A DNA stretch of 64,000 nucleotides, taken from NCBI GenBank assembly GCA_035622275.1, contig DASPVQ010000007.1, forward strand, positions 62,001 to 126,000. The letters run 5' to 3'. This document shows positions 1-64,000 of the stretch, in pieces; the first letter of the stretch is position 1, and each line of letters opens with the position of its first letter. The translations under genes were made by a program, and so were the position numbers. The notes under the pieces were generated by a model. The model worked only from the letters and a program-made list of their open reading frames with translations, did no database searches and had not been told where the DNA came from. This DNA comes from Thermoplasmata archaeon. GTDB taxonomy: Archaea; Thermoplasmatota; Thermoplasmata; Lutacidiplasmatales; UBA184.

Positions 1-157
1 TCACCGGCACGACGACCGAGCTCGCGCCCGAGAAGATGAGGCCGAACAAGGCGATCAGGATGATCGGGAAGAACAGCGAGAAGAACAGGGCGACCGGGTT
101 CCGCAGGTACGAGCGGACCACGACCTTGAGGTCGGCGGCGATGTGGCGCGGCCTCAC
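1..157 (-). CDS. ABC-2 type transporter permease, N-terminal part (cut by window edge)
   Basis: Only the first 52 codons lie in the window. The frame opens at a GTG at 157 that overlaps the stop of the preceding ATPase (GTGA), so the two are translationally coupled. The visible part is a short amphipathic head with basic residues followed by one strongly hydrophobic segment (about residues 24-44, rich in F, L and I), the usual start of an ABC-2 membrane subunit. It would form the membrane channel of an exporter powered by the ATPase at 154-1086. The substrate cannot be told. Confidence 0.75.
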   Translation of the reverse strand, partial: MRPRHIAADLKVVVRSYLRNPVALFFSLFFPIILIALFGLIFSGASSVVVPV

Positions 158-1086
158 GCGGGCGCCTCCGACTTGAGCGTGCCATCGTCCATCGCGCCGA
201 CCAGGCGCACGAACACGTCCTCGAGCGTGTCCTGTACCGTCGAGAACGTCGTCCAGGGGATCCCGCTCGCCTCGACCGCGCTGAGGACCCTCAGCGCGTC
301 GGTCTTGGCGGCGAGCTCGACCTCCACGTGCCCGTCGACCGCGCTCGCGCTCACCCCGAGGTGGGCGCGCAGGTACTCGGCGAGCGCCGGACCGGCCTCG
401 ATCCGCAGGCGCTCCGGGCGTCCCCGCGTCGCGATGATCTCGGCCGGCGCGCCCTCGGCGATGATCGAACCGTGGTGGATGATCGCGACGTGATCGGCGA
501 GGAGCTGCGCCTCCTCTAGGTAGTGCGTCGTCAAGAAGACCGTCCGTCCCTGCGCCTTGAGCGAGCGGATCACCTGCCAGATCGTCCGCCGCGCGGTCGG
601 GTCGAGGCCGGTCGTGGGCTCGTCGAGAAAGCAGATCTCGGGGTCGTTGGTCAGGGCGAGCGCCAGGCCGAGCTTCTGCTTCTGGCCCCCCGACAGGTTC
701 TCGAATCGCGCGTCCGCCTTGTCGTCGAGCTGGACCTGGCGCAGGAGCGCCATCGGCTCCACGTCGCGATGGAACAGGCTCGCGTAGTACTCGACGCCCT
801 CGCGCGGCGTGATCTTGTCGAAGAAGCGGAAGCCCTGCGGGATCACGCCGATCCGCCGGTGCAGCGCGGCGCTCTCGGTCCACGGGTCGAGGCCCAGGAC
901 CTGGGCCTCGCCCTGGGAGCGACGCCGCAGCCCCTCGAGGATCTCGGTCGTCGTGGTCTTGCCGGCGCCGTTGGGCCCGAGGAACGCGAACACGGAGCCC
1001 GCGGCGACGCGGAAGTCGATGCCGGCGACCGCGACAACGTCGGCGTACCGCTTGACGAGGTTCGAGACCTCGATGGCGTCGGCCAT
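154..1086 (-). CDS. ABC transporter ATP-binding protein (ABC-2 exporter, drug/DrrA-like)
   Basis: 310 residues. Walker A GPNGAGKT at about 37-44, signature LSGGQ, Walker B ending in FLDEPT, then the switch histidine in LTTHY, all intact. After the nucleotide-binding domain comes a C-terminal extension of about 90 residues typical of the DrrA/CcmA exporter group. The start is ATG 1086, where the conserved domain begins; longer readings run into the debranching-enzyme gene in another frame. It couples to the permease at 1-157 by a GTGA overlap and follows the debranching-enzyme gene by 32 nt, so it may share its transcript. Substrate unknown. Confidence 0.9.
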   Translation of the reverse strand: MADAIEVSNLVKRYADVVAVAGIDFRVAAGSVFAFLGPNGAGKTTTTEILEGLRRRSQGEAQVLGLDPWTESAALHRRIGVIPQGFRFFDKITPREGVEYYASLFHRDVEPMALLRQVQLDDKADARFENLSGGQKQKLGLALALTNDPEICFLDEPTTGLDPTARRTIWQVIRSLKAQGRTVFLTTHYLEEAQLLADHVAIIHHGSIIAEGAPAEIIATRGRPERLRIEAGPALAEYLRAHLGVSASAVDGHVEVELAAKTDALRVLSAVEASGIPWTTFSTVQDTLEDVFVRLVGAMDDGTLKSEAPA

Positions 1087-1118
1087 CGCCGCCGCTCTGA
1101 GCCGGGAGGTTAAGAAGG

Positions 1119-3302
1119 CTACCCGGCGGGCTCGGTGCGCAGCTCGGCCTCGGTCCCGGAAGCGACTCGGCGGGCGGGTCCGCCGGCATCCACGTCGAGC
1201 GCCCCCGGCCCCGACCAGCCGACCGTGAGCCGACCCCCCTCCCAGCGTACCGTCGCGGTGCCGGCCCCGACGCGCAGCCGTTCGATCGCGGCCGAGCGCC
1301 ACGCGGCCGGGAACGTGGGCCGGATCGACAGGCGGCCCGCGGGTGCGTCGACGCGCAGGCCCCACAGGCGCTCGAAGAGGACGGTGAGGAACGGCGCGAC
1401 GCTGAAGCCGAGCAGGAAGCAGGAGTCGAACGGCTCCGGCCGGTCCCCCCGGTAGCACTCGTTCGCATACCCTTCCTCCGCCGCCAGGCGGTCGGCGATC
1501 GTGCCGAGGTAGCGCGCGCCGGTCTCGGCCTCGCCCGCCACGAGCGCCGCGTCCGCGGCCCAGGCGGTCGCGATCGTCCAGACCTGGCCGCCGTGGTAGG
1601 CGATCGGGTCGAAGCTCGGATCGCGCGACGACAGCGTGCGCACCCCCCACGGCGTGGTGAGATCGTCGCGAAGGGCGCGCGCGACGTAGGCCCGCGCCTC
1701 GTCCCGGCCAAAGAGGCCGGCGCTGACCGCCCGCAGCGCGTTCGGCCGGATCTGCGCGACCGGACGGCCGTCGCGGATCGAATCGTAGAGGTAGCCCTCC
1801 TCGGCCCAGCGGTAGGCGCGGCGGAGGGTCGTCGCGAGCCGATCGGCCGCGCCCGCGCCCAGGGCCGTCCCGGGGTGCGACGCGCCGCCTGCCGACCGCC
1901 GTTCCATGAGGGCGAGGGTCTGCCACCAGAGCACCTGGACGTCGATCGCATGCGAGCGTCGATCGGCCGAGTCCCAGATCGTGGTGTCGGGCGCGTCGAT
2001 GCCGTAGCCGACCCGCGCCAGCCCCCCGGTCGCATCGCTGATCTCCTCCGCCTCGCCGCCATTGCGCAGCAGCCCCGTGGCCGGGTCGGTGCGGGCCGCG
2101 CCCCAGGAGACGATCCGCTCGAGAGCCCGCGACCACTCCGCCGGCAGGCCTCCCGCACCGCTGTGCCGTCGCCAGGCGTCGATCAGCGCCGGAAAGTAGA
2201 GGGTCGTGTCGGAGGTGCCGTAGAAGAAGACGGGACCCGGCGCGAGCTGCATCGGCAGTTCGCCCTCCTCGCCGCCGAGCAACGGCACCGCGGTCCGGGA
2301 CTGGAAGCGCAGCACGGTGTCGATCGACCGTTGCACCCAGTCAAAATCACCCAGCCACAGGAGCGCGGGCAGCATCCAGCCGAGGTCCCGGCACCAGAGG
2401 GCGGAGTACCACGGGTAACCGGCGACGAGTCCGGTCATCTCCGTCTCGGGCGCGCAGTAGAGCCGGCGCAGTGCCGCCGCCGCGCGCGCGTAGGCGACCT
2501 CGAGCTCGGGCGCCTGGGGGAAGCGAAGGGACGGGAGCCGGCCGGTCCACGCACGATCCGCGGCCGCCACGGCCTGAGCAGCGCCGACGGGATCGGCGAG
2601 GACGCAACGCGCGGCCTCGTCCGCGCGGTCCAGGTCCCGGAGGAGGCCGCCCGAGATCAGCACGCGGAGCTCGCCGACCGCGCCGGGGCCCACCGCGAGC
2701 TCGTACTCCACGCCCAGCTCGTCGACGCGCGCGCGACGGCGTCCGCCGATCCAGGATCCCCGGTTCACGAACAGCCGGCTGGGCGCCGGGCTCGAGCGGA
2801 CCGAGAGACCGAACCCGCGCTGCCGGACGCGCAGCTCCTCGGCCGACGTCTCGAGGTCGAACCAGTGCGGGCGGATCCCCTCGACGAGGACCGGTACGAG
2901 GAACGGGACGAACGAGCTCGTCACGGTGACGGTGCGAGCGCCCGAATCGGATCCCGCGCAGCGCAGGGTGCGCACCACGCCCGGCGCGTCCGAGACCGCG
3001 CTCACGCTCTGGTCGACCTCGAGGTCCTGCCAACGGTGGCGACTGTGCCAGCCGCCGTCGCCGAGCCGTCCCTCCACGCGCGTGGAGGGGAGCGTCGCGT
3101 CGACGCCGTCGAGCCGGAGGTCGAACCGCCAGGCGCCGGTCAGCCGGATGCACTGGGCGGTCACGCCTCCGCACTCGACGACGGTCCCCCGCATCTCGCG
3201 GGCCAGCTCGACGTCCCCACGCCCGTCGAGGAGGGCGGCGGACGCGAGGCCGGTCAAGAGGATCGGACGCGGTGGCGGAGGCGGGGGAAGCGACGCGCTC
3301 AC
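1119..3302 (-). CDS. Glycogen-debranching-type amylo-alpha-1,6-glucosidase
   Basis: 727 residues. The first 280 or so form a beta-rich domain like the N-terminal domain of archaeal/bacterial debranching enzymes. The rest is the (alpha/alpha)6 glucosidase domain, with the family's WCRDLGW stretch, an aromatic-rich WYSALW segment before it, and a late HGGQVW motif. It probably hydrolyses alpha-1,6 branch points in glycogen or a related glucan in the cytoplasm; no signal peptide is visible. The GTG start at 3302 overlaps the stop of the upstream unknown gene (GTGA). The subfamily (true debranching versus another glucosidase) is not resolved. Confidence 0.8.
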   Translation of the reverse strand: MSASLPPPPPPRPILLTGLASAALLDGRGDVELAREMRGTVVECGGVTAQCIRLTGAWRFDLRLDGVDATLPSTRVEGRLGDGGWHSRHRWQDLEVDQSVSAVSDAPGVVRTLRCAGSDSGARTVTVTSSFVPFLVPVLVEGIRPHWFDLETSAEELRVRQRGFGLSVRSSPAPSRLFVNRGSWIGGRRRARVDELGVEYELAVGPGAVGELRVLISGGLLRDLDRADEAARCVLADPVGAAQAVAAADRAWTGRLPSLRFPQAPELEVAYARAAAALRRLYCAPETEMTGLVAGYPWYSALWCRDLGWMLPALLWLGDFDWVQRSIDTVLRFQSRTAVPLLGGEEGELPMQLAPGPVFFYGTSDTTLYFPALIDAWRRHSGAGGLPAEWSRALERIVSWGAARTDPATGLLRNGGEAEEISDATGGLARVGYGIDAPDTTIWDSADRRSHAIDVQVLWWQTLALMERRSAGGASHPGTALGAGAADRLATTLRRAYRWAEEGYLYDSIRDGRPVAQIRPNALRAVSAGLFGRDEARAYVARALRDDLTTPWGVRTLSSRDPSFDPIAYHGGQVWTIATAWAADAALVAGEAETGARYLGTIADRLAAEEGYANECYRGDRPEPFDSCFLLGFSVAPFLTVLFERLWGLRVDAPAGRLSIRPTFPAAWRSAAIERLRVGAGTATVRWEGGRLTVGWSGPGALDVDAGGPARRVASGTEAELRTEPAG

Positions 3303-3778
3303 GCTGCCTCCGCGATCGCGCGCGGCCGGTCCCGTATGACGAGCCAGACCGTGGGCGGGATCGCCGACGTCTCGAACTCGAGGCGGATCACGAGCGGCTC
3401 GGCCGTGCTCGGAGCCCCGCCGACCAGCCGGAACTCGAGCCGTTCGCCGGGCCCGAAGGCGAGCGGCGCGTCGGCGGTGAGCGCCGCCGCGCTCCGCCAG
3501 GGCGTTCCGGGACCGGCTCGCAGTTCGACTCGCTCCGCCGGCAGCGGGACCCGGTCCACGAGCACCCGCACCGACCGGAACGCGCCGACGCGCAGCGGCG
3601 GATTATCGAGCGCGAACCGGAGGTCGGGACCGGAGCGGACGAGCGAACCGGCCTCGTAGACCGACTCCTCGACGGTCTCCGCCACCCAGGCCAGTGCCTC
3701 GATGGCGTGCGTCCCGTAGTCGATGCCGATCGACACCGCCTGGCGCGCGAGCGAGAGCCAGGAACCGGAACGGTGCAT
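3299..3778 (-). CDS. Hypothetical protein coupled to the debranching enzyme
   Basis: 159 residues from ATG 3778; an open frame continues upstream but only as antisense to the MTHFR-like gene, so the first ATG after it was taken. No family is recognised. It looks soluble and beta-rich, with alternating hydrophobic residues (segments such as LVIRLEF and VWLVIRD near the end), no membrane segment and no cysteine pairs. Its stop overlaps the GTG start of the debranching enzyme, suggesting stoichiometric production with it. A carbohydrate-binding or accessory role is only a guess from position. Confidence 0.6.
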   Translation of the reverse strand: MHRSGSWLSLARQAVSIGIDYGTHAIEALAWVAETVEESVYEAGSLVRSGPDLRFALDNPPLRVGAFRSVRVLVDRVPLPAERVELRAGPGTPWRSAAALTADAPLAFGPGERLEFRLVGGAPSTAEPLVIRLEFETSAIPPTVWLVIRDRPRAIAEAA

Positions 3779-3890
3779 CCGCACGGCGCGGGGAGCCGGT
3801 CGGACGCTATAGGGGTTCGGCGCGCGCGCAGCCCACCGCGACGCTCGGGATGGACGGTGGCCTCCCCGGCCGCGGACCGGGGCGGGGCAG

Positions 3891-3900
3891 CTCTTTATCG
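3891..3900 (+). promoter_or_regulatory. Possible TATA box for the MTHFR-like gene
   Basis: CTTTATC is an AT-rich island in GC-rich sequence, 38-44 nt before the ATG at 3938. It lies between the divergent starts at 3778 and 3938. Weak evidence: match to the archaeal TATA consensus and spacing only. Confidence 0.35.
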
Positions 3901-3937
3901 ACCCGGCCCTCCGGTCGGCCTCGGCAGGACCGGCGGT

Positions 3938-4852
3938 ATGGCGCGCAGACTCCGGGAGGCGCTCGCGGGTACCCCGTTGTTCTTCGAACCGGCCCCGCCG
4001 CCGGCGCGCGGCTCGCCTGCCCGAGCGGCGGCGACCGTCGAGGCGATCGTCGGCCTCGTCACGTCGATCCCGAGGATCGACGCCGTCGACGTGCCCGAAC
4101 TCGTCGACGAGAATCACGAGGGCCGGCCGCTCTATCGATCTGCCGACCCGCGGGCCTTCGCGCGGACGATCGGGGAGCGGACCCACCGAGAGGTCCTCGT
4201 CAACAAGGTCGTGGCCCACCTCGCCAGCGTGCTCGACGTCGAGCGGTGGGCGGAGGAGACCGTCGGCCTCGGGGTCCACCACGTCGTGCTGGTCGGCGGC
4301 ACGAGCCGCTACATCCCGTACCCGGGCCCGAGCGTGACCGAGGCCGACCGGATCTGCCGGCCGATCGTCGAGCGGCACGGGGGGCTCGTGGGCAACATCG
4401 CGATCCCCCAGCGCGAGGGGGAGCCCCACCGGATGCTCTCCAAGACCCGGGCCGGCGCGACGTTCTTCACGACGCAGATCGTCTTCGACGCCGACGCGAC
4501 CGGCCGCCTCCTCCAGCAGTACGACCTGCTCTGCCGCCAGGCGTCCCTCCCGGCCGCCCCGGTCCTGGTGAGCACCGCCCCGCTGGTCGACGAGCAGGAC
4601 GCCGAATTCGTCCGATGGTTGGGCGCGGACGTACCCGAAGCCGCCGAGCGGGCGATCCTGGAAGGTGACGAGACCGGCGCCGCCGAGCGGAGCGTGGCCC
4701 GCTCGCTCGAGGTGTGGGACGAGGTGGTCGAACGTACCGAGCGCGCGGGCCTCGAGGTCCCGCTCGGGGTGAACGTGGAGCAGATCTCCGCGCGCCACCT
4801 CGAGCACGCGCGCGCCATGGCCGCAGCGTTCGCCGACCATCTCGGCGGTTGA
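3938..4852 (+). CDS. Methylenetetrahydrofolate-reductase-like protein
   Basis: 304 residues. The pattern fits the flavin-dependent MTHFR TIM barrel: an early FFEP segment followed by prolines (compare FEFFPPK), a mid-protein VLVGG strand, NIAIP leading into a recurring lysine position (SKTRAGATFF), and TQIVFDAD, which parallels the family's TQ-F-D motif. It would be a one-carbon (folate or methanopterin) oxidoreductase. The glycine-rich flavin region diverges from bacterial MetF, so the exact substrate is uncertain and a distant paralogue is possible. It stands alone, convergent with the M29 homologue 14 nt downstream. Confidence 0.6.
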   Translation: MARRLREALAGTPLFFEPAPPPARGSPARAAATVEAIVGLVTSIPRIDAVDVPELVDENHEGRPLYRSADPRAFARTIGERTHREVLVNKVVAHLASVLDVERWAEETVGLGVHHVVLVGGTSRYIPYPGPSVTEADRICRPIVERHGGLVGNIAIPQREGEPHRMLSKTRAGATFFTTQIVFDADATGRLLQQYDLLCRQASLPAAPVLVSTAPLVDEQDAEFVRWLGADVPEAAERAILEGDETGAAERSVARSLEVWDEVVERTERAGLEVPLGVNVEQISARHLEHARAMAAAFADHLGG

Positions 4853-4866
4853 CGCCCGCGCCGCGA

Positions 4867-5967
4867 TCAGCGGCGGGCGGGCGGACCGGCCACGAGCCTA
4901 GCCACGGGCCACGTCCGCCCGTCCCGCTCGATCTCGGCCCCCGAGAGCGACGCCACGAAGGAGAACCGGGGCCCGCCGCCCGTGCTCGCGGGCGGTCGCG
5001 CGCCCACCCACAGCGAGGCGACCCCGTCCCCGAGCTCCCCGACCTCGGGCGCGCGGTCGATCTCGGGGTTCAGGCCGATCGCGAGCCGCAGGGGACGTAC
5101 CCGGCCCCGGCCGGACCGGACGAAGGCCGCGAGCGCTTCCTCGCCCGACTCGCAGTCGAACTCGCGCAGCCGTCCTGCCACGAAGCGCAACCGCGCCCGA
5201 GTCACGACGGGGGTCCGCGCCCAGCGGTCGTACGCGGGCCGGTTCGTCTCCCAGACGCCGGAGGCCGATCCGGCCGAGATGCGGGCCGTCCACAGCCCGC
5301 CCGGGAGATCGCCGGGCGTATCGGCCGAGGCGCGGCCGCTCCAGATCCGCGGGGGCGCCGCGGAGAGGCGCAGCGAGAGGTCGGTGCCGTTCGGATGCCG
5401 TAGGCGCAGCGAACGCGATCGCCCGAGCGAGCGCGTCAGCCGCCGGCCGGCGGCCACGAGGCGGCGGGGATCCACCAGGCTCGCGCGATACAGCTCGGCC
5501 TCCCAGCGTTCCGCATCGAGGCCGAACCGCGCCGCCGCGATCGCGCTCGCGTCGGCGACGCGGAGCCGCACGGACCGGGGTCGACCGCGCGACGGATCGC
5601 GCGCGTCCGGTGCGGCCGGACCGAGCATTCGGTCGATCCGGTCGCGGTCGATCCCGAACAACCGCGGGAACGCCTCGGGGCCCTCGAGGCGGACGAGCGC
5701 GTCGGAGCGGGATGGGCGCGCGGCGAACGGCCGCGGGGATCGAGCGCCCCGCGTCGCCAGCCCCTCGAAGAAGGCCGGCTCGTCCTCGACGACGAGGGTC
5801 GCAGTCGCGCCGCGGCGCCGCGCCGCCACGATGAGCGCTCGAGCCCAGGGGACGCCGTGGCTCCAGGCCTCCACCGTGAGGGTCTCCCCCCGCCGGAGGC
5901 AGAGGATCCGCTCGAGCACGAAGCGGGCGAGGACCTCCGCCGGCGGACGCGCCGGGGCGCCGGGCAT
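4867..5967 (-). CDS. Degenerate M29-family (aminopeptidase T/AmpS-like) protein
   Basis: 366 residues from ATG 5967. The overall layout follows M29 metallo-aminopeptidases: an N-terminal LRRGETLTVEA segment, a middle GLWTARIS strand where the family has its first metal-binding Glu, the GLNPEID region, and a final domain. All five expected metal ligands appear missing: the Glu sites read GGLW and LRLAIG, the His site reads ASLWVG, and the HxD motif reads FSFVAS. It is therefore probably not an active peptidase and may be a binding or regulatory homologue. The assignment rests on motif order, without an alignment. Confidence 0.55.
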   Translation of the reverse strand: MPGAPARPPAEVLARFVLERILCLRRGETLTVEAWSHGVPWARALIVAARRRGATATLVVEDEPAFFEGLATRGARSPRPFAARPSRSDALVRLEGPEAFPRLFGIDRDRIDRMLGPAAPDARDPSRGRPRSVRLRVADASAIAAARFGLDAERWEAELYRASLVDPRRLVAAGRRLTRSLGRSRSLRLRHPNGTDLSLRLSAAPPRIWSGRASADTPGDLPGGLWTARISAGSASGVWETNRPAYDRWARTPVVTRARLRFVAGRLREFDCESGEEALAAFVRSGRGRVRPLRLAIGLNPEIDRAPEVGELGDGVASLWVGARPPASTGGGPRFSFVASLSGAEIERDGRTWPVARLVAGPPARR

Positions 5968-6020
5968 GGTGCCAGAGCAGACCGCCCGGGTCGTGAACCT
6001 GACGGAGGGCTCGGGTCGCC

Positions 6021-6680
6021 TCAGTCGAGCGTCTTCGTGAGGACGCCCATCGCGGCGTTCAGGTCGGCCTGGTCCAGCAGGAAGATCGTGTCCGTGTAGC
6101 ACGAGAGCGCCTCGACGATGTTGATGCCCTGCGCCGACAGCACGCCGGTGAGCAGGGTCAGGAGCCCCGGGGTCTGCTCGATGCTCTCCGGGCTCGTGAC
6201 CGCGACCTCGATCAGCCCCTTGCGGACCGCGACGACCTGCGTGCCGCGGAGCACCCGGGTCACCCGCAGCACCGAGTCCTCGTCCAGGATCACCACCGTC
6301 CCGCGGGAGACCTGGATGATGCGGCAGAGCGAGTTCTCGTCCAGCAGCTCCTCGACGACATCGCCGAGGCGCTGGAGGACGTCCGCCCCGAGCCCGAGGG
6401 TCACGGCCGCCACCTTGGTCCGGGTCTCGATCCGGCTCTTCCGCAGCACGCGCCGCACCCCCGACTCGCGAACCGAGGCGCCCCGGCCCCTCGGGAAGCG
6501 ACGGCAGGCGGCGACGATCCCCGCGGAGGAGGGGATCCCCAGGTCGGCGCTGATGCGACGCGCGATCGCCGAGTAGTTCCCGATCTCGAGCCGCAGCGCG
6601 TCCGCGACCGCGGGGTGGCCGTCCAGGTACTCCCGGACCCGCCCCGCTACCGAGGAGGCGGCGCCGGACTGTTTTGTCAT
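6021..6680 (-). CDS. ACT-domain protein, putative amino-acid-responsive regulator
   Basis: 219 residues from ATG 6680. The first half has a helical region with a helix-turn-helix feel (NYSAIARRISADLG, then a basic stretch around residues 60-80). The second half is an ACT-like fold with the typical glycine-leucine turn TPGLLTLLTGVL followed by INIVEALSCYTDT, a pattern seen in the regulatory ACT domains of aspartokinases. No catalytic domain is present. It is divergent from the arginine operon, starting 91 nt from argG, so a regulator sensing arginine or lysine is a sensible inference, not shown by the sequence. Confidence 0.65.
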   Translation of the reverse strand: MTKQSGAASSVAGRVREYLDGHPAVADALRLEIGNYSAIARRISADLGIPSSAGIVAACRRFPRGRGASVRESGVRRVLRKSRIETRTKVAAVTLGLGADVLQRLGDVVEELLDENSLCRIIQVSRGTVVILDEDSVLRVTRVLRGTQVVAVRKGLIEVAVTSPESIEQTPGLLTLLTGVLSAQGINIVEALSCYTDTIFLLDQADLNAAMGVLTKTLD

Positions 6681-6725
6681 GTTTGGGACACTCCTGCCGC
6701 AAAATGTCCACAGGCGGCCGCACGG

Positions 6726-6731
6726 TATAAG
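6726..6731 (+). promoter_or_regulatory. TATA box of the arginine operon
   Basis: TATAAG in otherwise GC-rich DNA. Transcription would start near 6752, leaving a leader of about 20 nt that contains GAGGCG before the GTG of argG at 6771. The alternative GTG at 6735 would lie upstream of that start and is therefore rejected. Confidence 0.6.
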
Positions 6732-6770
6732 AGCGTGACGTCCCGTGGCGAGGCGCAGAAGGCAGGCGCC

Positions 6771-8000
6771 GTGAGCCGGTCCAAGGTCGTTCTCGCGTAC
6801 TCCGGGGGTCTCGACACGACCGTCGCGATCCCGTGGCTCAAGGAGAAGAAGGGCGCCGACGTGGTCGCCCTGACGGTCGACGTCGGGCAGCCGGTCGATC
6901 TCGCGGCCGTCCGGGATCGGGCGCTGGCGGCCGGCGCGGTCCGCGCCGTCGTGGTCGACGCTCGGCGGGAGTTCGCGGAGGAGTTCATCGGCCCCGCGCT
7001 GCGCGCCAACGCGCTGTACGAGGGCGTCTACCCGCTCAGCACGGCCCTGGCCCGCCCGCTCATCGGCCGTCACCTGGTCGCGGTCGCGCGGCGCGAGGGC
7101 GCTTCGTTCATCGCCCACGGGTGCACCGGGAAGGGGAACGATCAGGTCCGCTTCGATCTCTCGACGACGAGCCTCGCCCCGGAGGTCGAGGTGATGGCGC
7201 CCGCCCGCGAGTGGAACATGAGCCGCGAGGCCGAGGTCGCCTACGCTACGGCGCACGGCATCTCGTTGCCCACCGGCCCGAAGACCCCGTACAGCACCGA
7301 CGAGAACCTGTGGGGCCGCTCGGTCGAGTGCGGCATCCTCGAGGACCCGTCCGTCGAGCCGCCGGAGGAGGTGTACGGCTGGACGACCTCGCCGCAGGCG
7401 GCGGCCGACGAGCCGCGGATCGTCCGGCTCGGGTTCGACGGCGGCCTGCCGGTCTCCCTCGATGGGAGCCGGACACCGTTCCTCGATCTGATCCTCGGTC
7501 TCAACCGCGTCGCCGGCGCCGCCGGTGTCGGCCGGATCGACCATCTCGAGTCGCGGGTGGTCGGGATCAAGTCGCGGGAGGTCTACGAGTGCCCGGCGGC
7601 GACGGTGCTCATCGAGGCGCACCGGGCCCTCGAGGCCCTCGTGCTGCCGCGCGACCTCTTGGAGTTCAAGCGGGCGGTCGAGCTGCGCTACGCGCAGCTG
7701 ATCTACGACGGGCTATGGTTCTCGCCGCTCCGCGCGGCGCTCGAGGCGTTCGTCGCGACGACCCAGCCGCGGGTGACGGGCGAGGTCGCCGTGAAGCTGT
7801 ACAAGGGCTCGGCCCGGGTCGTCGGGCGCCGGTCGCCCTTCTCGCTGTACCAGCACGGGCTCGCGACCTACTCCAGCGGCGACCGGTTCCGCCAGGAGAT
7901 GGCGGAGGGGTTCATCTATGTCTGGGGGCTCCCCTCGCGGACCTGGTCGTCCATCGAGGCCCACCCGACCGCGACCCTCGCGAGCAAGCTGCGCCCGTAG
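6771..8000 (+). CDS. argG: Argininosuccinate synthase
   Basis: 409 residues. Joins citrulline and aspartate with ATP to give argininosuccinate, the penultimate step of arginine synthesis. The N-terminal PP-loop AYSGGLDTT is perfect, and the family's GCTGKGNDQVR and TDENLWGRS motifs follow in order. GTG 6771 is chosen because it places the AYSGG motif about 8 residues in, as in the family, and suits the TATA box at 6726. First gene of the arginine operon; argH starts 14 nt after its stop. Confidence 0.97.
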   Translation: MSRSKVVLAYSGGLDTTVAIPWLKEKKGADVVALTVDVGQPVDLAAVRDRALAAGAVRAVVVDARREFAEEFIGPALRANALYEGVYPLSTALARPLIGRHLVAVARREGASFIAHGCTGKGNDQVRFDLSTTSLAPEVEVMAPAREWNMSREAEVAYATAHGISLPTGPKTPYSTDENLWGRSVECGILEDPSVEPPEEVYGWTTSPQAAADEPRIVRLGFDGGLPVSLDGSRTPFLDLILGLNRVAGAAGVGRIDHLESRVVGIKSREVYECPAATVLIEAHRALEALVLPRDLLEFKRAVELRYAQLIYDGLWFSPLRAALEAFVATTQPRVTGEVAVKLYKGSARVVGRRSPFSLYQHGLATYSSGDRFRQEMAEGFIYVWGLPSRTWSSIEAHPTATLASKLRP

Positions 8001-8014
8001 CGAGGACGATCGAC

Positions 8015-9397
8015 GTGTCCGGCTCGGGTCCTGAGGCGTCGGCGCCGGCGTACGTGCGGACGGCCAACCTCCCGTTCCTTTCCTCCCTGCCGGTCGACCG
8101 GCCGCTGGCGCGTGTCGACCTCGCCGGCAGCATCGCGCACGTCGAGATGCTCGGCGCGAGCGGCCTGCTGACCGCGCAAGAGACCGCCCAGCTCGTCCGC
8201 GGTCTGCGGGCGGTCGCGCGGGAGGTCGCGGACGGATCGTTCCCCTGGCGTCCGGAGCTCGAGGACGTTCACACGAACGTCGAGGTCCGGTTGACCGAGC
8301 TGGTCGGGCCGGTGGGCGGCAAGCTCCATACGGCTCGCAGCCGCAACGACCAGATCGCCGTCGACGAGCGACTCTTCCTTCGCGCCGCCATCGGGGCGAG
8401 CGCGGACCGGCTCGCGGCGCTGGCCCGGACGCTGCTGGAGCGGGCCGCGGAGACCGTGGAGGTTCCGATGCCGGGCTACACGCATCTCCAGCGGGCCCAG
8501 ACCGTCTCGGTCGCCCACTGGCTCCTCGCGCACTTCTGGCGCCTGGATCGCGACCTCGATCGCCTCCTGGCCACCGCGCATCGGGCCGACGTGTCGCCGC
8601 TCGGCGCGGGCGCCCTCGCCGGCTCCACGCTGCCGATCGATCCCGCCGCGTCGGCCCGCCGCCTTGGCTTCGAGCGGGTGTTCGAGAACTCGATGGACGC
8701 GGTCAGCGATCGCGACGCGATCGCGGAGCTCCTGTTCGATCTCGCGCTGGTCGCCGTGCACGCGAGCTCCCTCGGCGAGGAGATCGTCCTCTACGCCTCG
8801 AGCGAGTTCGGATTCCTCGAGCGCACCGAGGCCCTCGGCGCTGGTAGCAGCCTGATGCCGCAGAAGCGCAACCCGGATCTCGCCGAGCTCGCGCGGGGGA
8901 AGACCGGCCGGGTGGTCGGCGACCTCGTCGCGCTCCTGACCGTGCTCAAGGGCCTCCCGCTGACCTACAACCGGGACCTGCAGGAGGACAAGGCGCCCCT
9001 GCTCGATGCGGTGGAGACCGTCGGGTCGGTGGTCGAGGTGCTGAGCGCGTTGCTGGGCTCGGTCCGCTTCGACATGTCGAAGTTGCGGGCCGCGGCCGCG
9101 GACCCCGGCCTGCTCGCCACGGATCGCGCCGAGCGCCTGGTCGCGGCGGGAGCGCCGTTCCGCGAGGCGCACGAGCGCATCGCGCGCGAGTACGCTTCCG
9201 TGGGCTCGGCGACGGCCGCCGGCGAGCCCTCGCAGGCGCTCGCCGCGCGCGCCACCCCCGGCGCCCCGGCGCCGGACCGCGTCGTCGAGCAGCTCGCCCG
9301 GGCGCGGGCCTCGCTCGCGGCCCGCCGGGCCTCCCTTTCCTCGCTCGAGCGCAAGGTCGAGCGGATCGAGGAACTGCTGAACGAGGCGAAACCATGA
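8015..9397 (+). CDS. argH: Argininosuccinate lyase
   Basis: 460 residues. Splits argininosuccinate into arginine and fumarate. The fumarase/aspartase superfamily signature GSSLMPQKRNP is intact, as are HTARSRNDQ near residue 110 and the GYTHLQRAQ motif with the active-site His. GTG 8015 follows a GAGGACGAT stretch that could serve as ribosome binding site. The stop overlaps the ATG of lysW (ATGA), tying it to the carrier-protein pathway. Reading frames further upstream are antisense-like overlap with argG. Confidence 0.97.
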   Translation: MSGSGPEASAPAYVRTANLPFLSSLPVDRPLARVDLAGSIAHVEMLGASGLLTAQETAQLVRGLRAVAREVADGSFPWRPELEDVHTNVEVRLTELVGPVGGKLHTARSRNDQIAVDERLFLRAAIGASADRLAALARTLLERAAETVEVPMPGYTHLQRAQTVSVAHWLLAHFWRLDRDLDRLLATAHRADVSPLGAGALAGSTLPIDPAASARRLGFERVFENSMDAVSDRDAIAELLFDLALVAVHASSLGEEIVLYASSEFGFLERTEALGAGSSLMPQKRNPDLAELARGKTGRVVGDLVALLTVLKGLPLTYNRDLQEDKAPLLDAVETVGSVVEVLSALLGSVRFDMSKLRAAAADPGLLATDRAERLVAAGAPFREAHERIAREYASVGSATAAGEPSQALAARATPGAPAPDRVVEQLARARASLAARRASLSSLERKVERIEELLNEAKP

Positions 9398-9555
9398 GCG
9401 AATGTCCCGAATGCGGAGCGAGCGTCGAGAGTCACGACAAGGTGCTGGGCGAGGTCTTCTCCTGCCCCGACTGCGGAACCGAGCTCGAGGTGCTGGCGAC
9501 GGATCCCTTCGCGGTCCAGCCCGCCCCCAAAGAGGCCGAGGACTGGGGTGAGTGA
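9394..9555 (+). CDS. lysW: LysW amino-group carrier protein
   Basis: 53 residues, a very small gene between argH and argX. Two zinc-binding pairs, C4/C7 and C24/C27, make a TFIIB-like zinc ribbon, and the protein ends in the diagnostic EDWGE (residues 49-53). The C-terminal glutamate is the attachment site to which ArgX/LysX links the amino group of glutamate or alpha-aminoadipate, so that later enzymes act on a carrier-bound intermediate. It overlaps argH by 4 nt and argX by 8 nt. Confidence 0.97.
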   Translation: MSECPECGASVESHDKVLGEVFSCPDCGTELEVLATDPFAVQPAPKEAEDWGE

Positions 9556-10399
9556 CGGGTTCCGGCTCGGCGTCTTCTACACCATCGTCCGGCCCGAAGA
9601 GAAGGCGATCCTCGCCGCCGCCGAGGCGCGGGGCCTCGCCGTCGTGCGGATCGATGACGCCGAGGTGACGTTCGGGCTCGATCGGCCGGACGTCGACGCC
9701 GATCTCGTCCTCAACCGCTCCGTCAGCCACACCCGGGCGCTCTACGCGGCCCGCTTCTTTTCCCACTACGGTCTCCCGACCATCAACGCACCCGAGGTGA
9801 TCGAGGTCGCCGGCGACAAGATCCTCGCCTCGCTACGGCTGGCCGAGCGCGGGATCCCGACCCCGAAGACGGTCGTCGCCCTCTCGCCGGAGGCCGCGCT
9901 AAAGGCGCTCGATCGGGTGGGCTATCCGGCGGTGCTCAAGCCGGCCGTCGGTTCGTGGGGCCGCCTGATGGCGAAGGTCGGGAGCCCGGACGAGGCCGAG
10001 CAGATCGTCGAGCACAAGAGCGCGCTCGGCGCGCCGATGCACTCGATCTTCTACGTCCAGGAGTACGTGCCGAAGCCCGAGCGGGACCTGCGGGTCCTCG
10101 TGGTCGGGGAACGGCCGATCGCCGGGATGTACCGACGCTCGGTCGGCTGGCGGACGAACGCGGCCCGCGGCGCCACCACCGAGCCCCTCGCGCTCTCGCC
10201 GCCGCTCGCCGAGCTGTCGCTGCGCGCGGCCGCCGCGATGGGCGGCGGCGTGCTGGCCGTCGACCTGATGGAGTCGCCCGGCGGGCTGGTCGTGCACGAG
10301 GTGAACCCGACCCCCGAGTTCAAGGCGCTCGCCGCCGCGACCGGCGCGGACGTCGCCGGGGCGATCGTCGACTTCGCGGTCGCCGAGGGACGCCGATGA
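9548..10399 (+). CDS. argX: LysW ligase, glutamate/alpha-aminoadipate type (ArgX/LysX)
   Basis: 283 residues, RimK-like ATP-grasp fold. Attaches the alpha-amino group of glutamate (ArgX) or alpha-aminoadipate (LysX) to the C-terminal Glu of LysW. Visible landmarks are LKPAVGSWGRL (ATP-binding lysine region), the WRTNAARGA loop and the late HEVNPTPEF segment that carries metal-binding Glu and Asn. The GTG at 9548 overlaps lysW. Clustering with argG/argH favours glutamate as substrate; dual use, as reported for some archaea, cannot be excluded, so the symbol is provisional. Confidence 0.9.
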   Translation: MSDGFRLGVFYTIVRPEEKAILAAAEARGLAVVRIDDAEVTFGLDRPDVDADLVLNRSVSHTRALYAARFFSHYGLPTINAPEVIEVAGDKILASLRLAERGIPTPKTVVALSPEAALKALDRVGYPAVLKPAVGSWGRLMAKVGSPDEAEQIVEHKSALGAPMHSIFYVQEYVPKPERDLRVLVVGERPIAGMYRRSVGWRTNAARGATTEPLALSPPLAELSLRAAAAMGGGVLAVDLMESPGGLVVHEVNPTPEFKALAAATGADVAGAIVDFAVAEGRR

Positions 10400-11421
10400 A
10401 GGTCGCGATCGTCGGAGGCTCCGGCTACGTCGGTGGCGAGCTATTGCGACTGCTGCTGCGGCACCCCGAGGTCGAGGTCGCCCAGGTCACGAGCGACTCG
10501 ATGGCCGGTAAGCCGGTCGCGCGGGCCCATCCGAACCTGCGCCGGGCGACCGAGCTCGCATTCTCGCCGCACGCGAAGCTGGGCCGGGCCGACGTCACCT
10601 TCCTCGCGACGCCGCACGGCGAGTCGGTGGCGCGGGTACCCGGGCTCGTCGACGCCGGTGGCATCGTGATCGATCTCTCCGCCGACTTTCGTCTGCGCGA
10701 TCCGGCCGCCTACCCCCGGTACTACCACCGCGAGCACCCGCGCCCCGCGCTCCTCGCCGAGGCCGTCTACGGTCTACCAGAGCTCCACCGGGAGGCGCTG
10801 CGTTCCGCGCGACTCATCGCGGTCCCGGGCTGCATCGCGACCGCCGCGATCCTCGCCCTCCATCCGCTCGCGGCGGCCGGCGCGCTCGCCGACCGGCCGG
10901 TCGTCGTCGACGCGAAGACCGGCTCGTCGGCGAGCGGCCAGGAACCGGGGCCGGCGGGCACCCACGCCGAGCGCTCGGGGGTCATGCGGGCGTACGCCCC
11001 GGCGGGCCATCGGCACACGGCCGAGATCGAGCAGGAGGTCGGCGCTACGGTCGCGCTCTCCTGCCACGCGGTCGAGGCCGTGCGCGGGGTGCTCGCGACG
11101 GCCCACGCGTTCGTCGCCCGCCCGCTCGACGACACGGCGCTCTGGCGCCTCTACCGGGGCCGGTACGCCGCCGAGCCGTTCGTTCGGATCGTGCATGACG
11201 CCGACGGGATCCACCGCGAGCCGGAGCCGAAGATCCTCGCGGGCACCAATTTCTGCGACGTCGGCTTCGCCTCCGACGCGCACGCCGGGCGCGTGGTCGC
11301 GATCGCCGCCCTCGACAACCTGATGAAGGGCGCCGCGGGCGCGGCCGTGCAGTGCCTCAACGTGCGCGCCGGATGGCCCGAGACGACCGGGCTCGAGTTC
11401 GCCGGGCTCCACCCGATCTGA
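10396..11421 (+). CDS. lysY: LysW-gamma-glutamyl/aminoadipyl-phosphate reductase (ArgC family)
   Basis: 341 residues. Reduces the carrier-bound acyl phosphate with NADPH to the semialdehyde. The N-terminal dinucleotide motif GGSGYVGGEL is clear, the catalytic cysteine is C146 in VPGCIATA, and the HRHTAEIEQE stretch supplies the active-site histidine region. Length and motif order match ArgC/LysY. It starts at ATG 10396, overlapping the argX stop (ATGA). Acts after LysZ in the pathway. Confidence 0.95.
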   Translation: MKVAIVGGSGYVGGELLRLLLRHPEVEVAQVTSDSMAGKPVARAHPNLRRATELAFSPHAKLGRADVTFLATPHGESVARVPGLVDAGGIVIDLSADFRLRDPAAYPRYYHREHPRPALLAEAVYGLPELHREALRSARLIAVPGCIATAAILALHPLAAAGALADRPVVVDAKTGSSASGQEPGPAGTHAERSGVMRAYAPAGHRHTAEIEQEVGATVALSCHAVEAVRGVLATAHAFVARPLDDTALWRLYRGRYAAEPFVRIVHDADGIHREPEPKILAGTNFCDVGFASDAHAGRVVAIAALDNLMKGAAGAAVQCLNVRAGWPETTGLEFAGLHPI

Positions 11422-11431
11422 GGGCTCGCGG

Positions 11432-12226
11432 ATGACGATCGTCGTCAAGATCGGCGGGGCCGCCGGGAACGCGCGGGACGCGGTCCTGGACGATCTGGCG
11501 GCCCGTCGCGATTTCCTCGTCGTGCACGGCGGCTCGGAGCGCGTGGATCGCCTCGGCGAGGCGCTCGGCCGACCGGCGCAGTACTACACCTCCCCGAGCG
11601 GGGTCGTCTCGCGCCGCAGCGATCCGGCCCATCTCGAGGTCCTGGTCCTCGCCCTCGCCGGCGCCGTGCAGACCGAAATCGTCGCCGCGCTGCTGGCTCG
11701 GGGCGTCCGGGCGATCGGACTCTCGGGGGTCGACGCCGGACTCCTCCTCGCGCGCCGCAAGGAGGGGGCGCGCGAGGTCGTCGACGGGCACGTGGTGCGG
11801 CTTTCCGACGACCGGTCGGGGACGATCGAGCGCGTCGATGCGGCGCTCCTCGGCTCCCTCACGGACCTCGGTCTCGTACCGGTGATCGGGCCACCGGCGG
11901 TGAGCGAGGGCGGTGAGATCCTCAACGTCGACGCCGACCGCGTCGCGGCCGAGGTCGCGGGCGCCGTCGGGGCGGAGGCGCTGCTCCTGCTGACGAACGT
12001 GAACGGGCTGCTGCGCGACCGCAGCGATCCCGCCTCGCGGATCTCGCGGGTGGCGCGCGACGGCATCGAGCAGGTGCTGCCGCTCGCGGCCGGGCGGATG
12101 AAGAAGAAGGTCCTGGCGGCCCAGGCCGCGCTGCGGGCGGGTGTCGGCCGGGTCGTCATCGCTCCCTCGCAGGGCCCGAACCCGGTCGATCGCGCGCTGG
12201 CCGGCGACGGAACGGTGTTCGAATGA
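11432..12226 (+). CDS. lysZ: LysW-aminoadipate/glutamate kinase (N-acetylglutamate kinase family)
   Basis: 264 residues, amino-acid kinase fold. Phosphorylates the gamma (or delta) carboxyl of LysW-bound glutamate (or aminoadipate). Visible are VVKIGGAAG at the N-terminus (phosphate-binding lysine and glycines), VVHGGSE, the INVDADRVA-like segment LNVDADRVA, and GRMKKKVLAA near the end, where the conserved lysine of the family sits. Starts 10 nt after lysY; its stop overlaps lysJ (ATGA). Confidence 0.95.
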   Translation: MTIVVKIGGAAGNARDAVLDDLAARRDFLVVHGGSERVDRLGEALGRPAQYYTSPSGVVSRRSDPAHLEVLVLALAGAVQTEIVAALLARGVRAIGLSGVDAGLLLARRKEGAREVVDGHVVRLSDDRSGTIERVDAALLGSLTDLGLVPVIGPPAVSEGGEILNVDADRVAAEVAGAVGAEALLLLTNVNGLLRDRSDPASRISRVARDGIEQVLPLAAGRMKKKVLAAQAALRAGVGRVVIAPSQGPNPVDRALAGDGTVFE

Positions 12227-13380
12227 CGGCCGCCGCCTCGCTCGAGTTCGGGGGCTCGACCCGTCGGCCGCTCACGATCGTGCGCGGCGAGGGGGCGCTT
12301 CTGTGGGACGCGCAGGGCCGCCGGTACGTCGACCTCGGCGCCACCCACGGCGCCGGGAGCCTCGGCGCGGCGAACCCGGAGGTCGCGGCCGCGGTGGCGG
12401 CCCAGGCCCGCACGCTCGCGTACCTCGGTTCGGGCTACCGCAGCCCGGTCCGCACGCAGTTCCTCGAGCGGCTCCTCGGGCTGCTCCCGCCGTCGTTCGG
12501 CCGGGTGTTCCTGTCGAACTCCGGGACCGAGGCGGTCGAGGCCGCCCTCAAGATCGCGCGAAGCGCGACCGGCCGCCCCCGGGTCGTCGCGGCGATGCGC
12601 GGGTTCCACGGCCGCACGCTGGGCGCGCTGAGCGCCACCTGGCGCAAGGAGCTGCGCGAACCGTTCGAGCCGCTCGTCCCGGGGTTCGTCCACGTACCGT
12701 TCAACGATGCCGCGGCGCTCGAGGCCGCGGTCGACGAGACGACCGCCCTCGTGCTGCTCGAGCCGGTGCAGGGCGAGGGCGGGGTCCACGTCGCCACCGA
12801 GGGGTTCCTGCGCGCGGCGCGGGCCGCGTGCGATCGGACGGGTGCCCTCCTCGCCTTCGATGAGGTCCAGACCGGGATCGCGCGGACCGGCCGCCTCTTC
12901 GCGTTCGAGCGCTGGAGCGTCGTCCCGGACCTCCTCCTGCTCGCGAAGTCGCTCGCCGGCGGCGTCCCGATCGGAGCGACCGTGACCACCCCGGAGGTGG
13001 AGCAGCGGTTCCGCGGAAGCCATCACTCGACGTTCGGGGGCAACCCGCTCGCCTGCGCCGCCGGGCTCGCGGCCCTCGACTTCGTGGTGCGCGAGCGCCT
13101 CGCCGAGCGGGCGGAGCGCCTCGGCGAGGCGGCGCGCGCGCGACTGGCGGGCCTCTCCCGCGAGCGAGTGCGGGAGGTGCGGGGGCTCGGGCTGCTCCTC
13201 GGCATCGAGCTGCGAGAGAAGGTCGTGCCGTACCTCGCCGCGCTCGAGTCCCGCGGCTTCCTCGCGATCCCCGCGGGCGCCACGGTGCTGCGCCTGCTGC
13301 CGCCCCTCGTCATCGACGAGGCGGACTGGGCGGCCGGGCTGACGGCGATCGAGGAGGTGACCGCCCACGGGCCCGGCTGA
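12223..13380 (+). CDS. lysJ: LysW-aminoadipate/glutamate semialdehyde aminotransferase
   Basis: 385 residues, class III PLP-dependent aminotransferase of the ArgD/LysJ group. Converts the carrier-bound semialdehyde to LysW-ornithine (or LysW-lysine). K242 in LLLAKSLAGG is the PLP Schiff-base lysine, preceded by the FDEVQTG motif that contacts the pyridine nitrogen. SNSGTEAVEAA near residue 100 is the phosphate-binding region. Overlaps lysZ by 4 nt, and lysK begins one nucleotide after its stop. Confidence 0.95.
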   Translation: MTAAASLEFGGSTRRPLTIVRGEGALLWDAQGRRYVDLGATHGAGSLGAANPEVAAAVAAQARTLAYLGSGYRSPVRTQFLERLLGLLPPSFGRVFLSNSGTEAVEAALKIARSATGRPRVVAAMRGFHGRTLGALSATWRKELREPFEPLVPGFVHVPFNDAAALEAAVDETTALVLLEPVQGEGGVHVATEGFLRAARAACDRTGALLAFDEVQTGIARTGRLFAFERWSVVPDLLLLAKSLAGGVPIGATVTTPEVEQRFRGSHHSTFGGNPLACAAGLAALDFVVRERLAERAERLGEAARARLAGLSRERVREVRGLGLLLGIELREKVVPYLAALESRGFLAIPAGATVLRLLPPLVIDEADWAAGLTAIEEVTAHGPG

Positions 13381-13381
13381 C

Positions 13382-14509
13382 GTGCTCGCCCGCCTGGTCG
13401 CCCGCTACAGCCCGTCCGGGCGGGAGCGGGGGGCGGTGCGCGAGTTCCGGCGCATCGCGCGGGACCTCGGCTTCGCGACCTCGGTGGACCGGGCCGGCAA
13501 CGGCTTTGCCCGACGCGGGCGCGGGCGTCCCCGCCTCTGGTTCCTGGGGCACATCGACACGGTCGAGGGCCGGCGGCCCGTGCGACGCCGGGGGGGCCGG
13601 GTCTACGGGCGCGGCTCGGTCGATGCGAAGGGTGCCCTGGCCGCGGCCCTGTGGGCCGGCCGGGGCTTCGAGGGCCCCGGCGAGGTCACGATCGTCGCGG
13701 CGGTGGGAGAGGAGGCCGACAGCCGGGGCGCCCGCCACCTGCTCGGCCGCCGCGCGCCGGACCGCGTCATCGTCGGGGAGCCCAGCGGCTGGGACGGGGT
13801 CACGATCGGCTACAAGGGCGAACTGCAGGTCGTCGCGACGTTCCGCGGCCGCCGGACCCACTACTCGAGCCCCACACCCACGACCACCGACGTCGCGCTC
13901 GACTGGACCGCCGCGGTCCGCGGCCTCGCGCTCGCCCGCCACACCGAATCGCTCTTCGCGTCGTTGACGGCCAAGACGGTCGCGGTCGAGAGCCGCCGGG
14001 CGGGCGATTCGGAGACCACCCGCGTCACCGTCGACTTCCGGCTCCCGCCCGGCGTCTCGACCGAGGAGGTCCTCGGGATGCTGCCGAGCGATCCCGGCCA
14101 CCCGCGGCTCTCCGTCCGCATCCGGGCCGAGCCGATCGAGGTGAGCCGCGTCAACCCGACGGTGCTGGCGCTGTCGGAAGGGATCCGCGCGCTGGGAACC
14201 CGGCCGACGCTCTGGCGCAAGAGCGGCACGTCGGACCTGAACGTCGTCGTGCCGGTGTGGGCCGTGCCGGCCGCCGCGTACGGCCCCGGGGACGCCAAGC
14301 TCGACCACACCGCGCGCGAGTCGCTCTCCGTGGCCGAGCTCGAGCGCTCGGCGACCGTGCTGCGGACGGCCTTCGAGCGGCTCGCCCACGAGGGTCGGGG
14401 GCTCGGCCGGACGCGCGGGAACCCGCGTCGATCGGCCCGAGCCTCCCGCCGCGCGCGGGGCGCCGGTCCGCGCCGGCCTATTCCTCGAGGATCGGGCGCC
14501 GATGCTTGA
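13382..14509 (+). CDS. lysK: LysW-ornithine/lysine carboxypeptidase (M20 family)
   Basis: 375 residues, GTG start. Releases ornithine or lysine from LysW, the last carrier-bound step. Zinc-site landmarks are in order: H57 and D59 in LGHIDT, D81 in GSVDAKG, E110/E111 in VGEEADS, and the GEPSG loop. About 35 residues of arginine-rich tail follow the folded domain, and the last 32 nt overlap the convergent pirin gene. Ornithine carbamoyltransferase, needed to link this to ArgG, is not in the window. Confidence 0.93.
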   Translation: MLARLVARYSPSGRERGAVREFRRIARDLGFATSVDRAGNGFARRGRGRPRLWFLGHIDTVEGRRPVRRRGGRVYGRGSVDAKGALAAALWAGRGFEGPGEVTIVAAVGEEADSRGARHLLGRRAPDRVIVGEPSGWDGVTIGYKGELQVVATFRGRRTHYSSPTPTTTDVALDWTAAVRGLALARHTESLFASLTAKTVAVESRRAGDSETTRVTVDFRLPPGVSTEEVLGMLPSDPGHPRLSVRIRAEPIEVSRVNPTVLALSEGIRALGTRPTLWRKSGTSDLNVVVPVWAVPAAAYGPGDAKLDHTARESLSVAELERSATVLRTAFERLAHEGRGLGRTRGNPRRSARASRRARGAGPRRPIPRGSGADA

Positions 14510-15353
14510 CGAACTCGCCGGTCTCGAGCTCCCGGACCGCCGAGCGCAGCTCCGCGGGCGTGTTCATGACGATCGGGCCGTACCAGGCGACCGGCTCGTG
14601 GAGGGGGCGGCCGGACACGAGGAGGAAGCGGTGGCCGGCCTCCGAGGCACGGACCCGGACCGGCCCGCCCGGCCCGAAAAGGGCGGTCTCGCCCGCGCCC
14701 ACCGGCGCGGGGTCCGCGCCGGCAAAGGTGCCGGCGCCGTCGATCGTGTGGCTGAAGACGGTGTAGCCCGGCGAGGTCGGGAGCTCGAACTCCCCGCCCG
14801 GCGGAACGCGCACGTCGAGGTACAGCGGGTCGACCGGGATCCCCCGCACGGGGCCCTCGACGCGCCCGAACGTCCCGGCGACGACCTTGACGCGATCTCC
14901 CGCGTCGGTCGCGACCTCGGGGATCTCCTCGGCCCGGAGGCCCCGGTAGGCGGGCACGCTCATCTTCTCGCGCGCGGGTAGGTTCACCCAGAGCTGGAAG
15001 CCGGACATCGGTCCGTCGGTCCGCTGCGGCATCTCCTGGTGGATGATGCCGCTGCCGGAGTTCATCCACTGGACGTCGCCCGAGGCGATGACGCCGGAGT
15101 TGCCGAGGGTGTCGCCGTGCTCGACGAGGCCGTCGAGCACGTAGGTCACGGTCTCGATGCCGCGGTGCGGGTGCCAGGGGAATCCCGCCAGGTAGTCGGC
15201 CGGGTTCGACGAGCCGAAGCGGTCGAGGAGGAGGAACGGGTCGAACAGCGGGACCTCCGGATTCGAGAACGAGCGGCGGAGCCGCACGCCGGCGCCCTCG
15301 ATCGTCGGCTGTCCCGGAAGGCGGTGCGTGATGGAGCGGGTCGGTTCCGGCAT
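14478..15353 (-). CDS. Pirin family protein
   Basis: 291 residues, two cupin domains. The N-terminal cupin has the pirin metal motif HPHRGIETVTY and, further on, SGIIHQEMP, giving the His/His/His/Glu metal set. Some pirins have quercetinase activity and others are redox-sensitive co-regulators; the sequence does not decide. ATG 15353 is preferred over an in-frame TTG at 15374, because the likely TATA box at 15385-15393 would place the transcription start between or downstream of them. Convergent 3' overlap with lysK. Confidence 0.92.
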   Translation of the reverse strand: MPEPTRSITHRLPGQPTIEGAGVRLRRSFSNPEVPLFDPFLLLDRFGSSNPADYLAGFPWHPHRGIETVTYVLDGLVEHGDTLGNSGVIASGDVQWMNSGSGIIHQEMPQRTDGPMSGFQLWVNLPAREKMSVPAYRGLRAEEIPEVATDAGDRVKVVAGTFGRVEGPVRGIPVDPLYLDVRVPPGGEFELPTSPGYTVFSHTIDGAGTFAGADPAPVGAGETALFGPGGPVRVRASEAGHRFLLVSGRPLHEPVAWYGPIVMNTPAELRSAVRELETGEFVKHRRPILEE

Positions 15354-15384
15354 CAGTTGCCTCGCTTCACTCAATTACTTTGGG

Positions 15385-15393
15385 TTACTTAAG
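15385..15393 (-). promoter_or_regulatory. TATA box of the pirin gene
   Basis: On the minus strand CTTAAGTAA stands in an AT-rich island 32-40 nt before the ATG at 15353. It is the only such island between the pirin gene and the next gene on the plus strand. Confidence 0.5.
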
Positions 15394-15490
15394 CAGGACG
15401 GGGCCGCGGGGTAACTCGCGAGGGCTGCCCCCATTCCGACGAGCCACCGAGAGGACGAGCCCTAATGGGGTCGACCGCGTTCGGCCACCG

Positions 15491-16339
15491 ATGGCGGCGC
15501 TGGGCACGTGTCCGTACTGCGGACGGCCGTATCCGGCCGGAGCGACCTTCTGCCCGTCGTGCGGTGCCGCGGTCGGCGCCGGCGCCATGGGAACGGCGGC
15601 CCCCGCGGGGCCGCCCGTCGCGGGCGCCTACGCGCCGATGTACCCGCCGACGTACGCGGGCGCCCCCGCAACGCCCCCGACGCTCGGGCCGAGCGACCAG
15701 GAGCCGCTGGAGAAGGTCGCCCTGGGCGCGATCTTGGCGATCGTCGCGGCCGGGCTCAGCATCGCGGTCCTCCTCCTCGGCGGCCTTCGGTCCGTGAGCG
15801 CCTCGGGCTCCGGTGCCTCGATCTACGGGGGGAGCCGCGGCTGGATCGAGGTCGGCGTCGAGCTGCTCGCCGTCGCTCTCGTGATCACCTATACGCTCCT
15901 CTACCGCTCCGCGTTCGTGCGGCTCGCCCTCCGGGACCGGCGCTTCTCCACGCCGGCGAAGCTGACGCTGCTGCTGTTGTTCGGGATCGTGCTGCTGTTC
16001 GGCTCGTTCGCCTGGCTCCTCTACCTCCTGGTCCAGACGCTCAACTGCGCGGGAGGGCTCGCCCCGGGCGCCATCCCCGCGAGCTGCGTCCCCGGCTCGC
16101 TCCTGCTCGCGCTCGGGCTGCTGCTGATCTTCGCGATCATCGTCATCGTGGGCTTCGTGGGACTTTTGGTCGGGATCTGGCGGCTCGGCACCCGCTACCA
16201 GGACGACCGGTTCAAGGTCGGCGCCGTCCTCTTGATCTTCCCGTTCATCAACGTCGTGGGCGCCGTGCTCGTCCTCGTGGCGGCGCGGCGCAGCCAGGAG
16301 CGCCTGCGCTCCGCACCCGCAGGGTTCCCGCCGGGGTAG
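15491..16339 (+). CDS. Zinc-ribbon multi-pass membrane protein of unknown function
   Basis: 282 residues from ATG 15491. An N-terminal zinc ribbon (CPYCGR, then CPSCG, residues 7-26) is followed by a Pro/Ala/Tyr-rich linker to about residue 75 and then about five hydrophobic segments, with a conserved-looking positively charged turn (RLALRDRRF) in the middle. The layout resembles archaeal zinc-ribbon/DUF-type membrane proteins, but no specific family is claimed. It ends 10 nt before the convergent response regulator. Confidence 0.7.
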   Translation: MAALGTCPYCGRPYPAGATFCPSCGAAVGAGAMGTAAPAGPPVAGAYAPMYPPTYAGAPATPPTLGPSDQEPLEKVALGAILAIVAAGLSIAVLLLGGLRSVSASGSGASIYGGSRGWIEVGVELLAVALVITYTLLYRSAFVRLALRDRRFSTPAKLTLLLLFGIVLLFGSFAWLLYLLVQTLNCAGGLAPGAIPASCVPGSLLLALGLLLIFAIIVIVGFVGLLVGIWRLGTRYQDDRFKVGAVLLIFPFINVVGAVLVLVAARRSQERLRSAPAGFPPG

Positions 16340-16349
16340 ACCGCCCCCG

Positions 16350-17408
16350 CTAGGGGCGGTCGTCCGGGCGGCCGCGCGAGCGGTCGGCGAAGGCGAGGTT
16401 CGCCGAGTCGTCCGCCGGGGGAAGGAAGGCGGCGTCGCTCAGGAGGCGGACCGCGGCCTCCCCCCGGCCGCTGAGCCGGTAGTGCTCCGCCTCGTGCCGC
16501 ACGAGACCGGCCTCCACGAGCCGCCGCAGGTGGAAGGACATCTTCGGCGAGTCGTCGAGGCCGGCCGCGGCCATGGCGTCCCCGAACGACGCCGGCCCGT
16601 CCGCGAGCCGTTGCAGCACCCGGCGCCGGATCGGGTTCGCGACGGCGTCGAGGGTCACGTGCGTCGCGTCACCGGCGACCGCCCCGCCGACGGCCGCGGC
16701 GGCCGCCGGCAACAGCCGTCGCGCGTCGAAGCCGACGCGCAGCGGTCCGTGCCCCGCCAGGGTGTCGCGGAGACGGTCGAGGATGCCCACGATCTCCTCG
16801 AGCCGGTGCCCGGCAAGGAGCTGCTCGGCGCCGGCGAGGACGACCGCCGCGTTCGGGTGTTCCAGCGCGAACGCCTCGGTCTCGCCGACGAGCCGGAACG
16901 GCTCGCTCGCCTCGAGGGGCCGCACGGTGATGTGCGGGCCGGGCCGGGGCGCGGGCTCGCCGAAGAAGAGCACGTCGTGACGGCCGGACTCGGCCAGCGC
17001 GAGGGCCTCGCGGACCGGGTCCCGGCGTGCCTCGGGCGGCGCCTCGAACTCGTGCTCCGCCGCCGCGAGCCGCAGGGTCTCGCGGATCTGCTCGAGGCGA
17101 AACGGCTTGCGAACGTAGTCGAACGCCCCGTGCTTCATCGCGTCGAGCGCGGTGTCGACGCTCGCGAAGCCGGTCACCACGACGACGAGGGTCCGCGGCC
17201 AGCGCTGCCGGACCTCCCGGAGCAGCTCGAGACCGCCCTGGCGCGGCATCTTGAGATCGGTCAGGACCACGTCGGCCTCCTCGTGCTCGAGCGCCTGAAG
17301 CGCCTTCGCGACGGAGGGGACCGCGACCGCGCTGTGCCCGTCGTCGCGCAGGAGCTCGGCCAGCTCGTCGCGGAAGACCGCGTCGTCGTCCACGACGAGC
17401 AGCCGCAC
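16350..17408 (-). CDS. Response regulator with DUF835-like and winged-helix output domains
   Basis: 352 residues, GTG start. Residues 1-120 are a receiver domain with the acidic pocket (VVDDD), the phospho-acceptor Asp in VLTDLKMP, and the conserved Lys in VRKPF. Residues about 150-240 resemble DUF835 (AVVLAGAEQLL with LDRLRDTL after it). Residues about 250-320 are an ArsR-like winged helix (ANPIRRRVLQRL, then MSFHLRRLVEAGLV). It should bind DNA when phosphorylated by the kinase encoded about 100 nt upstream. Direct DNA-binding output is less common in archaeal response regulators. Confidence 0.85.
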   Translation of the reverse strand: MRLLVVDDDAVFRDELAELLRDDGHSAVAVPSVAKALQALEHEEADVVLTDLKMPRQGGLELLREVRQRWPRTLVVVVTGFASVDTALDAMKHGAFDYVRKPFRLEQIRETLRLAAAEHEFEAPPEARRDPVREALALAESGRHDVLFFGEPAPRPGPHITVRPLEASEPFRLVGETEAFALEHPNAAVVLAGAEQLLAGHRLEEIVGILDRLRDTLAGHGPLRVGFDARRLLPAAAAAVGGAVAGDATHVTLDAVANPIRRRVLQRLADGPASFGDAMAAAGLDDSPKMSFHLRRLVEAGLVRHEAEHYRLSGRGEAAVRLLSDAAFLPPADDSANLAFADRSRGRPDDRP

Positions 17409-17509
17409 GCCGGTCGTACCGGTCGGCGCGGATTAGCGTTTGCGACGCCGCGGCACCCTGCGACGGGCCGGGCGGCCGCCGCGGTTCCCCCAAGGGGTCG
17501 AGGGGTGGG

Positions 17510-19015
17510 TCAGGCCGCCGCGGCCGCGCCCCGCCGCAGCGGCAGCGACACGAGGAATCCCGCGCCCTCGCCGGGCACGTTGCGCGCGGTGATCGAGCCG
17601 TGGTGCGCGTTCACGATCCCGTGGCAGATCGCGAGTCCGAGCCCGGTGCCCTCCCCTTCGGGCTTGGTCGTGTAGAACGGCTCGAAGAGATGCGGCATCG
17701 CCTCGGCGGAGATCCCCGGCCCGGTGTCGACGACGTCGAGCTCCGCGCGCCCACCGTGGGCGCGCAGGTAGATCCGAATGGTGCCCCGCCCACCCATCGC
17801 GTCGCTCGCGTTGTTGAATAGGTTCGTGACGACCTGGAGGAGCTGGCCGCGGTCCCCCGCGACCTCCACCGGCGTCGGCGGTAGCTCGAGCTCGAGCGCC
17901 ACGTCGGCCGGCTGCTTGCCGCGCAGGAAGTCGACCGCATCTCGGACCACGCTGCCGAGGTCCAGATCGGCGACCTTCGGTTCGTCCCGCCGCGCGAAGT
18001 CGAGGAGGCCGCGCACGATCCGGGCGGCGGCCTCGATCTGCTCGGTCATCGCGTCGAGGCGCTGGCGGGTCGCCAGCTCCGGGCTCCGTCGTCGCAGGCT
18101 CTCGGCGATGAGCATCACGTTCGCGAGCGGGGTGTTGATCTCGTGCGCCACTCCGGCGGCAAGCTGGCCGACCGACGCGAGCTTGTCGGCGTGGGCGGAC
18201 CGCAGCTCCCAGGCCCGCTGCTCCGAGAGGTCGACCGCGACGCCGAGGTAGTGGGTGACCTCGCCCGAGGGCGCCCGGATCGCGGTGATGCTGAGGAGCA
18301 CGGGCCGCTCCCGTCCCCAGCGGTCCCGGTTCAGGATCTCGCCGGCCCAGTAGCCGCGCGCCGGGTCGGTCAGGTCGCGCCACATGCGCTCGTAGACCTC
18401 CGTCGGGGTGTGGCGGCTGCGGACCAGGTTCGGCTTGCGGCCGAGGCACTCTGCCCGCGCGTAACCGTAGACCCGCTCGAAGGCCGGGTTGACGTCGATC
18501 ATCACCCCGGACGGGTCGGTGAGCTGCATCGGGTTGGTCGAGGTGCGGAACGCCTCGTAGAACAGCGTGGCGCGCAGGTGCTCCTCGACGCGATCGGTCA
18601 CGTCGCGGATCATGAGGAGGGCCCGCGCCGGTCCGCCGTCGTCGGACGGCAGCGGCCGCACGTCGACGTCGAGGTAGACGCCCCCCGGAAGGTGCCGATA
18701 GCGCGCGCGGACCGAGCGGAAGGTCGCGGAGGCGTTGCCGGCGAGCGCCGCGTCCACCGCGGAGCCGATCGGCCTCGACCAGGTGCCCTCTTCCTCGAGC
18801 AGGCGGTGGAAGTCAAGACCGACCGTCTCCGGCCGTCGGCCCGTCACCTCGAAGTACGCCGGATTCGCCCAGCCGATCGTCCCCGGCGCGACGATCACGG
18901 CGATCCCCACGGGGACCCGCGTGAGCAGCTGCTCGAGCTCCCCGGGTCCGATCGGCGCGCGCGTATCCGGTGAGCCCATCGTCGGTCTCGCGGCCTTCAC
19001 CCGGCTACGCCTCAT
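17510..19015 (-). CDS. PAS-containing sensor histidine kinase
   Basis: About 501 residues from ATG 19015; ATG 18979 is an equally possible start. Two PAS domains (about residues 25-140 and 155-270) precede a dimerisation helix with phospho-acceptor His in GVAHEINTPLANV. The catalytic domain has N box NLFNNASDAM, G1 DTGPGIS and G2 GTGLGLAICHG, all intact. No membrane segment is visible, so it probably senses a cytoplasmic signal. It is the natural partner of the response regulator downstream on the same strand. Confidence 0.9.
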   Translation of the reverse strand: MRRSRVKAARPTMGSPDTRAPIGPGELEQLLTRVPVGIAVIVAPGTIGWANPAYFEVTGRRPETVGLDFHRLLEEEGTWSRPIGSAVDAALAGNASATFRSVRARYRHLPGGVYLDVDVRPLPSDDGGPARALLMIRDVTDRVEEHLRATLFYEAFRTSTNPMQLTDPSGVMIDVNPAFERVYGYARAECLGRKPNLVRSRHTPTEVYERMWRDLTDPARGYWAGEILNRDRWGRERPVLLSITAIRAPSGEVTHYLGVAVDLSEQRAWELRSAHADKLASVGQLAAGVAHEINTPLANVMLIAESLRRRSPELATRQRLDAMTEQIEAAARIVRGLLDFARRDEPKVADLDLGSVVRDAVDFLRGKQPADVALELELPPTPVEVAGDRGQLLQVVTNLFNNASDAMGGRGTIRIYLRAHGGRAELDVVDTGPGISAEAMPHLFEPFYTTKPEGEGTGLGLAICHGIVNAHHGSITARNVPGEGAGFLVSLPLRRGAAAAA

Positions 19016-19101
19016 GTCGCTGTCGCCGTCGGGGCCGCGCACCGGGGACCCCCCTCGGCGACGAAGCCCGCCGACGAGGCGCTCCGGTCCCCCGGGGCGG
19101 C

Positions 19102-19749
19102 TCACGGCAGGGACCGGGTCCACGCGGGCGGGGGCCCGCGGTGGGCGGTGTCGGTCGCGGGCGGACGCGATACGTCGAGCGTCACCCGCCCCTCGGTGCC
19201 GTTCCAGACGAAGTCGCTCGGGAAGCCCGCGCCGCGGAACACGTCGAGCATCGCCTCGTTCTCGCGAAGGACCCAGGCGTAGAACCGGCGGACGCCGAGG
19301 GCCCGGGCGCGCCGCGCCAGATCCCAGAGCAGCAGCGTCGCGGCCCCCTGACCCTGACGGTCATCGGCCACGAGGAACGCGACCTCGGCGCGGCTGGGAT
19401 CCGGCGGGTCGCGGACCGATTCGCCCTGGGCGATGACGATCCTCGGGGCCGCGTCCATCGTCTCCATCAGCAGCGAGACTCGACCGGCGACCGGTCGGGT
19501 GCCGAGGATGCGATCCACGACCTCGTCCGCGCGCACCGGGGCGAAGAAGCGCAGCTCGAGGGCGTCCCGGGAGAGCGCATGGACGAACGCCCCCAGCCGC
19601 TCCCGGTCGTCAGCCCGCACCGGCCGGATGCGGACGCGCGAGCCGTCGCGCAACCGGACGACGGTATCGGAGGACCCGCGCGCGAGCGGGCGGCGTTGGG
19701 GGCCGGGCGCCGGGGAGGGCACCGCGCCCGGGGGCGTGGCATCCGGCAT
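19102..19749 (-). CDS. GNAT family N-acetyltransferase
   Basis: 215 residues from ATG 19749. The acetyl-CoA pyrophosphate-binding motif appears as DRQGQGAATLLLWDLA, preceded by a VAFLVADD strand and followed by FYAWVLRENEAML with the typical late Asn/Glu pair. The sequence before it (RIRPVRADDRERLGAF) resembles the acetyltransferase domain of protein lysine acetyltransferases of the Pat type, but no CoA-ligase or cyclic-nucleotide domain is attached. Lies 8 nt downstream of the alcohol dehydrogenase on the same strand, so probably co-transcribed. Confidence 0.85.
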   Translation of the reverse strand: MPDATPPGAVPSPAPGPQRRPLARGSSDTVVRLRDGSRVRIRPVRADDRERLGAFVHALSRDALELRFFAPVRADEVVDRILGTRPVAGRVSLLMETMDAAPRIVIAQGESVRDPPDPSRAEVAFLVADDRQGQGAATLLLWDLARRARALGVRRFYAWVLRENEAMLDVFRGAGFPSDFVWNGTEGRVTLDVSRPPATDTAHRGPPPAWTRSLP

Positions 19750-19757
19750 GGTCGCAT

Positions 19758-20810
19758 CTAGTCGAACCGGATCAGCGGCTTGATGATCCCGTCGCCCTTC
19801 GTTTCCATCAGCCGGAACGCGCGTTCGATCTCGTCGAAGCGGAAGCGGTGGGTCGTCATCGCCGACGGGTCGAGCCGTCGCAGCTCGAGCAGGCGCAATA
19901 GACGGCTCATGCGCTCGCGCCCGCCCGGACACAGCCCGGTGCGGATCGTCTGATCGCTCATCCCGACGCCCCAGTCGATCCGGGGGATGCGCACGAACTC
20001 GCCCTCGCCGTGGTACCCGACGTTCGAGATCGTACCGCCCGGACGCGTCACCCGGACGCAGTTCTCGAACGTCGCGGCCGCTCCGAGCGCCTCGATCGCC
20101 GCGTCGACGCCGGCGCCACCGGTCCGCGCGCGGATCTCGGCCACGGGGTCGACGCGCGCGAAGTCGATGACGTCGGTCGCCCCGAACCGGCGCGCGAGCT
20201 CCTGTCGCGCCGGGACCGTCTCGACCGCGAGGACCGCGCCGGCGCCGAGGAGCCGACTGCCCGCGATCGCCATCAGCCCGACGGGACCCGCGCCGAAGAC
20301 CGCCACCGTGCCGCCGAGCGGGATCCGGGCGTGCTCGGCCGCCATGAAGCCGGTCGACATCATGTCGCAGGCGTAGACCGCCATCTCGTCCGGCACCCCG
20401 TCCGGGATCGGCGCGAGGTTCGCGACGGCCTGGTTCACGTGGAAGTACTCGGCGAGGGCCCCGTCCTTGACGTTCGCGAACTTCCAGCCGCCCAGCATCT
20501 GGGTGCACTGCGAGGGGAAGCCCCGCAGGCAGTTCTCGCAGACGTAGCACGGCGTGATCGCGTTGACCGCGACGCGCTGGCCCTCCCGGAAGCCGCGCAC
20601 CTCCGCGCCCAGGCGATGGATCACGCCCACGGACTCGTGCCCGAGCGTCAGGTCGTGGCGCTCACCGATCGCGCCGTGGACCGTGTGGCAGTCGGACGTG
20701 CAGATGAGGGCCCGCGTGGTCCGCACGATCGCGTCGTTGGGACCCGGCTCCGGGACGGGCTTGTCGAGGGTGGCGACCTCGCCGATTCGGCGCATCACGA
20801 ACGCGCGCAT
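19758..20810 (-). CDS. Zinc-dependent alcohol dehydrogenase (secondary-ADH-like)
   Basis: 350 residues, medium-chain dehydrogenase. Catalytic zinc ligands sit in ICTSDCHTVH and LGHESVGV. A structural-zinc cysteine lobe (PCYVCENCL to QCTQ) is present. Overall layout, including MLGGWKFANVKDG and GLCPGGRERM, closely parallels Thermoanaerobacter secondary alcohol dehydrogenase. The Rossmann motif is GAGPVGLM, and the second strand ends in VE, an acidic residue that favours NAD over NADP. Likely oxidises a secondary alcohol or reduces a ketone; the physiological substrate is unknown. Confidence 0.9.
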   Translation of the reverse strand: MRAFVMRRIGEVATLDKPVPEPGPNDAIVRTTRALICTSDCHTVHGAIGERHDLTLGHESVGVIHRLGAEVRGFREGQRVAVNAITPCYVCENCLRGFPSQCTQMLGGWKFANVKDGALAEYFHVNQAVANLAPIPDGVPDEMAVYACDMMSTGFMAAEHARIPLGGTVAVFGAGPVGLMAIAGSRLLGAGAVLAVETVPARQELARRFGATDVIDFARVDPVAEIRARTGGAGVDAAIEALGAAATFENCVRVTRPGGTISNVGYHGEGEFVRIPRIDWGVGMSDQTIRTGLCPGGRERMSRLLRLLELRRLDPSAMTTHRFRFDEIERAFRLMETKGDGIIKPLIRFD

Positions 20811-20900
20811 CGCTCTGAAGCAGCCGGAACCGACTAGAAGGGGCCGCCGTCAAGCCCGGTTGACCCAGGCGCGGGCCCGCCGCTGGGCCCGGCGGCCGGC

Positions 20901-21716
20901 TCACTGGGCCATGCGGGGATACAGTCTCGACTCGAGCAGCACGAGCGCCACCGTGGCCGCGAGGAGCACCGCGAAGTCGACCCCGATGGGGAACAGGGAG
21001 CTCGCCCCCGGGATCATCAGCGTGCGCACCGCGTCGACGAGATAGGTCAGCGGGTTGGCCAGCGCGATCGGTCGGAGCCAGCCCGGCATGATCGACAACG
21101 GGTAGATCGCGCTGCTCGCGAAGAACAGCGGCATGGTGAGCAACTGGCCGATCCCGAGGAAGCGCTCCTGCGTCTTGACCAGGCTCGCGATGATCATCGA
21201 CAGGGTGGCGAACAGGCAGGCGCCCAGGACGACGGCGAACAGGACGCCCAGGATCGAGAGCGGGTCGAGGCTCGGTCGGACCCCGAGCGCGATCGCGAGC
21301 GCGTAGACGATCGTCGCCTGGGAGAGGCCCCGGACGCTCGCCGATAGCGCCTTGCCGGCTACCAGCGACACCCGGGAGGCCGGGCTCACGAGGAACTTGT
21401 AGGCGATCCCGAGCTCCCGCTCCCGGATCGATGCGATCCCGTAGAAGATCGCGATGAACAGGACGCTCTGGGAGAGGATGCCGGGCGCGAGGAACTGCAG
21501 GTAGGTGAGGTTCCCGGTCGGGATCACGTGGACCTGCGTGAACACTTCGCCGAAGACGAGCAGCCAGAGCGCGGGCTGCACGGCGCGCAGGAGCAGCTCC
21601 GACGGGTCGTGCCGGAGCTTGCGGACCTCGTAGTCCACGATCGCGAAGGTCCGGTCGAGATGGGCGGCGAGCGCGCTCCCGATCCCCGGAACCGCGGGCT
21701 CCGTCGCGCGCGCCAT
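20901..21716 (-). CDS. ABC-2 type transporter permease
   Basis: 271 residues, ATG 21716. Six hydrophobic segments and a RERELGIAYKFLVSP segment after the second, the usual cytoplasmic loop of daunorubicin/DrrB-type permeases (ERE...G T/L...SP). A late PLTYLVDAVRTLM motif is also typical. Starts one nucleotide after the ATPase stop, so the two form a two-gene exporter. Substrate not predictable. Confidence 0.9.
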   Translation of the reverse strand: MARATEPAVPGIGSALAAHLDRTFAIVDYEVRKLRHDPSELLLRAVQPALWLLVFGEVFTQVHVIPTGNLTYLQFLAPGILSQSVLFIAIFYGIASIRERELGIAYKFLVSPASRVSLVAGKALSASVRGLSQATIVYALAIALGVRPSLDPLSILGVLFAVVLGACLFATLSMIIASLVKTQERFLGIGQLLTMPLFFASSAIYPLSIMPGWLRPIALANPLTYLVDAVRTLMIPGASSLFPIGVDFAVLLAATVALVLLESRLYPRMAQ

Positions 21717-21717
21717 G

Positions 21718-22515
21718 TCACTCAAGTCGGATCGCGGTGCGCCGGGTCCGCTGGATCTCGCGGAAGCCCGCCCCCGAATCCATCTCCTCTCCGGCGAAGT
21801 GCGCGAACACGCTCTCGAGGCTCGCGTCGGGGGTCCCGAGATCGGCCTTGAGACCGGCCGGGGTGCCCGAGGCCACGACAACGCCCCGGTGCAGGATCGC
21901 GAGCCGGTCGCACAGACGCTCGGCCTCCTCCATGTAGTGGGTCGTGAGCACGATCGAGGTCGCGTGCTCGTCGCGCAGCCGCTCGATCTGGCCCCAGACC
22001 GCCTCTCGCGCGAGCGGGTCGAGCCCGACCGTCGGCTCGTCCAGGAAGAGGATCCGGGGCCGATGCAGCAACGCCTGGGCGATCTCGAGCCGCCGGATCA
22101 TCCCGCCCGAGTAGTGCTTGACGGGGGTGTTCGCGAAGTCGCTCAACCCCATGAACTCGAGCGCCGCCCGGATCCGTTCCGCTCGTTCGGCGCGGGGAAC
22201 CTGATACAGGCGAGCGAACACGCGCAGGTTGTCGTAGCCGCTGACCTGCGGGTCCGCGGAGATGAGCTGCGGGACGTAGCCGATGGCGGCCCGAACGCGG
22301 GCGGCGTCGCGCACGATGTCGAAGCCGGCGACCGTGGCGTGGCCGCTCGAGGGCGGGAGGAGAGTGGTGAGCATCTTGATCGTCGTGGTCTTTCCGGCGC
22401 CGTTGGGGCCCAGGATCCCGTAGGCCTCGGCCGCCTCCACCTCGAAGGAGACCCGATCGACGGCCGTGAAGCGGCCGAAACGACGGGTGAGCTCGCGTGC
22501 GACGAGGGTCGGCAT
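21718..22515 (-). CDS. ABC transporter ATP-binding protein (DrrA-like exporter)
   Basis: 265 residues. Walker A GPNGAGKTT at about 36-44, signature YSGGM, Walker B ILFLDEPTVGLDP, and switch His in LTTHYMEEAE. Shorter C-terminal extension than the ATPase at 154-1086, so the two are paralogues and not a recent duplication. ATG 22515 begins directly at the domain. Works with the permease immediately downstream. Confidence 0.92.
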   Translation of the reverse strand: MPTLVARELTRRFGRFTAVDRVSFEVEAAEAYGILGPNGAGKTTTIKMLTTLLPPSSGHATVAGFDIVRDAARVRAAIGYVPQLISADPQVSGYDNLRVFARLYQVPRAERAERIRAALEFMGLSDFANTPVKHYSGGMIRRLEIAQALLHRPRILFLDEPTVGLDPLAREAVWGQIERLRDEHATSIVLTTHYMEEAERLCDRLAILHRGVVVASGTPAGLKADLGTPDASLESVFAHFAGEEMDSGAGFREIQRTRRTAIRLE

Positions 22516-22616
22516 ACAGTGGGTGGCCGCGGCCGGCGCGGCCGGTTGGTGAGCGCGCAGCGCGCCGGGCTATTTGCCGATGGCGCGCCGACGGACGGCC
22601 GGCGCCCGGCGGGCGC

Positions 22617-23048
22617 TCACTCCGAGAGCGACTGGTCGGTCTCGCGCAGGCGGCGGGCGAGTTCCTTCGTGATCCCCTTGTAAACGCCGCGGTGGCTCTC
22701 AGCGAAGCCGGTGAATTCCCAGCGGGAGAGCACGCCGAACTTGGTGGCCTTCGTCGCGACGACGTCGGCGGACCGAGGCTGGTCGTCGAAGAGCGCCATC
22801 TCGCCGAAGAACTGACCCGGCCCGAGCCGGGCGAGCACGCGGTTGCCGCGCCGTACCTCGACCTCGCCGGAGAGGATGATGTAGAAGCCGATCCCGTCGT
22901 CGCCGCGCTTGATGACGGTGTGACCCGCGGCGGCATCGCGGACCAGCACCTCCTTGGCGAGCCCGCGCAGGTGCCGATCGGGTAGCTCCCCGAGGATCGA
23001 CGCCCGCCCCAGTGCCTCCGCGATCGTGGCGATGGAAACGTCGCTCAC
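22617..23048 (-). CDS. Stand-alone cyclic-nucleotide-binding domain protein
   Basis: 143 residues, a single CNB domain (about residues 10-125) with no DNA-binding or catalytic domain. The phosphate-binding cassette reads FFGEMALFDDQPRSA and keeps the Glu that contacts ribose and the Arg that contacts the cyclic phosphate, so cAMP-type binding is plausible. The start is set at GTG 23048 because a TATA box at 23077-23083 would make that transcript leaderless; an in-frame ATG at 23087 overlaps the box. Partner unknown. Confidence 0.75.
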   Translation of the reverse strand: MSDVSIATIAEALGRASILGELPDRHLRGLAKEVLVRDAAAGHTVIKRGDDGIGFYIILSGEVEVRRGNRVLARLGPGQFFGEMALFDDQPRSADVVATKATKFGVLSRWEFTGFAESHRGVYKGITKELARRLRETDQSLSE

Positions 23049-23076
23049 GGGACCCGGCCGACCGAGCACCTGCCCA

Positions 23077-23083
23077 GATATAG
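23077..23083 (-). promoter_or_regulatory. TATA box of the cyclic-nucleotide-binding gene
   Basis: CTATATC on the minus strand, 29-35 nt before GTG 23048. The box lies inside the longer alternative reading of the gene, which argues against the upstream starts. Confidence 0.5.
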
Positions 23084-23181
23084 ACATCACCCCCCGAGCG
23101 ACCGACCCACCCTCCTGGTCGGGCGCCCACGGCCCGACGCAGGCTCGCCGGTCTCCCCCGGGGGTGGCCGATCGAAGATAG

Positions 23182-23214
23182 TGGCACCAAAATTATTAGG
23201 GTACCATTTATATT
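23182..23214 (+). promoter_or_regulatory. Palindromic operator and TATA box of the metal-regulator operon
   Basis: 23182-23206 is a 25-bp imperfect palindrome (outer arms TGGCACC and GGTACCA, AT-rich centre; about 18 of 24 paired positions match). It abuts the TATA box TTTATATT at 23207-23214. The box is about 26 nt before the ATG at 23237, so the transcript should be leaderless. A metal-loaded dimeric repressor bound here would block TBP/TFB access. The site directly precedes a DtxR/MntR-family gene, which suggests autoregulation. Confidence 0.6.
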
Positions 23215-23236
23215 CGGACTCGCCCTCTCCGGCTCG

Positions 23237-23674
23237 ATGGAAGCCCTCCGCCTCCTGACCCGACGGCAGCTCGAGACCCTCCAGGTCGTTCGGAGCCGGG
23301 AGACCCAGGAGCGAGGCGCCTCGCTGAAGTCGATCGCCGCCGCCCTCCGTCTCACCGCTCCCTCCGCGCTGGGACACCTCACCCCGCTCGAGGCGCTCGG
23401 CCTCGTCGAGCGATATCGCGGAAAGAGCCGCCTGACCGAGAAGGGCCGTCGGACCCTCCTCGAGTACGCCCGCCACCACCGAGTGGCGGAGACGCTCTTC
23501 GGGCGTCTCGGGCTGTCCCCCGATGCGACCTGCGCCGCGGCCCACGAGATCGACCTGGCGCTCTCGCACCGGACCGTCGAGGAGCTCTGCCGGGCGCAGC
23601 GACACCCGACCGAGTGCCCGCACGGCGAGCCGATCACGCCGTGCCACGCGCCGGGCAGCGGACGGCCGGGCTAG
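23237..23674 (+). CDS. DtxR/MntR-family metal-dependent transcriptional regulator
   Basis: 145 residues. Residues 1-70 form a winged helix (SIAAALRLTAPSALGHL recognition region, then LTEKGRRTLLEY). The metal-binding and dimerisation part follows with the family pattern HHRVAETLF, AAAHEIDLALS and the hallmark HPTECPHGEPI. No C-terminal SH3-like domain, as in MntR and short archaeal members. It probably represses the ABC metal importer encoded 27 nt downstream when Mn, Fe or another divalent metal is plentiful. Confidence 0.9.
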   Translation: MEALRLLTRRQLETLQVVRSRETQERGASLKSIAAALRLTAPSALGHLTPLEALGLVERYRGKSRLTEKGRRTLLEYARHHRVAETLFGRLGLSPDATCAAAHEIDLALSHRTVEELCRAQRHPTECPHGEPITPCHAPGSGRPG

Positions 23675-23701
23675 CGCCGCGGAGCGGCGGGACCAGGGGC
23701 C

Positions 23702-24787
23702 ATGCAGTGGACTCGCAAGTCGATCGTCATCGCGGTCGTGCTGGTCGCCGTCGTCGCGGGGACGGCCTACGCCGTCGCCACGAGCCGGGCTCCTCCCGAC
23801 ATGTGCCAGGGGGTCGCCCTCGGCATCCCGACGGAGGCCGCTTCGACCGGCTCGACGCCGGTCGCGGTTCTACCGGACAGGTCCGTGGACCCGGCGCCCG
23901 CTCATCCCCCACCCGCGGTCGCTCCGGCGGCCGACCGAGCTCCTGCGGCCCTCGCTCCGATCCCGGTGGTGGCCGCCGAGAACTTTTGGGGCAGCCTGGT
24001 CGCCCAGCTGGGCGGGAACGAGACGTCGGTGCTGAGCATCGTGACCGACCCGAACGCCGACCCCCATGAGTACGAGGCGAACACGTCCGACGCGCAGGCG
24101 ATCGCCGACGCCCAGCTCGTCATCGTGAACGGCGTCGGCTACGACCAGTGGGCCCTGGATCTGATCGCGGCGGACGGCAACCCCGGACAGACCGTTCTCA
24201 ACGTCGGCGAGCTGAACGGTGTCAACGTCACCGGCGGGATCGTGAGCGGCAACCCGCACATGTGGTACGACCCGGTCTACGTCAACCGTACCGTCGCGGC
24301 GATGTACGCCGATCTGGTCGAGATCCGACCGAGCGCGACCGCCTCCTTCGCGGCGAACTACGCGACGCTGAACGCCTCGCTCGCCTCGCTCTACGGGCAG
24401 GCGGCCCTCATCCGGGAGAGCTTCGCCGGGACCGTCGTCGCGTCGACCGAGAGCATCTTCGTCTACCTCGCGAACTATACCGATCTCGACCTCGTCAGCC
24501 CGCCCGCGTTCATGGAGGCGATCGCCGACGGGAGCGACCCGTCGGCCCAGAGCATCGTTCAGTTCGAGTGCCAGCTGCAGAGCGGGCTCGTCAAGGTGCT
24601 GGTCTACAACGAGCAGACCGTGACGCCGCTGACGACGAACATGAAGGCGATCGCGGCGGCCCACAACGTCACGGTCGTCGGGGTCACGGAGACGATCCAG
24701 CCACCGAACGTCTCCTTCGAGTCCTGGATGTACGGCGAGTACCTCGACCTCGAGAACGCGCTCGACGCTGAGGCCCTCGGCCGGTAG
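23702..24787 (+). CDS. Metal-ion ABC transporter substrate-binding protein (cluster A-I)
   Basis: 361 residues. An N-terminal hydrophobic segment (about residues 8-27) anchors it to the outer face of the membrane. A Pro/Ala-rich linker to residue 85 leads to the binding domain. Candidate metal ligands are His in DPHEYE, His in NPHMWYDP, and Glu in STESIF; Glu at this third place is a feature of Mn/Fe binders such as PsaA, where zinc binders usually have His. The last ligand region (VTETIQPP) is not clear-cut. Expected to capture Mn, Fe or Zn for the transporter below. Confidence 0.88.
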   Translation: MQWTRKSIVIAVVLVAVVAGTAYAVATSRAPPDMCQGVALGIPTEAASTGSTPVAVLPDRSVDPAPAHPPPAVAPAADRAPAALAPIPVVAAENFWGSLVAQLGGNETSVLSIVTDPNADPHEYEANTSDAQAIADAQLVIVNGVGYDQWALDLIAADGNPGQTVLNVGELNGVNVTGGIVSGNPHMWYDPVYVNRTVAAMYADLVEIRPSATASFAANYATLNASLASLYGQAALIRESFAGTVVASTESIFVYLANYTDLDLVSPPAFMEAIADGSDPSAQSIVQFECQLQSGLVKVLVYNEQTVTPLTTNMKAIAAAHNVTVVGVTETIQPPNVSFESWMYGEYLDLENALDAEALGR

Positions 24788-24793
24788 GGCGCC

Positions 24794-25630
24794 ATGGCGA
24801 CCTCCTCCCTCCGCTCGGACGCGCCGGCGGCCGGCGCGGACGGGGCGCCCGCGCTGCGGGCCGAGGGCCTGACGGTCGCCTACCGCGACAAACGGGTCTG
24901 GCAGGACGCGAACTTCGAGGTCGAACCCGGCGAGTTCGTCGCCGTCATCGGACCCAACGGTGCCGGCAAGACCACCCTCTTCCGCCTCCTGCTCGGACTG
25001 CAGCGACCGGCGAGCGGGCGCCTCCGCCTGTTCGGTGCGCCCCCCCGCCGAGGGAACCCCCGGATCGGCTACGTCCCCCAACGCCACACGATCGACAACG
25101 ACACCCACGTCGCGGCGAACGCCCTCGTGCAGCTGGGGGTCTCGGGCACGCACTGGGGGCCCGGCTGGAAGGCCGGCCGAGATCGCCGGAGCGCGGCCGA
25201 AGCGCTGGCCGCGGTCGACGCGTTGGAGCTCGGCACACGCCCTCTCAGCGCCCTCTCCGGCGGGGAGCTGCAGCGGATCTTCCTCGCCGAGGCGCTCGTC
25301 GGGAGGCCGGACATGCTGCTGCTCGACGAGCCGCTGTCGAACCTCGACCTGCGTCGGACGCGGGAGCTGGTCGAGGTGGTCCATCGCCTGGTCCGGGCCC
25401 GCCACGTCACGACGCTCCTCGTCGCGCACGACATCAACCCGCTGATCGAATGCCTCGACAAGGTGATCTACATCGCGAACGGCCGGGTCGCCACCGGGAC
25501 ACCGGCCGAGGTGCTGACCTCGGCGTCGCTCACCGAGCTCTACGGCGTGCCGGTCGAGGTCCTCCACGACTCGCGTGGCAACATCGTGATCGTGGGCGGC
25601 GAGGACCCACACGAGCGGGAGGGCCGATGA
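24794..25630 (+). CDS. Metal-ion ABC transporter ATP-binding protein
   Basis: 278 residues. Walker A GPNGAGKTT, signature LSGGELQR, Walker B LLLDEPLSNLD and switch His in VAHDINP. The VPQRHTIDNDTHV Q-loop region is of the ZnuC/MntB type. About 30 extra residues precede the domain. Begins 6 nt after the binding-protein gene; stop overlaps the permease ATG (ATGA). Confidence 0.92.
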   Translation: MATSSLRSDAPAAGADGAPALRAEGLTVAYRDKRVWQDANFEVEPGEFVAVIGPNGAGKTTLFRLLLGLQRPASGRLRLFGAPPRRGNPRIGYVPQRHTIDNDTHVAANALVQLGVSGTHWGPGWKAGRDRRSAAEALAAVDALELGTRPLSALSGGELQRIFLAEALVGRPDMLLLDEPLSNLDLRRTRELVEVVHRLVRARHVTTLLVAHDINPLIECLDKVIYIANGRVATGTPAEVLTSASLTELYGVPVEVLHDSRGNIVIVGGEDPHEREGR

Positions 25631-26526
25631 CGAACTCGTTCAGCTGGAACTTCGTCACCGACCTTCGGGCGATGTGGCAGTACGAGTTCATGCGGAACGC
25701 CTTCGAAGCGGGCACGATCATCGCGATCGTCGCGGGGCTCGTCGGCTACCTCGTCGTCCTGCGCCGGTCCGCCTTCGCCACGCACGCGCTGGGGCATGTG
25801 GGCTTCTCGGGAGCGGCCGGCGCCGTGCTGTTCGGCGTGAACCCGGTCTACGGGCTGCTGCTGTTCACGACGACCGGGGGCACGGGCATGGCGCTCCTCG
25901 GCAAGCGCGCCTCGACCCGCGACATCGAGATCGGGACCGTGCTGGCCTTCCTGCTCGGCGTCGGGCTCGTCTTCCTGAGCCTGTACGCCGGATACGCGAC
26001 GGAGGCCTATTCGATCCTCTTCGGCGAGATCCTAGGGATCAGCGACGCGGGGGTGCTCCTCACGCTCGAAGCGGGGGTCGTCGTCCTCGTGGCGCTCGCG
26101 CTCATGTACCGACCGCTGCTGTTCGCTTCGCTCGACGAGGACGTCGCGGAGGCGAAAGGGCTCCCGACGCTGGCGCTCGGGCTCGCGTTCATGCTGATCC
26201 TCGCCGTGGCGATCTCCTTCGCGGTGCAGGTCGTCGGGGTGCTCCTGATCTTCGCGCTGCTCGTCACCCCAGCGGCGATCGCGGTGCGGCTCACCCAGCG
26301 GCCGAGGTGGGCCGCGCTCGTCTCGGTCGCGGTCGCGCTGCTCGCGGTATGGCTGGGCCTCTTCCTCTCCTGGTACGAGCCGTATCCCGTCAGCTTCTTC
26401 ATCGTGACGATCGCCTTCGTGCTGTACCTGCTCGTCCGCGCCGCCGGCTTCGCGCGCCAGCGGCTCGTCGCTCGGTCGGATCGGGAAGCGCCGTCGGCGG
26501 CCGCGGCGGGCCCGGAGTCCACGTAG
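25627..26526 (+). CDS. Metal-ion ABC transporter permease (ZnuB/MntB family)
   Basis: 299 residues, about eight or nine hydrophobic segments. Family landmarks are YEFMRNAFEAG at the start, RRSAFATHALGHVGFSGAAGA in the first cytoplasmic loop, the EDVAEAKGL loop that contacts the ATPase, and VGVLLIFALLVTPAA. Completes a three-gene importer for divalent metal regulated by the DtxR-type protein upstream. ATG 25627 overlaps the ATPase stop. Confidence 0.93.
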   Translation: MTNSFSWNFVTDLRAMWQYEFMRNAFEAGTIIAIVAGLVGYLVVLRRSAFATHALGHVGFSGAAGAVLFGVNPVYGLLLFTTTGGTGMALLGKRASTRDIEIGTVLAFLLGVGLVFLSLYAGYATEAYSILFGEILGISDAGVLLTLEAGVVVLVALALMYRPLLFASLDEDVAEAKGLPTLALGLAFMLILAVAISFAVQVVGVLLIFALLVTPAAIAVRLTQRPRWAALVSVAVALLAVWLGLFLSWYEPYPVSFFIVTIAFVLYLLVRAAGFARQRLVARSDREAPSAAAAGPEST

Positions 26527-26557
26527 CCCGACCGCGGCGCGCTCGGTGGCCCAGCGC

Positions 26558-27073
26558 TCAGGCCGTCGCGCGCACCCCGGGAGTCGGGGGCACGAGCCGC
26601 TCGACGGGCGGGCTCGTGCGACCCGCCCGGCGTCGCGGGCTCGCCACGGGCGCCGCCAGGACCCGGCGGACGTACGCCTCGTCGAAGATCTCGGTCAGGG
26701 AGCGGGGCCGGCCGTCGGCGAACACCCGGTCGGCGTGCCACTTGGAACCGAAGCGCACCAGGGTCATCAGCACGGGCAACACGTCGTTGCCCTTCTCCGT
26801 GACCTCCCAGCGGGCGTACTTGGGCCCCCGCTCGACGCGCACGATGAAGCCTTCGCGCTCGAGCTCGCTCAGACGCAGCGCGAGGACCCGCTTGGTCAGG
26901 CCCGGCGTCGCCCGCATCATCTCGTTGAACCGCTGCGCGCGATAGAGCGCGATGTCCCGGAGGATCTGCAGAGCATACTTTCGCCCGAGGATCCCGAGAC
27001 TGGCCGCGACCGGGCAGCACTCAAACTCGACCTTGAAGCGGACGGTCGGCGTCGGGCGCGCCGGGGCGATCAT
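26558..27073 (-). CDS. HxlR-family winged-helix transcriptional regulator
   Basis: 171 residues from ATG 27073; an in-frame ATG at 27106 lies within the likely TATA region (CGATATG, about 27104-27110). The HxlR pattern is clear: CCPVAASLGILGRKYALQIL, then RFNEMMRATPGLTKRVLALRLSELEREGFI, then YARWEVTEKG for the wing. The tail of about 40 residues is basic and probably disordered. It is divergent from the ThiS-like gene over a 69-nt gap, so it may control that gene pair. Confidence 0.88.
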   Translation of the reverse strand: MIAPARPTPTVRFKVEFECCPVAASLGILGRKYALQILRDIALYRAQRFNEMMRATPGLTKRVLALRLSELEREGFIVRVERGPKYARWEVTEKGNDVLPVLMTLVRFGSKWHADRVFADGRPRSLTEIFDEAYVRRVLAAPVASPRRRAGRTSPPVERLVPPTPGVRATA

Positions 27074-27142
27074 GGATGTCCTACTTTCATTCCCCCAGCC
27101 GCTCATATCGGTTTACGGTCTTACGCCAGCGCAGGCACGGAC

Positions 27143-27469
27143 GTGATCGCTCGGAGCGAAGAGTCCAATAGCCCGAGGACGCTGCTCGCCGCCGTGCCCG
27201 GCCTGGACGTGCATCTCGACAGCTGGCTGCGCGAGTTCGGACCGCGGGGGCGCGAGACGATCGACGCGGGCTCCGTCGACGAGCTCCTCGACGCGCTGGA
27301 GGCGCGGTACCCCCGGCTGCGCTTCCGACTGCGGGACGAGACCGGGCAGCTCCGGCGCTACGTTCGCGTGTTCGTGGACGGGGAGGACGTGAGCGGGACG
27401 ACGGGCCTCACCACGTCGCTGGCCGGCGCCCGGTCGGTCGATATCCTCCATTCCATCGCCGGAGGCTGA
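27143..27469 (+). CDS. ThiS/MoaD-like ubiquitin-fold protein
   Basis: 108 residues from GTG 27143; a TATA-like GTTTACGG lies about 27 nt upstream. The body matches the ThiS/MoaD group: TIDAGSVDELLDALEARYP, a YVRVFVDGEDV strand, and a chain ending in the bare AGG, so the di-glycine needed for adenylation and thiocarboxylate or isopeptide formation is exposed. No E1-like or MoaE gene is adjacent. The next gene, 14 nt downstream, is a beta-propeller protein; this pairing recurs in other prokaryotes as far as I recall, with no known role. Confidence 0.75.
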   Translation: MIARSEESNSPRTLLAAVPGLDVHLDSWLREFGPRGRETIDAGSVDELLDALEARYPRLRFRLRDETGQLRRYVRVFVDGEDVSGTTGLTTSLAGARSVDILHSIAGG

Positions 27470-27483
27470 GGAGGAAAGAGGGC

Positions 27484-28614
27484 ATGCCGCGGAACCAGAG
27501 AGTCCGGGTCCTTCTCGGGACCCGCAAGGGAACCTACGTCGTCGACAGCGACCGCCGCCGCCGAACCTGGAGAGTGGGCCCGGCCGCCCATGCGGGCAGC
27601 GAGGTCTACCACGTGGTGGCCGACCCGCGCCACCCGGGAGACCTCTACGCGGCCGTGAACAACGGTTTCTGGGGCCCGATGGTGCAGCGCTCGCGCAACT
27701 GGGGCAAGACCTGGAAGGAGATCGCCACGCCCCTGACGCCGGTCCGCAAGGACCGTACCGGGCCGTTCTTCGACGACAGCCCGGGCGCCGGGACGCCGCG
27801 GCCGCTCACGAACCTCTGGCACATCGAGCCGGGGCTGCCGAGCGAGCCCGGGACGCTGTTCCTCGGCGCCGACCCGCATCTGTTGTTCCGCAGCCCGGAC
27901 CTCGGGGCGAGCTGGCAAGGGGTGGCCAGCCTCAACGAGCACCCGGACCGCAAGAACTGGGGGCCCGGTGCGGGCGGGGCGTGCCTGCACACGATCCTGC
28001 TCGATCCGCGGGACCCCCAGCGCCTCTACGTGGGCATGTCGGCGGTCGGAACGTTCCGATCCGAGGACGGAGGCGGGAGCTGGAAGCCGGTCAACCGCGG
28101 CGTGATGACCCCGTTCCTGCCGACCAAATACCCCGAGACGGGCCAGTGCGTCCACCACGTCGCGATGGACGCGGCGAACCCCGACGTCTTCTACCGACAG
28201 GACCACGGCGGCATGTACGTCTCTCGCGACCGGATGGAGCGCTGGACGCGGATCGGCCGAGCCCTCGGCGACGACTTCGGCTTCTGCGTCGCGTCGCCGG
28301 CAAGCGCCCCGGGCCGCGCCTACTTCGTCCGCCTGAACGGGCAGGCGCGCGTGACCGGTGAGGGATACTTCCAGGTCCACGCCTGGGACGACGAGCGGCG
28401 CCGCTGGTCGAGGCTGCTCCAACCGGGGGCCTTCCCCGGCCACTTCGGCGTCCAGCGGGAAGGGATCGCGACCGACGCCCTGACCCCGCACGGCATCTAC
28501 GTGGGCACGACGACCGGTCAGCTGTTCATCAGCCCGAACGCCGGCCGGTCCTGGCAGCTTGTGGCCTACCAGTTCCCGGGCATCCACTCGGTGAGCATCG
28601 CGAACCCGGACTGA
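27484..28614 (+). CDS. Sialidase-like/BNR-repeat beta-propeller protein
   Basis: 376 residues. At least four repeats with the Asp-box feel (SRNWGKTW, SPDLGASW, SEDGGGSW, SPNAGRSW), the S-x-D-x-G-x-x-W signature of sialidase and VPS10/YCF48-type propellers. No signal peptide, so cytoplasmic. The catalytic residues of true sialidases are not apparent, so glycosidase activity should not be assumed. A clean ATG follows GAGGAAAGAGGGC, a good ribosome binding site. Likely co-translated with the ThiS-like gene. Confidence 0.8.
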   Translation: MPRNQRVRVLLGTRKGTYVVDSDRRRRTWRVGPAAHAGSEVYHVVADPRHPGDLYAAVNNGFWGPMVQRSRNWGKTWKEIATPLTPVRKDRTGPFFDDSPGAGTPRPLTNLWHIEPGLPSEPGTLFLGADPHLLFRSPDLGASWQGVASLNEHPDRKNWGPGAGGACLHTILLDPRDPQRLYVGMSAVGTFRSEDGGGSWKPVNRGVMTPFLPTKYPETGQCVHHVAMDAANPDVFYRQDHGGMYVSRDRMERWTRIGRALGDDFGFCVASPASAPGRAYFVRLNGQARVTGEGYFQVHAWDDERRRWSRLLQPGAFPGHFGVQREGIATDALTPHGIYVGTTTGQLFISPNAGRSWQLVAYQFPGIHSVSIANPD

Positions 28615-28653
28615 GGTCCCCGGGGGCGAGGCCGCTCGTCGGCCGGATCGCCG

Positions 28654-28679
28654 ACAATTTTATATTGTTTCCAAATTGT
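28654..28679 (+). promoter_or_regulatory. Operator and TATA box of the MarR-MFS pair
   Basis: Inverted repeat ACAATTT (28654-28660) and AAATTGT (28673-28679); a second inner symmetry pairs ACAAT with ATTGT at 28664-28668. The TATA box TTTATATT lies inside, 31-38 nt before the ATG at 28696. A MarR dimer bound here would cover the box, consistent with autorepression. Confidence 0.6.
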
Positions 28680-28695
28680 TCGCTTACCGAACTAA

Positions 28696-29232
28696 ATGAG
28701 CTCGACGTCGGATGGCTCGGCCGGTCGGCCCCCGAACCCGGCGGACCGGCTCGCCCGGACGGTCGGTCGACTGGTCCGGAACCGGATCAAGCACGGGCGC
28801 GAGGAGGCGAGGGCGCTCGGTCTGACCTTGCCGCAGCTGTTCGTGCTCGTCGGCCTGCGGGAGTTCGAACCGATGCCCGTGAGCCGATGGACCGACGCGA
28901 TCGGGGTTTCTCCCTCCGCCACCACGGGGCTCCTCGACGGCCTCGAAGAGGCCGGCTACCTGGCCCGCGTCCACGGCCGGACGGACCGACGACAGGTGCT
29001 GATCTCGCTCACTCCGGCTGGTCGCCGGCTGGGGGCACGGGTCGAGCGCGGGGCCCGCGCCCGATGGCGAGCCTTCTGCCGGGGGGTGTCCGAGCAGGAT
29101 CTCGGGGCCGCGGCGGACACGCTCGAGCGGATCGTCCGACGCATGGGACCCGCGGCGGACCTCGCTCCGCGGGGTCGGCCGCGATCGCGGACCCCGCCCG
29201 GGACGAGGCGTCGCGATCGCCGGAGCGGATAG
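28696..29232 (+). CDS. MarR-family transcriptional regulator
   Basis: 178 residues. Winged helix at about 45-115: TLPQLFVLVGLREF, ATTGLLDGLEEAGYLARV (recognition helix), and the wing GRTDRRQVLISLTPAG, which is the MarR hallmark DxRD/R-x-x-x-xLT. The C-terminal 30 residues are Arg/Pro-rich. It stops 4 nt before the MFS transporter, the classical arrangement of a repressor and the efflux pump it controls; inducing ligand unknown. Confidence 0.9.
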   Translation: MSSTSDGSAGRPPNPADRLARTVGRLVRNRIKHGREEARALGLTLPQLFVLVGLREFEPMPVSRWTDAIGVSPSATTGLLDGLEEAGYLARVHGRTDRRQVLISLTPAGRRLGARVERGARARWRAFCRGVSEQDLGAAADTLERIVRRMGPAADLAPRGRPRSRTPPGTRRRDRRSG

Positions 29233-29236
29233 TCGG

Positions 29237-30856
29237 ATGGCCGCCGAGCAGGACGCGCCGCCCTCGAACGCCGGCCCCCCGACCCCGGCGCCGAAGACGC
29301 TCGCGACCTTCGATCGCGCGTACGCCAATCGCGTGATGGTCCTTCTCGCCGCGATCGTCGTCGTGGTCCTGTACATCGAGGGGATGCTCACGCCGTCGCT
29401 GCCGACGATCCAGTCCGACTTCCACGTCGACACGGCGCAGGCGAGCCTCATCATCTCCTCCTACGCCGCCGCCGGGGTGGCCCTGTCGCCCGTCATCGGG
29501 AAGCTCGGCGACATCCACGGCAAGCGCAAGGTGCTCAGCGCCGTCATGCTCGCCTACGCCGCCGCGGTCTCCGTCACCGGCTTCTCTCCGACGTTCTCCT
29601 TCATGGTGGCCGCCCGCACGGTCCAGGGGATCGGGCTCACGATCCTTCCGCTCGGAATGGCCCTCGTGCGCGAGGAGTTCCCGCGGGAGCTCGTCCCGCG
29701 CGCCCAGGGGCTCCTCAGCGCCATGTTCGGCGTCGGATTCGTGGTGAGCCTGCCGGCCGGGTCGTTCATCTCGCAGAACTACGGCTGGCGGGTCACCTAC
29801 CACTCCGCGATCCCGTTCGTCGTGCTGCTCGCGATCCTGGTCGTCCTCTTCGTGCGGGAGTCGTCGTACCGACGGCCGAACGCCCGGGTCGACTACGTCG
29901 GCGCGGCGTTCCTCGGGGGCGGGCTCGGCGGCGTGGTGACGGGGCTCGCCCAGGGCCAGCTGTGGGGATGGACCTCCGCGCCGACCCTCAGCTTCCTGGG
30001 CGTCGGGATCGCCCTGTTCGTCCCGTTCGCGCTCTACGAGGGCTGGTGGAAGCGGCGCAACCGCGAGCCGATCATCGACGGCCGGCTGCTGCGGGAGCGG
30101 AACGTCCTCGTCACGAACCTCGTCCTCACCGTGGTCGGTCTCGCGATGTACGTGGCCCTGTTCTCGCTGATCTACCAGTTCGAGTTCCCGCCCGCCTCGG
30201 GGGGCTACAACGGGTCGTTCCCGACGATCAACATCTTCACCGCCGGCCTCTACATCGTTCCGCTCGCCCTCGCCATGATCGTCGTCGCGGCGGTCGTGAG
30301 CTTCACGGTCTCGCGCGTCGGGGTTAAGCCGCTCGCCCTCGGCGGCGCCGTCGTGACCGCGCTCGGCTTCTATCTCGTCTCGACGGCGGGTGCCCTCTCC
30401 CAGGCCCTGCTCTACGAGACGGTGATCGGGGCCGGGATCGCGATGCTGAACGCCTCGGTCATCAATCTGCTCATCCTCACCGTCGACCCCAAGGACATGG
30501 GGCAGGCGACCGCGATGAACAACGTCTTCCGCAACATCGGCGGGAGCGTCGGCGCCCCGATCGCCGGCTCGCTGCTCGCCACGTTCGTCCTCACTTCGGG
30601 GCCCTGGGCGGGCTTCGGGGTGCCCGCCCACCTCGCCTTCCAGTACGCGTTCTGGATCGCCGCGGCGGTGATGCTGGTCGGCGGGATCACGATCCTCTTC
30701 GGGCAGGAGGTCCTGGGCCCCCGTCGGCACAGCCGATTCGCCCATCTGCCCGTGCTGCCTCCCCACGCCCGCCGCGCCGCCGGGCCCGGGCCTCCGGATC
30801 CCGCGCCGGCCCCGGCCGTGGAGGGTACGCCGCTGGCCGACCCGGCCGCGCCCTAG
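29237..30856 (+). CDS. MFS transporter, DHA2-like (14-TM) drug efflux type
   Basis: 539 residues. About 14 membrane segments between residues 34 and 485. Motif A appears as GKLGDIHGKRKVL after TM2, and motif C-like sequence GLGFVV.../GVGFVVSLPAG lies in TM5, which marks drug:H+ antiporters. The tail after residue 490 is Pro/Ala-rich and cytoplasmic. Controlled, by position, by the MarR regulator just upstream. Confidence 0.9.
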   Translation: MAAEQDAPPSNAGPPTPAPKTLATFDRAYANRVMVLLAAIVVVVLYIEGMLTPSLPTIQSDFHVDTAQASLIISSYAAAGVALSPVIGKLGDIHGKRKVLSAVMLAYAAAVSVTGFSPTFSFMVAARTVQGIGLTILPLGMALVREEFPRELVPRAQGLLSAMFGVGFVVSLPAGSFISQNYGWRVTYHSAIPFVVLLAILVVLFVRESSYRRPNARVDYVGAAFLGGGLGGVVTGLAQGQLWGWTSAPTLSFLGVGIALFVPFALYEGWWKRRNREPIIDGRLLRERNVLVTNLVLTVVGLAMYVALFSLIYQFEFPPASGGYNGSFPTINIFTAGLYIVPLALAMIVVAAVVSFTVSRVGVKPLALGGAVVTALGFYLVSTAGALSQALLYETVIGAGIAMLNASVINLLILTVDPKDMGQATAMNNVFRNIGGSVGAPIAGSLLATFVLTSGPWAGFGVPAHLAFQYAFWIAAAVMLVGGITILFGQEVLGPRRHSRFAHLPVLPPHARRAAGPGPPDPAPAPAVEGTPLADPAAP

Positions 30857-31127
30857 CGTGCGGAACGGGCGCCCGGCGTCGAGGGCGCGGCCGGGCGCGA
30901 GGGAATTCGACTCACCCGCCGGTCGAGTCCCGGCGATCGGCAGATTCCCGGTTCGCGTCGGTCGCTGCCCTGGGCTGGATCCCTGGAACCGGACCAAGGT
31001 TCAGGCGTCCTTTCGCGAAGCGGCCTCGGTGACACCCGTCCGACCCCGACGGTTCGATACGGGCCTTCCTCCGCCGCCCCCCATCATCGGATGAATTAGA
31101 TAGAGCAAGAATCGTCTCCCGTCACGA

Positions 31128-34100
31128 ATGGTGCCCCCGGGAACCCGGCGCCTCTCGGCGATCTTCTTCGTTGACATGATCCGGTACAGCGCGCTCAGCC
31201 AGCGCGACGAGCCGCTCGCCCTCGAATATGCGCGCGACCTTCAGGCTCGGGTCCGACGTCAGGTCGAAGGGCATCGGGGCCGGTTGATCAAGACCCTCGG
31301 AGACGGCGCCCTCGCTGAATTCGAGAGCGCGCTGGAGGCGACCGAATGCGCCGTGGAACTTCAGCAGGAGTTGTCCGCGTCGAATGCGAGCCGGCCGGGA
31401 CCCAAGCTCGAGGCGCGGGTCGGCATCCACGTCGGGGACGTCGTCCACGAGGGGGACGACGTCCTGGGAGATACGGTCAACATCGCCGCACGGATCGAGC
31501 CGCTGGCAGAACCCGCGGGCGTAGCGTTCAGCGGGACCGTCTTCGAGCAAGTGGCCCGCAAGATTCCCTACACGGCGACCCAGCTCGAGCACGTCCTCCT
31601 GAAGAACATCGACACGCCCATCGCCGTCTACAGCCTCGACCTTCCCTGGCACGCCGCTCCCGCCGCCGGCATTACGCCGTTCACCGATCGGACCACGGAG
31701 CTGGAGGGCCTTCGCGAGGCGGTCGCGCGGGCCGCCCAGCAGCACGGAGCCATGGTGTCGATCGTGGGCGAATCGGGAGTCGGCAAGACCCGACTTTCCG
31801 ACGAGGCGTTCCGTCTGGCGGCCCGCCAGGGGTTTCGGATCGCCCGGGCGCGCGGGTTCGAAAACGTCCAGATCGGCCCATACGCGCTGTGGGCCCAGCT
31901 CGCTCGCGAGCTTCTCCGGGACGCCCCCTCGCTCACAGTCCATCAGGCCGCCGAAGGATGCGCCCGCGAGCTCGCGAGCCTCGTTCCGGAGATGGCCGAG
32001 CGGCTCGGTCCCCTCCCTCCGCAGCCGGCACTCGCTCCCGACGCGGCGCGCCTCCACTTCTTTACCGGGATCTCCCGTTTTCTCGAAAACCTCGCACGGC
32101 AGGCCCCGCTCGCGCTCCTGCTGGACGACCTCCAGTGGGCGGATCCGGAAACCTTCGCGTTGCTCCAGCATCTCAGCCAGCGAATCGGAGAGGTCCCGGT
32201 CCTGGTGGTGCTGACCTATCGCGACCAGGAGCTGAACGCGGACGACCCCCTGCTCCGCGGCCTCCTCGACCTGCGGATGAAACGGATACTCACCGAGATC
32301 CCGCTGCGCCGCCTCGGCCCTCACGACACCCGCTCCATGGTGGAAGCCGCCCTTCGAGGGGCCCAGGTCGCTCCCGATCTGCCGACGTCGATTGCGGAGA
32401 AGACCGGCGGAAATCCGCTCTTCGTCGAGGAGGTATTGCGGTCCCTCACCGAAGAGGAAGGGCTGGTCCGGACACCGGCCGGCTGGACGATCCGGCCCGG
32501 GTCGACGATCACGATTCCCTCGACCGTGCGGGAGACGGTCCTGCGGCGGATCCGCCGACTCGGGCCAGAGCTCCAGGGGGTACTCGAGTCGGCCTCGGTC
32601 CTGGGCAACGAGTTCGAGTTCGACCCTTGGACGGAGCTCTGTGGCATGGACGAGACTCGTTTGCTCTCTCTCGCGGAGGCCGGCCTGCGCGCACGGCTTC
32701 TCGTCGAGCGCGAGGTTTCCCCCGGGCGGGTCGTCTACCGCTTGGCCGACGAGCAGGTCCAGGCGGTGCTCTACGGGACGCTCTCGCTCGTCCGTCGACA
32801 ACGTCTTCACCGTCGGGCCGGAGAGATCCTGGAGGCGCGACTGGGAGCTCAGGCCGACGATCGGGCGGCCGAGCTAGCGCAGCATTTTTTGCGGGGCGAC
32901 CGTCCCGAGAAGGCCTTCGAGTACTTCTTCCGCGCCGGCACCCGGGCCCGGGAGGTCTTCGCGCGCGACCGGGCGATCGACGCATATCGACAGGGGGCGG
33001 AGCTGGTGGATCGCGCCCTCGCCTCGGCTCCGGGCGATGCCGACTGGGAGGCTCGGGGTGTCCAGGTCTACGAGGCGATGGGGAACGAGCAGTACGAGCT
33101 GGCCGCTTTTGTCGATGCCCGCACGAGCTACCTGCGGGGTTCGGCCCTGGCCGGCGCCCGGGATCCGGTCGGGGCGGCGCGTCTCCTGGCCCTGGACGCG
33201 GAGTCGCTCGAACGGACCAACGATTACTCCGGTGCGCAGGGCGAGCTCACGGCCGCCGAGGCGATGCTCGAACGTATCGCCCCGGATGCGCGGCACGAGG
33301 CATGGTGGACCGCGTGGAAGGAGGTCCAGTGGGCTCTCTTCGACGTCATGTACTGGCTGCACGACACGGCCGGACGGGAGCGAGTCTTGGCTCGCCTCGG
33401 CCCCGCCGTCGAGCAGAGAGGAATCCCGGACGAGCGAGTGTCGTTCTGCTACCTGCAGGCTCGCCACGGATGGCGTCGAGACCGAACGGTCACCGACGAG
33501 ACGTTCCGGTTCGCCCAATCGGCACGGGAGATCCGGGAGGCGCAGCGTTCGCTCCGCGGGGAGGCCGAAACGGACACCGAGCACGACTTCATGCTCGGGT
33601 TCTTCCAGTACTGGCACGGGGACTTCGAAGAGAGCCGGGCGGCGTTTCAGAAGACCATCGAGTACGCCCAGAAGGTCCGGGACGTCACCCTCATCTCCCG
33701 CGCGCTCAACTACCTCCTCGCGACCGAGCGACGGCGCGGGAATGTCGCGGAGGTACGTCGCCTCGTCCCGTCCGCGAGAGAAGCCGCCCAGAAGGCGAGT
33801 CTGCCGGAGTACGAGGCGTTCGCCGACGCGAACGACGCATGGATCCGGTGGCGCTCCGGGGAATACGACCGGGTGGACGTACTCGGCCAGTCGGCCCTCC
33901 GCACATGGGCGAACCTGCCCGAACGGTATCCGGTCGACTGGATGGCGCTGTGGCCGATGATCGCCCTGAGTCTTTCCCGCCAGGAGACCGGACGCGCCAT
34001 CGACCTCGCTCGGGGTCTGCTCGCGCCCTCGCAGGAACCGCTTCCTCCGGCATTGCACACTCTGGTCAGCGAAGCGGTTCGCGCCACGGAGAGCGCGAGT

Positions 34101-34166
34101 GAATCTCAGGCCGCGGAAATGCTGTCTCGTGCCGTGGAGATGGCGGAGCGCGCAGGATTCCTGTAG
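31128..34166 (+). CDS. Class III nucleotidyl cyclase - ATPase - TPR-like multidomain protein
   Basis: 1012 residues. Residues 8-170: class III cyclase domain with both metal Asp (D16 in FFVDM; D59 in LGDGA), a Lys before it (K55), and N118/R122 in VNIAARI, so catalysis looks intact. Residues 185-450: STAND/AAA-type ATPase with Walker A GESGVGKT (214-221) and Walker B LALLLDDLQWAD. Residues 560-1010: helical TPR-like repeats. The layout is known mainly from bacterial signalling proteins. A weak TATA-like GAATTAGATA at about 31093 precedes the ATG. 271 nt upstream hold nothing else recognisable. Confidence 0.88.
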   Translation: MVPPGTRRLSAIFFVDMIRYSALSQRDEPLALEYARDLQARVRRQVEGHRGRLIKTLGDGALAEFESALEATECAVELQQELSASNASRPGPKLEARVGIHVGDVVHEGDDVLGDTVNIAARIEPLAEPAGVAFSGTVFEQVARKIPYTATQLEHVLLKNIDTPIAVYSLDLPWHAAPAAGITPFTDRTTELEGLREAVARAAQQHGAMVSIVGESGVGKTRLSDEAFRLAARQGFRIARARGFENVQIGPYALWAQLARELLRDAPSLTVHQAAEGCARELASLVPEMAERLGPLPPQPALAPDAARLHFFTGISRFLENLARQAPLALLLDDLQWADPETFALLQHLSQRIGEVPVLVVLTYRDQELNADDPLLRGLLDLRMKRILTEIPLRRLGPHDTRSMVEAALRGAQVAPDLPTSIAEKTGGNPLFVEEVLRSLTEEEGLVRTPAGWTIRPGSTITIPSTVRETVLRRIRRLGPELQGVLESASVLGNEFEFDPWTELCGMDETRLLSLAEAGLRARLLVEREVSPGRVVYRLADEQVQAVLYGTLSLVRRQRLHRRAGEILEARLGAQADDRAAELAQHFLRGDRPEKAFEYFFRAGTRAREVFARDRAIDAYRQGAELVDRALASAPGDADWEARGVQVYEAMGNEQYELAAFVDARTSYLRGSALAGARDPVGAARLLALDAESLERTNDYSGAQGELTAAEAMLERIAPDARHEAWWTAWKEVQWALFDVMYWLHDTAGRERVLARLGPAVEQRGIPDERVSFCYLQARHGWRRDRTVTDETFRFAQSAREIREAQRSLRGEAETDTEHDFMLGFFQYWHGDFEESRAAFQKTIEYAQKVRDVTLISRALNYLLATERRRGNVAEVRRLVPSAREAAQKASLPEYEAFADANDAWIRWRSGEYDRVDVLGQSALRTWANLPERYPVDWMALWPMIALSLSRQETGRAIDLARGLLAPSQEPLPPALHTLVSEAVRATESASESQAAEMLSRAVEMAERAGFL

Positions 34167-34334
34167 CCACGCCCCCCGCGATCGCGCCGCGGAGTATCGT
34201 AGCGCCGAGCCGGTCGCCGTTCGTACCGGCCACCCCGTCGGCTCCCGGGGCGCGCCCCCGGAGCCACGACGAGTCGAGATCGGAGATCGCCCGACACCCA
34301 CCTTCCCAAGGGCGGATCCGGGAGGAATCGAAAC

Positions 34335-34408
34335 CGGGCCCGAGGGGATTCGAACCCCTGATCTTGCGGTTAAGAGCCGCCTGCTCTACCGGGCTGAGCT
34401 ACGGGCCC
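34335..34408 (-). tRNA. tRNA-Lys (anticodon CUU)
   Basis: 74 nt, no encoded CCA, no intron. The acceptor stem GGGCCCG pairs perfectly with its 3' strand, discriminator G73. D arm GCTC/GAGC, anticodon loop CTCTTAA (anticodon CTT), T arm AGGGG-TTCGAAT-CCCCT. One oddity: the outermost anticodon-stem pair (27-43) is G-A and not Watson-Crick. A TATA box lies about 30 nt upstream. Confidence 0.95.
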
Positions 34409-34437
34409 ACGACGGCTCGCTCGGACCTGCGCCCGGG

Positions 34438-34444
34438 AGATAAA
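34438..34444 (-). promoter_or_regulatory. TATA box of tRNA-Lys
   Basis: TTTATCT on the minus strand, 30-36 nt before the tRNA 5' end, in the short gap between the deoxyhypusine synthase stop and the tRNA. Confidence 0.55.
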
Positions 34445-34466
34445 GCCTCGGAGCGAGCCGGGCGCC

Positions 34467-35405
34467 TCACCGGATCCGCTCGAGCGCCGCGCCGACCATG
34501 AGCGGCAGCAGAACGGTCACGTCGCCCTCGACGCTCACGTGGCGCGCCGTGGGCTTCACCTTGCCCCACGAGACGGCTTCGCGGGTCCGCGCGCCGGACA
34601 GGCTGCCGTCCCACTCCACCGCGGTCGTGAGGTAGAGGGCGGCGTCGAGCCCGCCCCGGAACTGGTTCCACCAGATCGTGTGGTGCTTGGAGATCCCGCC
34701 ACCGAGGAGGATCGCCCCGCTCCGCCGCGCCTCGAAGACGAGGTCGCTGAGGGCCTGCTCGTCGGCGAACAGGTCGAGGGCGAAGGCCCGGTGGTCCTGC
34801 CAGAAGAGCCACAGCTGGGAGCCCACGGCACCGTCCGTGATCCCGGGCACGAAGACGGGGACGCGGCGGTCGTGGGCCGCCCGCAAAAGGCTCGAGCGCG
34901 CCGAGGCCGGGATCGCGGCGCCGATCGCTCGGGCGAGGGCCGCGCTCGAGAGCGACCGCGTCCCGTCGGCCCACAGCCGGCGCAGGATCGGCCGCATCTT
35001 GCGCTCGATGATCCGGCCGTAGTTCGCCTCGGGGATCACGAGGTTGCCGAGCCGATAGAGGTGGCGACGATGCAGCGCGACGTCGTTCAGGTCCCAGGCG
35101 CCGTGATAGTACGGCCGGAACGACCGGGCGAGGTCATGGTCGAGGGTGCCGCACGTCGTGATCACCGCGTCGACGTAGCCCTCGCGCACCAGGCCCGCGA
35201 GCACCCCGCGGGTCCCCGTGGCCATGAGGGCCGCCGGGAACGACAGGAACCGGGTCATCGACCGGTCGCCGAGCATCCGGGCGAGCAGGTCGACGCCCTC
35301 GGCGACCTGCTTCGCGCTGAACCCGCCCGCCGCGTCCATGCGGCGCACCAGGACGTCGAGCGACGGCGCGTCCCCTGCCTCGAGGTCCTCGACGCGTCGC
35401 GGCAC
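34467..35405 (-). CDS. dys: Deoxyhypusine synthase
   Basis: 312 residues. Transfers an aminobutyl group from spermidine to a lysine of aIF5A, the first step of hypusine formation. K240 in GGGISKHHTIWWN is the enzyme-intermediate lysine. VITTCGTLDHD and the NAD-binding SWGKVKPTA late segment are typical. Upstream on the same strand are a presenilin-like protease and aIF2-beta, so it belongs to a translation-linked group. The aIF5A gene itself is not in the window. Confidence 0.95.
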   Translation of the reverse strand: MPRRVEDLEAGDAPSLDVLVRRMDAAGGFSAKQVAEGVDLLARMLGDRSMTRFLSFPAALMATGTRGVLAGLVREGYVDAVITTCGTLDHDLARSFRPYYHGAWDLNDVALHRRHLYRLGNLVIPEANYGRIIERKMRPILRRLWADGTRSLSSAALARAIGAAIPASARSSLLRAAHDRRVPVFVPGITDGAVGSQLWLFWQDHRAFALDLFADEQALSDLVFEARRSGAILLGGGISKHHTIWWNQFRGGLDAALYLTTAVEWDGSLSGARTREAVSWGKVKPTARHVSVEGDVTVLLPLMVGAALERIR

Positions 35406-35427
35406 GCTCGGGCCGAGGCCCGGAGGC

Positions 35428-36396
35428 TTAAATGCCCGTGCCGAAGCCGAGCGAGAACGAGTGGAAGACGAGCAGGTAGGCCACGATGTACCCGGCGAGG
35501 GCCCCGCCGTTGAGGAACGGGAGCCCGGCCTGCGCGTTGCCCCGCAGCACGATCCGCATCAGGACGGCGTAGCCGACGAGCGAGCCGAGGAGCGCGCCGA
35601 GGCCCGCCCAGAGGTTGCCCCCGAGCCCCCACACGACCGGCGCGTTCGGCAGCCAGATGAACGCGCTGACGACCAGGGTCCCCGGGATCACGACGTCGCC
35701 GAGGCCCATGAACAGCGCCTCCCGCTGCTCGACGGGCTGCGCGCGAACCGCCTTCAGGTTCGGGGCGCCGGGGTAGTCGTAGCCCGCCGACTCCGGCATC
35801 ACCATCAGGATCGGCAGCTTCATGTCGGTCACGACCTCGGCGAGGCTCACCATGTGCTTGGTCCCGTAGACGGCGATCGCGTCGTAGACGAGCAGGGCCA
35901 CGAGCAGGATGAACGCCGGCAGGATCGCGAAGGAGATGCCGAGGATCGCGATCAGCGAGCCCGCGGCGAGGAAGCCCACGAGGTCGATGACGTACCACTG
36001 CGGCTCCATCAGCAGCGCGAGGTAGAGCGAGGCGCTGACGATCGCGGCGAACACGAGCGCCGGATCGATCACGACCTCGGCCGCGGTCGGCGGCAGGAGG
36101 ACGAGCCCGGGCGGGAAGATCGCGAACGTGGCGTACAGGGTGACGTAGAGCGACGCCGCGATCCCGAGCAGGATCAGGTGGCGCAGGGCGGAGATCCCAC
36201 CCTGCCGCCGGGCGATGAACAGGATCGCGAGCGGCGCCACCACGATGATGACGATGATCTCGAGCGGGCCGGCGAGGCTCTGGGGGTTGGAGGACGAGGT
36301 CAGGCCGGCGGAGCGGAACGGGTCGGCGAGCAGGAGCGCGACCGCCTGGGCGCCCACGTAGAGCGCGAGGAGCCCGATCCAGCGGAGGCTCCGCAT
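35428..36396 (-). CDS. Presenilin/signal-peptide-peptidase-like intramembrane aspartyl protease
   Basis: 322 residues, about nine hydrophobic segments. Both catalytic Asp motifs are present: LVYDAIAVYGTKHM (YD) and MGLGDVVIPG (GLGD). The late AGLPFLNGGALAGY takes the place of the PAL motif, as in archaeal PSH members. Cuts transmembrane helices within the membrane; substrates unknown. Six nt downstream of aIF2-beta and 22 nt upstream of deoxyhypusine synthase. Confidence 0.9.
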   Translation of the reverse strand: MRSLRWIGLLALYVGAQAVALLLADPFRSAGLTSSSNPQSLAGPLEIIVIIVVAPLAILFIARRQGGISALRHLILLGIAASLYVTLYATFAIFPPGLVLLPPTAAEVVIDPALVFAAIVSASLYLALLMEPQWYVIDLVGFLAAGSLIAILGISFAILPAFILLVALLVYDAIAVYGTKHMVSLAEVVTDMKLPILMVMPESAGYDYPGAPNLKAVRAQPVEQREALFMGLGDVVIPGTLVVSAFIWLPNAPVVWGLGGNLWAGLGALLGSLVGYAVLMRIVLRGNAQAGLPFLNGGALAGYIVAYLLVFHSFSLGFGTGI

Positions 36397-36402
36397 GTAC
36401 GG

Positions 36403-37020
36403 CTACGGCTGGACCACGGCGTAGGCGTTGTTGCCGAGGACCTTGGTCACCTTCGCGTTGACGGTCGTCCCGCGCTGGTTCGCGCCCGTCACGAAGATCA
36501 CGAACCCTTCTTTCTTAGCGACCCCGTCCCCGCGCCGGCCGACGTCCTCGATCGTCAGGCGATAGACCTCGCCGACGACGACCGGGGTCTTCGGACGCTC
36601 GGGCGCGACCACGCGGCGCACGGTCACGGGCCGCTGCGCCCCGCACGCCTCGCAGACGAGCAGGGTCAGCCGACCCTGCTTCTCGAGGTGCGTGTCGGGC
36701 CGCTTGCACTCCGAGCAGATCACGTACTTCGCCGTGTACTCCCGGATCCTCAGCGCGATCTGGTCCTTCGTGAGGCGGCTCTTGAGGACGCCGCGGGGCA
36801 GGTCGAGCACCCCGGGACAGCCGAGCTCCTTCGCCAGGTACTGGATCACGTGGTCGGGCTCGCGGCGCAGCACTCCGGCGATCTCCTGGAAGTTGCGGAC
36901 GACCGTGTTCTTGCCGTCGGTCATCACGTCCGGCTCGGGCACCTGGAACCGGTCGCTGCCGATCTGGACGGGCGGCAGCTTCGCCCGCGCGCGCTCGAGG
37001 AGCGACTGGTAGCTCTCCAT
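36403..37020 (-). CDS. Translation initiation factor aIF2 beta subunit with TRAM domain
   Basis: 205 residues. N-terminal helix and alpha/beta domain (VVRNFQEIAGVLRREPDHVIQYLAKELG), then a zinc ribbon with CSEC and CEAC. After the zinc ribbon comes a TRAM domain (about 145-205: VYRLTIEDVGRRGDGVAKKEGFVIFV), an RNA-binding addition also known from some euryarchaeal aIF2-beta proteins. Part of the aIF2 heterotrimer that brings initiator tRNA to the ribosome. Own TATA box upstream. Confidence 0.95.
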   Translation of the reverse strand: MESYQSLLERARAKLPPVQIGSDRFQVPEPDVMTDGKNTVVRNFQEIAGVLRREPDHVIQYLAKELGCPGVLDLPRGVLKSRLTKDQIALRIREYTAKYVICSECKRPDTHLEKQGRLTLLVCEACGAQRPVTVRRVVAPERPKTPVVVGEVYRLTIEDVGRRGDGVAKKEGFVIFVTGANQRGTTVNAKVTKVLGNNAYAVVQP

Positions 37021-37047
37021 CGGGACGCGCGGGGACCGTGGGCTCGG

Positions 37048-37054
37048 GTAAAAG
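37048..37054 (-). promoter_or_regulatory. TATA box of aIF2-beta
   Basis: CTTTTAC on the minus strand, 28-34 nt before ATG 37020, in the 41-nt gap after the HAD gene. It suggests that aIF2-beta, the presenilin-like protease and deoxyhypusine synthase form a separate transcript. Confidence 0.5.
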
Positions 37055-37061
37055 GATATCC

Positions 37062-37733
37062 TCAGGCGGACGGCGGCGCGGGGTCCGACGGGAACGCGGA
37101 GAGGACGTCGAGCACCCGCTCGAGGCTCCCGTCCTCGACGATCGCGCTCGCGCCGTGCCGGACCGCGTCGTCCTCCGGCCGGAACGCGACGCCGATCCGG
37201 CTGCGGCGGAACAGGCCGACGTCGATCTCCGAGTTGCCGACCGACGCGGTCTCCGACGGGTCCACCCCGAGCCGGGCCTGCAGGTCGGCGAGCACGTCGG
37301 CCTTGCGGTGGATCGGGACGCGGACGATGCCCTCGCCGGTCAGGCGGCCGGCCGCGTCGACGCGGAACCCGTTCGCGAGGACGACGTCGATCCCGAGCTC
37401 GTCGGCGATCCGACGCGCCAGCAGGTCGATCCCTCCGCTCACGATCGCGGTGCGCGCTCCTCGGGCCCGTAGGCCGCGGATCAGTTCGGAGGCGCCCGGC
37501 ATCAACGGCGCGCGGTCGAGGATCCGCCCGATCTCGCCGAGCGACAGGTCGGGTCGGTGGCGCCACCAGATCCGGACGTCCGAACGGATGAACTCGAGAT
37601 CGTCGATCTCGTAGGCCATGAACCGCCGCAGCCCCTCGGGGTTCGCGTCGCCGAAGTGCGCGTGGACCATCGCCCAGGAGCTCGGGACGTCGACGAGGGT
37701 CCCGTCCATGTCGAGCGCGACCAGCCTAAGCAC
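37062..37733 (-). CDS. HAD-family phosphatase (SerB-like)
   Basis: 223 residues from GTG 37733, which overlaps the aldo-keto reductase stop by 8 nt; an ATG at 37754 is possible. Motif I LDMDGTL (D8, D10), motif II VSGGID, conserved Lys in RKADVL, and a diverged motif III GNSEIDVGL. PSP-like helical cap. Similar archaeal proteins are annotated as phosphoserine phosphatases; the substrate is not proven by sequence. Confidence 0.8.
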   Translation of the reverse strand: MLRLVALDMDGTLVDVPSSWAMVHAHFGDANPEGLRRFMAYEIDDLEFIRSDVRIWWRHRPDLSLGEIGRILDRAPLMPGASELIRGLRARGARTAIVSGGIDLLARRIADELGIDVVLANGFRVDAAGRLTGEGIVRVPIHRKADVLADLQARLGVDPSETASVGNSEIDVGLFRRSRIGVAFRPEDDAVRHGASAIVEDGSLERVLDVLSAFPSDPAPPSA

Positions 37734-38637
37734 GTTCGCCCCGCGCGATCGCATCCGCCGCGTCGAGGACCCGGTCCGGCGGGCGGATCGCCCAGGCGGC
37801 GAGGTTCGAGTCGACCTGCTCGGGCCGGGTCATCCCCACGACCGGCGCGGCGCCCTGGCGGGCGAGCCAGTGCAGCGCGATCGACGCGAGGGGCACGTTC
37901 GCGCTCCGGGCGAGCTCGCGCAGCGCGCGGGTGCGCTCAAGGACCGTCGGCAGGCGATCCGGCTCGAACAGGCGGTGGGCGTAGCGGCGCACCTCCGCGG
38001 GAACCGAGCGGCCGTCGAGGTACCGGCCGTGCAGGAGCCCGCGGGCGAGCGGTGAGTAGGCCTCGATCAGGATCCCGTGCGCCCGACAGTACTCCCGCAC
38101 GGGATCGGCCTCGTCCCGGTCGAACAGGTTGTAGCGGACCTGGTTGACCGCGATGCGGGCCTCCCGGAGCGCTTCCGCCGCCGCCGTGAGCTCCTCGACC
38201 GAGAAGTTCGATACGCCGATCGCGCCCACCCGCCCGTCCTTCCAGGCGGCCTCGAGGGCGGGCATCGTCTCGGCGAGCGGCACGCGCGGATCGGGCGCGT
38301 GCACGAGGTAGAGGTCGACCGAGCGGCGACCGAGCCGCTCGAGGCTGTTGATGAGGCTCGAGCGGACCTGCTCCGGCCGCAGGTGCTCCCAGGAGACCTT
38401 GGTCACGACGAACGCTTCGGGGGCCTCACCGGCCGCCCGGCGCAGGACCTCGCCGAGCACGCGCTCGCTGCGGCCGTTGCCGTACACTTCGGCGGTGTCG
38501 AACCAGCGGAGCCCGGCTTCCCAGGCGCGGCCGATCGTGGCCTTCGTCCGGGCCTCGTCCTCGGGACCCCAGCGGCCGAGCGCCCACAGTCCGACGCCGA
38601 GCGCGGGGTGTGGCTTGGCCGACCCCGGGAGCGGCAT
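37726..38637 (-). CDS. Aldo/keto reductase
   Basis: 303 residues from ATG 38637. A GTG at 38730 would add 31 Arg/Pro-rich residues and is less likely. TIM-barrel AKR with the catalytic tetrad visible: Asp and Tyr in FDTAEVYG, Lys in VVTKVSW, His in YLVHAPD. IGVSNFSVEEL and PLARGLLHG match the AKR11/13 type. NAD(P)H-dependent reduction of an unknown carbonyl. Confidence 0.88.
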   Translation of the reverse strand: MPLPGSAKPHPALGVGLWALGRWGPEDEARTKATIGRAWEAGLRWFDTAEVYGNGRSERVLGEVLRRAAGEAPEAFVVTKVSWEHLRPEQVRSSLINSLERLGRRSVDLYLVHAPDPRVPLAETMPALEAAWKDGRVGAIGVSNFSVEELTAAAEALREARIAVNQVRYNLFDRDEADPVREYCRAHGILIEAYSPLARGLLHGRYLDGRSVPAEVRRYAHRLFEPDRLPTVLERTRALRELARSANVPLASIALHWLARQGAAPVVGMTRPEQVDSNLAAWAIRPPDRVLDAADAIARGERA

Positions 38638-38739
38638 CGTCCCGGGGAGGCCGGTGGGCGCCGGGGGCTTCTTCGCGCGGGGCGCGGCCGCGCGATCTCG
38701 GGTTCGGGAGGGGCGGGTTCGGGCGGGCACGGGGCTTCC

Positions 38740-41406
38740 CTAAACGCCCGGTCTCAAGTGCTCGTCGATGCGCCGGATCCGCTCCGCGAGCTCCCGGGCC
38801 TTGTCCCTCGTCGCGCGGACGACCTCGGGCGGCGCGCGGGCGCAAAACCCCTCGTCCGCGAGCCGGCGTTGTTCCTTGTCGAGGAGGCGGGTGAGCTTGG
38901 CGCGCTCGCGCTCGAGCGCCTCGGTCTCCCCGGCCGCCGGGGCCGGTCGGGCCAGGTAGCATTCGCCGAGCTCCGCCACCCGCCCCGCCGCGCCCGGAGG
39001 CGAAGCGGCACCGGCGGACAGGAACTCGAGCGGGCCCACCCGTGCGAGGCGCGTCACGGTCGCCGTCTCCCGCTCGAGGACCCGGGCGACCTCGGGCCCC
39101 GACGGGCGGATCCAGGCGGCCGGCACGGCGGGCGCGGCGATCGCCTCGTCCGCCCGGAGGTTGCGCAGCAGTCGGACCGCCTCGAGCACGGTCTCCATCT
39201 CGAGCTCCGCTTCGGCGTCCGGCGCGACCTCGTCCGCGGCGGGCCAAGGGGCCGTCGCGAGGAACTCGCCGTCGTGCGGGAGGGCATGCCAGAGCTCCTC
39301 GGAGAGATGCGGGACGAACGGGTGGAGACGACGCAGGGTTCGGTCGATCACGAACCGCAGCGTGGCGCGCGTCTCGCGGGCCGCGGGCTCACCCTGTCGG
39401 CCGGCGAGCGCGTCCTTGGCGATCTCGACGTACCGGTCCGCGAGCTCGTGCCAGACGAAGCGGTAGAGGACCGCGGCCGCCCGGGAGGGCTCGAAGCCGT
39501 CGAGCTCGGCTTCCGACTCCTCCGCGGCCCGACGGTAACGCGAGAGGACCCAGCGGTTCTCGAGACGCGCGCCCCGCGTCAACGACGGCGCGTCGCGCAC
39601 CGCGTCGCCCCCGGCCGAGACGTGCGGGGCGGCGAAGCGGACGAGGTTCCACAGCTTCGTGAGGAAGTTGCGGGCCCCGTCGAGCACCGCCATCCCGAAG
39701 GGCCCGTCCTCCGAGGCGGGGTTCGGGAACAAAAGGCCGAAGCGCAGCGCGTCCGCGCCGCGCTCGCGGATGAGGTCGAGGGGCTCGGGGGAGTTGCCGA
39801 GGTGCTTCGACATCCGCCGTCCCGTCTCGTCCTGCACCATGCCGGTGAAGTAGACGTCGCGGAACGGGCGATCGCCGCGGAAGCGGTAGCCGCTCATCAT
39901 CATCCGGGCGACCCAGAAGAACATGATGTCGCGGCCCGTGACGAGGACGCTCGTCGGGTAGTAGCGCTCGAGCAGCTCCGTTCGCTCGGGCCAGCCGAGG
40001 GTCGCGAACGGCCAGAGCCAGGAGGTGAACCAGGTGTCGAGCACGTCCGGGTCGGGCGACAGCTCGCTCGAGCCGCAGCGCTCGCAGCGCGTCGGCGTCT
40101 CGAGCGCGACGTTCGCCGTCCCGCAGGCACGGCACGTGTGCACGGGGATCGGATGCCCCCAGAGGATCTGGCGCGAGATGCACCAGTCCTGGATCCCGTC
40201 CATCCACCGGAAGAACGCCCGGTTCCAGCGCTCGGGATGGATCCGGATCTCCCCGGCACGGACCGCGGCCACGACCGGTGCGGCGAGCGGGGCCATCCGC
40301 ACGAACCACTGCGTCGAGAGCCTCGGCTCCACGACCGCGTCCGAGCGCTCCGACCGCCCGATCGAGTGACGGTAGGGCTCGGATCGGACGAGGAGCCCGG
40401 CGTGATCGAGCGCGGCGATCACCTTCGCGCGCGCCTCTTCCCGCTCGTAGCCGTGGAACTCCGCGGGGACGCCGGCGCCCGTGAGGCGGGCGCTCTCGTC
40501 GAAGATCTCGACCGGCGTCGCGAGCTCGGGGTGCCGGAGGGCGATCTCGCGATCGACGGGGTCGTGCCGCGGCGTGATCTTGAGCGCGCCGGCGCCGAAG
40601 GTCGGGTCCACCGCGGGATCGGTGATCACGGGCACGCGCCGGTGGGAGATCGGGACACTCACGTACCGGCCGACCGCGTCGGCGTAGCGCGGGTCGTCCG
40701 GGTGGACAGCAACGGCGACGTCCCCGAAGATCGTCTCGGGGCGGACGGTCGCCACTTCGATCCCGCCGAGACCGCCGTCGGCGAAGGGGTAGCGGACGTG
40801 GACGAGCGTCGTCTCCTCCTCGGTGTTCACGACCTCGAGGTCGGAGATCGCGGTCCGCAGCCGGGGGTCCCAGTTGACCATCCGCTCGCCGCGGTAGACG
40901 AGGCCGTCGCGGTACAGCGCGACGAACGCGTCGCGGGTGGCCCGGACGCTGGCCGGGTCCATCGTGTAGCGGAACCGGCTCCAGTCGACCGAGAAACCGC
41001 CGGCGCGGGTCTGCTCGATGATCCGCCGCTCGTGCTCCGCCCGCCAGCGCTCGAGCTCGGCGAGCGCGGCCTCGCGGCTCAACTCCTCGAAGCGGACCCC
41101 TTCCTTCGCGAGCCGCCGCCGCACCTCGACCTGCGTCGCGAGGCCGGCGTGGTCTACCCCCGGGACCCAGAGGGTCGCACGTCCCTGCATCCGGGCCCGG
41201 CGCACGAGGGCGTCCATGACACTGTCGCCGAGCATGTGGCCGAGCGTCAGGACGCCGGTGACGTTCGGTGGCGGCAGGACCATCGAGAACGTCGGCCCGT
41301 CGGGCCGCTCCTTCGCGCGGAAGATCCCCGCCCGCTCCCAGGCCTCCTGCCAGCGCGCGTCGATCGCGGCGGCGTCGAAGCGGGTCGGAAGGCCGGGGTC
41401 CGTCAG
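38740..41406 (-). CDS. valS: Valyl-tRNA synthetase, apparently starting at CTG
   Basis: 888 residues if translation begins at CTG 41406. Class I signature PPPNVTGVLTLGH (HIGH as TLGH, 54-57), editing domain with TVRPETIFGDVAVAVHP, zinc-ribbon cysteines (CRAC, CERC), KMSKS as RRMSKH, and a coiled-coil arm at the end. The usual N-terminal segment (RFDAAAIDARWQEAWERAG) lies upstream of the first ATG (41283), and no ATG, GTG or TTG occurs before the in-frame TAG at about 41428. AGGAGG sits 8 nt before the CTG, which overlaps the preceding stop as CTGA. Confidence 0.92.
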   Translation of the reverse strand: MTDPGLPTRFDAAAIDARWQEAWERAGIFRAKERPDGPTFSMVLPPPNVTGVLTLGHMLGDSVMDALVRRARMQGRATLWVPGVDHAGLATQVEVRRRLAKEGVRFEELSREAALAELERWRAEHERRIIEQTRAGGFSVDWSRFRYTMDPASVRATRDAFVALYRDGLVYRGERMVNWDPRLRTAISDLEVVNTEEETTLVHVRYPFADGGLGGIEVATVRPETIFGDVAVAVHPDDPRYADAVGRYVSVPISHRRVPVITDPAVDPTFGAGALKITPRHDPVDREIALRHPELATPVEIFDESARLTGAGVPAEFHGYEREEARAKVIAALDHAGLLVRSEPYRHSIGRSERSDAVVEPRLSTQWFVRMAPLAAPVVAAVRAGEIRIHPERWNRAFFRWMDGIQDWCISRQILWGHPIPVHTCRACGTANVALETPTRCERCGSSELSPDPDVLDTWFTSWLWPFATLGWPERTELLERYYPTSVLVTGRDIMFFWVARMMMSGYRFRGDRPFRDVYFTGMVQDETGRRMSKHLGNSPEPLDLIRERGADALRFGLLFPNPASEDGPFGMAVLDGARNFLTKLWNLVRFAAPHVSAGGDAVRDAPSLTRGARLENRWVLSRYRRAAEESEAELDGFEPSRAAAVLYRFVWHELADRYVEIAKDALAGRQGEPAARETRATLRFVIDRTLRRLHPFVPHLSEELWHALPHDGEFLATAPWPAADEVAPDAEAELEMETVLEAVRLLRNLRADEAIAAPAVPAAWIRPSGPEVARVLERETATVTRLARVGPLEFLSAGAASPPGAAGRVAELGECYLARPAPAAGETEALERERAKLTRLLDKEQRRLADEGFCARAPPEVVRATRDKARELAERIRRIDEHLRPGV

Positions 41407-43082
41407 ATCGGACGCCTCCTATCGTGGCCCAGGGCGAGGGGCGCCGCGAGGGCGAGCTCCGCGATCGCGACGGCGCCCATGCCCGCGAGGCCGAGGTCGA
41501 TCGAGGAGCTGGCGAGGAGGTGGAACGCCACGAGCGGCGCGCCGGCCGCGACGACCCCCGGGATCGACACGAGGAGCGCCCACCACGCGCCGGCGTACAG
41601 GTTCGCGACGGGCAGGCCCCGGGACCGCGAGCGGCGGAACAGGATGCCAAGCTCCAGCAGCGCGGCCGCGACGACCGCGGGCAGCTCGGCGGCGATGAAG
41701 GCGACGAAGCGCGTCGGCTCGAAGATCCTCAGGAGCGTGATGCCGAGGACGAGCCCGCTCGCGACGAGGTAGATCGCCGCGATCAGGCCGGCCTTGGCGA
41801 GGACGATCGCCCGGTCGCCGAGCGGCAGCGTGCGCCCGTAGGCGTAGGCATTCACCTCGATGGCGAAGAAGGCGGGGCCGAAGAAGGTTGCGAGCAGCGC
41901 GGCGGTCGTCACGGCGCCGATCGCGATCTCGCGCGCGTCGCTCGACGAGGGCGCGGCGACGAACGTGAAGAGGCCGATCACGACCGCGTCCAGGCACGGC
42001 AGCAGCACGAGGAACGCGTAGCCCGGCGTCCGGCTCGAGATCCGTAGATCCTTGGTCAGCACCGCGCGGGCGGCGCCGTGCGTCGCGAGCGCGAAGCGCG
42101 GGGGGACGAACTCCCGCGCGGCGAGCGGTGGCGCGAGGCCGACGCGGCGGACGGCGCCCATCAACCAGGAGAACCCGCCGATCGCGACCGCGAGGTAGCT
42201 GCCCGCCGCCGCGCACAGGATCGCGAGGCCGTCCGGGGTGAGCCCGAAGCCCGCCCGTCCGCCGGCGAAGAGCGGCGGGAGGGTCGCGAACGTGAAGGGG
42301 AACGCGGCGAGGAGCGCATCGCGCGCGAGCGACGGGCCGCTCGCGAGCGTCGCGGCGAGCAGCGCGAAGAACCCGCCCGCGGCGACGACGAAGGCGAACA
42401 TCGCGAACGCGGGCAGGAGCCACAGGACGAGGTAGGCCCATCGCACGATCGCGCGCCCCCCTCCCCCGCGCGAGCCCTGCACGCGCCGCACGAAGGCGCG
42501 GCCGGTGAGCAGCGCGAGCGCGAGCGCGAAGACGATCGCCGCGAGCACGCCGGGAATCGTCGCGATCCCGGCGAGCGGGCCGAGCACCTCGCCCACGAAC
42601 AGGGGGGTCGCGACCAGGACCGCGATCGCGGGGAGGTCGAACAGACGAAGGTAGAGCAACCCCGCGGCGCGCCCCAGGGTCCGGGCGTCGATCGGCAACG
42701 GCTCGAGCACCGCGAGCACTCCCGACGCGAGGAGCGTCGGCAGCACCTGGAGCCCCGTCCACCACAGGAACGCCACGTCGAGGCTGAGCAGACCGGTGAG
42801 GACGCCGGCCTCCACGACCGGCACGGCGACCGGGACGCCGAAGAACGGCCCCTCGGCGAGCCGCGGGGCGAGATGGAGCACCAGCGCGCCACCGGCGGTG
42901 ATCAGGGTGAGCACCCCGGCCACGAGGATCTTGCTCTGGACCACTCGCCGCCGGGCGAGGGCCGCCGCCTTCGAGGTGTCGACCGAGGTCGGCAGATTGC
43001 CCTGCCGGAACGCGTAGACCGCCTGCAGGCAGACCTCCCCGAAGGCGACCGAGCTGATGCGACGGGCCTCCCGCCAGGTCAT
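41403..43082 (-). CDS. Large ABC transporter membrane protein
   Basis: 559 residues, about 12 or more hydrophobic segments. A soluble loop (about 330-365) carries AVLTKDLRISSRTPGYAF, a motif seen in ABC-2-like permeases with duplicated membrane halves. It starts at ATG 43082 overlapping the ATPase stop (ATGA), and its own stop overlaps the CTG start of valS. Exporter of unknown substrate. The TM count is an estimate by eye. Confidence 0.8.
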   Translation of the reverse strand: MTWREARRISSVAFGEVCLQAVYAFRQGNLPTSVDTSKAAALARRRVVQSKILVAGVLTLITAGGALVLHLAPRLAEGPFFGVPVAVPVVEAGVLTGLLSLDVAFLWWTGLQVLPTLLASGVLAVLEPLPIDARTLGRAAGLLYLRLFDLPAIAVLVATPLFVGEVLGPLAGIATIPGVLAAIVFALALALLTGRAFVRRVQGSRGGGGRAIVRWAYLVLWLLPAFAMFAFVVAAGGFFALLAATLASGPSLARDALLAAFPFTFATLPPLFAGGRAGFGLTPDGLAILCAAAGSYLAVAIGGFSWLMGAVRRVGLAPPLAAREFVPPRFALATHGAARAVLTKDLRISSRTPGYAFLVLLPCLDAVVIGLFTFVAAPSSSDAREIAIGAVTTAALLATFFGPAFFAIEVNAYAYGRTLPLGDRAIVLAKAGLIAAIYLVASGLVLGITLLRIFEPTRFVAFIAAELPAVVAAALLELGILFRRSRSRGLPVANLYAGAWWALLVSIPGVVAAGAPLVAFHLLASSSIDLGLAGMGAVAIAELALAAPLALGHDRRRPI

Positions 43083-43882
43083 CGGCGGCCCTCCATCGCG
43101 CGGAGGGCCGCATCGAGGCCCTCGTCCTCGCGCGTGAGCCGCAGGAAGACGTCCTCGAGGGGTGCGTCGCCGCGCGCCGCGCGCTCGCGCAGATCGGCGA
43201 GCGAGCCCTCCGCGCGCAGGACGCCGTGATCGAGGATCCCGACGCGGTGGCAGAGCTGCTGGGCGATCTCCATGGTGTGCGTCGAGAACAGGGCGCCTCG
43301 GCCGCTGCTCCCCACGTAGCGCGCGAGCAGCTCCTTCATGAGGCGGACGGAGCGCGGATCGAGGCTGTTGAGCGGCTCGTCGAGCACGAGCAACGGAGGA
43401 TGGTGGAGGAACGCGGCGATCAGGAGGACCTTCTGGCGGGTCCCGTTGGAGAGCGAGGAGATCGGCTCGTCGAACTCGGCCTCGAGGCGGAAGGCGCTCG
43501 CGTAGCCGGCGGCGCGCTCGGAGGCGACCGCTTCCGGCAGCGCGCGGACGCTCGCGACGAACTCCAGGAACTCGCGCGGCGTGAGCGCCTCGTAGAGCAG
43601 CGAGGTCTCGGGAACGTAGCCGATCCGCGCCTTGGCCGAGAGCCCGTCCGCGACCACGTCGAACCCGAAGACGCGGATGCGGCCGGCCGAGGGGGGCACG
43701 AGGCCGACGATCGCCTTGATCGTGCTCGACTTTCCCGCGCCGTTCGACCCGAGGAGGCCGTAGATCTCGCCGGGGCGCACTGCCAGCGAGAGCCGGTCCA
43801 CCGCGCGTCGCTCGCCGTAGGCGATGGAGAGCTCCTCGATCACGAGCGGCGGGCCCGTCGGGGGCGGCTCGCCTGGCGCCAC
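43079..43882 (-). CDS. ABC transporter ATP-binding protein
   Basis: 267 residues, GTG start. Walker A GSNGAGKSS, signature LSNGTRQK (a known ABC-2 variant), Walker B LLVLDEPLNSLDP, switch His in STHTMEIA. A TATA box 24-30 nt before the GTG suggests a leaderless transcript that would continue into the membrane subunit and valS. Confidence 0.9.
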   Translation of the reverse strand: MAPGEPPPTGPPLVIEELSIAYGERRAVDRLSLAVRPGEIYGLLGSNGAGKSSTIKAIVGLVPPSAGRIRVFGFDVVADGLSAKARIGYVPETSLLYEALTPREFLEFVASVRALPEAVASERAAGYASAFRLEAEFDEPISSLSNGTRQKVLLIAAFLHHPPLLVLDEPLNSLDPRSVRLMKELLARYVGSSGRGALFSTHTMEIAQQLCHRVGILDHGVLRAEGSLADLRERAARGDAPLEDVFLRLTREDEGLDAALRAMEGRR

Positions 43883-43905
43883 GAACGTACCGTCGGCGCG
43901 CCCGG

Positions 43906-43912
43906 CCTATAA
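43906..43912 (-). promoter_or_regulatory. TATA box of the ABC ATPase-permease-valS unit
   Basis: TTATAGG on the minus strand, in the 46-nt gap between lysS and the ATPase. Confidence 0.5.
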
Positions 43913-43928
43913 GCTCCCGCGGCCGCGG

Positions 43929-45404
43929 CTAGCGCTGGCGCACGGGCGGGAACAGCAGGACGTCCTTGATCGACGCGACGCCGAGGAGCCCCATCACGAC
44001 GCGGTCGACCCCGAGGCCGATGCCCGTCGCCGGCGGCATGCCGTAGCGCAGCGCTTCCACGAAGTCGGCGTCGTAGGCGTAGACGTCGGCCCCCCGGGCG
44101 CCCAGCTGCTCGCGGAAGCGGCGCTCCTGCTCGTCCGGATCGTTGAGCTCGGTGTAGGCGTTCCCGAGCTCGACGGTCCGGTAGAACATCTCGAAGCGCT
44201 CGACGCGCCCGGGCTTGGAGCGGTGCCGTTTCGCGAGGGGGGTCGTCGCGGCCGGATGATCCACGACGAAGGTGAGCGCCTCCAGGTGCGGCTCCACGTA
44301 GTGCTCGAACAGCTTCTCGAGGAACGTGCCCGCCGGCGAGTCGTCGGGCACGGTCGATCCGGCGGCGCGGGCGAGCGCGCGCAGCTCCTCCCGGCTCTTC
44401 CCGAGGAGGTCCGGGATGCCGCTGCGCCGCTCCAGCTCCTCGACGAAATCGACCGTCGCGAACGGCGGGCGGAAGTCCCGGGCCCCGCGCACCGCCTCGG
44501 GCGAGTCGGGCCGCAGCTCGGCGGCGCGGTCCGCGAGATGCTCGAAGAGGCGCTCGACGAGGCGACGCATGTCGTGGTAGTCGGCGTACGCCCAGTACGC
44601 CTCGAGCTCCGTGAACTCCGGGGCGTGCGTCGAGTCGAGGTCCTCGTTGCGGAAGGTCCGACCGAGCTCGTAGACGCGCTCGAGGCCCCCGACCAGCAGG
44701 CGCTTGAGCGGCAGCTCGAGGGCGATCCGCAGCTGGACCTCTCCGTCGAGGTAGTTCGAGCGGGTCACGAACGGGGCCGCGGCCGCGCCGCTCGCGACCG
44801 GCAGCAGGATCGGGGTTTCGACCTCGAGGAACCCGTGCGCGTCGAGGAAGCGACGCATCTCCCGGACGAGGAGCGTGCGCGAGCGGAATCGCTCGCGCGC
44901 CTCGGCCGAGGCAAGCAGGTCGACGTAGCGGCGGCGCAGCCGCTCTTCCACGTCCACCAGCCCGTGAAACTTCTCGGGCGGCGGCGCGATCGCCTTGGCG
45001 AGGAGCGTGAGCTGGCCCACCTCGAGCGATGGCTCCCGGCTCTTGGAGAGGGCCGGATGTCCCTCCGCGCCGACGATGTCGCCGGGATCGAGGTCGCGCA
45101 ACCACGCGCGGAACGCCTCCTCGCCCAGGGCATCGGCCCGCAGGATCAGCTGGATCGAACCGGCCCGGTCCTCCAGGTCCGCGAAGGCCGTCCGCCCGTG
45201 GAGCCGGGTCGCCTTCAGTCGGCCCGCGACCCGGCAGGAGGTCTCGGCGTCATGGTCGCCGGGCGCGAGCGCGGACGCCGCCGCCCGGACCCGGTCCGTC
45301 GTCTCCCGACCCACGAACGACCAGGGATACGGCTCGCGACCCGCGGCGCGCCAGCGCGCGATCTTCTCCCGGCGCTCGTGCTCGAGCGGCGTCTCGTCGG
45401 TCAC
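43929..45404 (-). CDS. lysS: Lysyl-tRNA synthetase, class II
   Basis: 491 residues. An N-terminal OB-fold anticodon-binding domain (AGRLKATRLHGRTAFADLED) precedes the class II core: motif 1 near FLEVETPIL, motif 2 YELGRTFRNEDLDSTHAPEFTELEAY, motif 3 GIGLGVDRVVMGLLG. FHGLVDVEERLRRRYVDL is typical LysRS. Charges tRNA-Lys. Many euryarchaeal lineages use the unrelated class I LysRS, so the class II form is informative for placement or transfer. No N-terminal extension. Confidence 0.95.
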   Translation of the reverse strand: MTDETPLEHERREKIARWRAAGREPYPWSFVGRETTDRVRAAASALAPGDHDAETSCRVAGRLKATRLHGRTAFADLEDRAGSIQLILRADALGEEAFRAWLRDLDPGDIVGAEGHPALSKSREPSLEVGQLTLLAKAIAPPPEKFHGLVDVEERLRRRYVDLLASAEARERFRSRTLLVREMRRFLDAHGFLEVETPILLPVASGAAAAPFVTRSNYLDGEVQLRIALELPLKRLLVGGLERVYELGRTFRNEDLDSTHAPEFTELEAYWAYADYHDMRRLVERLFEHLADRAAELRPDSPEAVRGARDFRPPFATVDFVEELERRSGIPDLLGKSREELRALARAAGSTVPDDSPAGTFLEKLFEHYVEPHLEALTFVVDHPAATTPLAKRHRSKPGRVERFEMFYRTVELGNAYTELNDPDEQERRFREQLGARGADVYAYDADFVEALRYGMPPATGIGLGVDRVVMGLLGVASIKDVLLFPPVRQR

Positions 45405-45465
45405 GCGGCTCCTCCGGGCCGGCGTCCGGAGCGACCTCGAGGGAAAAGCCTGTCGTCGGCGCGTG

Positions 45466-45867
45466 CTAGCTCGGCAGGCCCTCGAGCGAAAGGCGCTCTA
45501 CGCCGCCGGGCCGGACGAGCGCGAGGTGCTCCGGGACCGCCGCGTCGCTGCCGGAGCCGCGCGCCGGCTCGTGCAGCAGCAGATAGGACCCGAGGAAGAA
45601 CTCGGCGGCGGCGTCGCCGCCCCCGATGCCGTAGCTGACGTAGTCGGAGAAGTAGACATGGATCGCGCCGCTGCGCCGCTGGCGAAGCGCCTCGAGGAAC
45701 TTCGTCCATTCGCCCGGTCCCTTGCGCTCGAGCTCGTCGACGAGGTCCCGCAAGAGCGGCCGCTGGCTGAGCCCGGCGAGCCCGTCGTAGGCGAGATAGA
45801 TCGCCGGGTGCGGCTCGAGGGCCACGACGTCGAGTCGCAGGACGCCCTCCACGGGCTTGGTGCGCAT
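45466..45867 (-). CDS. Hypothetical protein
   Basis: 133 residues, ATG 45867. Not recognised. It seems a small alpha/beta soluble protein: LRLDVVALEPHPAIYLAYDGL at the start, a charged amphipathic helix (RDLVDELERKGPGEWTKFLEAL), then strands AIHVYFSDYVSYG and FFLGSYLLLHEPA. No signal peptide or cysteines. It sits between thermosome and lysS on the same strand, with 61-86 nt gaps on each side. Codon use and GC match neighbours, so it is likely a real gene. Confidence 0.6.
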   Translation of the reverse strand: MRTKPVEGVLRLDVVALEPHPAIYLAYDGLAGLSQRPLLRDLVDELERKGPGEWTKFLEALRQRRSGAIHVYFSDYVSYGIGGGDAAAEFFLGSYLLLHEPARGSGSDAAVPEHLALVRPGGVERLSLEGLPS

Positions 45868-45953
45868 GCCGAGCGCCCTACGGGTCCCGCGTTAAGAAGA
45901 CTTCGCCACCGGCGGCGCACGCCGCCGGTGCCGGAAGGGGTTCGGCGAATTCC

Positions 45954-47579
45954 CTAGTGGTCGTGCGGGGCGCCGGCGCCCTTGTCCGAGGGGCTCGACT
46001 TCTTCGCGGCGATGATGTCGTCGATGCGCAGGACCATCGCGGCGACCTCCGCCGCGGAGGCGAGCGCCTGACGCTTCACCCGGAGCGGCTCGACCACGTG
46101 GAGCTTCCACATGTCGGCGGCCTTCCCGTCCGCGAGGTTGATCCCGATGTTCTTGTTCGCCTGCGGCCCGTCGTGGGCGCTCCGCAGTTCGATGAGGGTA
46201 TTGATCGAGTCGTAGCCGCCGTTCTCGCTGAGGGCCCAGGGGACCGCCTCGAGGGCCTGCGCGAACGCCTCGCCCGCCAGCTGCTCGCGGCCACCGACCG
46301 ATGGCGCCCACTTCCGGAGCTTGACCGCGAGGTCGATCTCCGTCGCGCCGCCGCCGGGGCAGATGACGCCGTCCTCGAGCACGCTCGCGACGACCTTGAG
46401 CGCGTCGTTGAGCGAGCGCTCGACCTCCTGCGTGACGTGCTCGGTGCCGCCGCGGATGAGGATCGAGACCGAGCGCGGGTTCGAGCAGCCGGTGACGAAC
46501 GTCATGTCGTCCTCGCCGACCTTGCGCTCCTCGACCTTGGCCGCCGAGCCGAGGTCCGCCGGGGTGAGGTCCTTGAAGCCCGTGACGATCTTCGCGCCGG
46601 TCGCGCGAGAGAGCTTCTGGAGATCGGACTCCTTGACCTGCTTGACCGCGTAGATCCCGTCCTTGGCGAGGTAGTGGAGGACCACGTCGTCGATCCCCTT
46701 CTGGCAAACGACGACGTTGGCGCCGGACGCCTTGATCTGGTCGACCATCCGGCGGAACGTCTTGTCTTCCTCGTCGAGGAAGCTCTGGATCTGGCTGGGG
46801 TTCTTGATGTTGATCTTGCTCTCGATCTCGGTCTTCTTGATCTCGAGCGCGGAGTTGAGCAGCGCGATCTTCGCGGGCGCGATCTCCGCCGGCATCCGGG
46901 GGTGACCCCGCTCCTTGTCCAGGAGGATCCCGGCGATCAGCTCCGTGTCGGAGATGGTGCCGCCGTGGCGCTTCTGCACCTGGATCTGGTCCACGTCGGC
47001 GATCGTGCGGCCGCCCCGCTGTTCCGCGATCTTGCGGACCGCCTCGACCGCGATCTTGGCGAGCGCGTCGCGCGAGCCGAAGACGCCCTTCGAGCCCATC
47101 GCGGTCGTCGCGCAGTCGACGAGCACCGACTGATCGTCGGGCTTGACCGGCGTACCGATCTCGGTCTCGAGGAGGCGCTGGGCCTCCTGGACCGCGAGCT
47201 GGAAACCGCGGACGATCACCGTCGGGTGGACGTTCTGGTCGAGGAGCGACTCCGAGCGCTTCAACAGCTCACCGGCGAGAACGACCGCGGTCGTCGTGCC
47301 GTCGCCGCACTGCTGGTCCTGGGTCTTGGCGACCTCCACGAGCATCTTGGCCGCCGGGTGCTCGACGTCGACCTCCTTCAGGATCGTGACGCCGTCGTTG
47401 GTGATCGTGATGTCACCCATCGAGTCGACGAGCATCTTGTCCATGCCGCGCGGTCCGAGGGTCGATCGTACGGCGTCGGCGACCGCCCTCGCCGCGGCGA
47501 TGTTGTTCGACGTGGCGCTGCGGCCGTGTTCGCGCTCGGTTCCTTCCTTCAGGACGAGAATGGGGGTGCCCTGGAGCAT
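45954..47579 (-). CDS. thsA: Thermosome subunit (group II chaperonin)
   Basis: 541 residues. ATP-binding and hydrolysis motifs of group II chaperonins are clear: [13 protein letters not shown] near the N-terminus, NDGVTILKE, and [15 protein letters not shown] with the catalytic Asp. Apical-domain lid region around [13 protein letters not shown]. The C-terminus ends in a short [10 protein letters not shown] in place of the GGM repeats common elsewhere. Forms a double-ring folding machine in the cytoplasm. A strong TATA box lies upstream. Only one subunit gene in the window. Confidence 0.97.
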
Positions 47580-47610
47580 TCTGGCTCACCGTCTTTGGCA
47601 ATTTTGTTCT

Positions 47611-47620
47611 TCTATATAAT
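47611..47620 (-). promoter_or_regulatory. TATA box of the thermosome gene
   Basis: ATTATATAGA on the minus strand, 32-41 nt before ATG 47579; the most consensus-like archaeal TATA box in the window, fitting strong expression. The remaining gap to hsp20 (to 47820) has no recognisable gene. Confidence 0.7.
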
Positions 47621-47823
47621 GATTCCCCGGCTCCCTGGCGCGGGGGCTCGCGCGAGGTTCGTGGCTCGCCGTGGCTGCGCGAGCGGGCGTCTGGCGCAGG
47701 ACCTCGCGGTGCGGGGCCACCGGGGGCGCTACTTCGTGGAACCGCCCGGAAGTTGCGCGCGCGCTTCGGGGCCGTTGGAACGGAACCCGGGATCGCGCTC
47801 GCGCGGTCGCCGTATAGAAGTTA

Positions 47824-47868
47824 TTTTATAGTAACATAAACTAATCGTTAGCGTAAACGCCGAGGTGG
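47824..47868 (+). promoter_or_regulatory. Promoter region and ribosome binding site of hsp20
   Basis: An AT-rich tract contains TTTTATA (47824-47830) and ACATAAAC (47834-47841), either of which could be the TATA box. GAGGTGG at 47862-47868 is a Shine-Dalgarno match three nt before the ATG at 47872, so this mRNA is probably not leaderless. Confidence 0.5.
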
Positions 47869-47871
47869 ATC

Positions 47872-48348
47872 ATGACGAAGGAACTGCAAACGAAGGAGAG
47901 CAACCCCTGGGCCGATCTCGATCAGGTCGTGGACGATCTGGGCCGCCGATTCTACGAAACGTTCGGCATCGCCCCGTTCGGCGCCGTCCGTGTGAGCGAC
48001 GCCGGTCCCCAGTACCTGCGTGCGGCCCGCACCGACGTGACCGACACGGGTGCGGCGTTCCGGATCGTGGCCGAGGTCCCGGGGATCCCGAAGGACCAGA
48101 TCGAGGTTCGCGTCCGCGGAGCGAACGTCGAGATCCGAGGCGAGAGCACGCAGGAGACGAAGGAGTCGAAGGCCGAGTACGTTCACCGGGAACGGACGTA
48201 CGCGGGCTACTACCGCAGCCTCGAACTTCCCGAGCCGGTCGTCGGCGGGGAAGCGAAGGCGACCGTGGAGAACGGGCTCCTGACGCTCGAGCTCCCGAAG
48301 CTCACCCCGACGCCGGTCGAGACCGACGTCAAGGTCCCCGTCCAGTAG
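47872..48348 (+). CDS. hsp20: Small heat-shock protein, Hsp20/alpha-crystallin family
   Basis: 158 residues. The alpha-crystallin domain spans about 53-150: DTGAAFRIVAEVPGIPKDQIEVRV, YVHRERTYAGYYRSLELPE, and the hallmark VENGLLTLELPK (A-x-x-x-n-GvL-like motif). An ATP-independent holdase that binds unfolding proteins. Divergent from the thermosome gene over 292 nt, giving a heat-shock pair. A short helical N-terminal arm precedes the domain. Confidence 0.95.
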   Translation: MTKELQTKESNPWADLDQVVDDLGRRFYETFGIAPFGAVRVSDAGPQYLRAARTDVTDTGAAFRIVAEVPGIPKDQIEVRVRGANVEIRGESTQETKESKAEYVHRERTYAGYYRSLELPEPVVGGEAKATVENGLLTLELPKLTPTPVETDVKVPVQ

Positions 48349-49141
48349 GACGGTGGGCCGGGCCCCCGGGAACCCCCGGGGGCCCCGATTTATTCTCCGT
48401 CGTGCGCGCCGAAGTCTCGCGGTCGCCGGGCCCGACCGAGCTCACCGCGGGCCAGGAGACCGCGGGACCCGGGCCGACCCAGGCGATCGCCATGCCGTCA
48501 TAGCCCTTGACACCGACCATCGGGACGACCGTGGCGCGCAGCCGGGGATCGGCGCCGAGCGCCTCGAGGAACTGGCGCACGGCCGTGACGACGGCGTCCG
48601 TCTGTTTCGGTTCCGCGATGGCGCCCTCCCGAACCACGTTGTCGGCGACGAGCACGGTACCCGGGCGGGAGAGGGCGAGGGCCGCGCGCAGGTAGTCCGG
48701 GTACCCGGTCTTGTCCGCGTCGAGGAAGACGAGATCGAACGGCGGCGCTCCTTCCCGGGAGAGCTCGGCCAAGCTCTCGCGCGCGGGCCCCGGTCGGATC
48801 TCCACCCGCTCGGCCAGACCCGCGCGCGCGACGTTGGCCCGAGCGACCTCCGCATGGCGGCGATCTAGCTCGAGGCTGACGAGCCGGCCCTCCGGTGGCA
48901 GCGCGCGTGCCATCGCGATCGTCGAGTATCCGGCGAGCGTCCCGATCTCCAGGACGCGACGGGCCCCGCTCGCACGAACGAGGAGCTCCAGCAGGCGCGC
49001 CTGGATCGCGGAGACCTGGATCGGCGGAAGTCCGGCCTCGGCCGCAACCCGGTTCGTCGCCTCGAGGACCTCGTCCGGGCCGAGCAGCCGCGCCTCGATC
49101 CATCGGTCCACCGCCGCCCAGCGTTCCGTCTCCGCGCCCAT
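48329..49141 (-). CDS. SAM-dependent O-methyltransferase (COMT/class I type)
   Basis: 270 residues. SAM-binding motif VLEIGTLAGYSTIAMA, then LVSLELD, and FDLVFLDADKTGYPDYL, the metal-binding segment of cation-dependent caffeoyl-CoA/catechol O-methyltransferases; VADNVVREG follows. The fold should end near GYDGMAIA (about residue 216). Another 54 residues of Gly/Pro/Arg-rich tail follow, encoded across the hsp20 hairpin, and the 3' end overlaps hsp20 by 20 nt. Acceptor unknown. Confidence 0.88.
   Translation of the reverse strand: MGAETERWAAVDRWIEARLLGPDEVLEATNRVAAEAGLPPIQVSAIQARLLELLVRASGARRVLEIGTLAGYSTIAMARALPPEGRLVSLELDRRHAEVARANVARAGLAERVEIRPGPARESLAELSREGAPPFDLVFLDADKTGYPDYLRAALALSRPGTVLVADNVVREGAIAEPKQTDAVVTAVRQFLEALGADPRLRATVVPMVGVKGYDGMAIAWVGPGPAVSWPAVSSVGPGDRETSARTTENKSGPPGVPGGPAHRPTGRGP
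48360..48385 (+). terminator. Perfect GC hairpin after hsp20
   Basis: Eleven-base-pair perfect inverted repeat (arms 48360-48370 and 48375-48385, loop AACC) starting 12 nt after the hsp20 stop and followed by GATTTATT. It could end hsp20 transcription or stabilise its mRNA. On the other strand it lies inside the C-terminal tail of the O-methyltransferase. Archaeal terminators usually depend on T-tracts, so the function is inferred. Confidence 0.45.
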
Positions 49142-49229
49142 CGACCCCCCAGCATGGTCCCGCCCCTAACGGTTCCCGGATGCGGGCCGAAGTCACTTAG
49201 CGCCGGTACCGCTGCCGCTCGCGAGCGCG

Positions 49230-50417
49230 ATGCCGATCAACGAGGTGCTCGTCGTCCAGGATCTCGCGATCGTCATGCTGGTCGCGCTCGGGATGACGCT
49301 TTTGTTCCGCGCGATCCACCAGCCGTTGCTGATCGGCTACATCGTCGCCGGCATGATCATCGGGCCGTACACCCCGCCGACCTCCCTCGTGTCGTACCCC
49401 GACGTCCTCAACGCCCTCGCCGAGCTCGGGATCGTCTTCCTGCTCTTCGCGATCGGACTGGAGTACCCCCTCGCCCGGTTGCGCTCGATCGGTCGCAAGG
49501 CGCTCGTGATCGCCCTCGCGGAGTCGCTCGCGACGTTCGCGGCCGGCTTCGCCGTCGGCCGGGCATTCGGCTTCCCGCTGTACGACAGCCTGTTCCTCGC
49601 CCTCGCGATCTCGGTCACGAGCACGGTGATCCTCTCGAGCGTGCTGCAGGACCTCGGCGTGATCCTGGCGCCCGAGACGAGCCTGATCCTCGGCATCACG
49701 GTCATCGAGGACGTGATCACGGTCACGATCCTCGGGATCCTGCAGTCGACCGCGTCGACCGGCCACCTCTCCCTCGAGCTGATCGCCTTCTCGCTCGCCG
49801 CCGTCGTGATCTTCATCGCCGGGGTGCTGACGATCGGCTCGCGGACGATCCCGCCCCTGATCGACCGGGCCCAGCGCGCCCACGTCCACGAGATCTTTCT
49901 CCTCGCGATCCTCGGGGTCGCCTTCTCCCTCGCGATCATCTCGAGCCTGATCGGCATCTCGGTCGCGACCGGCGCGTTCCTCGCCGGCGTGCTGGTCGCC
50001 GAGTCGGGGAGCCAGGCGGCGGCGCACGAGGTGATGGCGCCGCTGAAGGAGATGTTCGGGGCGATCTTCTTCGTCTCGATGGGCGCCCTGATGAACATCA
50101 GCCTGCTGCCCCAGTACCTCGTCCCGATCGCGGGGTTCATCGCGGTCGCCTTCGGGGCCAAGCTGACGTCGACCTACCTCGCCGCCCGGCAGCAGCGCGT
50201 TCCGCCCGCGGACGCCCGACGCGCGGCGATCACGGTCTCGGCCTCCGGCGGCGAGCTGTCGATCGTGGTCGCGAAGGGTGGGACCGACGTCGGGGCGGTC
50301 GGCGCGTTCGTGCTGCCGTTCATCGGCGCGCTCACGATCGTCACCACCCTGGTCGCGCCGTACCTCGTCCGCTACGCCTGGCGGCGCCCGGCGGCGCCGG
50401 CCGCCCCGCCGCCCTAA
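49230..50417 (+). CDS. Kef-type cation:proton antiporter (CPA2 family)
   Basis: 395 residues, about 12 membrane segments. Landmarks: QPLLIGYIVAGMIIGP in TM2, ELGIVFLLFAIGLEY in TM3, SVTSTVILSSVLQD and the ion-site helix LGITVIEDVITVTILG, then TGAFLAGVLVAES. No RCK/TrkA-N domain at the C-terminus, so it lacks the usual nucleotide-gated regulation. Exchanges K+ or Na+ for protons. Convergent with the DapA-family gene, overlapping by 4 nt. Confidence 0.93.
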   Translation: MPINEVLVVQDLAIVMLVALGMTLLFRAIHQPLLIGYIVAGMIIGPYTPPTSLVSYPDVLNALAELGIVFLLFAIGLEYPLARLRSIGRKALVIALAESLATFAAGFAVGRAFGFPLYDSLFLALAISVTSTVILSSVLQDLGVILAPETSLILGITVIEDVITVTILGILQSTASTGHLSLELIAFSLAAVVIFIAGVLTIGSRTIPPLIDRAQRAHVHEIFLLAILGVAFSLAIISSLIGISVATGAFLAGVLVAESGSQAAAHEVMAPLKEMFGAIFFVSMGALMNISLLPQYLVPIAGFIAVAFGAKLTSTYLAARQQRVPPADARRAAITVSASGGELSIVVAKGGTDVGAVGAFVLPFIGALTIVTTLVAPYLVRYAWRRPAAPAAPPP

Positions 50418-51361
50418 GTGGCGGACGCGGGATGTCGTCCCAGCACCGGTCGTCGCGCGAGGGCGGCGCGGACGGTCCCGAGCGTCGACTCGAGCTCGGG
50501 GCCCTCGAGCGGGTAGCGCGGCGCGCGCACCGCGGCGGTCCCCACGCCGAGCTCGGTCTCGACCAGCTTGATCGCCTGCACGAACTTCGGCCCGGTGTCG
50601 AGGCGCAGCAGCGGAAGGAACCAGTCGTAGAGCGTGCGCGCCTCGGCGGCCGGCCCGTGGGCGGCGCGCTCGAACAGCACGGCCGATTCGGTCGGCAGGG
50701 CGTTCGCGAGCCCGGCGACCCATCCGACCGCGCCGGCGCCGACGCCTTCGAGGAGGAGGTCGTCGAGCCCGACGGCGACATCGACCCGCTCGCCGAGGAG
50801 CTCGCGCAGCGCGGTGATGCGTCGGACGTCCCCGCTCGACTCCTTGACCGCGACGAGCGACGACGCCTCCTCGGCCAGGCGCAGCACGTCCTCCGGCGCG
50901 AGGTCGACGCCGTAGGCCGCGGGGTTGTTGTAGGCGATCGCGGGAAGGTCGGTGGCGCCGAGAACGGTGGCGAGGTGGGCCCGGGTCTCGCGCCGGTCGC
51001 CGTGGTAAACGTACGGCGGCAGGACGAGGAGCCCGCTCGCCCCCGCGTCGCGCGCCGCGCGCGCCCCCTCCACCGCCGCAGCGGTCCGGCTCGCGCCGAC
51101 GGCCGCGACGACCGGGGCGCTCTCGGGGAGCTCCTTCGCCAGCGCGCGGACGAGCGCGACATGCTCCTCGGAGCCCAGGCTCGCACCCTCGCCGAGGGAT
51201 CCGCCGACGATCACCCCCCGGCATCCGTGCTCGACCACCCAGCGGGCATGGACGACGTACCGATCGATCTCGATGCGGCCGTCCGGGCCGAAGGGAGTCG
51301 TGAGCGCCACCAGCACGCCCCGCGCGACGCCGGCGCCGCCGGCTCGGCCGCTCAAGGGCAC
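50414..51361 (-). CDS. DapA-family lyase, probable Delta1-pyrroline-4-hydroxy-2-carboxylate deaminase
   Basis: 315 residues, GTG start. Family pattern: TTPFGPDG, GGSLGEGASL (in place of GTTGE), catalytic Tyr in LPPYVY, Schiff-base Lys in VAVKESSGD. Members include dihydrodipicolinate synthase, KDG aldolases and the hydroxyproline-pathway deaminase. The last is preferred because the gene sits 22 nt after a two-cysteine 4-hydroxyproline epimerase. In that pathway it turns the cyclic imine from D-hydroxyproline into 2-oxoglutarate semialdehyde. Lysine-pathway DapA would be unexpected here. Confidence 0.75.
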   Translation of the reverse strand: MPLSGRAGGAGVARGVLVALTTPFGPDGRIEIDRYVVHARWVVEHGCRGVIVGGSLGEGASLGSEEHVALVRALAKELPESAPVVAAVGASRTAAAVEGARAARDAGASGLLVLPPYVYHGDRRETRAHLATVLGATDLPAIAYNNPAAYGVDLAPEDVLRLAEEASSLVAVKESSGDVRRITALRELLGERVDVAVGLDDLLLEGVGAGAVGWVAGLANALPTESAVLFERAAHGPAAEARTLYDWFLPLLRLDTGPKFVQAIKLVETELGVGTAAVRAPRYPLEGPELESTLGTVRAALARRPVLGRHPASAT

Positions 51362-51383
51362 CTAGTGGGTCCCGCGCCCGGGC

Positions 51384-52370
51384 TCATGGTGCGCGGCCCT
51401 CGCGGAAGGGATCGTCCGGGTCGAAGCGGAGCTCGGCCTCGGCCGTCACGAACGCCCGGCCCGTGATCGCCGGGATGATCCCGGCCCCGTGTCGGCGGGC
51501 CCGTCCCTCGAAGACCGTGCCGAGGATCCCCTCCTGGCGCCACGGGGCGCCCTCGTCGAGGACCCCGTCGGCGACCAGGCAGGCGAGCCGCGCGCTCGTG
51601 CCGGTCCCGCAGGGGGAGCGATCGTAGGCGTCGCCCGGGCACAGCACGAAGTTGCGCGCGTCGTTCTCGGGCCGCTGCGGCGGGCCACAGAGCTCGATGT
51701 GCTCGATCGCCGCCCCCGCGTCGCCGGTGACCCCGGCCGCGCCGAGGGCCTGGCGGACCGCGAGGCAGTAGTGCGTCAGCGCGCCGGCCTCTTCGGGCCG
51801 CAGCGGTCGCGGCGCCGCGCCGGTGAGGAAGAACCAGTTGCCGCCCCAGGCCACGTCGCCCGTCACCCTCCCAAAATCGGGCACATCGACCGAGACCGCG
51901 CGCTGCGTGCGGTAGCTCTCGACGTTCCAGAACGTGACGCGGCCGTCCGTGAGCCGCTCGGCCCCGACCACGCCGACCGGTGTCTCGATCGACAGCCGCC
52001 CCGGGCCCAGGCGGCCCAGGTGCGCCAGCGTCTCCACGAGCCCGATCGTGCCGTGGCCGCACATCCCGAGGTAGCCGACGTCGTTGAAGAAGATGGTCGC
52101 CGCGGCGGGACCGGGCGCGCTCGGCGGGGCGAGGAGGGCCCCGACCATCGTGGCGGAGCCGCGGGGCTCGGCCAGCACCGCGCGCCGGAATCCGTCGTGA
52201 TCGCGCCGAAAGCGCTCGAGCCGTTCGGCGAGGGGCCCGGTCCCGAGCTCGGGTCCGCCGTCGACGACCACGCGGGTCGGCTCGCCCTCGGTGTGGGAGT
52301 CGACGACCCGGACCCGGCCGACGGCCAAGCCGGGGGCCGCCGGGCCGGGTCTCGAGCGCGGGTCGGTCAT
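51384..52370 (-). CDS. Proline racemase family protein, probable 4-hydroxyproline 2-epimerase
   Basis: 328 residues. Start region RVVDSHTEGEPTRVV is family-typical. The two catalytic residues are both cysteines: C104 in MCGHGTIG and C254 in DRSPCGTGTSA. This pair marks racemases/epimerases; dehydratases of the family have Thr at the second place. Context favours trans-4-hydroxy-L-proline to cis-4-hydroxy-D-proline. ATG 52370 overlaps the S53 protease stop (ATGA); the DapA-family gene follows. Confidence 0.85.
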   Translation of the reverse strand: MTDPRSRPGPAAPGLAVGRVRVVDSHTEGEPTRVVVDGGPELGTGPLAERLERFRRDHDGFRRAVLAEPRGSATMVGALLAPPSAPGPAAATIFFNDVGYLGMCGHGTIGLVETLAHLGRLGPGRLSIETPVGVVGAERLTDGRVTFWNVESYRTQRAVSVDVPDFGRVTGDVAWGGNWFFLTGAAPRPLRPEEAGALTHYCLAVRQALGAAGVTGDAGAAIEHIELCGPPQRPENDARNFVLCPGDAYDRSPCGTGTSARLACLVADGVLDEGAPWRQEGILGTVFEGRARRHGAGIIPAITGRAFVTAEAELRFDPDDPFREGRAP

Positions 52371-53983
52371 GGGGGATCGCGGGCCCGGACGCCGGCGTCC
52401 GAATCCGAGGTCGTCGCTCCGCCCCTCAGCGCGGCGAGCAGCCGGGCGCCATCGGGCGAACCGAGCCCCGTGCACGGGTCCCAGCCGGGTCCCGCCGAAT
52501 AGCCGCCGTTCCCTCCGGTGGTGATGTCGTGGAACGTCCGGGGCGCGGCGTACAGGCGCGGGTTCAGGAAGCCGAGGGGAGCGCCGAGCGCCGACTGGAT
52601 CCGAGCGATCAGGGCCGCCCAGAGGGGCGCGACCGCGCTGGTGCCGCCGAACACCGTCGCCTCGCCATCGACGAGGACGCGGTAGCCGGTGAGGGGGTCC
52701 GCATCGGCGGCGACGTCGGGAACCCCGCGTCCGGCGAAGCCGTTCGGGGCGGCGGGCACGCCGACCCCGACCTGGTAGCTCGGGAGCGCGAACGCTTCGC
52801 TGACCCCGCCGCCGCTCGCGCCCTCTCCTTCGGCGAGATCGTTCCAGGTCGTCTCGGCGACGATCCTCGTGCCGGCGAGGGTGAGCCGCGTGCCGCCGCA
52901 GCCGAGCGCGCCGGGCGCCGAGGCCGGGAAGTCGACCTCGAGCGGTCCGCCGGGGCCACCGTCGGTCGCTCCCTGGTCTCCCGAGGCCGCAAGAACGCCG
53001 ACCCCCAGCGCCGCCGCGTCCTCGAACGCCGATTCGAGGGCCGCGCGCGCCTGACCGGTCCAGCTCGCTTCCGGCCCGCCCCAGCTCATCGACAACAGGT
53101 CCGGTCGGTGAACGTCATCGTGCACGGCGGCGAGGACGCCGTCGAGGAACCCCTGGTCGGTGTTCGGGGCGAAGTACGCGACGATCGCGGCCCCGGGGGC
53201 GACAGAACCGGCGACCTCGATGTCGAGCGTGACCTCGCCGTCGGGCCCGGTCGGCACCCCGGTGGGCGCGTTCGTCGCGCCGTCGACCGACACGACCGTG
53301 ACGCTCGGTGGCGAGAGGCCGAGGCCGGAGAAGTACCGCGCCAGATCGGCGGCCCGAAAGCCACCGCCGAGCTCCAGGAGCCCGATCGTGACGCCGGAGC
53401 CGTTCGTGGCGCCGGGGAAGTCGTACGCCGCCGCGACCTCGGGCGGCGAGTAGGAGGGCTGGCCGGCGGCGCTCGCCGGGCGCGGCCGCAGGGGCGGCCG
53501 CGCCTGCGGACGATCGTCGAGCCCGAAGACCCCGACCACGATGCCGTCGAGCGACGCCGGCACCGAGAGCGGACCCTCGCGCCCGCGGTAGGATCCGCGC
53601 GGATACACGTAGCGATGCAGCTGGGTGCCGAAGGCCGGCGCGAGGTCGCGGACCCGGCCCGCGAGGCGGACCGACCGGCGGGCCCGGTCCGTTCGCGCGA
53701 TGCGCAGCCCGTGAGCCCCGGCGAACGACGCGACTCGTTCCAGGTCGTCGGCGCGTGCGCCGTATCCTTGGGCGAACTCGGCGCGCGAGGGATAGGGTGT
53801 GCCAGGGGGCCGACCGCTCGCGAGCGGGTCGAGCGACGGGAACGCACCCGGCGCGGATCCGCGGCGCAGCAGGACGGTGAGCTCCAACGACTCGCCGACG
53901 TCGGCCGTGCCCAGCCGTCGGGCGCCGGTCAGCACACCGCGACGACTCCCGGCGAGCTCGACACGGGCCCCGTTCGCCGCCAT
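52367..53983 (-). CDS. S53 (sedolisin/kumamolisin-like) serine-carboxyl protease
   Basis: 538 residues. Pro-domain about 20-160 (SRAEFAQGYGA, then the processing region), catalytic domain after it. The S53 set is complete: E250 and D254 in GEVTLDIE, D336 in ASGDQG, S449 in GGTSAVAPLW, and a calcium-site Asp in HDITTGG near the C-terminus. Usually secreted and acid-active, yet no clear signal peptide is seen, so export route or an intracellular role is open. Its stop overlaps the hydroxyproline epimerase start. Confidence 0.92.
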   Translation of the reverse strand: MAANGARVELAGSRRGVLTGARRLGTADVGESLELTVLLRRGSAPGAFPSLDPLASGRPPGTPYPSRAEFAQGYGARADDLERVASFAGAHGLRIARTDRARRSVRLAGRVRDLAPAFGTQLHRYVYPRGSYRGREGPLSVPASLDGIVVGVFGLDDRPQARPPLRPRPASAAGQPSYSPPEVAAAYDFPGATNGSGVTIGLLELGGGFRAADLARYFSGLGLSPPSVTVVSVDGATNAPTGVPTGPDGEVTLDIEVAGSVAPGAAIVAYFAPNTDQGFLDGVLAAVHDDVHRPDLLSMSWGGPEASWTGQARAALESAFEDAAALGVGVLAASGDQGATDGGPGGPLEVDFPASAPGALGCGGTRLTLAGTRIVAETTWNDLAEGEGASGGGVSEAFALPSYQVGVGVPAAPNGFAGRGVPDVAADADPLTGYRVLVDGEATVFGGTSAVAPLWAALIARIQSALGAPLGFLNPRLYAAPRTFHDITTGGNGGYSAGPGWDPCTGLGSPDGARLLAALRGGATTSDSDAGVRARDPP

Positions 53984-54016
53984 CCTCTCGGTGCTGCGGA
54001 GAGCGAGCGGGTCGGC

Positions 54017-54943
54017 TTACGCTCGTCGGTCGACCGGGACACCGCGCGGAGCGACCGGCGCGGCGAGGTGGGTGGCCAGCGCGAAGAACGCCTCGGGGGG
54101 AAGCTCCTCCGGTCGGCGGGTCGGCCAGCCGGGCGGCCATCCCGACGCCTCGGCGAGGCGGTCGGCCGCCCCGGACGATCCGGCGAGGGCGGGCAGGAGG
54201 TTACCGAGCTGCTTGCGTCGCGCGCGGAACAGCGTCCGGACGGCCCGCTCGAAGACCGGGACCGACGGAACCGGTAGCGGTCCGATCCGGGCCCGGTGTA
54301 CCGCGAGCCGGCCCTCCACCTCGGGCGTCGGCTCGAAGGCGCGGGCCGGAACGGTCTGGAACAGCTCGACTTCGCCGTAGAGACGGGCCGCCAGCGCGAG
54401 GCGACCATACCGGCGCGTTCCCGGTGATGCGGCGAGGCGCTCGGCGACCTCGCGCTGCACGAGGAAGACGGTGCGGGGCACGCGCGCGGCGAAGCAACGG
54501 AGCAGGATCGGCGTGGCCAGCGAGTAGGGAAGGTTCCCGACCACGCAGCGGACACCGGCCAGGTCGGTCGAGGTGGCGTCCTCCTCTCGCACCGAGACGG
54601 AATCGCCGAAGGTTGCCTGCAGGAATCGCGCGAGCCGCGGGTCGCGCTCGACGACCGCAAGGAGGCGCACCCCGCGACGGAGGAGGGCCGCGGTGAGGAT
54701 CCCGAGGCCCCCGCCGATCTCCAGGATCGGCCCCGGGACGATGTCGGTGACGAGCGCGGCCTCAGCGTCCGCGACGAAGGGGTCCGCGAGGAACGATTGT
54801 CCCCGGCGGCGAGAGGGGCGGACGCCGAGGGCCGAGAGCGTTCGACGGATCTCTTCCGGCCGCTCCGGCACCCCGGCCGGCACGGCATCACGGGGCGACG
54901 AAGAGCCGGTGTTGCGGGTGCGGCGGGAGACGTTAGCGCGCAA
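54017..54943 (-). CDS. ksgA: 16S rRNA (adenine-N6)-dimethyltransferase KsgA/Dim1
   Basis: 308 residues. Dimethylates two adjacent adenosines near the 3' end of 16S rRNA. SAM motifs ILEIGGGLGILTAALL and VERDPRLARF, the catalytic NLPYSLATPIL, and VQREVAERLAASPG are clear. A TTG at 54943 is chosen: the TATA box at 54968-54974 would start transcription almost on it, giving a leaderless message. GTG 54883 is the alternative and begins nearer the conserved domain. The gene is cut off from DUF655 by an integrase remnant. Confidence 0.93.
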   Translation of the reverse strand: MRANVSRRTRNTGSSSPRDAVPAGVPERPEEIRRTLSALGVRPSRRRGQSFLADPFVADAEAALVTDIVPGPILEIGGGLGILTAALLRRGVRLLAVVERDPRLARFLQATFGDSVSVREEDATSTDLAGVRCVVGNLPYSLATPILLRCFAARVPRTVFLVQREVAERLAASPGTRRYGRLALAARLYGEVELFQTVPARAFEPTPEVEGRLAVHRARIGPLPVPSVPVFERAVRTLFRARRKQLGNLLPALAGSSGAADRLAEASGWPPGWPTRRPEELPPEAFFALATHLAAPVAPRGVPVDRRA

Positions 54944-54967
54944 CGCACCCGATTCTCTGGCGGTCTG

Positions 54968-54974
54968 TATTTAA
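54968..54974 (-). promoter_or_regulatory. TATA box of ksgA
   Basis: TTAAATA on the minus strand, 25-31 nt before TTG 54943. It implies that ksgA is transcribed on its own. Confidence 0.55.
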
Positions 54975-55145
54975 GCGCGTGGCGCCGGGTCCGGATTGGA
55001 AGAAACGGGTCTCAACTCCTGTCCGCCGAGCGCGAGCGCGCGGTCCATCGCTCCTCGAACTGCCGGCGATCACTCGGCATGTATCCGAACTCCCCGAGAG
55101 TTCAAATAACGTCAAAACGACCTAAATCCCGTCGAAGAACGCCTG

Positions 55146-55460
55146 TCATAGCTTCGTCTGGTTACGAGCGTGCCAGGGCGCTGTCGGCCTCGGATCCGTG
55201 AATGTGCCACCGTAGGTTCGCCACTCGCGTTGAATTTCGCCGGCCAAATCCGCGAGGTTGGGATCGTCGATGAGGTCCTTTCTAGTCCTCCCAATTCCGA
55301 GGAGCTGCATGACGGGGTTGTACAGGACGAGCTCGCGGCCCTTGAGCCAGTCGAGATAGAGGTCGGGGTCTCCCAGAGAGTCGCGATGCGGCCGGGTAGC
55401 TCGGACACAGCACGTACCGAGGAGGATTAGCGTCCTTCTCCTCCCGCACGTCCTTCAGGT
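55146..55460 (-). other. Unassigned open frame, possible gene remnant
   Basis: Minus-strand frame open from just after an in-frame stop at about 55460 to TGA 55146. The stretch from about 55376 down reads like real protein (GDPDLYLDWLKGRELV, then DLIDDPNLADLAGEI), but it has no good start codon; the first ATG is at 55310 and gives only 54 residues. No family recognised. It directly follows the integrase remnant in another frame and may be its relic cargo. The rest of the gap 54975-55146 holds nothing recognisable. Confidence 0.3.
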
Positions 55461-55875
55461 CGAGGGCGAGCCGCTCCGAGATTCAGCCGTCGGCGTCCCA
55501 CAGGGCCCCGATCAGCGCGGCGTCCCGCTTGCTGTTCGCGCCCTCGATCATGCGGGTCACGTCCGCCGGCATCCGGATCGAGGTCGGCGCGAGCCGGGGC
55601 GCTTTGAAGGGCATGCGGCAGGCTTCGGCGAGCTTGGCCTTCCCGATCTTCTTGTAGAACTCGCGCAGCGTCCGAAGGTCGTACGGCGCGGATCGCTTCC
55701 CATCCTACCGGAGCCCGGTCTTAAGGTCGGCCAGGTCCCGCTCGGTCGCCTCCGATAGGGGCCGGCCCATGCGCTTACGCAACGCCTCGAGCTGGCTCCA
55801 GTAGGTCGAGAGCGAGCTCTCCTTCCCCTGGGAGGACGCCTGGTAGTCGGAGATCTCTGTCTCGGGTTCGTACAT
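55429..55875 (-). pseudogene. Tyrosine recombinase/integrase remnant with two in-frame stops
   Basis: One minus-strand frame from ATG 55875. The N-terminal SAM-like core-binding part (STYWSQLEALRKRMGRPL, ERDLADLKTGLR) is interrupted by TAG at 55705-55707. It resumes in the same frame with YDLRTLREFYKKIG and reaches the catalytic domain (RDAALIGALWDADG-stop-ISERLALDLKDV). The TGA at 55483-55485 sits exactly where the family has its first catalytic Arg (G-x-R-x-S-E); one C-to-T change in CGA would cause it. The His/Arg and Tyr part of the enzyme is missing. Confidence 0.8.
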
Positions 55876-55923
55876 CGCGGGCCCCAACTAACGCCGGGGG
55901 TTCGGTGCCATTTACTGTATTTG

Positions 55924-56469
55924 TCAAGGAGCCACGAATAGCCGGTACTTGTCGTCGACACCGCTCAGCTCCTGCTCGATCCGCCCGACGAGGAGCTTCT
56001 CGGGCGACTTGAGGTGGAGCCGGGCCTCGATGTCCTCGAAGCTGGAGAACGGGAGGCGCTTGCGCTCGTCGACGATCTGCTGCATCGTCTTCTTCCCGAT
56101 CCCCGGCAGGAGCTCGAGCAGGTGGAAGCGGCGGGAGACGGCCGGCGACTCGTTGAAGAAGCGCAGGTAGCGCGGCGCATTCGCGCGCACGATCCGTTCG
56201 AGCGTCGCCGGTAGCTCGGCGCGCCCGGCGACGGTCAGCTCGTCGTAGCCGATGCGACGGCGGACGTGGTCGATCGGGGGCGGCGCCCCGTCGATCGGCA
56301 CCAGCGCGATGCGGCCGCCGCTCGCGAGCCTCGCGCCCGTGCGTGGCACGAGCTCGAACAGCTTGAGCTCGTCCTCACCGATCGCGAGGGCGAGGGGCTC
56401 CCGGTGGAAGCCGCGCTCGGTCTGCCGGCCGTTCGGCAGGTAGTCCAGAATGTACGCGTAGTTCTCCAC
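55924..56469 (-). CDS. DUF655 family RNA-binding protein
   Basis: 181 residues. Begins MENYAYILDYLPNG, the usual DUF655 start. A nucleic-acid-binding beta domain is followed by a helix-hairpin-helix region (LLPGIGKKTMQQIVDERK, then FSSFEDIEARL). In archaea it usually lies between rpoF and ksgA, and a role in ribosome or RNA metabolism is presumed. Here rpoF precedes by 15 nt, but a dead integrase follows before ksgA. Confidence 0.92.
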   Translation of the reverse strand: MENYAYILDYLPNGRQTERGFHREPLALAIGEDELKLFELVPRTGARLASGGRIALVPIDGAPPPIDHVRRRIGYDELTVAGRAELPATLERIVRANAPRYLRFFNESPAVSRRFHLLELLPGIGKKTMQQIVDERKRLPFSSFEDIEARLHLKSPEKLLVGRIEQELSGVDDKYRLFVAP

Positions 56470-56484
56470 GGGTCCGACCCCCGT

Positions 56485-56799
56485 TCATCGGTACTGCGCG
56501 ACGATCTCGAGGACGCGCGTGATCTGCGCCTCGTCGAGCACGACCCGCTCCTTCGCGAACAGGAGGCGGATCTCCTCGGGATACTGGGGCAGCGTGTCGG
56601 CGGCCTTGACCGCGACGCTCAGGTCGACGAACGCGAGCGCGCGCAGCTCCGCGATCAGCTTCGCGGTCTCCTCCGCGGACAGGCGCGCGAACTGCTCGGC
56701 GTGCTGGAGGGCGAGCGCCGCCTCGCGCGGCAGCGTCCGGCCGGCGGCGTCCTCGACGAGCAGCTCCTTGACGCGGGCGAGCGGGACGGGTTCAGGCAT
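56485..56799 (-). CDS. rpoF: DNA-directed RNA polymerase subunit F (Rpb4-like)
   Basis: 104 residues from ATG 56799; a longer reading exists but overlaps L21e. Rpb4/RpoF pattern: VPLARVKELL, ARLSAEETAKLIAELRAL, and the C-terminal HRDC-like part with LPQYPEEIRLLFAKERVVL. Forms the stalk of RNA polymerase with subunit E. Overlaps the L21e stop by 8 nt. Confidence 0.93.
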   Translation of the reverse strand: MPEPVPLARVKELLVEDAAGRTLPREAALALQHAEQFARLSAEETAKLIAELRALAFVDLSVAVKAADTLPQYPEEIRLLFAKERVVLDEAQITRVLEIVAQYR

Positions 56800-57103
56800 C
56801 GTGCCCTCCGCGCGCGACCGGCAAGAGGTGGATCGGCGTCGCCACGAGCTCCTTGCGCTTGCCGCCATCGAGGAAGGCGACGCGGTAGGCGCGGCCGCTG
56901 CGGCCGACCACGGTGCACACGCGGCCCTGGTAGCGGGGGTGCGGCTGGCCGTGCGGGTCGGACGGCTCGATGCGGACCATCACCTTCTCGCCGATCGCGA
57001 ACTCGCGCAGGAACCGGGTCACCGGCGGAAGCCCGCGCTCGCGAACCTCCTTCGTGAACGTCCCGCGCGTGCGCGAGCGGAACCCCTTCGAGCTCTTGAC
57101 CAT
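56792..57103 (-). CDS. rpl21e: 50S ribosomal protein L21e
   Basis: 103 residues. N-terminus MVKSSKGFRSRTRGTFTKEVRERG and the SH3-like core YQGRVCTVVGRSGRAYRV are diagnostic of this archaeal/eukaryotic protein. Starts at the base next to the pus10 stop and overlaps rpoF, in the usual archaeal order. Confidence 0.97.
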   Translation of the reverse strand: MVKSSKGFRSRTRGTFTKEVRERGLPPVTRFLREFAIGEKVMVRIEPSDPHGQPHPRYQGRVCTVVGRSGRAYRVAFLDGGKRKELVATPIHLLPVARGGHDA

Positions 57104-58339
57104 CTACGCCTCCGAGTCGTGGATCTCCGTCACGTCGAGGTACTCGACCTTGAGGGGAACGCCGACGAGCTGGGCGAGGTTCGGTTCGGTGCGTCCGTCA
57201 TCGCCCTCCACCCACTCCTTGACGTACGTGCCCGCCTCGGTCCTGACGTCGAGCGTGAACCGCCCTTCGCTCGCGTCCACGACGCGGGCCGCGACGATCC
57301 GACGCGTGCGAACGCGGTCGGCTCGACGGTGGGCGACGCGGGTGGGCGTGCGCTGGGCGATCGCCCGGGCGAGCGCGAGGTCGAGGGCCTCATTAACCTT
57401 TGCCACGGCGGCCGCGCCCGCCACCCCGACGCGGTAGCTCTTGTCCGGCGCCGCCTCCTTGATCCGGACGACGTCCGGCGCCCCGGCCGGGGCAAGGTCG
57501 CCCACCTCGACCCGGCCCCCCGCCGACGCGCCCACCTCGGCGGCGAGTGCGGCCAGGTCGAGCGAGCGCACGCGCGGGCGCACGAGCTCGAGGACGAACG
57601 GGCGTCCCCGGCCGAGCATGCGGGCGTCGATGTCCTCGCGGCCCATCCCGTGGAACCGGGTCCCCATCGCTCCCGACGCCCGGACGAACGGGGCGCCGAC
57701 GAGCTCCTCGACGCTCTCGGCGTAGGTCTTACCGGACCCGCCGCAGGTCGCGCACCCCCGGCCCCGGCATCGCCGGCAGGGCCAGTGGGTCTGGGGCAGC
57801 GTCCGGTCGAGCTTGCGGTAGCGGCCCTGCACGAAGACGGGCAGCACCGTGAGCTCGACCCGACCGACGGGCAGGTCCGCGAGGAACACGACGTCGGGCC
57901 GCTCCGACCCGCCGACGGCGCCGGTACGGGCCTCGAGTCGTTTGCCGAGCTCGCGGTTGAACGCCGCCCGGGCGCTCTCGCCCCACGCGCTGCCGAGCTC
58001 GATCCACTCGGCTTCCTCGCGGGCGAGGCGCTCGGGGTCCCAGCGGGAGCCGCAGGTGAACCGGTGCCACTCGTAGCCGTCGCCGGCGCGAACGGCCCGA
58101 TCGACCCAGGTCTCCAGGCGCGCGAACGTCCCGCCGCAGAGCGAGCACGCCTCGGCGGGTCCCGGGGCCTCCGTGCCGAGGCGGGCGGCGAGGCGCCGGG
58201 CCCGCTCGGGGTTGGCGAGGCCGTGCCCGAGCCGCCCGAAGACCCGCCCGAAGCACTCCGCGCACCATCCGCGTCCCACCGCGCGCCGGGCGACCGCGAG
58301 CGCCGTCTCGGGCGGCGAGAAGTCGGGGAGCTCGCGCAC
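57104..58339 (-). CDS. pus10: tRNA pseudouridine synthase Pus10
   Basis: 411 residues, GTG start; AGGCTAAACC at 58361-58370 may be its TATA box. Makes pseudouridine at tRNA positions 54 and 55. The N-terminal THUMP-like domain carries zinc cysteines (CAEC, CSLC). The catalytic Asp is in HGMGREDIDARMLG. Two more CxxC pairs (CRRC, CATC) lie in the middle, followed by FVLELVRPR. First gene of the conserved pus10-rpl21e-rpoF-DUF655 block. Confidence 0.94.
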   Translation of the reverse strand: MRELPDFSPPETALAVARRAVGRGWCAECFGRVFGRLGHGLANPERARRLAARLGTEAPGPAEACSLCGGTFARLETWVDRAVRAGDGYEWHRFTCGSRWDPERLAREEAEWIELGSAWGESARAAFNRELGKRLEARTGAVGGSERPDVVFLADLPVGRVELTVLPVFVQGRYRKLDRTLPQTHWPCRRCRGRGCATCGGSGKTYAESVEELVGAPFVRASGAMGTRFHGMGREDIDARMLGRGRPFVLELVRPRVRSLDLAALAAEVGASAGGRVEVGDLAPAGAPDVVRIKEAAPDKSYRVGVAGAAAVAKVNEALDLALARAIAQRTPTRVAHRRADRVRTRRIVAARVVDASEGRFTLDVRTEAGTYVKEWVEGDDGRTEPNLAQLVGVPLKVEYLDVTEIHDSEA

Positions 58340-58400
58340 GCGCGGCCGAGCCCGGAGCGCGGTTTAGCCTCTCGCCCGCGCCGGTGGTGCCGTTACACGT

Positions 58401-58408
58401 CTATTTAC
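58401..58408 (+). promoter_or_regulatory. TATA box of the DUF6015-like gene
   Basis: CTATTTAC, 30-37 nt before ATG 58438, in the 98-nt gap between divergent pus10 and this gene. Confidence 0.5.
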
Positions 58409-58437
58409 TGGGCCGTGGTCTCCCCGGGGCGGCCCGC

Positions 58438-58833
58438 ATGGCGTCGATCACGGAGGCGGAGCTGACGCGCGCGATCGAACGGACGCTCGTGGCGACCGGC
58501 AAGATGCCGCCGGCGGAGGCGCGGTCGACCGCGCGCATGGTCCTGGGCTACTTCGGCCTCGACGACACCGTCCTCGACAACAAGCTCTCGAGCGAGGACC
58601 GGGACCGGTTCTATCAGCTCGAGGAGGAGGGGCTCCTGACGAGCGAGGAGGAGGACGCCACGGTCTCCCGCGGCAAGACCTGGCGGATCCACTACTGGCT
58701 CCTGAAGAAGGCGCGGATCCGCGACGTGGGCCAGGCGGGAGATGCCCCCGCCGCCGACGACGCGGCGACCGTCTACCGCGACATCGGCGAGTCGGACTGG
58801 AAGCGCCGGGCCGATCCGCCCGCCGGCACGTAG
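58438..58833 (+). CDS. DUF6015-like small protein
   Basis: 131 residues from ATG 58438 (an upstream in-frame extension is disfavoured by the TATA box). Mostly helical: ITEAELTRAIERTL, ARMVLGYFGLDDTVLDNKL, DRDRFYQLEEEGLL, and a final strand/helix TWRIHYWLLKKARI. This pattern recalls a family found mainly in Thermoplasmatota (DUF6015); function unknown. The region may act as a winged-helix-type binding module, but no partner is evident. Convergent with the PrsW-like gene 8 nt on. Confidence 0.65.
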   Translation: MASITEAELTRAIERTLVATGKMPPAEARSTARMVLGYFGLDDTVLDNKLSSEDRDRFYQLEEEGLLTSEEEDATVSRGKTWRIHYWLLKKARIRDVGQAGDAPAADDAATVYRDIGESDWKRRADPPAGT

Positions 58834-58841
58834 GGGCGCCG

Positions 58842-59669
58842 TCAGCGGGGCCCGCCGGGCTGGAAGCGGTTCGCGCCGGGCAGGAGCGCCGGGTACTCGG
58901 ACGCCGCGATCACGTGGCGGACGTGCTCGATCGCGGTGAACGCGAAGGCGATCGCGGCGAGGAGCGCCACGAACGAGGCGAGGTCGATGCCGACGCCCGA
59001 GATCCCGAGCAGTCCGACGAGCACCGAGAGCGAGGCGATCGCGTTGAACGTGGCGTGCATCGCGACCGCGAGCAGGTAGTAGGCGCCGCTCCCGGGCCCG
59101 GGCACGGAGAACTTCGAGCGCGCGTACCCGTAGCCGAACATGCCGGTCGAGCTGCCGTGCAGCAGCACGCTCGAGACCGATCGCACGACGATGAGCGCGA
59201 TGCCGGCGACGAGGCCGCCGATCAGGAACGCCGCGAGGCCGTAGAGGAACGTCTCGAAGAAGCCGAAGCCGAGGCCGACCGACGCGCCGAAGACGGGTCC
59301 GTCCGCGACCGAGCGGATGCGCGCGCGGAAGGCGTAGACCCCGCTGGCCTTCAGCGCCTCCTCGATGAACGGCGCGATCACGAGCACGAGGAAGAACTCC
59401 CCGAGCGTCGAGTTGCCGTTGAGGAAGACGAACTCCGGGCCGGGGAGCGCCGACGACAGGCTCGTCCCGAGGCTGACCAGGACCGCCTCGAGGATCGCGG
59501 CGACGATCGTCGCGAAGAGCGCGCCGTAGGCAAACGCGCCGAGGACCGAGCTCCAGTCGCTGCGGGCGAACCGCTCCGTCCGCCGCACCCAGGCGAGGTA
59601 GACGAGCGCGGGGGCGAGCGAGAGGAGGACGAGGACGACCAGGTCGGCGATCGCGTCGAACGCGCTCAC
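58842..59669 (-). CDS. PrsW-type intramembrane metalloprotease
   Basis: 275 residues, about eight hydrophobic segments. The PrsW/CPBP-like site is present: Glu pair in APFIEEALKA, GFGFFETFLYG, LLHGSSTGMFG and AMHATFNA, giving the Glu and His residues that bind metal within the membrane. Probably cleaves membrane-anchored substrates. GTG start overlaps the upstream dehydrogenase stop (GTGA). Confidence 0.85.
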   Translation of the reverse strand: MSAFDAIADLVVLVLLSLAPALVYLAWVRRTERFARSDWSSVLGAFAYGALFATIVAAILEAVLVSLGTSLSSALPGPEFVFLNGNSTLGEFFLVLVIAPFIEEALKASGVYAFRARIRSVADGPVFGASVGLGFGFFETFLYGLAAFLIGGLVAGIALIVVRSVSSVLLHGSSTGMFGYGYARSKFSVPGPGSGAYYLLAVAMHATFNAIASLSVLVGLLGISGVGIDLASFVALLAAIAFAFTAIEHVRHVIAASEYPALLPGANRFQPGGPR

Positions 59670-60589
59670 GCGCCGGACCCTCGTGGCGGGTAGGCGTAGA
59701 ACCCCTCACCGGACTTGCGGCCCAGCTTGCCGGCGGCGACGAGCGTCCGCCACAGGGGGCAGGCCCGGTAGCGCGGGTCGCGGAAGCCGTCCCACAGCAC
59801 GTCGAGGATCGCGAGCGCCGTGTCGAGGCCAACGAGGTCCGCGAGTTCGAAGGGGCCCATCGGATGGCGGAAGCCGAGCTTGTAGGCGGTGTCGATGTCC
59901 TCCTTCGTCGCGACGCCCTCGAAGAGCATCCAGGCGGCCTCGTTGAGCAGCACCGCCAGCGCGCGGGTGGTCACGAAACCGGGGGTGTCGCGCGACGTCA
60001 CCACGGTCTTGCCGAGGCGGACGGCGAACGCCCGGGCGCGCTCCACGACCTCGGGCCGGCTCGTGTGGCCCGGGATCAGCTCGACGAGCGGCATCTGGAG
60101 GACGGGGTTGAAGAAGTGCAGGCCGACGAGGCGGCCCGGGTCCGCGAGGCCCTGCGCGATCTGGGTGATCGGCAGCGACGAGGTGTTCGACGCGAGGAGC
60201 GCCCCGGGCGACGCAGTGCCCTCGAGCTCGCGGAAGAGCTGGCGCTTCAGCCCGAGATCCTCGGGCGCCGCCTCGACGACGATCTGCGCGCGATCGGCCC
60301 GCCGCAGTCCGATCGCGACGTCGATCCGCCCGAGCGCGCTCTCCTTCTCGCCCGCGCCGATCGCGCCCTTGCGCGTGGCGTGGTCGAGCGCCCGCTCGGC
60401 GTTGGCGAGCCCCCGGCGAGCGAGCTCCTCGTTGACGTCTGCGAGGGTCACGGGGTACTCGGCGAGCGCGCACTGGGCGGCGATGCCGCTGCCCATGATC
60501 CCGGCGCCGACGACGAAGACCCGCTCCCGAACGGACGCACGGGGATCGCTGCCCGGCTCGATCCCCGCCGCGGGCGTCGCGTCGCTCAC
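59666..60589 (-). CDS. 3-hydroxyacyl-CoA (3-hydroxybutyryl-CoA) dehydrogenase
   Basis: 307 residues, GTG 60589. NAD-binding motif VVGAGIMGSGIAAQCAL, then SNTSSLPIT and the catalytic His in LHFFNPV, with Glu in PLVELIPG. The C-terminal helical domain has GFRHPMGPFELADLVGLD. Oxidises 3-hydroxyacyl-CoA in beta-oxidation, or runs in reverse in butyrate or carbon-fixation cycles. The start overlaps the thiolation-enzyme stop (GTGA), an odd functional pairing. No other beta-oxidation genes are in the window. Confidence 0.93.
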   Translation of the reverse strand: MSDATPAAGIEPGSDPRASVRERVFVVGAGIMGSGIAAQCALAEYPVTLADVNEELARRGLANAERALDHATRKGAIGAGEKESALGRIDVAIGLRRADRAQIVVEAAPEDLGLKRQLFRELEGTASPGALLASNTSSLPITQIAQGLADPGRLVGLHFFNPVLQMPLVELIPGHTSRPEVVERARAFAVRLGKTVVTSRDTPGFVTTRALAVLLNEAAWMLFEGVATKEDIDTAYKLGFRHPMGPFELADLVGLDTALAILDVLWDGFRDPRYRACPLWRTLVAAGKLGRKSGEGFYAYPPRGSGA

Positions 60590-61521
60590 GGCGCGATCGC
60601 CGGCGGTGCCGGCGCCCCGGTGAACGCGAGGTATTCGCAGGCGCGGCAGAGGTCGGTCGCGGCCGGCTCGCCGCACGCCCGGCAGCGCCCGGCCCGGCTC
60701 ACGGACTCCGGCGCGAGCCATCGCTCGGCGAGCCGCTCGTGGGTGCGCAGGAGGGCCTGGCGCGTCCCGGGCTGCGCCTCCTCCAGCTGCCAGACGATCT
60801 CGCGGAAGCGGTTGCGCGCGGCGCGTCCGGCGTGCGGGCACTCGCGGTGATCGAACGGGATCCCTCTCAACCGGGCGAACAGGTAGACCTCGCGCTCCGG
60901 CACCTGAGCGAGCGGGGCGATCCGGGGCACGAGGCCGGGCTGCCGCACGCGGTGCGGTGCCATCCGCACGAGGCGATCGAGGTCGCCGTGGACGAGGTTC
61001 ATGAGCACGCTCTGCGCGAGGTCATCGAGGTTGAATCCGAGGACGAGTGCCTCGGCGCCGGCCTCGCGCGCCGCCCGGTTGAGCAGGCGCCGGCGCCAGA
61101 CGCCGCAGAACGAGCACGGTACGGTCTCGGGCCGACGCGCGGCCGCCCGGTCCGTGGTCACCCCGAGCTCGGCCTGCGCGCGGACGATCCGGTGGTCGAC
61201 GCCGAGCCGTGCGGTCAGCGAGCGCGCCGCGACGAGGGTCTCCGCCCGGTAGCCCTCGATCCCTTCGTCCACGCTCAGCGCGACGAGCCGGACGTGGGGG
61301 CGGGTGCCGAGGAACTCGTGGCTGAGCGTGAGCGCCACGGCGGAGTCCTTGCCGCCGGACAGCGCCACCGCGACGGTCCCCCGCAGTCTCGGCGGGAGCT
61401 GCCGACGGAGCTCGTGGCCGAAGCGCTCCTCGACGGACCGAAGAAAGTGGCGCGCGCAGACGTCGCGTCCGCGGTACGGCTGGTCGATGACCGGCGGCGC
61501 GTCGCACGAGGAGCAGCGCAC
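60586..61521 (-). CDS. tRNA 2-thiolation enzyme, TtcA/Ncs6-like (TIGR00269 type)
   Basis: 311 residues, GTG start. N-terminal zinc finger (C3, C6, C22, H25), PP-loop ALSGGKDS (residues 55-60 core), a middle VPCSFCGVWRR Cys pair for iron-sulfur or catalysis, and C-terminal CRACG/CRACEY finger. Adenylates a tRNA uridine and replaces its oxygen with sulfur (U34, or U54 in related proteins). In archaea the sulfur donor is often a ubiquitin-fold carrier. Confidence 0.9.
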   Translation of the reverse strand: MRCSSCDAPPVIDQPYRGRDVCARHFLRSVEERFGHELRRQLPPRLRGTVAVALSGGKDSAVALTLSHEFLGTRPHVRLVALSVDEGIEGYRAETLVAARSLTARLGVDHRIVRAQAELGVTTDRAAARRPETVPCSFCGVWRRRLLNRAAREAGAEALVLGFNLDDLAQSVLMNLVHGDLDRLVRMAPHRVRQPGLVPRIAPLAQVPEREVYLFARLRGIPFDHRECPHAGRAARNRFREIVWQLEEAQPGTRQALLRTHERLAERWLAPESVSRAGRCRACGEPAATDLCRACEYLAFTGAPAPPAIAP

Positions 61522-61540
61522 GAGGCACGGGACCGCGGGA

Positions 61541-61595
61541 TTCTATTTGAGCCCGGAGCGGGACCGCGCGTTCCTCTGCGCGCATACGATTATTA
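61541..61595 (+). promoter_or_regulatory. Divergent promoters of the thiolation gene and xerA
   Basis: Minus-strand TCAAATAGAA (61541-61550) lies 20-29 nt before GTG 61521. Plus-strand GATTATTA (61588-61595) lies 26-33 nt before ATG 61621. These are the only AT-rich islands in the 99-nt gap, and both suggest near-leaderless transcripts. Confidence 0.5.
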
Positions 61596-61620
61596 CCTGA
61601 ACCCCGGCCAGACGCCCGCG

Positions 61621-62532
61621 ATGGCCAGCTCCCGGCTGCCGCGAAATCCCGGTCCGTCGCGCGCAGAATCGGGCCCGTCGACCGCCGGCGCCGACCCTCC
61701 CAGCTTCAGCGTCACCGAGCTGGTCGGGCGCTTCCAGCGGATGCTGCAGGCGCGCGAGCGCAGCCCGTGCACGGTCAAGCAGTACGGCCACATCGCCCGG
61801 GCCTTCCTCGCCTTCGCTCAGAAGCCGCTCGACGAGGTCACGGTCCACGACCTCGAGTCGTATCGGGAGTACCTGGTCCTCCAGCGGCACTACTCGAAGA
61901 ACTCCGTGTACACCACCGTGCGCGGGCTCACCTGCCTGTTCCGCAGCTTCGGCCTCGCCGTGGCCGACCAGCTCGAGCCGCCCCGGCGACCCGAGCGCCT
62001 GCCCCGGTACCTCACGGAGGAGGAGATGCACCGGCTGCTCGAGGCCGTGCGCGCCACCCCGCGCGACAGCGCGATCGTTCACGTGCTCGCCTTCGCCGGC
62101 CTGCGCGTGAGCGAGGTCTGCCACCTCGAGCTCGAGGACATCGAGTTCGAGCGCAACATCCTGCACGTGCGCTCGGGCAAGGGCGACAAGGATCGCGAGG
62201 TCATCCTCGAGGACCGCACCCGGGCCGCGATCGACCGCTATCTCGCCGAGCGCACGAGCTCCGGCGAGGCCGACCGGCGGCTGTTCCCCGTGGGGCCGGT
62301 GACGGTCGAGCGGATCGTCCGGCGGGCCGCCGGCCAGGCCGAGATCCCCCGGCGCGTGACGCCGCACATGCTGCGCCACACGCTCGCGACCGCGCTGCTC
62401 GCGCGCGGATGCGACATCCGCTACATCCAGAAGCTGCTCGGGCACGCCTCCGTCGCGACGACGCAGATCTACACGCACGTCGACACGCAGGCGCTGCGCA
62501 ACGCCTACCAGCGCGCCAAGCCGCAATATTAA
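61621..62532 (+). CDS. xerA: Archaeal XerA tyrosine recombinase
   Basis: 303 residues. An extra Ser/Pro-rich head of 27 residues precedes the core-binding domain. The catalytic set is complete: R162 in AGLRVSEV, K187 in SGKGDKDRE, H249 and R252 in TPHMLRHTLAT, H275 in LGHASVATT and nucleophile Y284 in QIYTHV. Resolves chromosome dimers at dif; no dif-like site was identified here. Stands in contrast to the broken integrase at 55429-55875. Confidence 0.95.
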   Translation: MASSRLPRNPGPSRAESGPSTAGADPPSFSVTELVGRFQRMLQARERSPCTVKQYGHIARAFLAFAQKPLDEVTVHDLESYREYLVLQRHYSKNSVYTTVRGLTCLFRSFGLAVADQLEPPRRPERLPRYLTEEEMHRLLEAVRATPRDSAIVHVLAFAGLRVSEVCHLELEDIEFERNILHVRSGKGDKDREVILEDRTRAAIDRYLAERTSSGEADRRLFPVGPVTVERIVRRAAGQAEIPRRVTPHMLRHTLATALLARGCDIRYIQKLLGHASVATTQIYTHVDTQALRNAYQRAKPQY

Positions 62533-62556
62533 CCGCCGGGGCCCCTCGGGCCGTTC

Positions 62557-63753
62557 GTGTCCGAGCCGGCGGTCGAGGTCGCGGTGCTCGGGGCCGGCAT
62601 CGCCGGCTGTGCCCTCGCCTACCACCTCGCCTCCCGTCGCGTCGGACCCACCGTCCTCTACGACCCGCGGACCCCGGCGGCCGGGGCGACCGGTCGGGCC
62701 GCCGGCATCGTCACCGAGCAGCTGTGGAACGACTGGGACGTCGCCGTGACCCGGGCCTCGAAGGAGGAGTACGCCCGGCTGAGCTCGCGCTGGGACCCGT
62801 CGGCCTATCGCGTGAACGGCTTCGTGCGCTGGGCGCACGGGCCGGAGGCGTCGCGGGCGCTCACCACCGCGGCCGAGCGGCTGCGCCGCTGGGGCGTCGC
62901 GGTCCGTGCGCTCGACGCCCGCGCCCTCGCCGAACGGATCCCGTGGGGACGCTTCGAGGACGGCGCTGTCGGGATCGACGCGCCGGGGGACGCGGTCGTG
63001 ACCCCGAGCGCGATGGCCGGGATCTACGCCGAGGGCGCTCGCGCGGCCGGGGTCGACGTGCGACTCGGAACGCCGATGCGCTCGCTGCGCCGCGAGGACG
63101 GTAGGTGGGAGCTCGCCACCGGCGCCTCCGCCGTGCGCGCGCGCCGGATCGTGATCGCCGCCGGCGCCTGGTCGAAGTCGATCCTCGCGACGCTCGGCCA
63201 TCCGCTGCCGCTCGCGCCGTACCGGACCCAGGCGGCGGTGCTGCGACCGGCCGGCGGGCCCGACAGCTTCCCCTCGGTCCACGACGTCGACGTCGACGTC
63301 TACGCCCGCCCCGAGGCCAACGGCCGCCTCCTCGCCGGGGACGGCACCGAGCTCACCGAGGTCGACCCCGAGACCTACCGGACCGGCGCCGACGAGGCGT
63401 TCGTCGCACATCTCGCCGAGACGTTCGGCCACCGCCTGCCCGGCTGGGCCGACGCCGAGCTCGTCCGGGCGTGGGCCGGGGTCTGCGCCGCGACCCCGGA
63501 CCGCCGCCCGTTCGTCGGGCCCGTGCCCGAGGCGGAGGGGCTGTTCGTGGAAGCCGGGTTCAACGGCTTCGGAGTGATGCGCGCCGGCGGGGTCGGCCAA
63601 CGCCTCGCGGACCTGCTCGCCGCCGGGGCGCACGACGACCACGCCCTCGCCGCGCTGGGGCCGGTGCTTCCCGCGCGCCGGCGCGCGGCGGCCGGAGCGT
63701 TCTCCCCCCGACCCGGCTTCACGCTCGACGACGGCGATGACCCTCGCTTCTGA
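62557..63753 (+). CDS. FAD-dependent oxidoreductase, D-amino-acid oxidase (DAO) family
   Basis: 398 residues, GTG start 24 nt after xerA. FAD dinucleotide motif VLGAGIAGCALAYHLA, then VVTPSAMAGIYAEGARAAG and RIVIAAGAWSK, and the C-terminal flavin contact VEAGFNGFGVM. Family members oxidise glycine, sarcosine, dimethylglycine, D-amino acids or D-hydroxyproline; the substrate cannot be fixed. A link to the hydroxyproline genes 9 kb away is only a possibility. The stop lies 17 nt inside the next gene. Confidence 0.85.
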   Translation: MSEPAVEVAVLGAGIAGCALAYHLASRRVGPTVLYDPRTPAAGATGRAAGIVTEQLWNDWDVAVTRASKEEYARLSSRWDPSAYRVNGFVRWAHGPEASRALTTAAERLRRWGVAVRALDARALAERIPWGRFEDGAVGIDAPGDAVVTPSAMAGIYAEGARAAGVDVRLGTPMRSLRREDGRWELATGASAVRARRIVIAAGAWSKSILATLGHPLPLAPYRTQAAVLRPAGGPDSFPSVHDVDVDVYARPEANGRLLAGDGTELTEVDPETYRTGADEAFVAHLAETFGHRLPGWADAELVRAWAGVCAATPDRRPFVGPVPEAEGLFVEAGFNGFGVMRAGGVGQRLADLLAAGAHDDHALAALGPVLPARRRAAAGAFSPRPGFTLDDGDDPRF

Positions 63754-64000
63754 CGCGCGCGCGATCGCGCGCGCCGGAGTACGCGCGGTCGATCCGGCGG
63801 TCGCCGTCCGGCGGGCGGTCGCGCGCAGGGCCGGGGGACTGAGGGTCGGCGCCCGGCGCCTCGCCCCCGGCGCGGGAGGGCGCTTCCACGTCATCGCGAT
63901 CGGGAAGGCGGCGGGGGCGATGGCCGACGCGGCCGCCCGACTCGCCGGAGCGGACCGCCTCGGGCTCGCGATCCCGCCGAAGGGGTACCCGGCGCCGAGC
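63737..64000 (+). CDS. Glycerate 2-kinase (MOFRL/DUF4147 type), N-terminal part
   Basis: First 88 codons, running off the window. FHVIAIGKAAGAMADAA is the nucleotide-site segment of the DUF4147 glycerate kinases, and the following IPPKGY also fits. Phosphorylates D-glycerate to 2-phosphoglycerate, as in the non-phosphorylating Entner-Doudoroff pathway of Thermoplasmata. ATG 63737 overlaps the flavoprotein stop by 17 nt. A near-perfect GCGC palindrome around 63755-63775 falls in its coding sequence. Confidence 0.85.
   Translation, partial: MTLASDARAIARAGVRAVDPAVAVRRAVARRAGGLRVGARRLAPGAGGRFHVIAIGKAAGAMADAAARLAGADRLGLAIPPKGYPAPS

Follow-up and report, generated by a model that had tools for sequence, protein, structure and literature searches.

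The window analysed here, a 64,000-nucleotide stretch of DNA from a 1.73-Mb archaeal assembly that is 97% complete, contains a two-gene unit composed of a small ubiquitin-like (Ubl) protein and an Asp-box β-propeller, faced by a divergent regulator gene (Table 1). The Ubl open reading frame opens with GTG, encodes 108 residues and ends in ILHSIAGG followed by the stop codon. Its match to Pfam ThiS (E = 1.3e-8, 35.7 bits) lies over the curated score of 22.5, and the AGG-stop end provides the C-terminal Gly-Gly of the ThiS/MoaD superfamily; an earlier sequence-only reading of this DNA, which described a ubiquitin-fold protein with a free C-terminal Gly-Gly, is borne out by this match and by the translation. 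A second GTG at position 27194, giving a 91-residue product, is the likelier true start, because Ubl homologues start a few residues ahead of the VHLD motif. Downstream, 14 nt (27470–27483) separate the Ubl from the ATG of the propeller, the same distance as in the earlier reading. The nearest solved sequence is 3dwg chain C (E = 3.4e-8), named 9.5 kDa culture filtrate antigen in its PDB record, with 4n6e chain B also matched (E = 7.2e-6); we take both to be CysO-type sulfur carriers. The best NCBIfam match was to SAMP1 (NF041918) at 44.2 bits, where the model requires 60.

Table 1 The Ubl–propeller unit and its surroundings in the window
Feature	Coordinates	Strand	Evidence or remark
Zinc-type ABC uptake genes	23702–26526		Immediately upstream of the HxlR gene; unconserved beside the pair elsewhere
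HxlR-family regulator, divergent	26558–27106	−	Pfam HxlR, 52.9 bits against a gathering score of 20.8
Ubl (ThiS/MoaD fold), Gly-Gly end	27143–27469	+	Translation, Pfam ThiS, homologue alignment, 3dwg match
Asp-box propeller of the 3b7f type, intracellular, seven-bladed	27484–28614	+	Translation, 3b7f profile, AlphaFold2, Foldseek, VIA-align
1012-residue protein with adenylate/guanylate cyclase and AAA ATPase domains	31128–34166		In the archaeal assembly

The divergent orientation of the regulator, also seen in the earlier reading, is supported by a Pfam match over the cut-off on the minus strand. The 69-nt gap given there between regulator and Ubl holds for an HxlR start at the second ATG of that gene (27073) combined with a Ubl start at 27143; starts at 27106 and 27194 give 87 nt. 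HxlR homologues oppose the unit in 12 of 80 propeller loci, which are the best 80 of 112 in genome_contigs, so that bacterial relatives may fall outside them. Two of the 12 are solo propellers (L065 and L066), indicating that the regulator can accompany the propeller without the Ubl. The HxlR family is associated with control by electrophile or redox stress, and by analogy the regulator may place the unit under such control in some lineages. Around the propeller, only the Ubl and HxlR genes recur in these best 80 of 112 loci: homologues of the window's ZnuA, ZnuB, MarR and cyclase genes were not found near it there, and ABC ATPases, together with three weak MFS matches, occur at scattered distances. 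As nothing beyond the Ubl and HxlR genes recurs, the neighbourhood was dropped as a clue to a pathway.

Fold and conserved residues of the propeller

The propeller comprises 376 residues, and its AlphaFold2 model, calculated from 26 sequences, has a mean pLDDT of 92.3 and a pTM of 0.91. The first predicted strand spans residues 7–13, which, judged by eye, is too near the N terminus for a signal peptide to fit; none had been evident in the sequence-only reading either. Pfam matches fell under their cut-offs (Sortilin-Vps10, 26.1 of 33 bits; BNR, 20.1 of 27), as did the match to F510_1955 family glycosylhydrolase (NF045728; 52.5 bits, cut-off 175). The protein belongs to the 3b7f type by sequence and fold over its whole length: the profile match to 3b7f has an E value of 2e-83, and 3b7f is the top match of the model in both Foldseek and VIA-align (TM 0.88/0.90), superposing with a VIA-align Z score of 47.9 and an r.m.s.d. 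of 2.1 (351 aligned residues, 37% identity). The runners-up in VIA-align were GH74 xyloglucanases, with Z scores of up to 28.4, and many other propellers scored 24–27. In its entry on 3b7f, a 2009 survey (PMC2716378) gives a seven-bladed structure with function ‘not known’.

Residues invariant in 31 propellers, paired and solo, counted after removal of one weak row (L145), are T13, G16, W77, W112, G128, S137, W159, G162, H169, G189, G197, H224, Q239, H241, W254, G266, F267, R325, G345 and G354. They include a pocket set made up of W112, H169, H224, Q239, H241, F267 and R325. In the AlphaFold2 strand list, the innermost strands of successive blades begin at or next to W112, H169, H224, F267 and R325, and a second strand ends at Q239 and H241; propeller topology would place the whole set around one mouth of the channel. 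The 3b7f alignment has equivalents of H169, H224, Q239, H241 and R325.

Distribution of the gene pair in archaea and bacteria

The propeller occurs in 22 of 41 genomes, host included. All 20 loci fetched from the genus, that of the window among them, have a Gly-Gly Ubl upstream on the same strand, and the tail LHS(I/V)(A/Q)GG is kept in the Ubls of the genus. In the best 80 of 112 propeller loci, some of which are on the same contigs as in the 41-genome set, a Ubl gene immediately precedes the propeller in 73 and is missing in 7; 77 of these propeller relatives are labelled Thermoplasmata archaeon and one Candidatus Lutacidiplasma.

The family was surveyed in 71 genomes, each at least 80% complete, counting Ubl matches of at least 78 bits and omitting those of 60.9 bits or less, which for the most part are Ubl domains in reading frames long enough for an E1 fusion. 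The Ubl was found in 58 genomes and the propeller in 59; both genes are present in 57, one only in 3 and neither in 11 (Fisher p = 3.5e-10, an optimistic value because related genomes are not independent). Adjacency is similarly close, with 58 of 63 Ubl matches adjoining a propeller and 58 of 67 propeller matches adjoining a Ubl. In the sole Ubl-only genome (G417) the Ubl runs off the contig end; the propeller-only genomes hold a contig-edge fragment (G430) and a full copy (G424). The two genes of G451 are on separate contigs, and no propeller follows on the remaining 3.2 kb or so of the Ubl contig. Three further loci (L149–L151; G423:C95, G427:C39 and G427:C67) carry Gly-Gly Ubls from a related subfamily, with no propeller on the stretch fetched.

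Across the phylum, the propeller profile matches 46 of 389 genomes, many of them with weak or fragmentary hits. The pair is present in the distant archaeal relatives G035, G065, G251 and G081, with the gene order reversed in G065 and seven residues beyond the Gly-Gly in the Ubl of G081; in the paired Thermoplasmata loci fetched, the Gly-Gly stands at or near the Ubl end. In two other Thermoplasmata families (L127–L132 and L134) the propeller has no Ubl on the stretch fetched. In a tree of 104 distinct propellers, the deep joins of which involve long branches, the paired or solo label requires 4 changes. A single clade (100/100), placed within the paired propellers, holds all seven solo copies of the window's group, which suggests that the Ubl was lost there. 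Sites at which this solo clade differs from its paired relatives (57, 62, 94, 102, 132, 135, 163, 190, 232, 260 and 313), several of them near strand B–C turns in the AlphaFold2 strand list, were set aside, as they may reflect no more than the divergence of the clade.

The propeller has 27 matches in plasmid records, 19 of them across at least 80% of its length; a search of phages gave no match. Where a beta/gamma-proteobacterial plasmid record has a Ubl close by (10 records, two of them from one species, Cupriavidus metallidurans), the Ubl always lies upstream of the propeller. In Arthrobacter and Nonomuraea (Actinomycetota) the order is propeller then Ubl; reversed yet adjacent genes are found at L124, L135 and L143. 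The Nonomuraea Ubl (L135, 7066–7377) ends in LPALA and has no Gly-Gly. In Streptomyces sp. BHT-5-2 and three Rhodobacterales there is no Ubl within 6 kb of the propeller, and one solo Rhodobacter propeller (L139, 3589–7116) is divergent from egtB and egtD of ergothioneine biosynthesis. The survey thus found the pair kept in Thermoplasmata and in bacteria, where the earlier reading had named a lack of such conservation as the sign that its proposal was wrong. The statement in that reading that the pair is common in bacteria stands for at least 12 plasmid records (10 beta/gamma-proteobacterial and 2 actinobacterial). In Pseudomonas aeruginosa the locus names PA1355/PA1356 may not be the right ones for the pair, and the naming of PA1356 in a biofilm context in PMC11538994 was therefore set aside.

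Partner enzymes and the proposed role of the pair

An E1-like partner enzyme, which the sequence-only reading had proposed seeking, is encoded in the host genome: its one strong ThiF match lies in a Ubl–ThiF–rhodanese fusion. On another contig, C6, this fusion is preceded by Prok-JAB and PLP-enzyme genes (PLP enzyme, Prok-JAB and fusion in a row; L103, 343–2973), and the cluster resembles a CysO/CysM/Mec system whose carrier and E1 are fused into a single protein. The host MoaD–MoaE genes are on contig C27, where moaE is paired with another Ubl, and the Ubl of the pair is the third ThiS-family match in the genome. In the 71 family genomes, an E1 above the cut-off was found in 65 (53 of the 57 with both genes and 10 of the 11 with neither) and a JAB protein in 66; neither tracks the pair.

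At one locus (L059, 1808–9134; contig C30 of G078) the pair lies head to head with a cluster of moaD, moaE, NTP transferase, xdhC and molybdenum hydroxylase genes, and solo propellers from one genus (L160, 642–7198; L164, 566–7312) lie beside molybdenum hydroxylase, MobA-like, CoxG, XdhC and molybdopterin-binding genes. G324 and G454, the only family genomes with no MoCoBD_1 match, also lack the pair, a post hoc observation on two genomes. A molybdenum link was rejected: the three co-localisations come from two lineages and are at about chance level among paired loci by a rough estimate, and molybdenum hydroxylase and MoaE, found in 69 and 70 of the 71 family genomes, are too widespread for their presence to discriminate.

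The reading that we prefer, tentatively and at somewhat less than an even chance, is a two-protein Ubl-dependent module in which the Ubl is a dedicated carrier or donor for the propeller. The cell's MoeZ-like E1 would probably activate the Ubl at its C-terminal Gly-Gly, its ThiF domain adenylating and its rhodanese domain supplying sulfur, and the Trp/His/His/Gln/His/Phe/Arg set at the channel mouth would bind the Ubl tail, an acceptor, or both. By analogy, the working principle would be that of ThiS–ThiG, MoaD–MoaE and CysO–CysM, with the propeller replacing the partner. In this scheme we infer the Ubl–propeller contact, the thiocarboxylate chemistry, catalysis and, from topology, the placement of the residues. 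A carrier role is favoured by the tight linkage without other kept neighbours, the retained Gly-Gly and the availability of an E1, and the conserved pocket points to an enzyme or a binding protein. The module is further supported by the closeness of the Ubl to CysO-type carriers among solved chains, by the joint presence and absence of the genes (57/3/11) and by their adjacency in both orders; it is weakened by propellers that occur alone in several lineages and share the invariant residues, by the Nonomuraea Ubl, by the uncoupled genes of G451, by the failure of the E1 to track the pair and by a linked-chain model that gave no confident docking.

A linked Ubl–propeller AlphaFold2 model (L048), a single read-through chain with a shallow alignment (20 like rows) in which the Gly-Gly is never free, reached a pTM of 0.75, compared with 0.91 for the propeller alone, with no confident docking and with pLDDT below 50 in the Ubl tail and linker. 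A rough estimate of the pTM expected with an undocked appendage of about 100 residues is some 0.72, so the value of 0.75 shows no docking in the L048 linked model. That the propeller pocket takes the thiocarboxylated tail of its dedicated Ubl and passes the sulfur to a small molecule, in archaea and bacteria alike, we consider possible though doubtful.

The solo propellers with the same pocket and the Ubl without Gly-Gly imply that the core propeller function may not need Ubl chemistry everywhere. These observations, together with the nesting of the solo Lutacidiplasmatales-type copies as one clade among paired ones, speak for an alternative that we rate as unlikely, if deserving of weight, in which the propeller functions on its own and the Ubl associates with it non-covalently, as a regulatory or structural subunit, Gly-Gly chemistry being ancestral and dispensable; the Nonomuraea Ubl, after all, still sits beside its propeller. 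Against it, the Gly-Gly is retained in all other paired Ubls with a visible 3′ end, and only a single loss was seen. Distinctly less probable is a SAMP-like protein modifier with the propeller as its target, adaptor or reader. The sub-threshold SAMP1 match would fit this, as would the E1 and the JAB protein encoded in the host genome, the latter matching desampylase weakly (50.4 of 130 bits). Across 15 diverse paired propellers there is no invariant Lys (K15 is present in 14 of the 15), and Cys222, which in archaea looked like a thioester acceptor, is present in 10 of the 15, the five that lack it all being beta/gamma-proteobacterial; both a conserved conjugation target and a thioester partner are weakened by this, and the pairing of one modifier with one neighbour would be unusual for a general modifier. 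Co-inheritance of neighbours with no joint function is very improbable: most loci come from one archaeal family and shared ancestry inflates the counts, yet the pair is found in both orders and in archaea and bacteria, with nothing else retained around it.

Catalysis in GH33 exo-alpha-sialidases uses Tyr/Glu and Asp residues. Homologue annotations (‘exo-alpha-sialidase’, ‘sialidase family protein’), the Asp-box repeats, the likeness to the GH74 fold (Z 28.4) and R156, R289 and R325, which are all invariant in the 15 paired propellers and make a carboxylate-binding site possible, notwithstanding, a glycosidase or sialidase with the Ubl as an incidental neighbour is scarcely credible, given that there is no evident signal peptide, no invariant Tyr or Glu, invariant Asp residues (D139 and D195 in paired propellers) that sit in Asp-box-like motifs, seven blades in 3b7f against six in the sialidases of the 2009 survey (PMC2716378), and Ubl adjacency in two domains of life in both orders. 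The sequence-only reading had likewise seen no evident sialidase residues, and homologues that are clearly secreted sialidases, its other possible counter-evidence, were not found. Overall, its observation is confirmed, and its interpretation as a sulfur-carrier or conjugation module is partly supported, the dedicated-carrier module being the form that we prefer; sulfur carriage or conjugation by the Ubl, and the propeller as its scaffold or target, are putative.

Relation to known systems

The Ubl and propeller families are already known and annotated by name. No description of the pair or of its role was found in the literature searched, which included passages of PMC1779556, PMC2948915, PMC1949818, PMC2716378, PMC9287336 and PMC11538994. 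Should Ubl-dependent propeller enzymes exist, of which we are rather doubtful, they would form a class not described in that literature. The two-gene unit, found in an archaeon of acid soil, in its relatives and in some bacteria, has a directly testable role, and cultivable carriers such as C. metallidurans, along with a solved structure in the propeller family, make it testable without the uncultured archaeon.

The propeller has the same fold over its entire length as 3b7f, which is Reut_B4987 of Ralstonia eutropha JMP134. GH74 xyloglucanases are likewise seven-bladed Asp-box propellers, but they have two propellers per protein (7+7 blades; PMC2716378) and about 20% identity; carbohydrate activity is not expected in an intracellular single propeller. 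Sortilin/Vps10 and Ycf48 are Asp-box propellers for which PDB titles indicate complexes with peptides, and they offer a possible analogy for binding of the Ubl tail. Sortilin differs in having ten blades (PMC2716378) rather than the seven of 3b7f, and its sequence match in the window is below the cut-off.

The Ubl differs from SAMP1 in its sub-threshold score and its neighbour, and its conjugation is only putative. It differs from MoaD in that moaE is not its partner gene. With CysO-type carriers it shares the Gly-Gly end, but its partner gene is the propeller, and cysM and a mec-like JAB gene lie not beside it but beside the Ubl–E1 fusion on contig C6. Known partners of prokaryotic Ubl sulfur carriers define the pathways that they serve, namely thiamine, molybdopterin and cysteine; here the partner gene encodes a protein of another fold, the propeller, and stays next to the Ubl gene in both archaea and bacteria.
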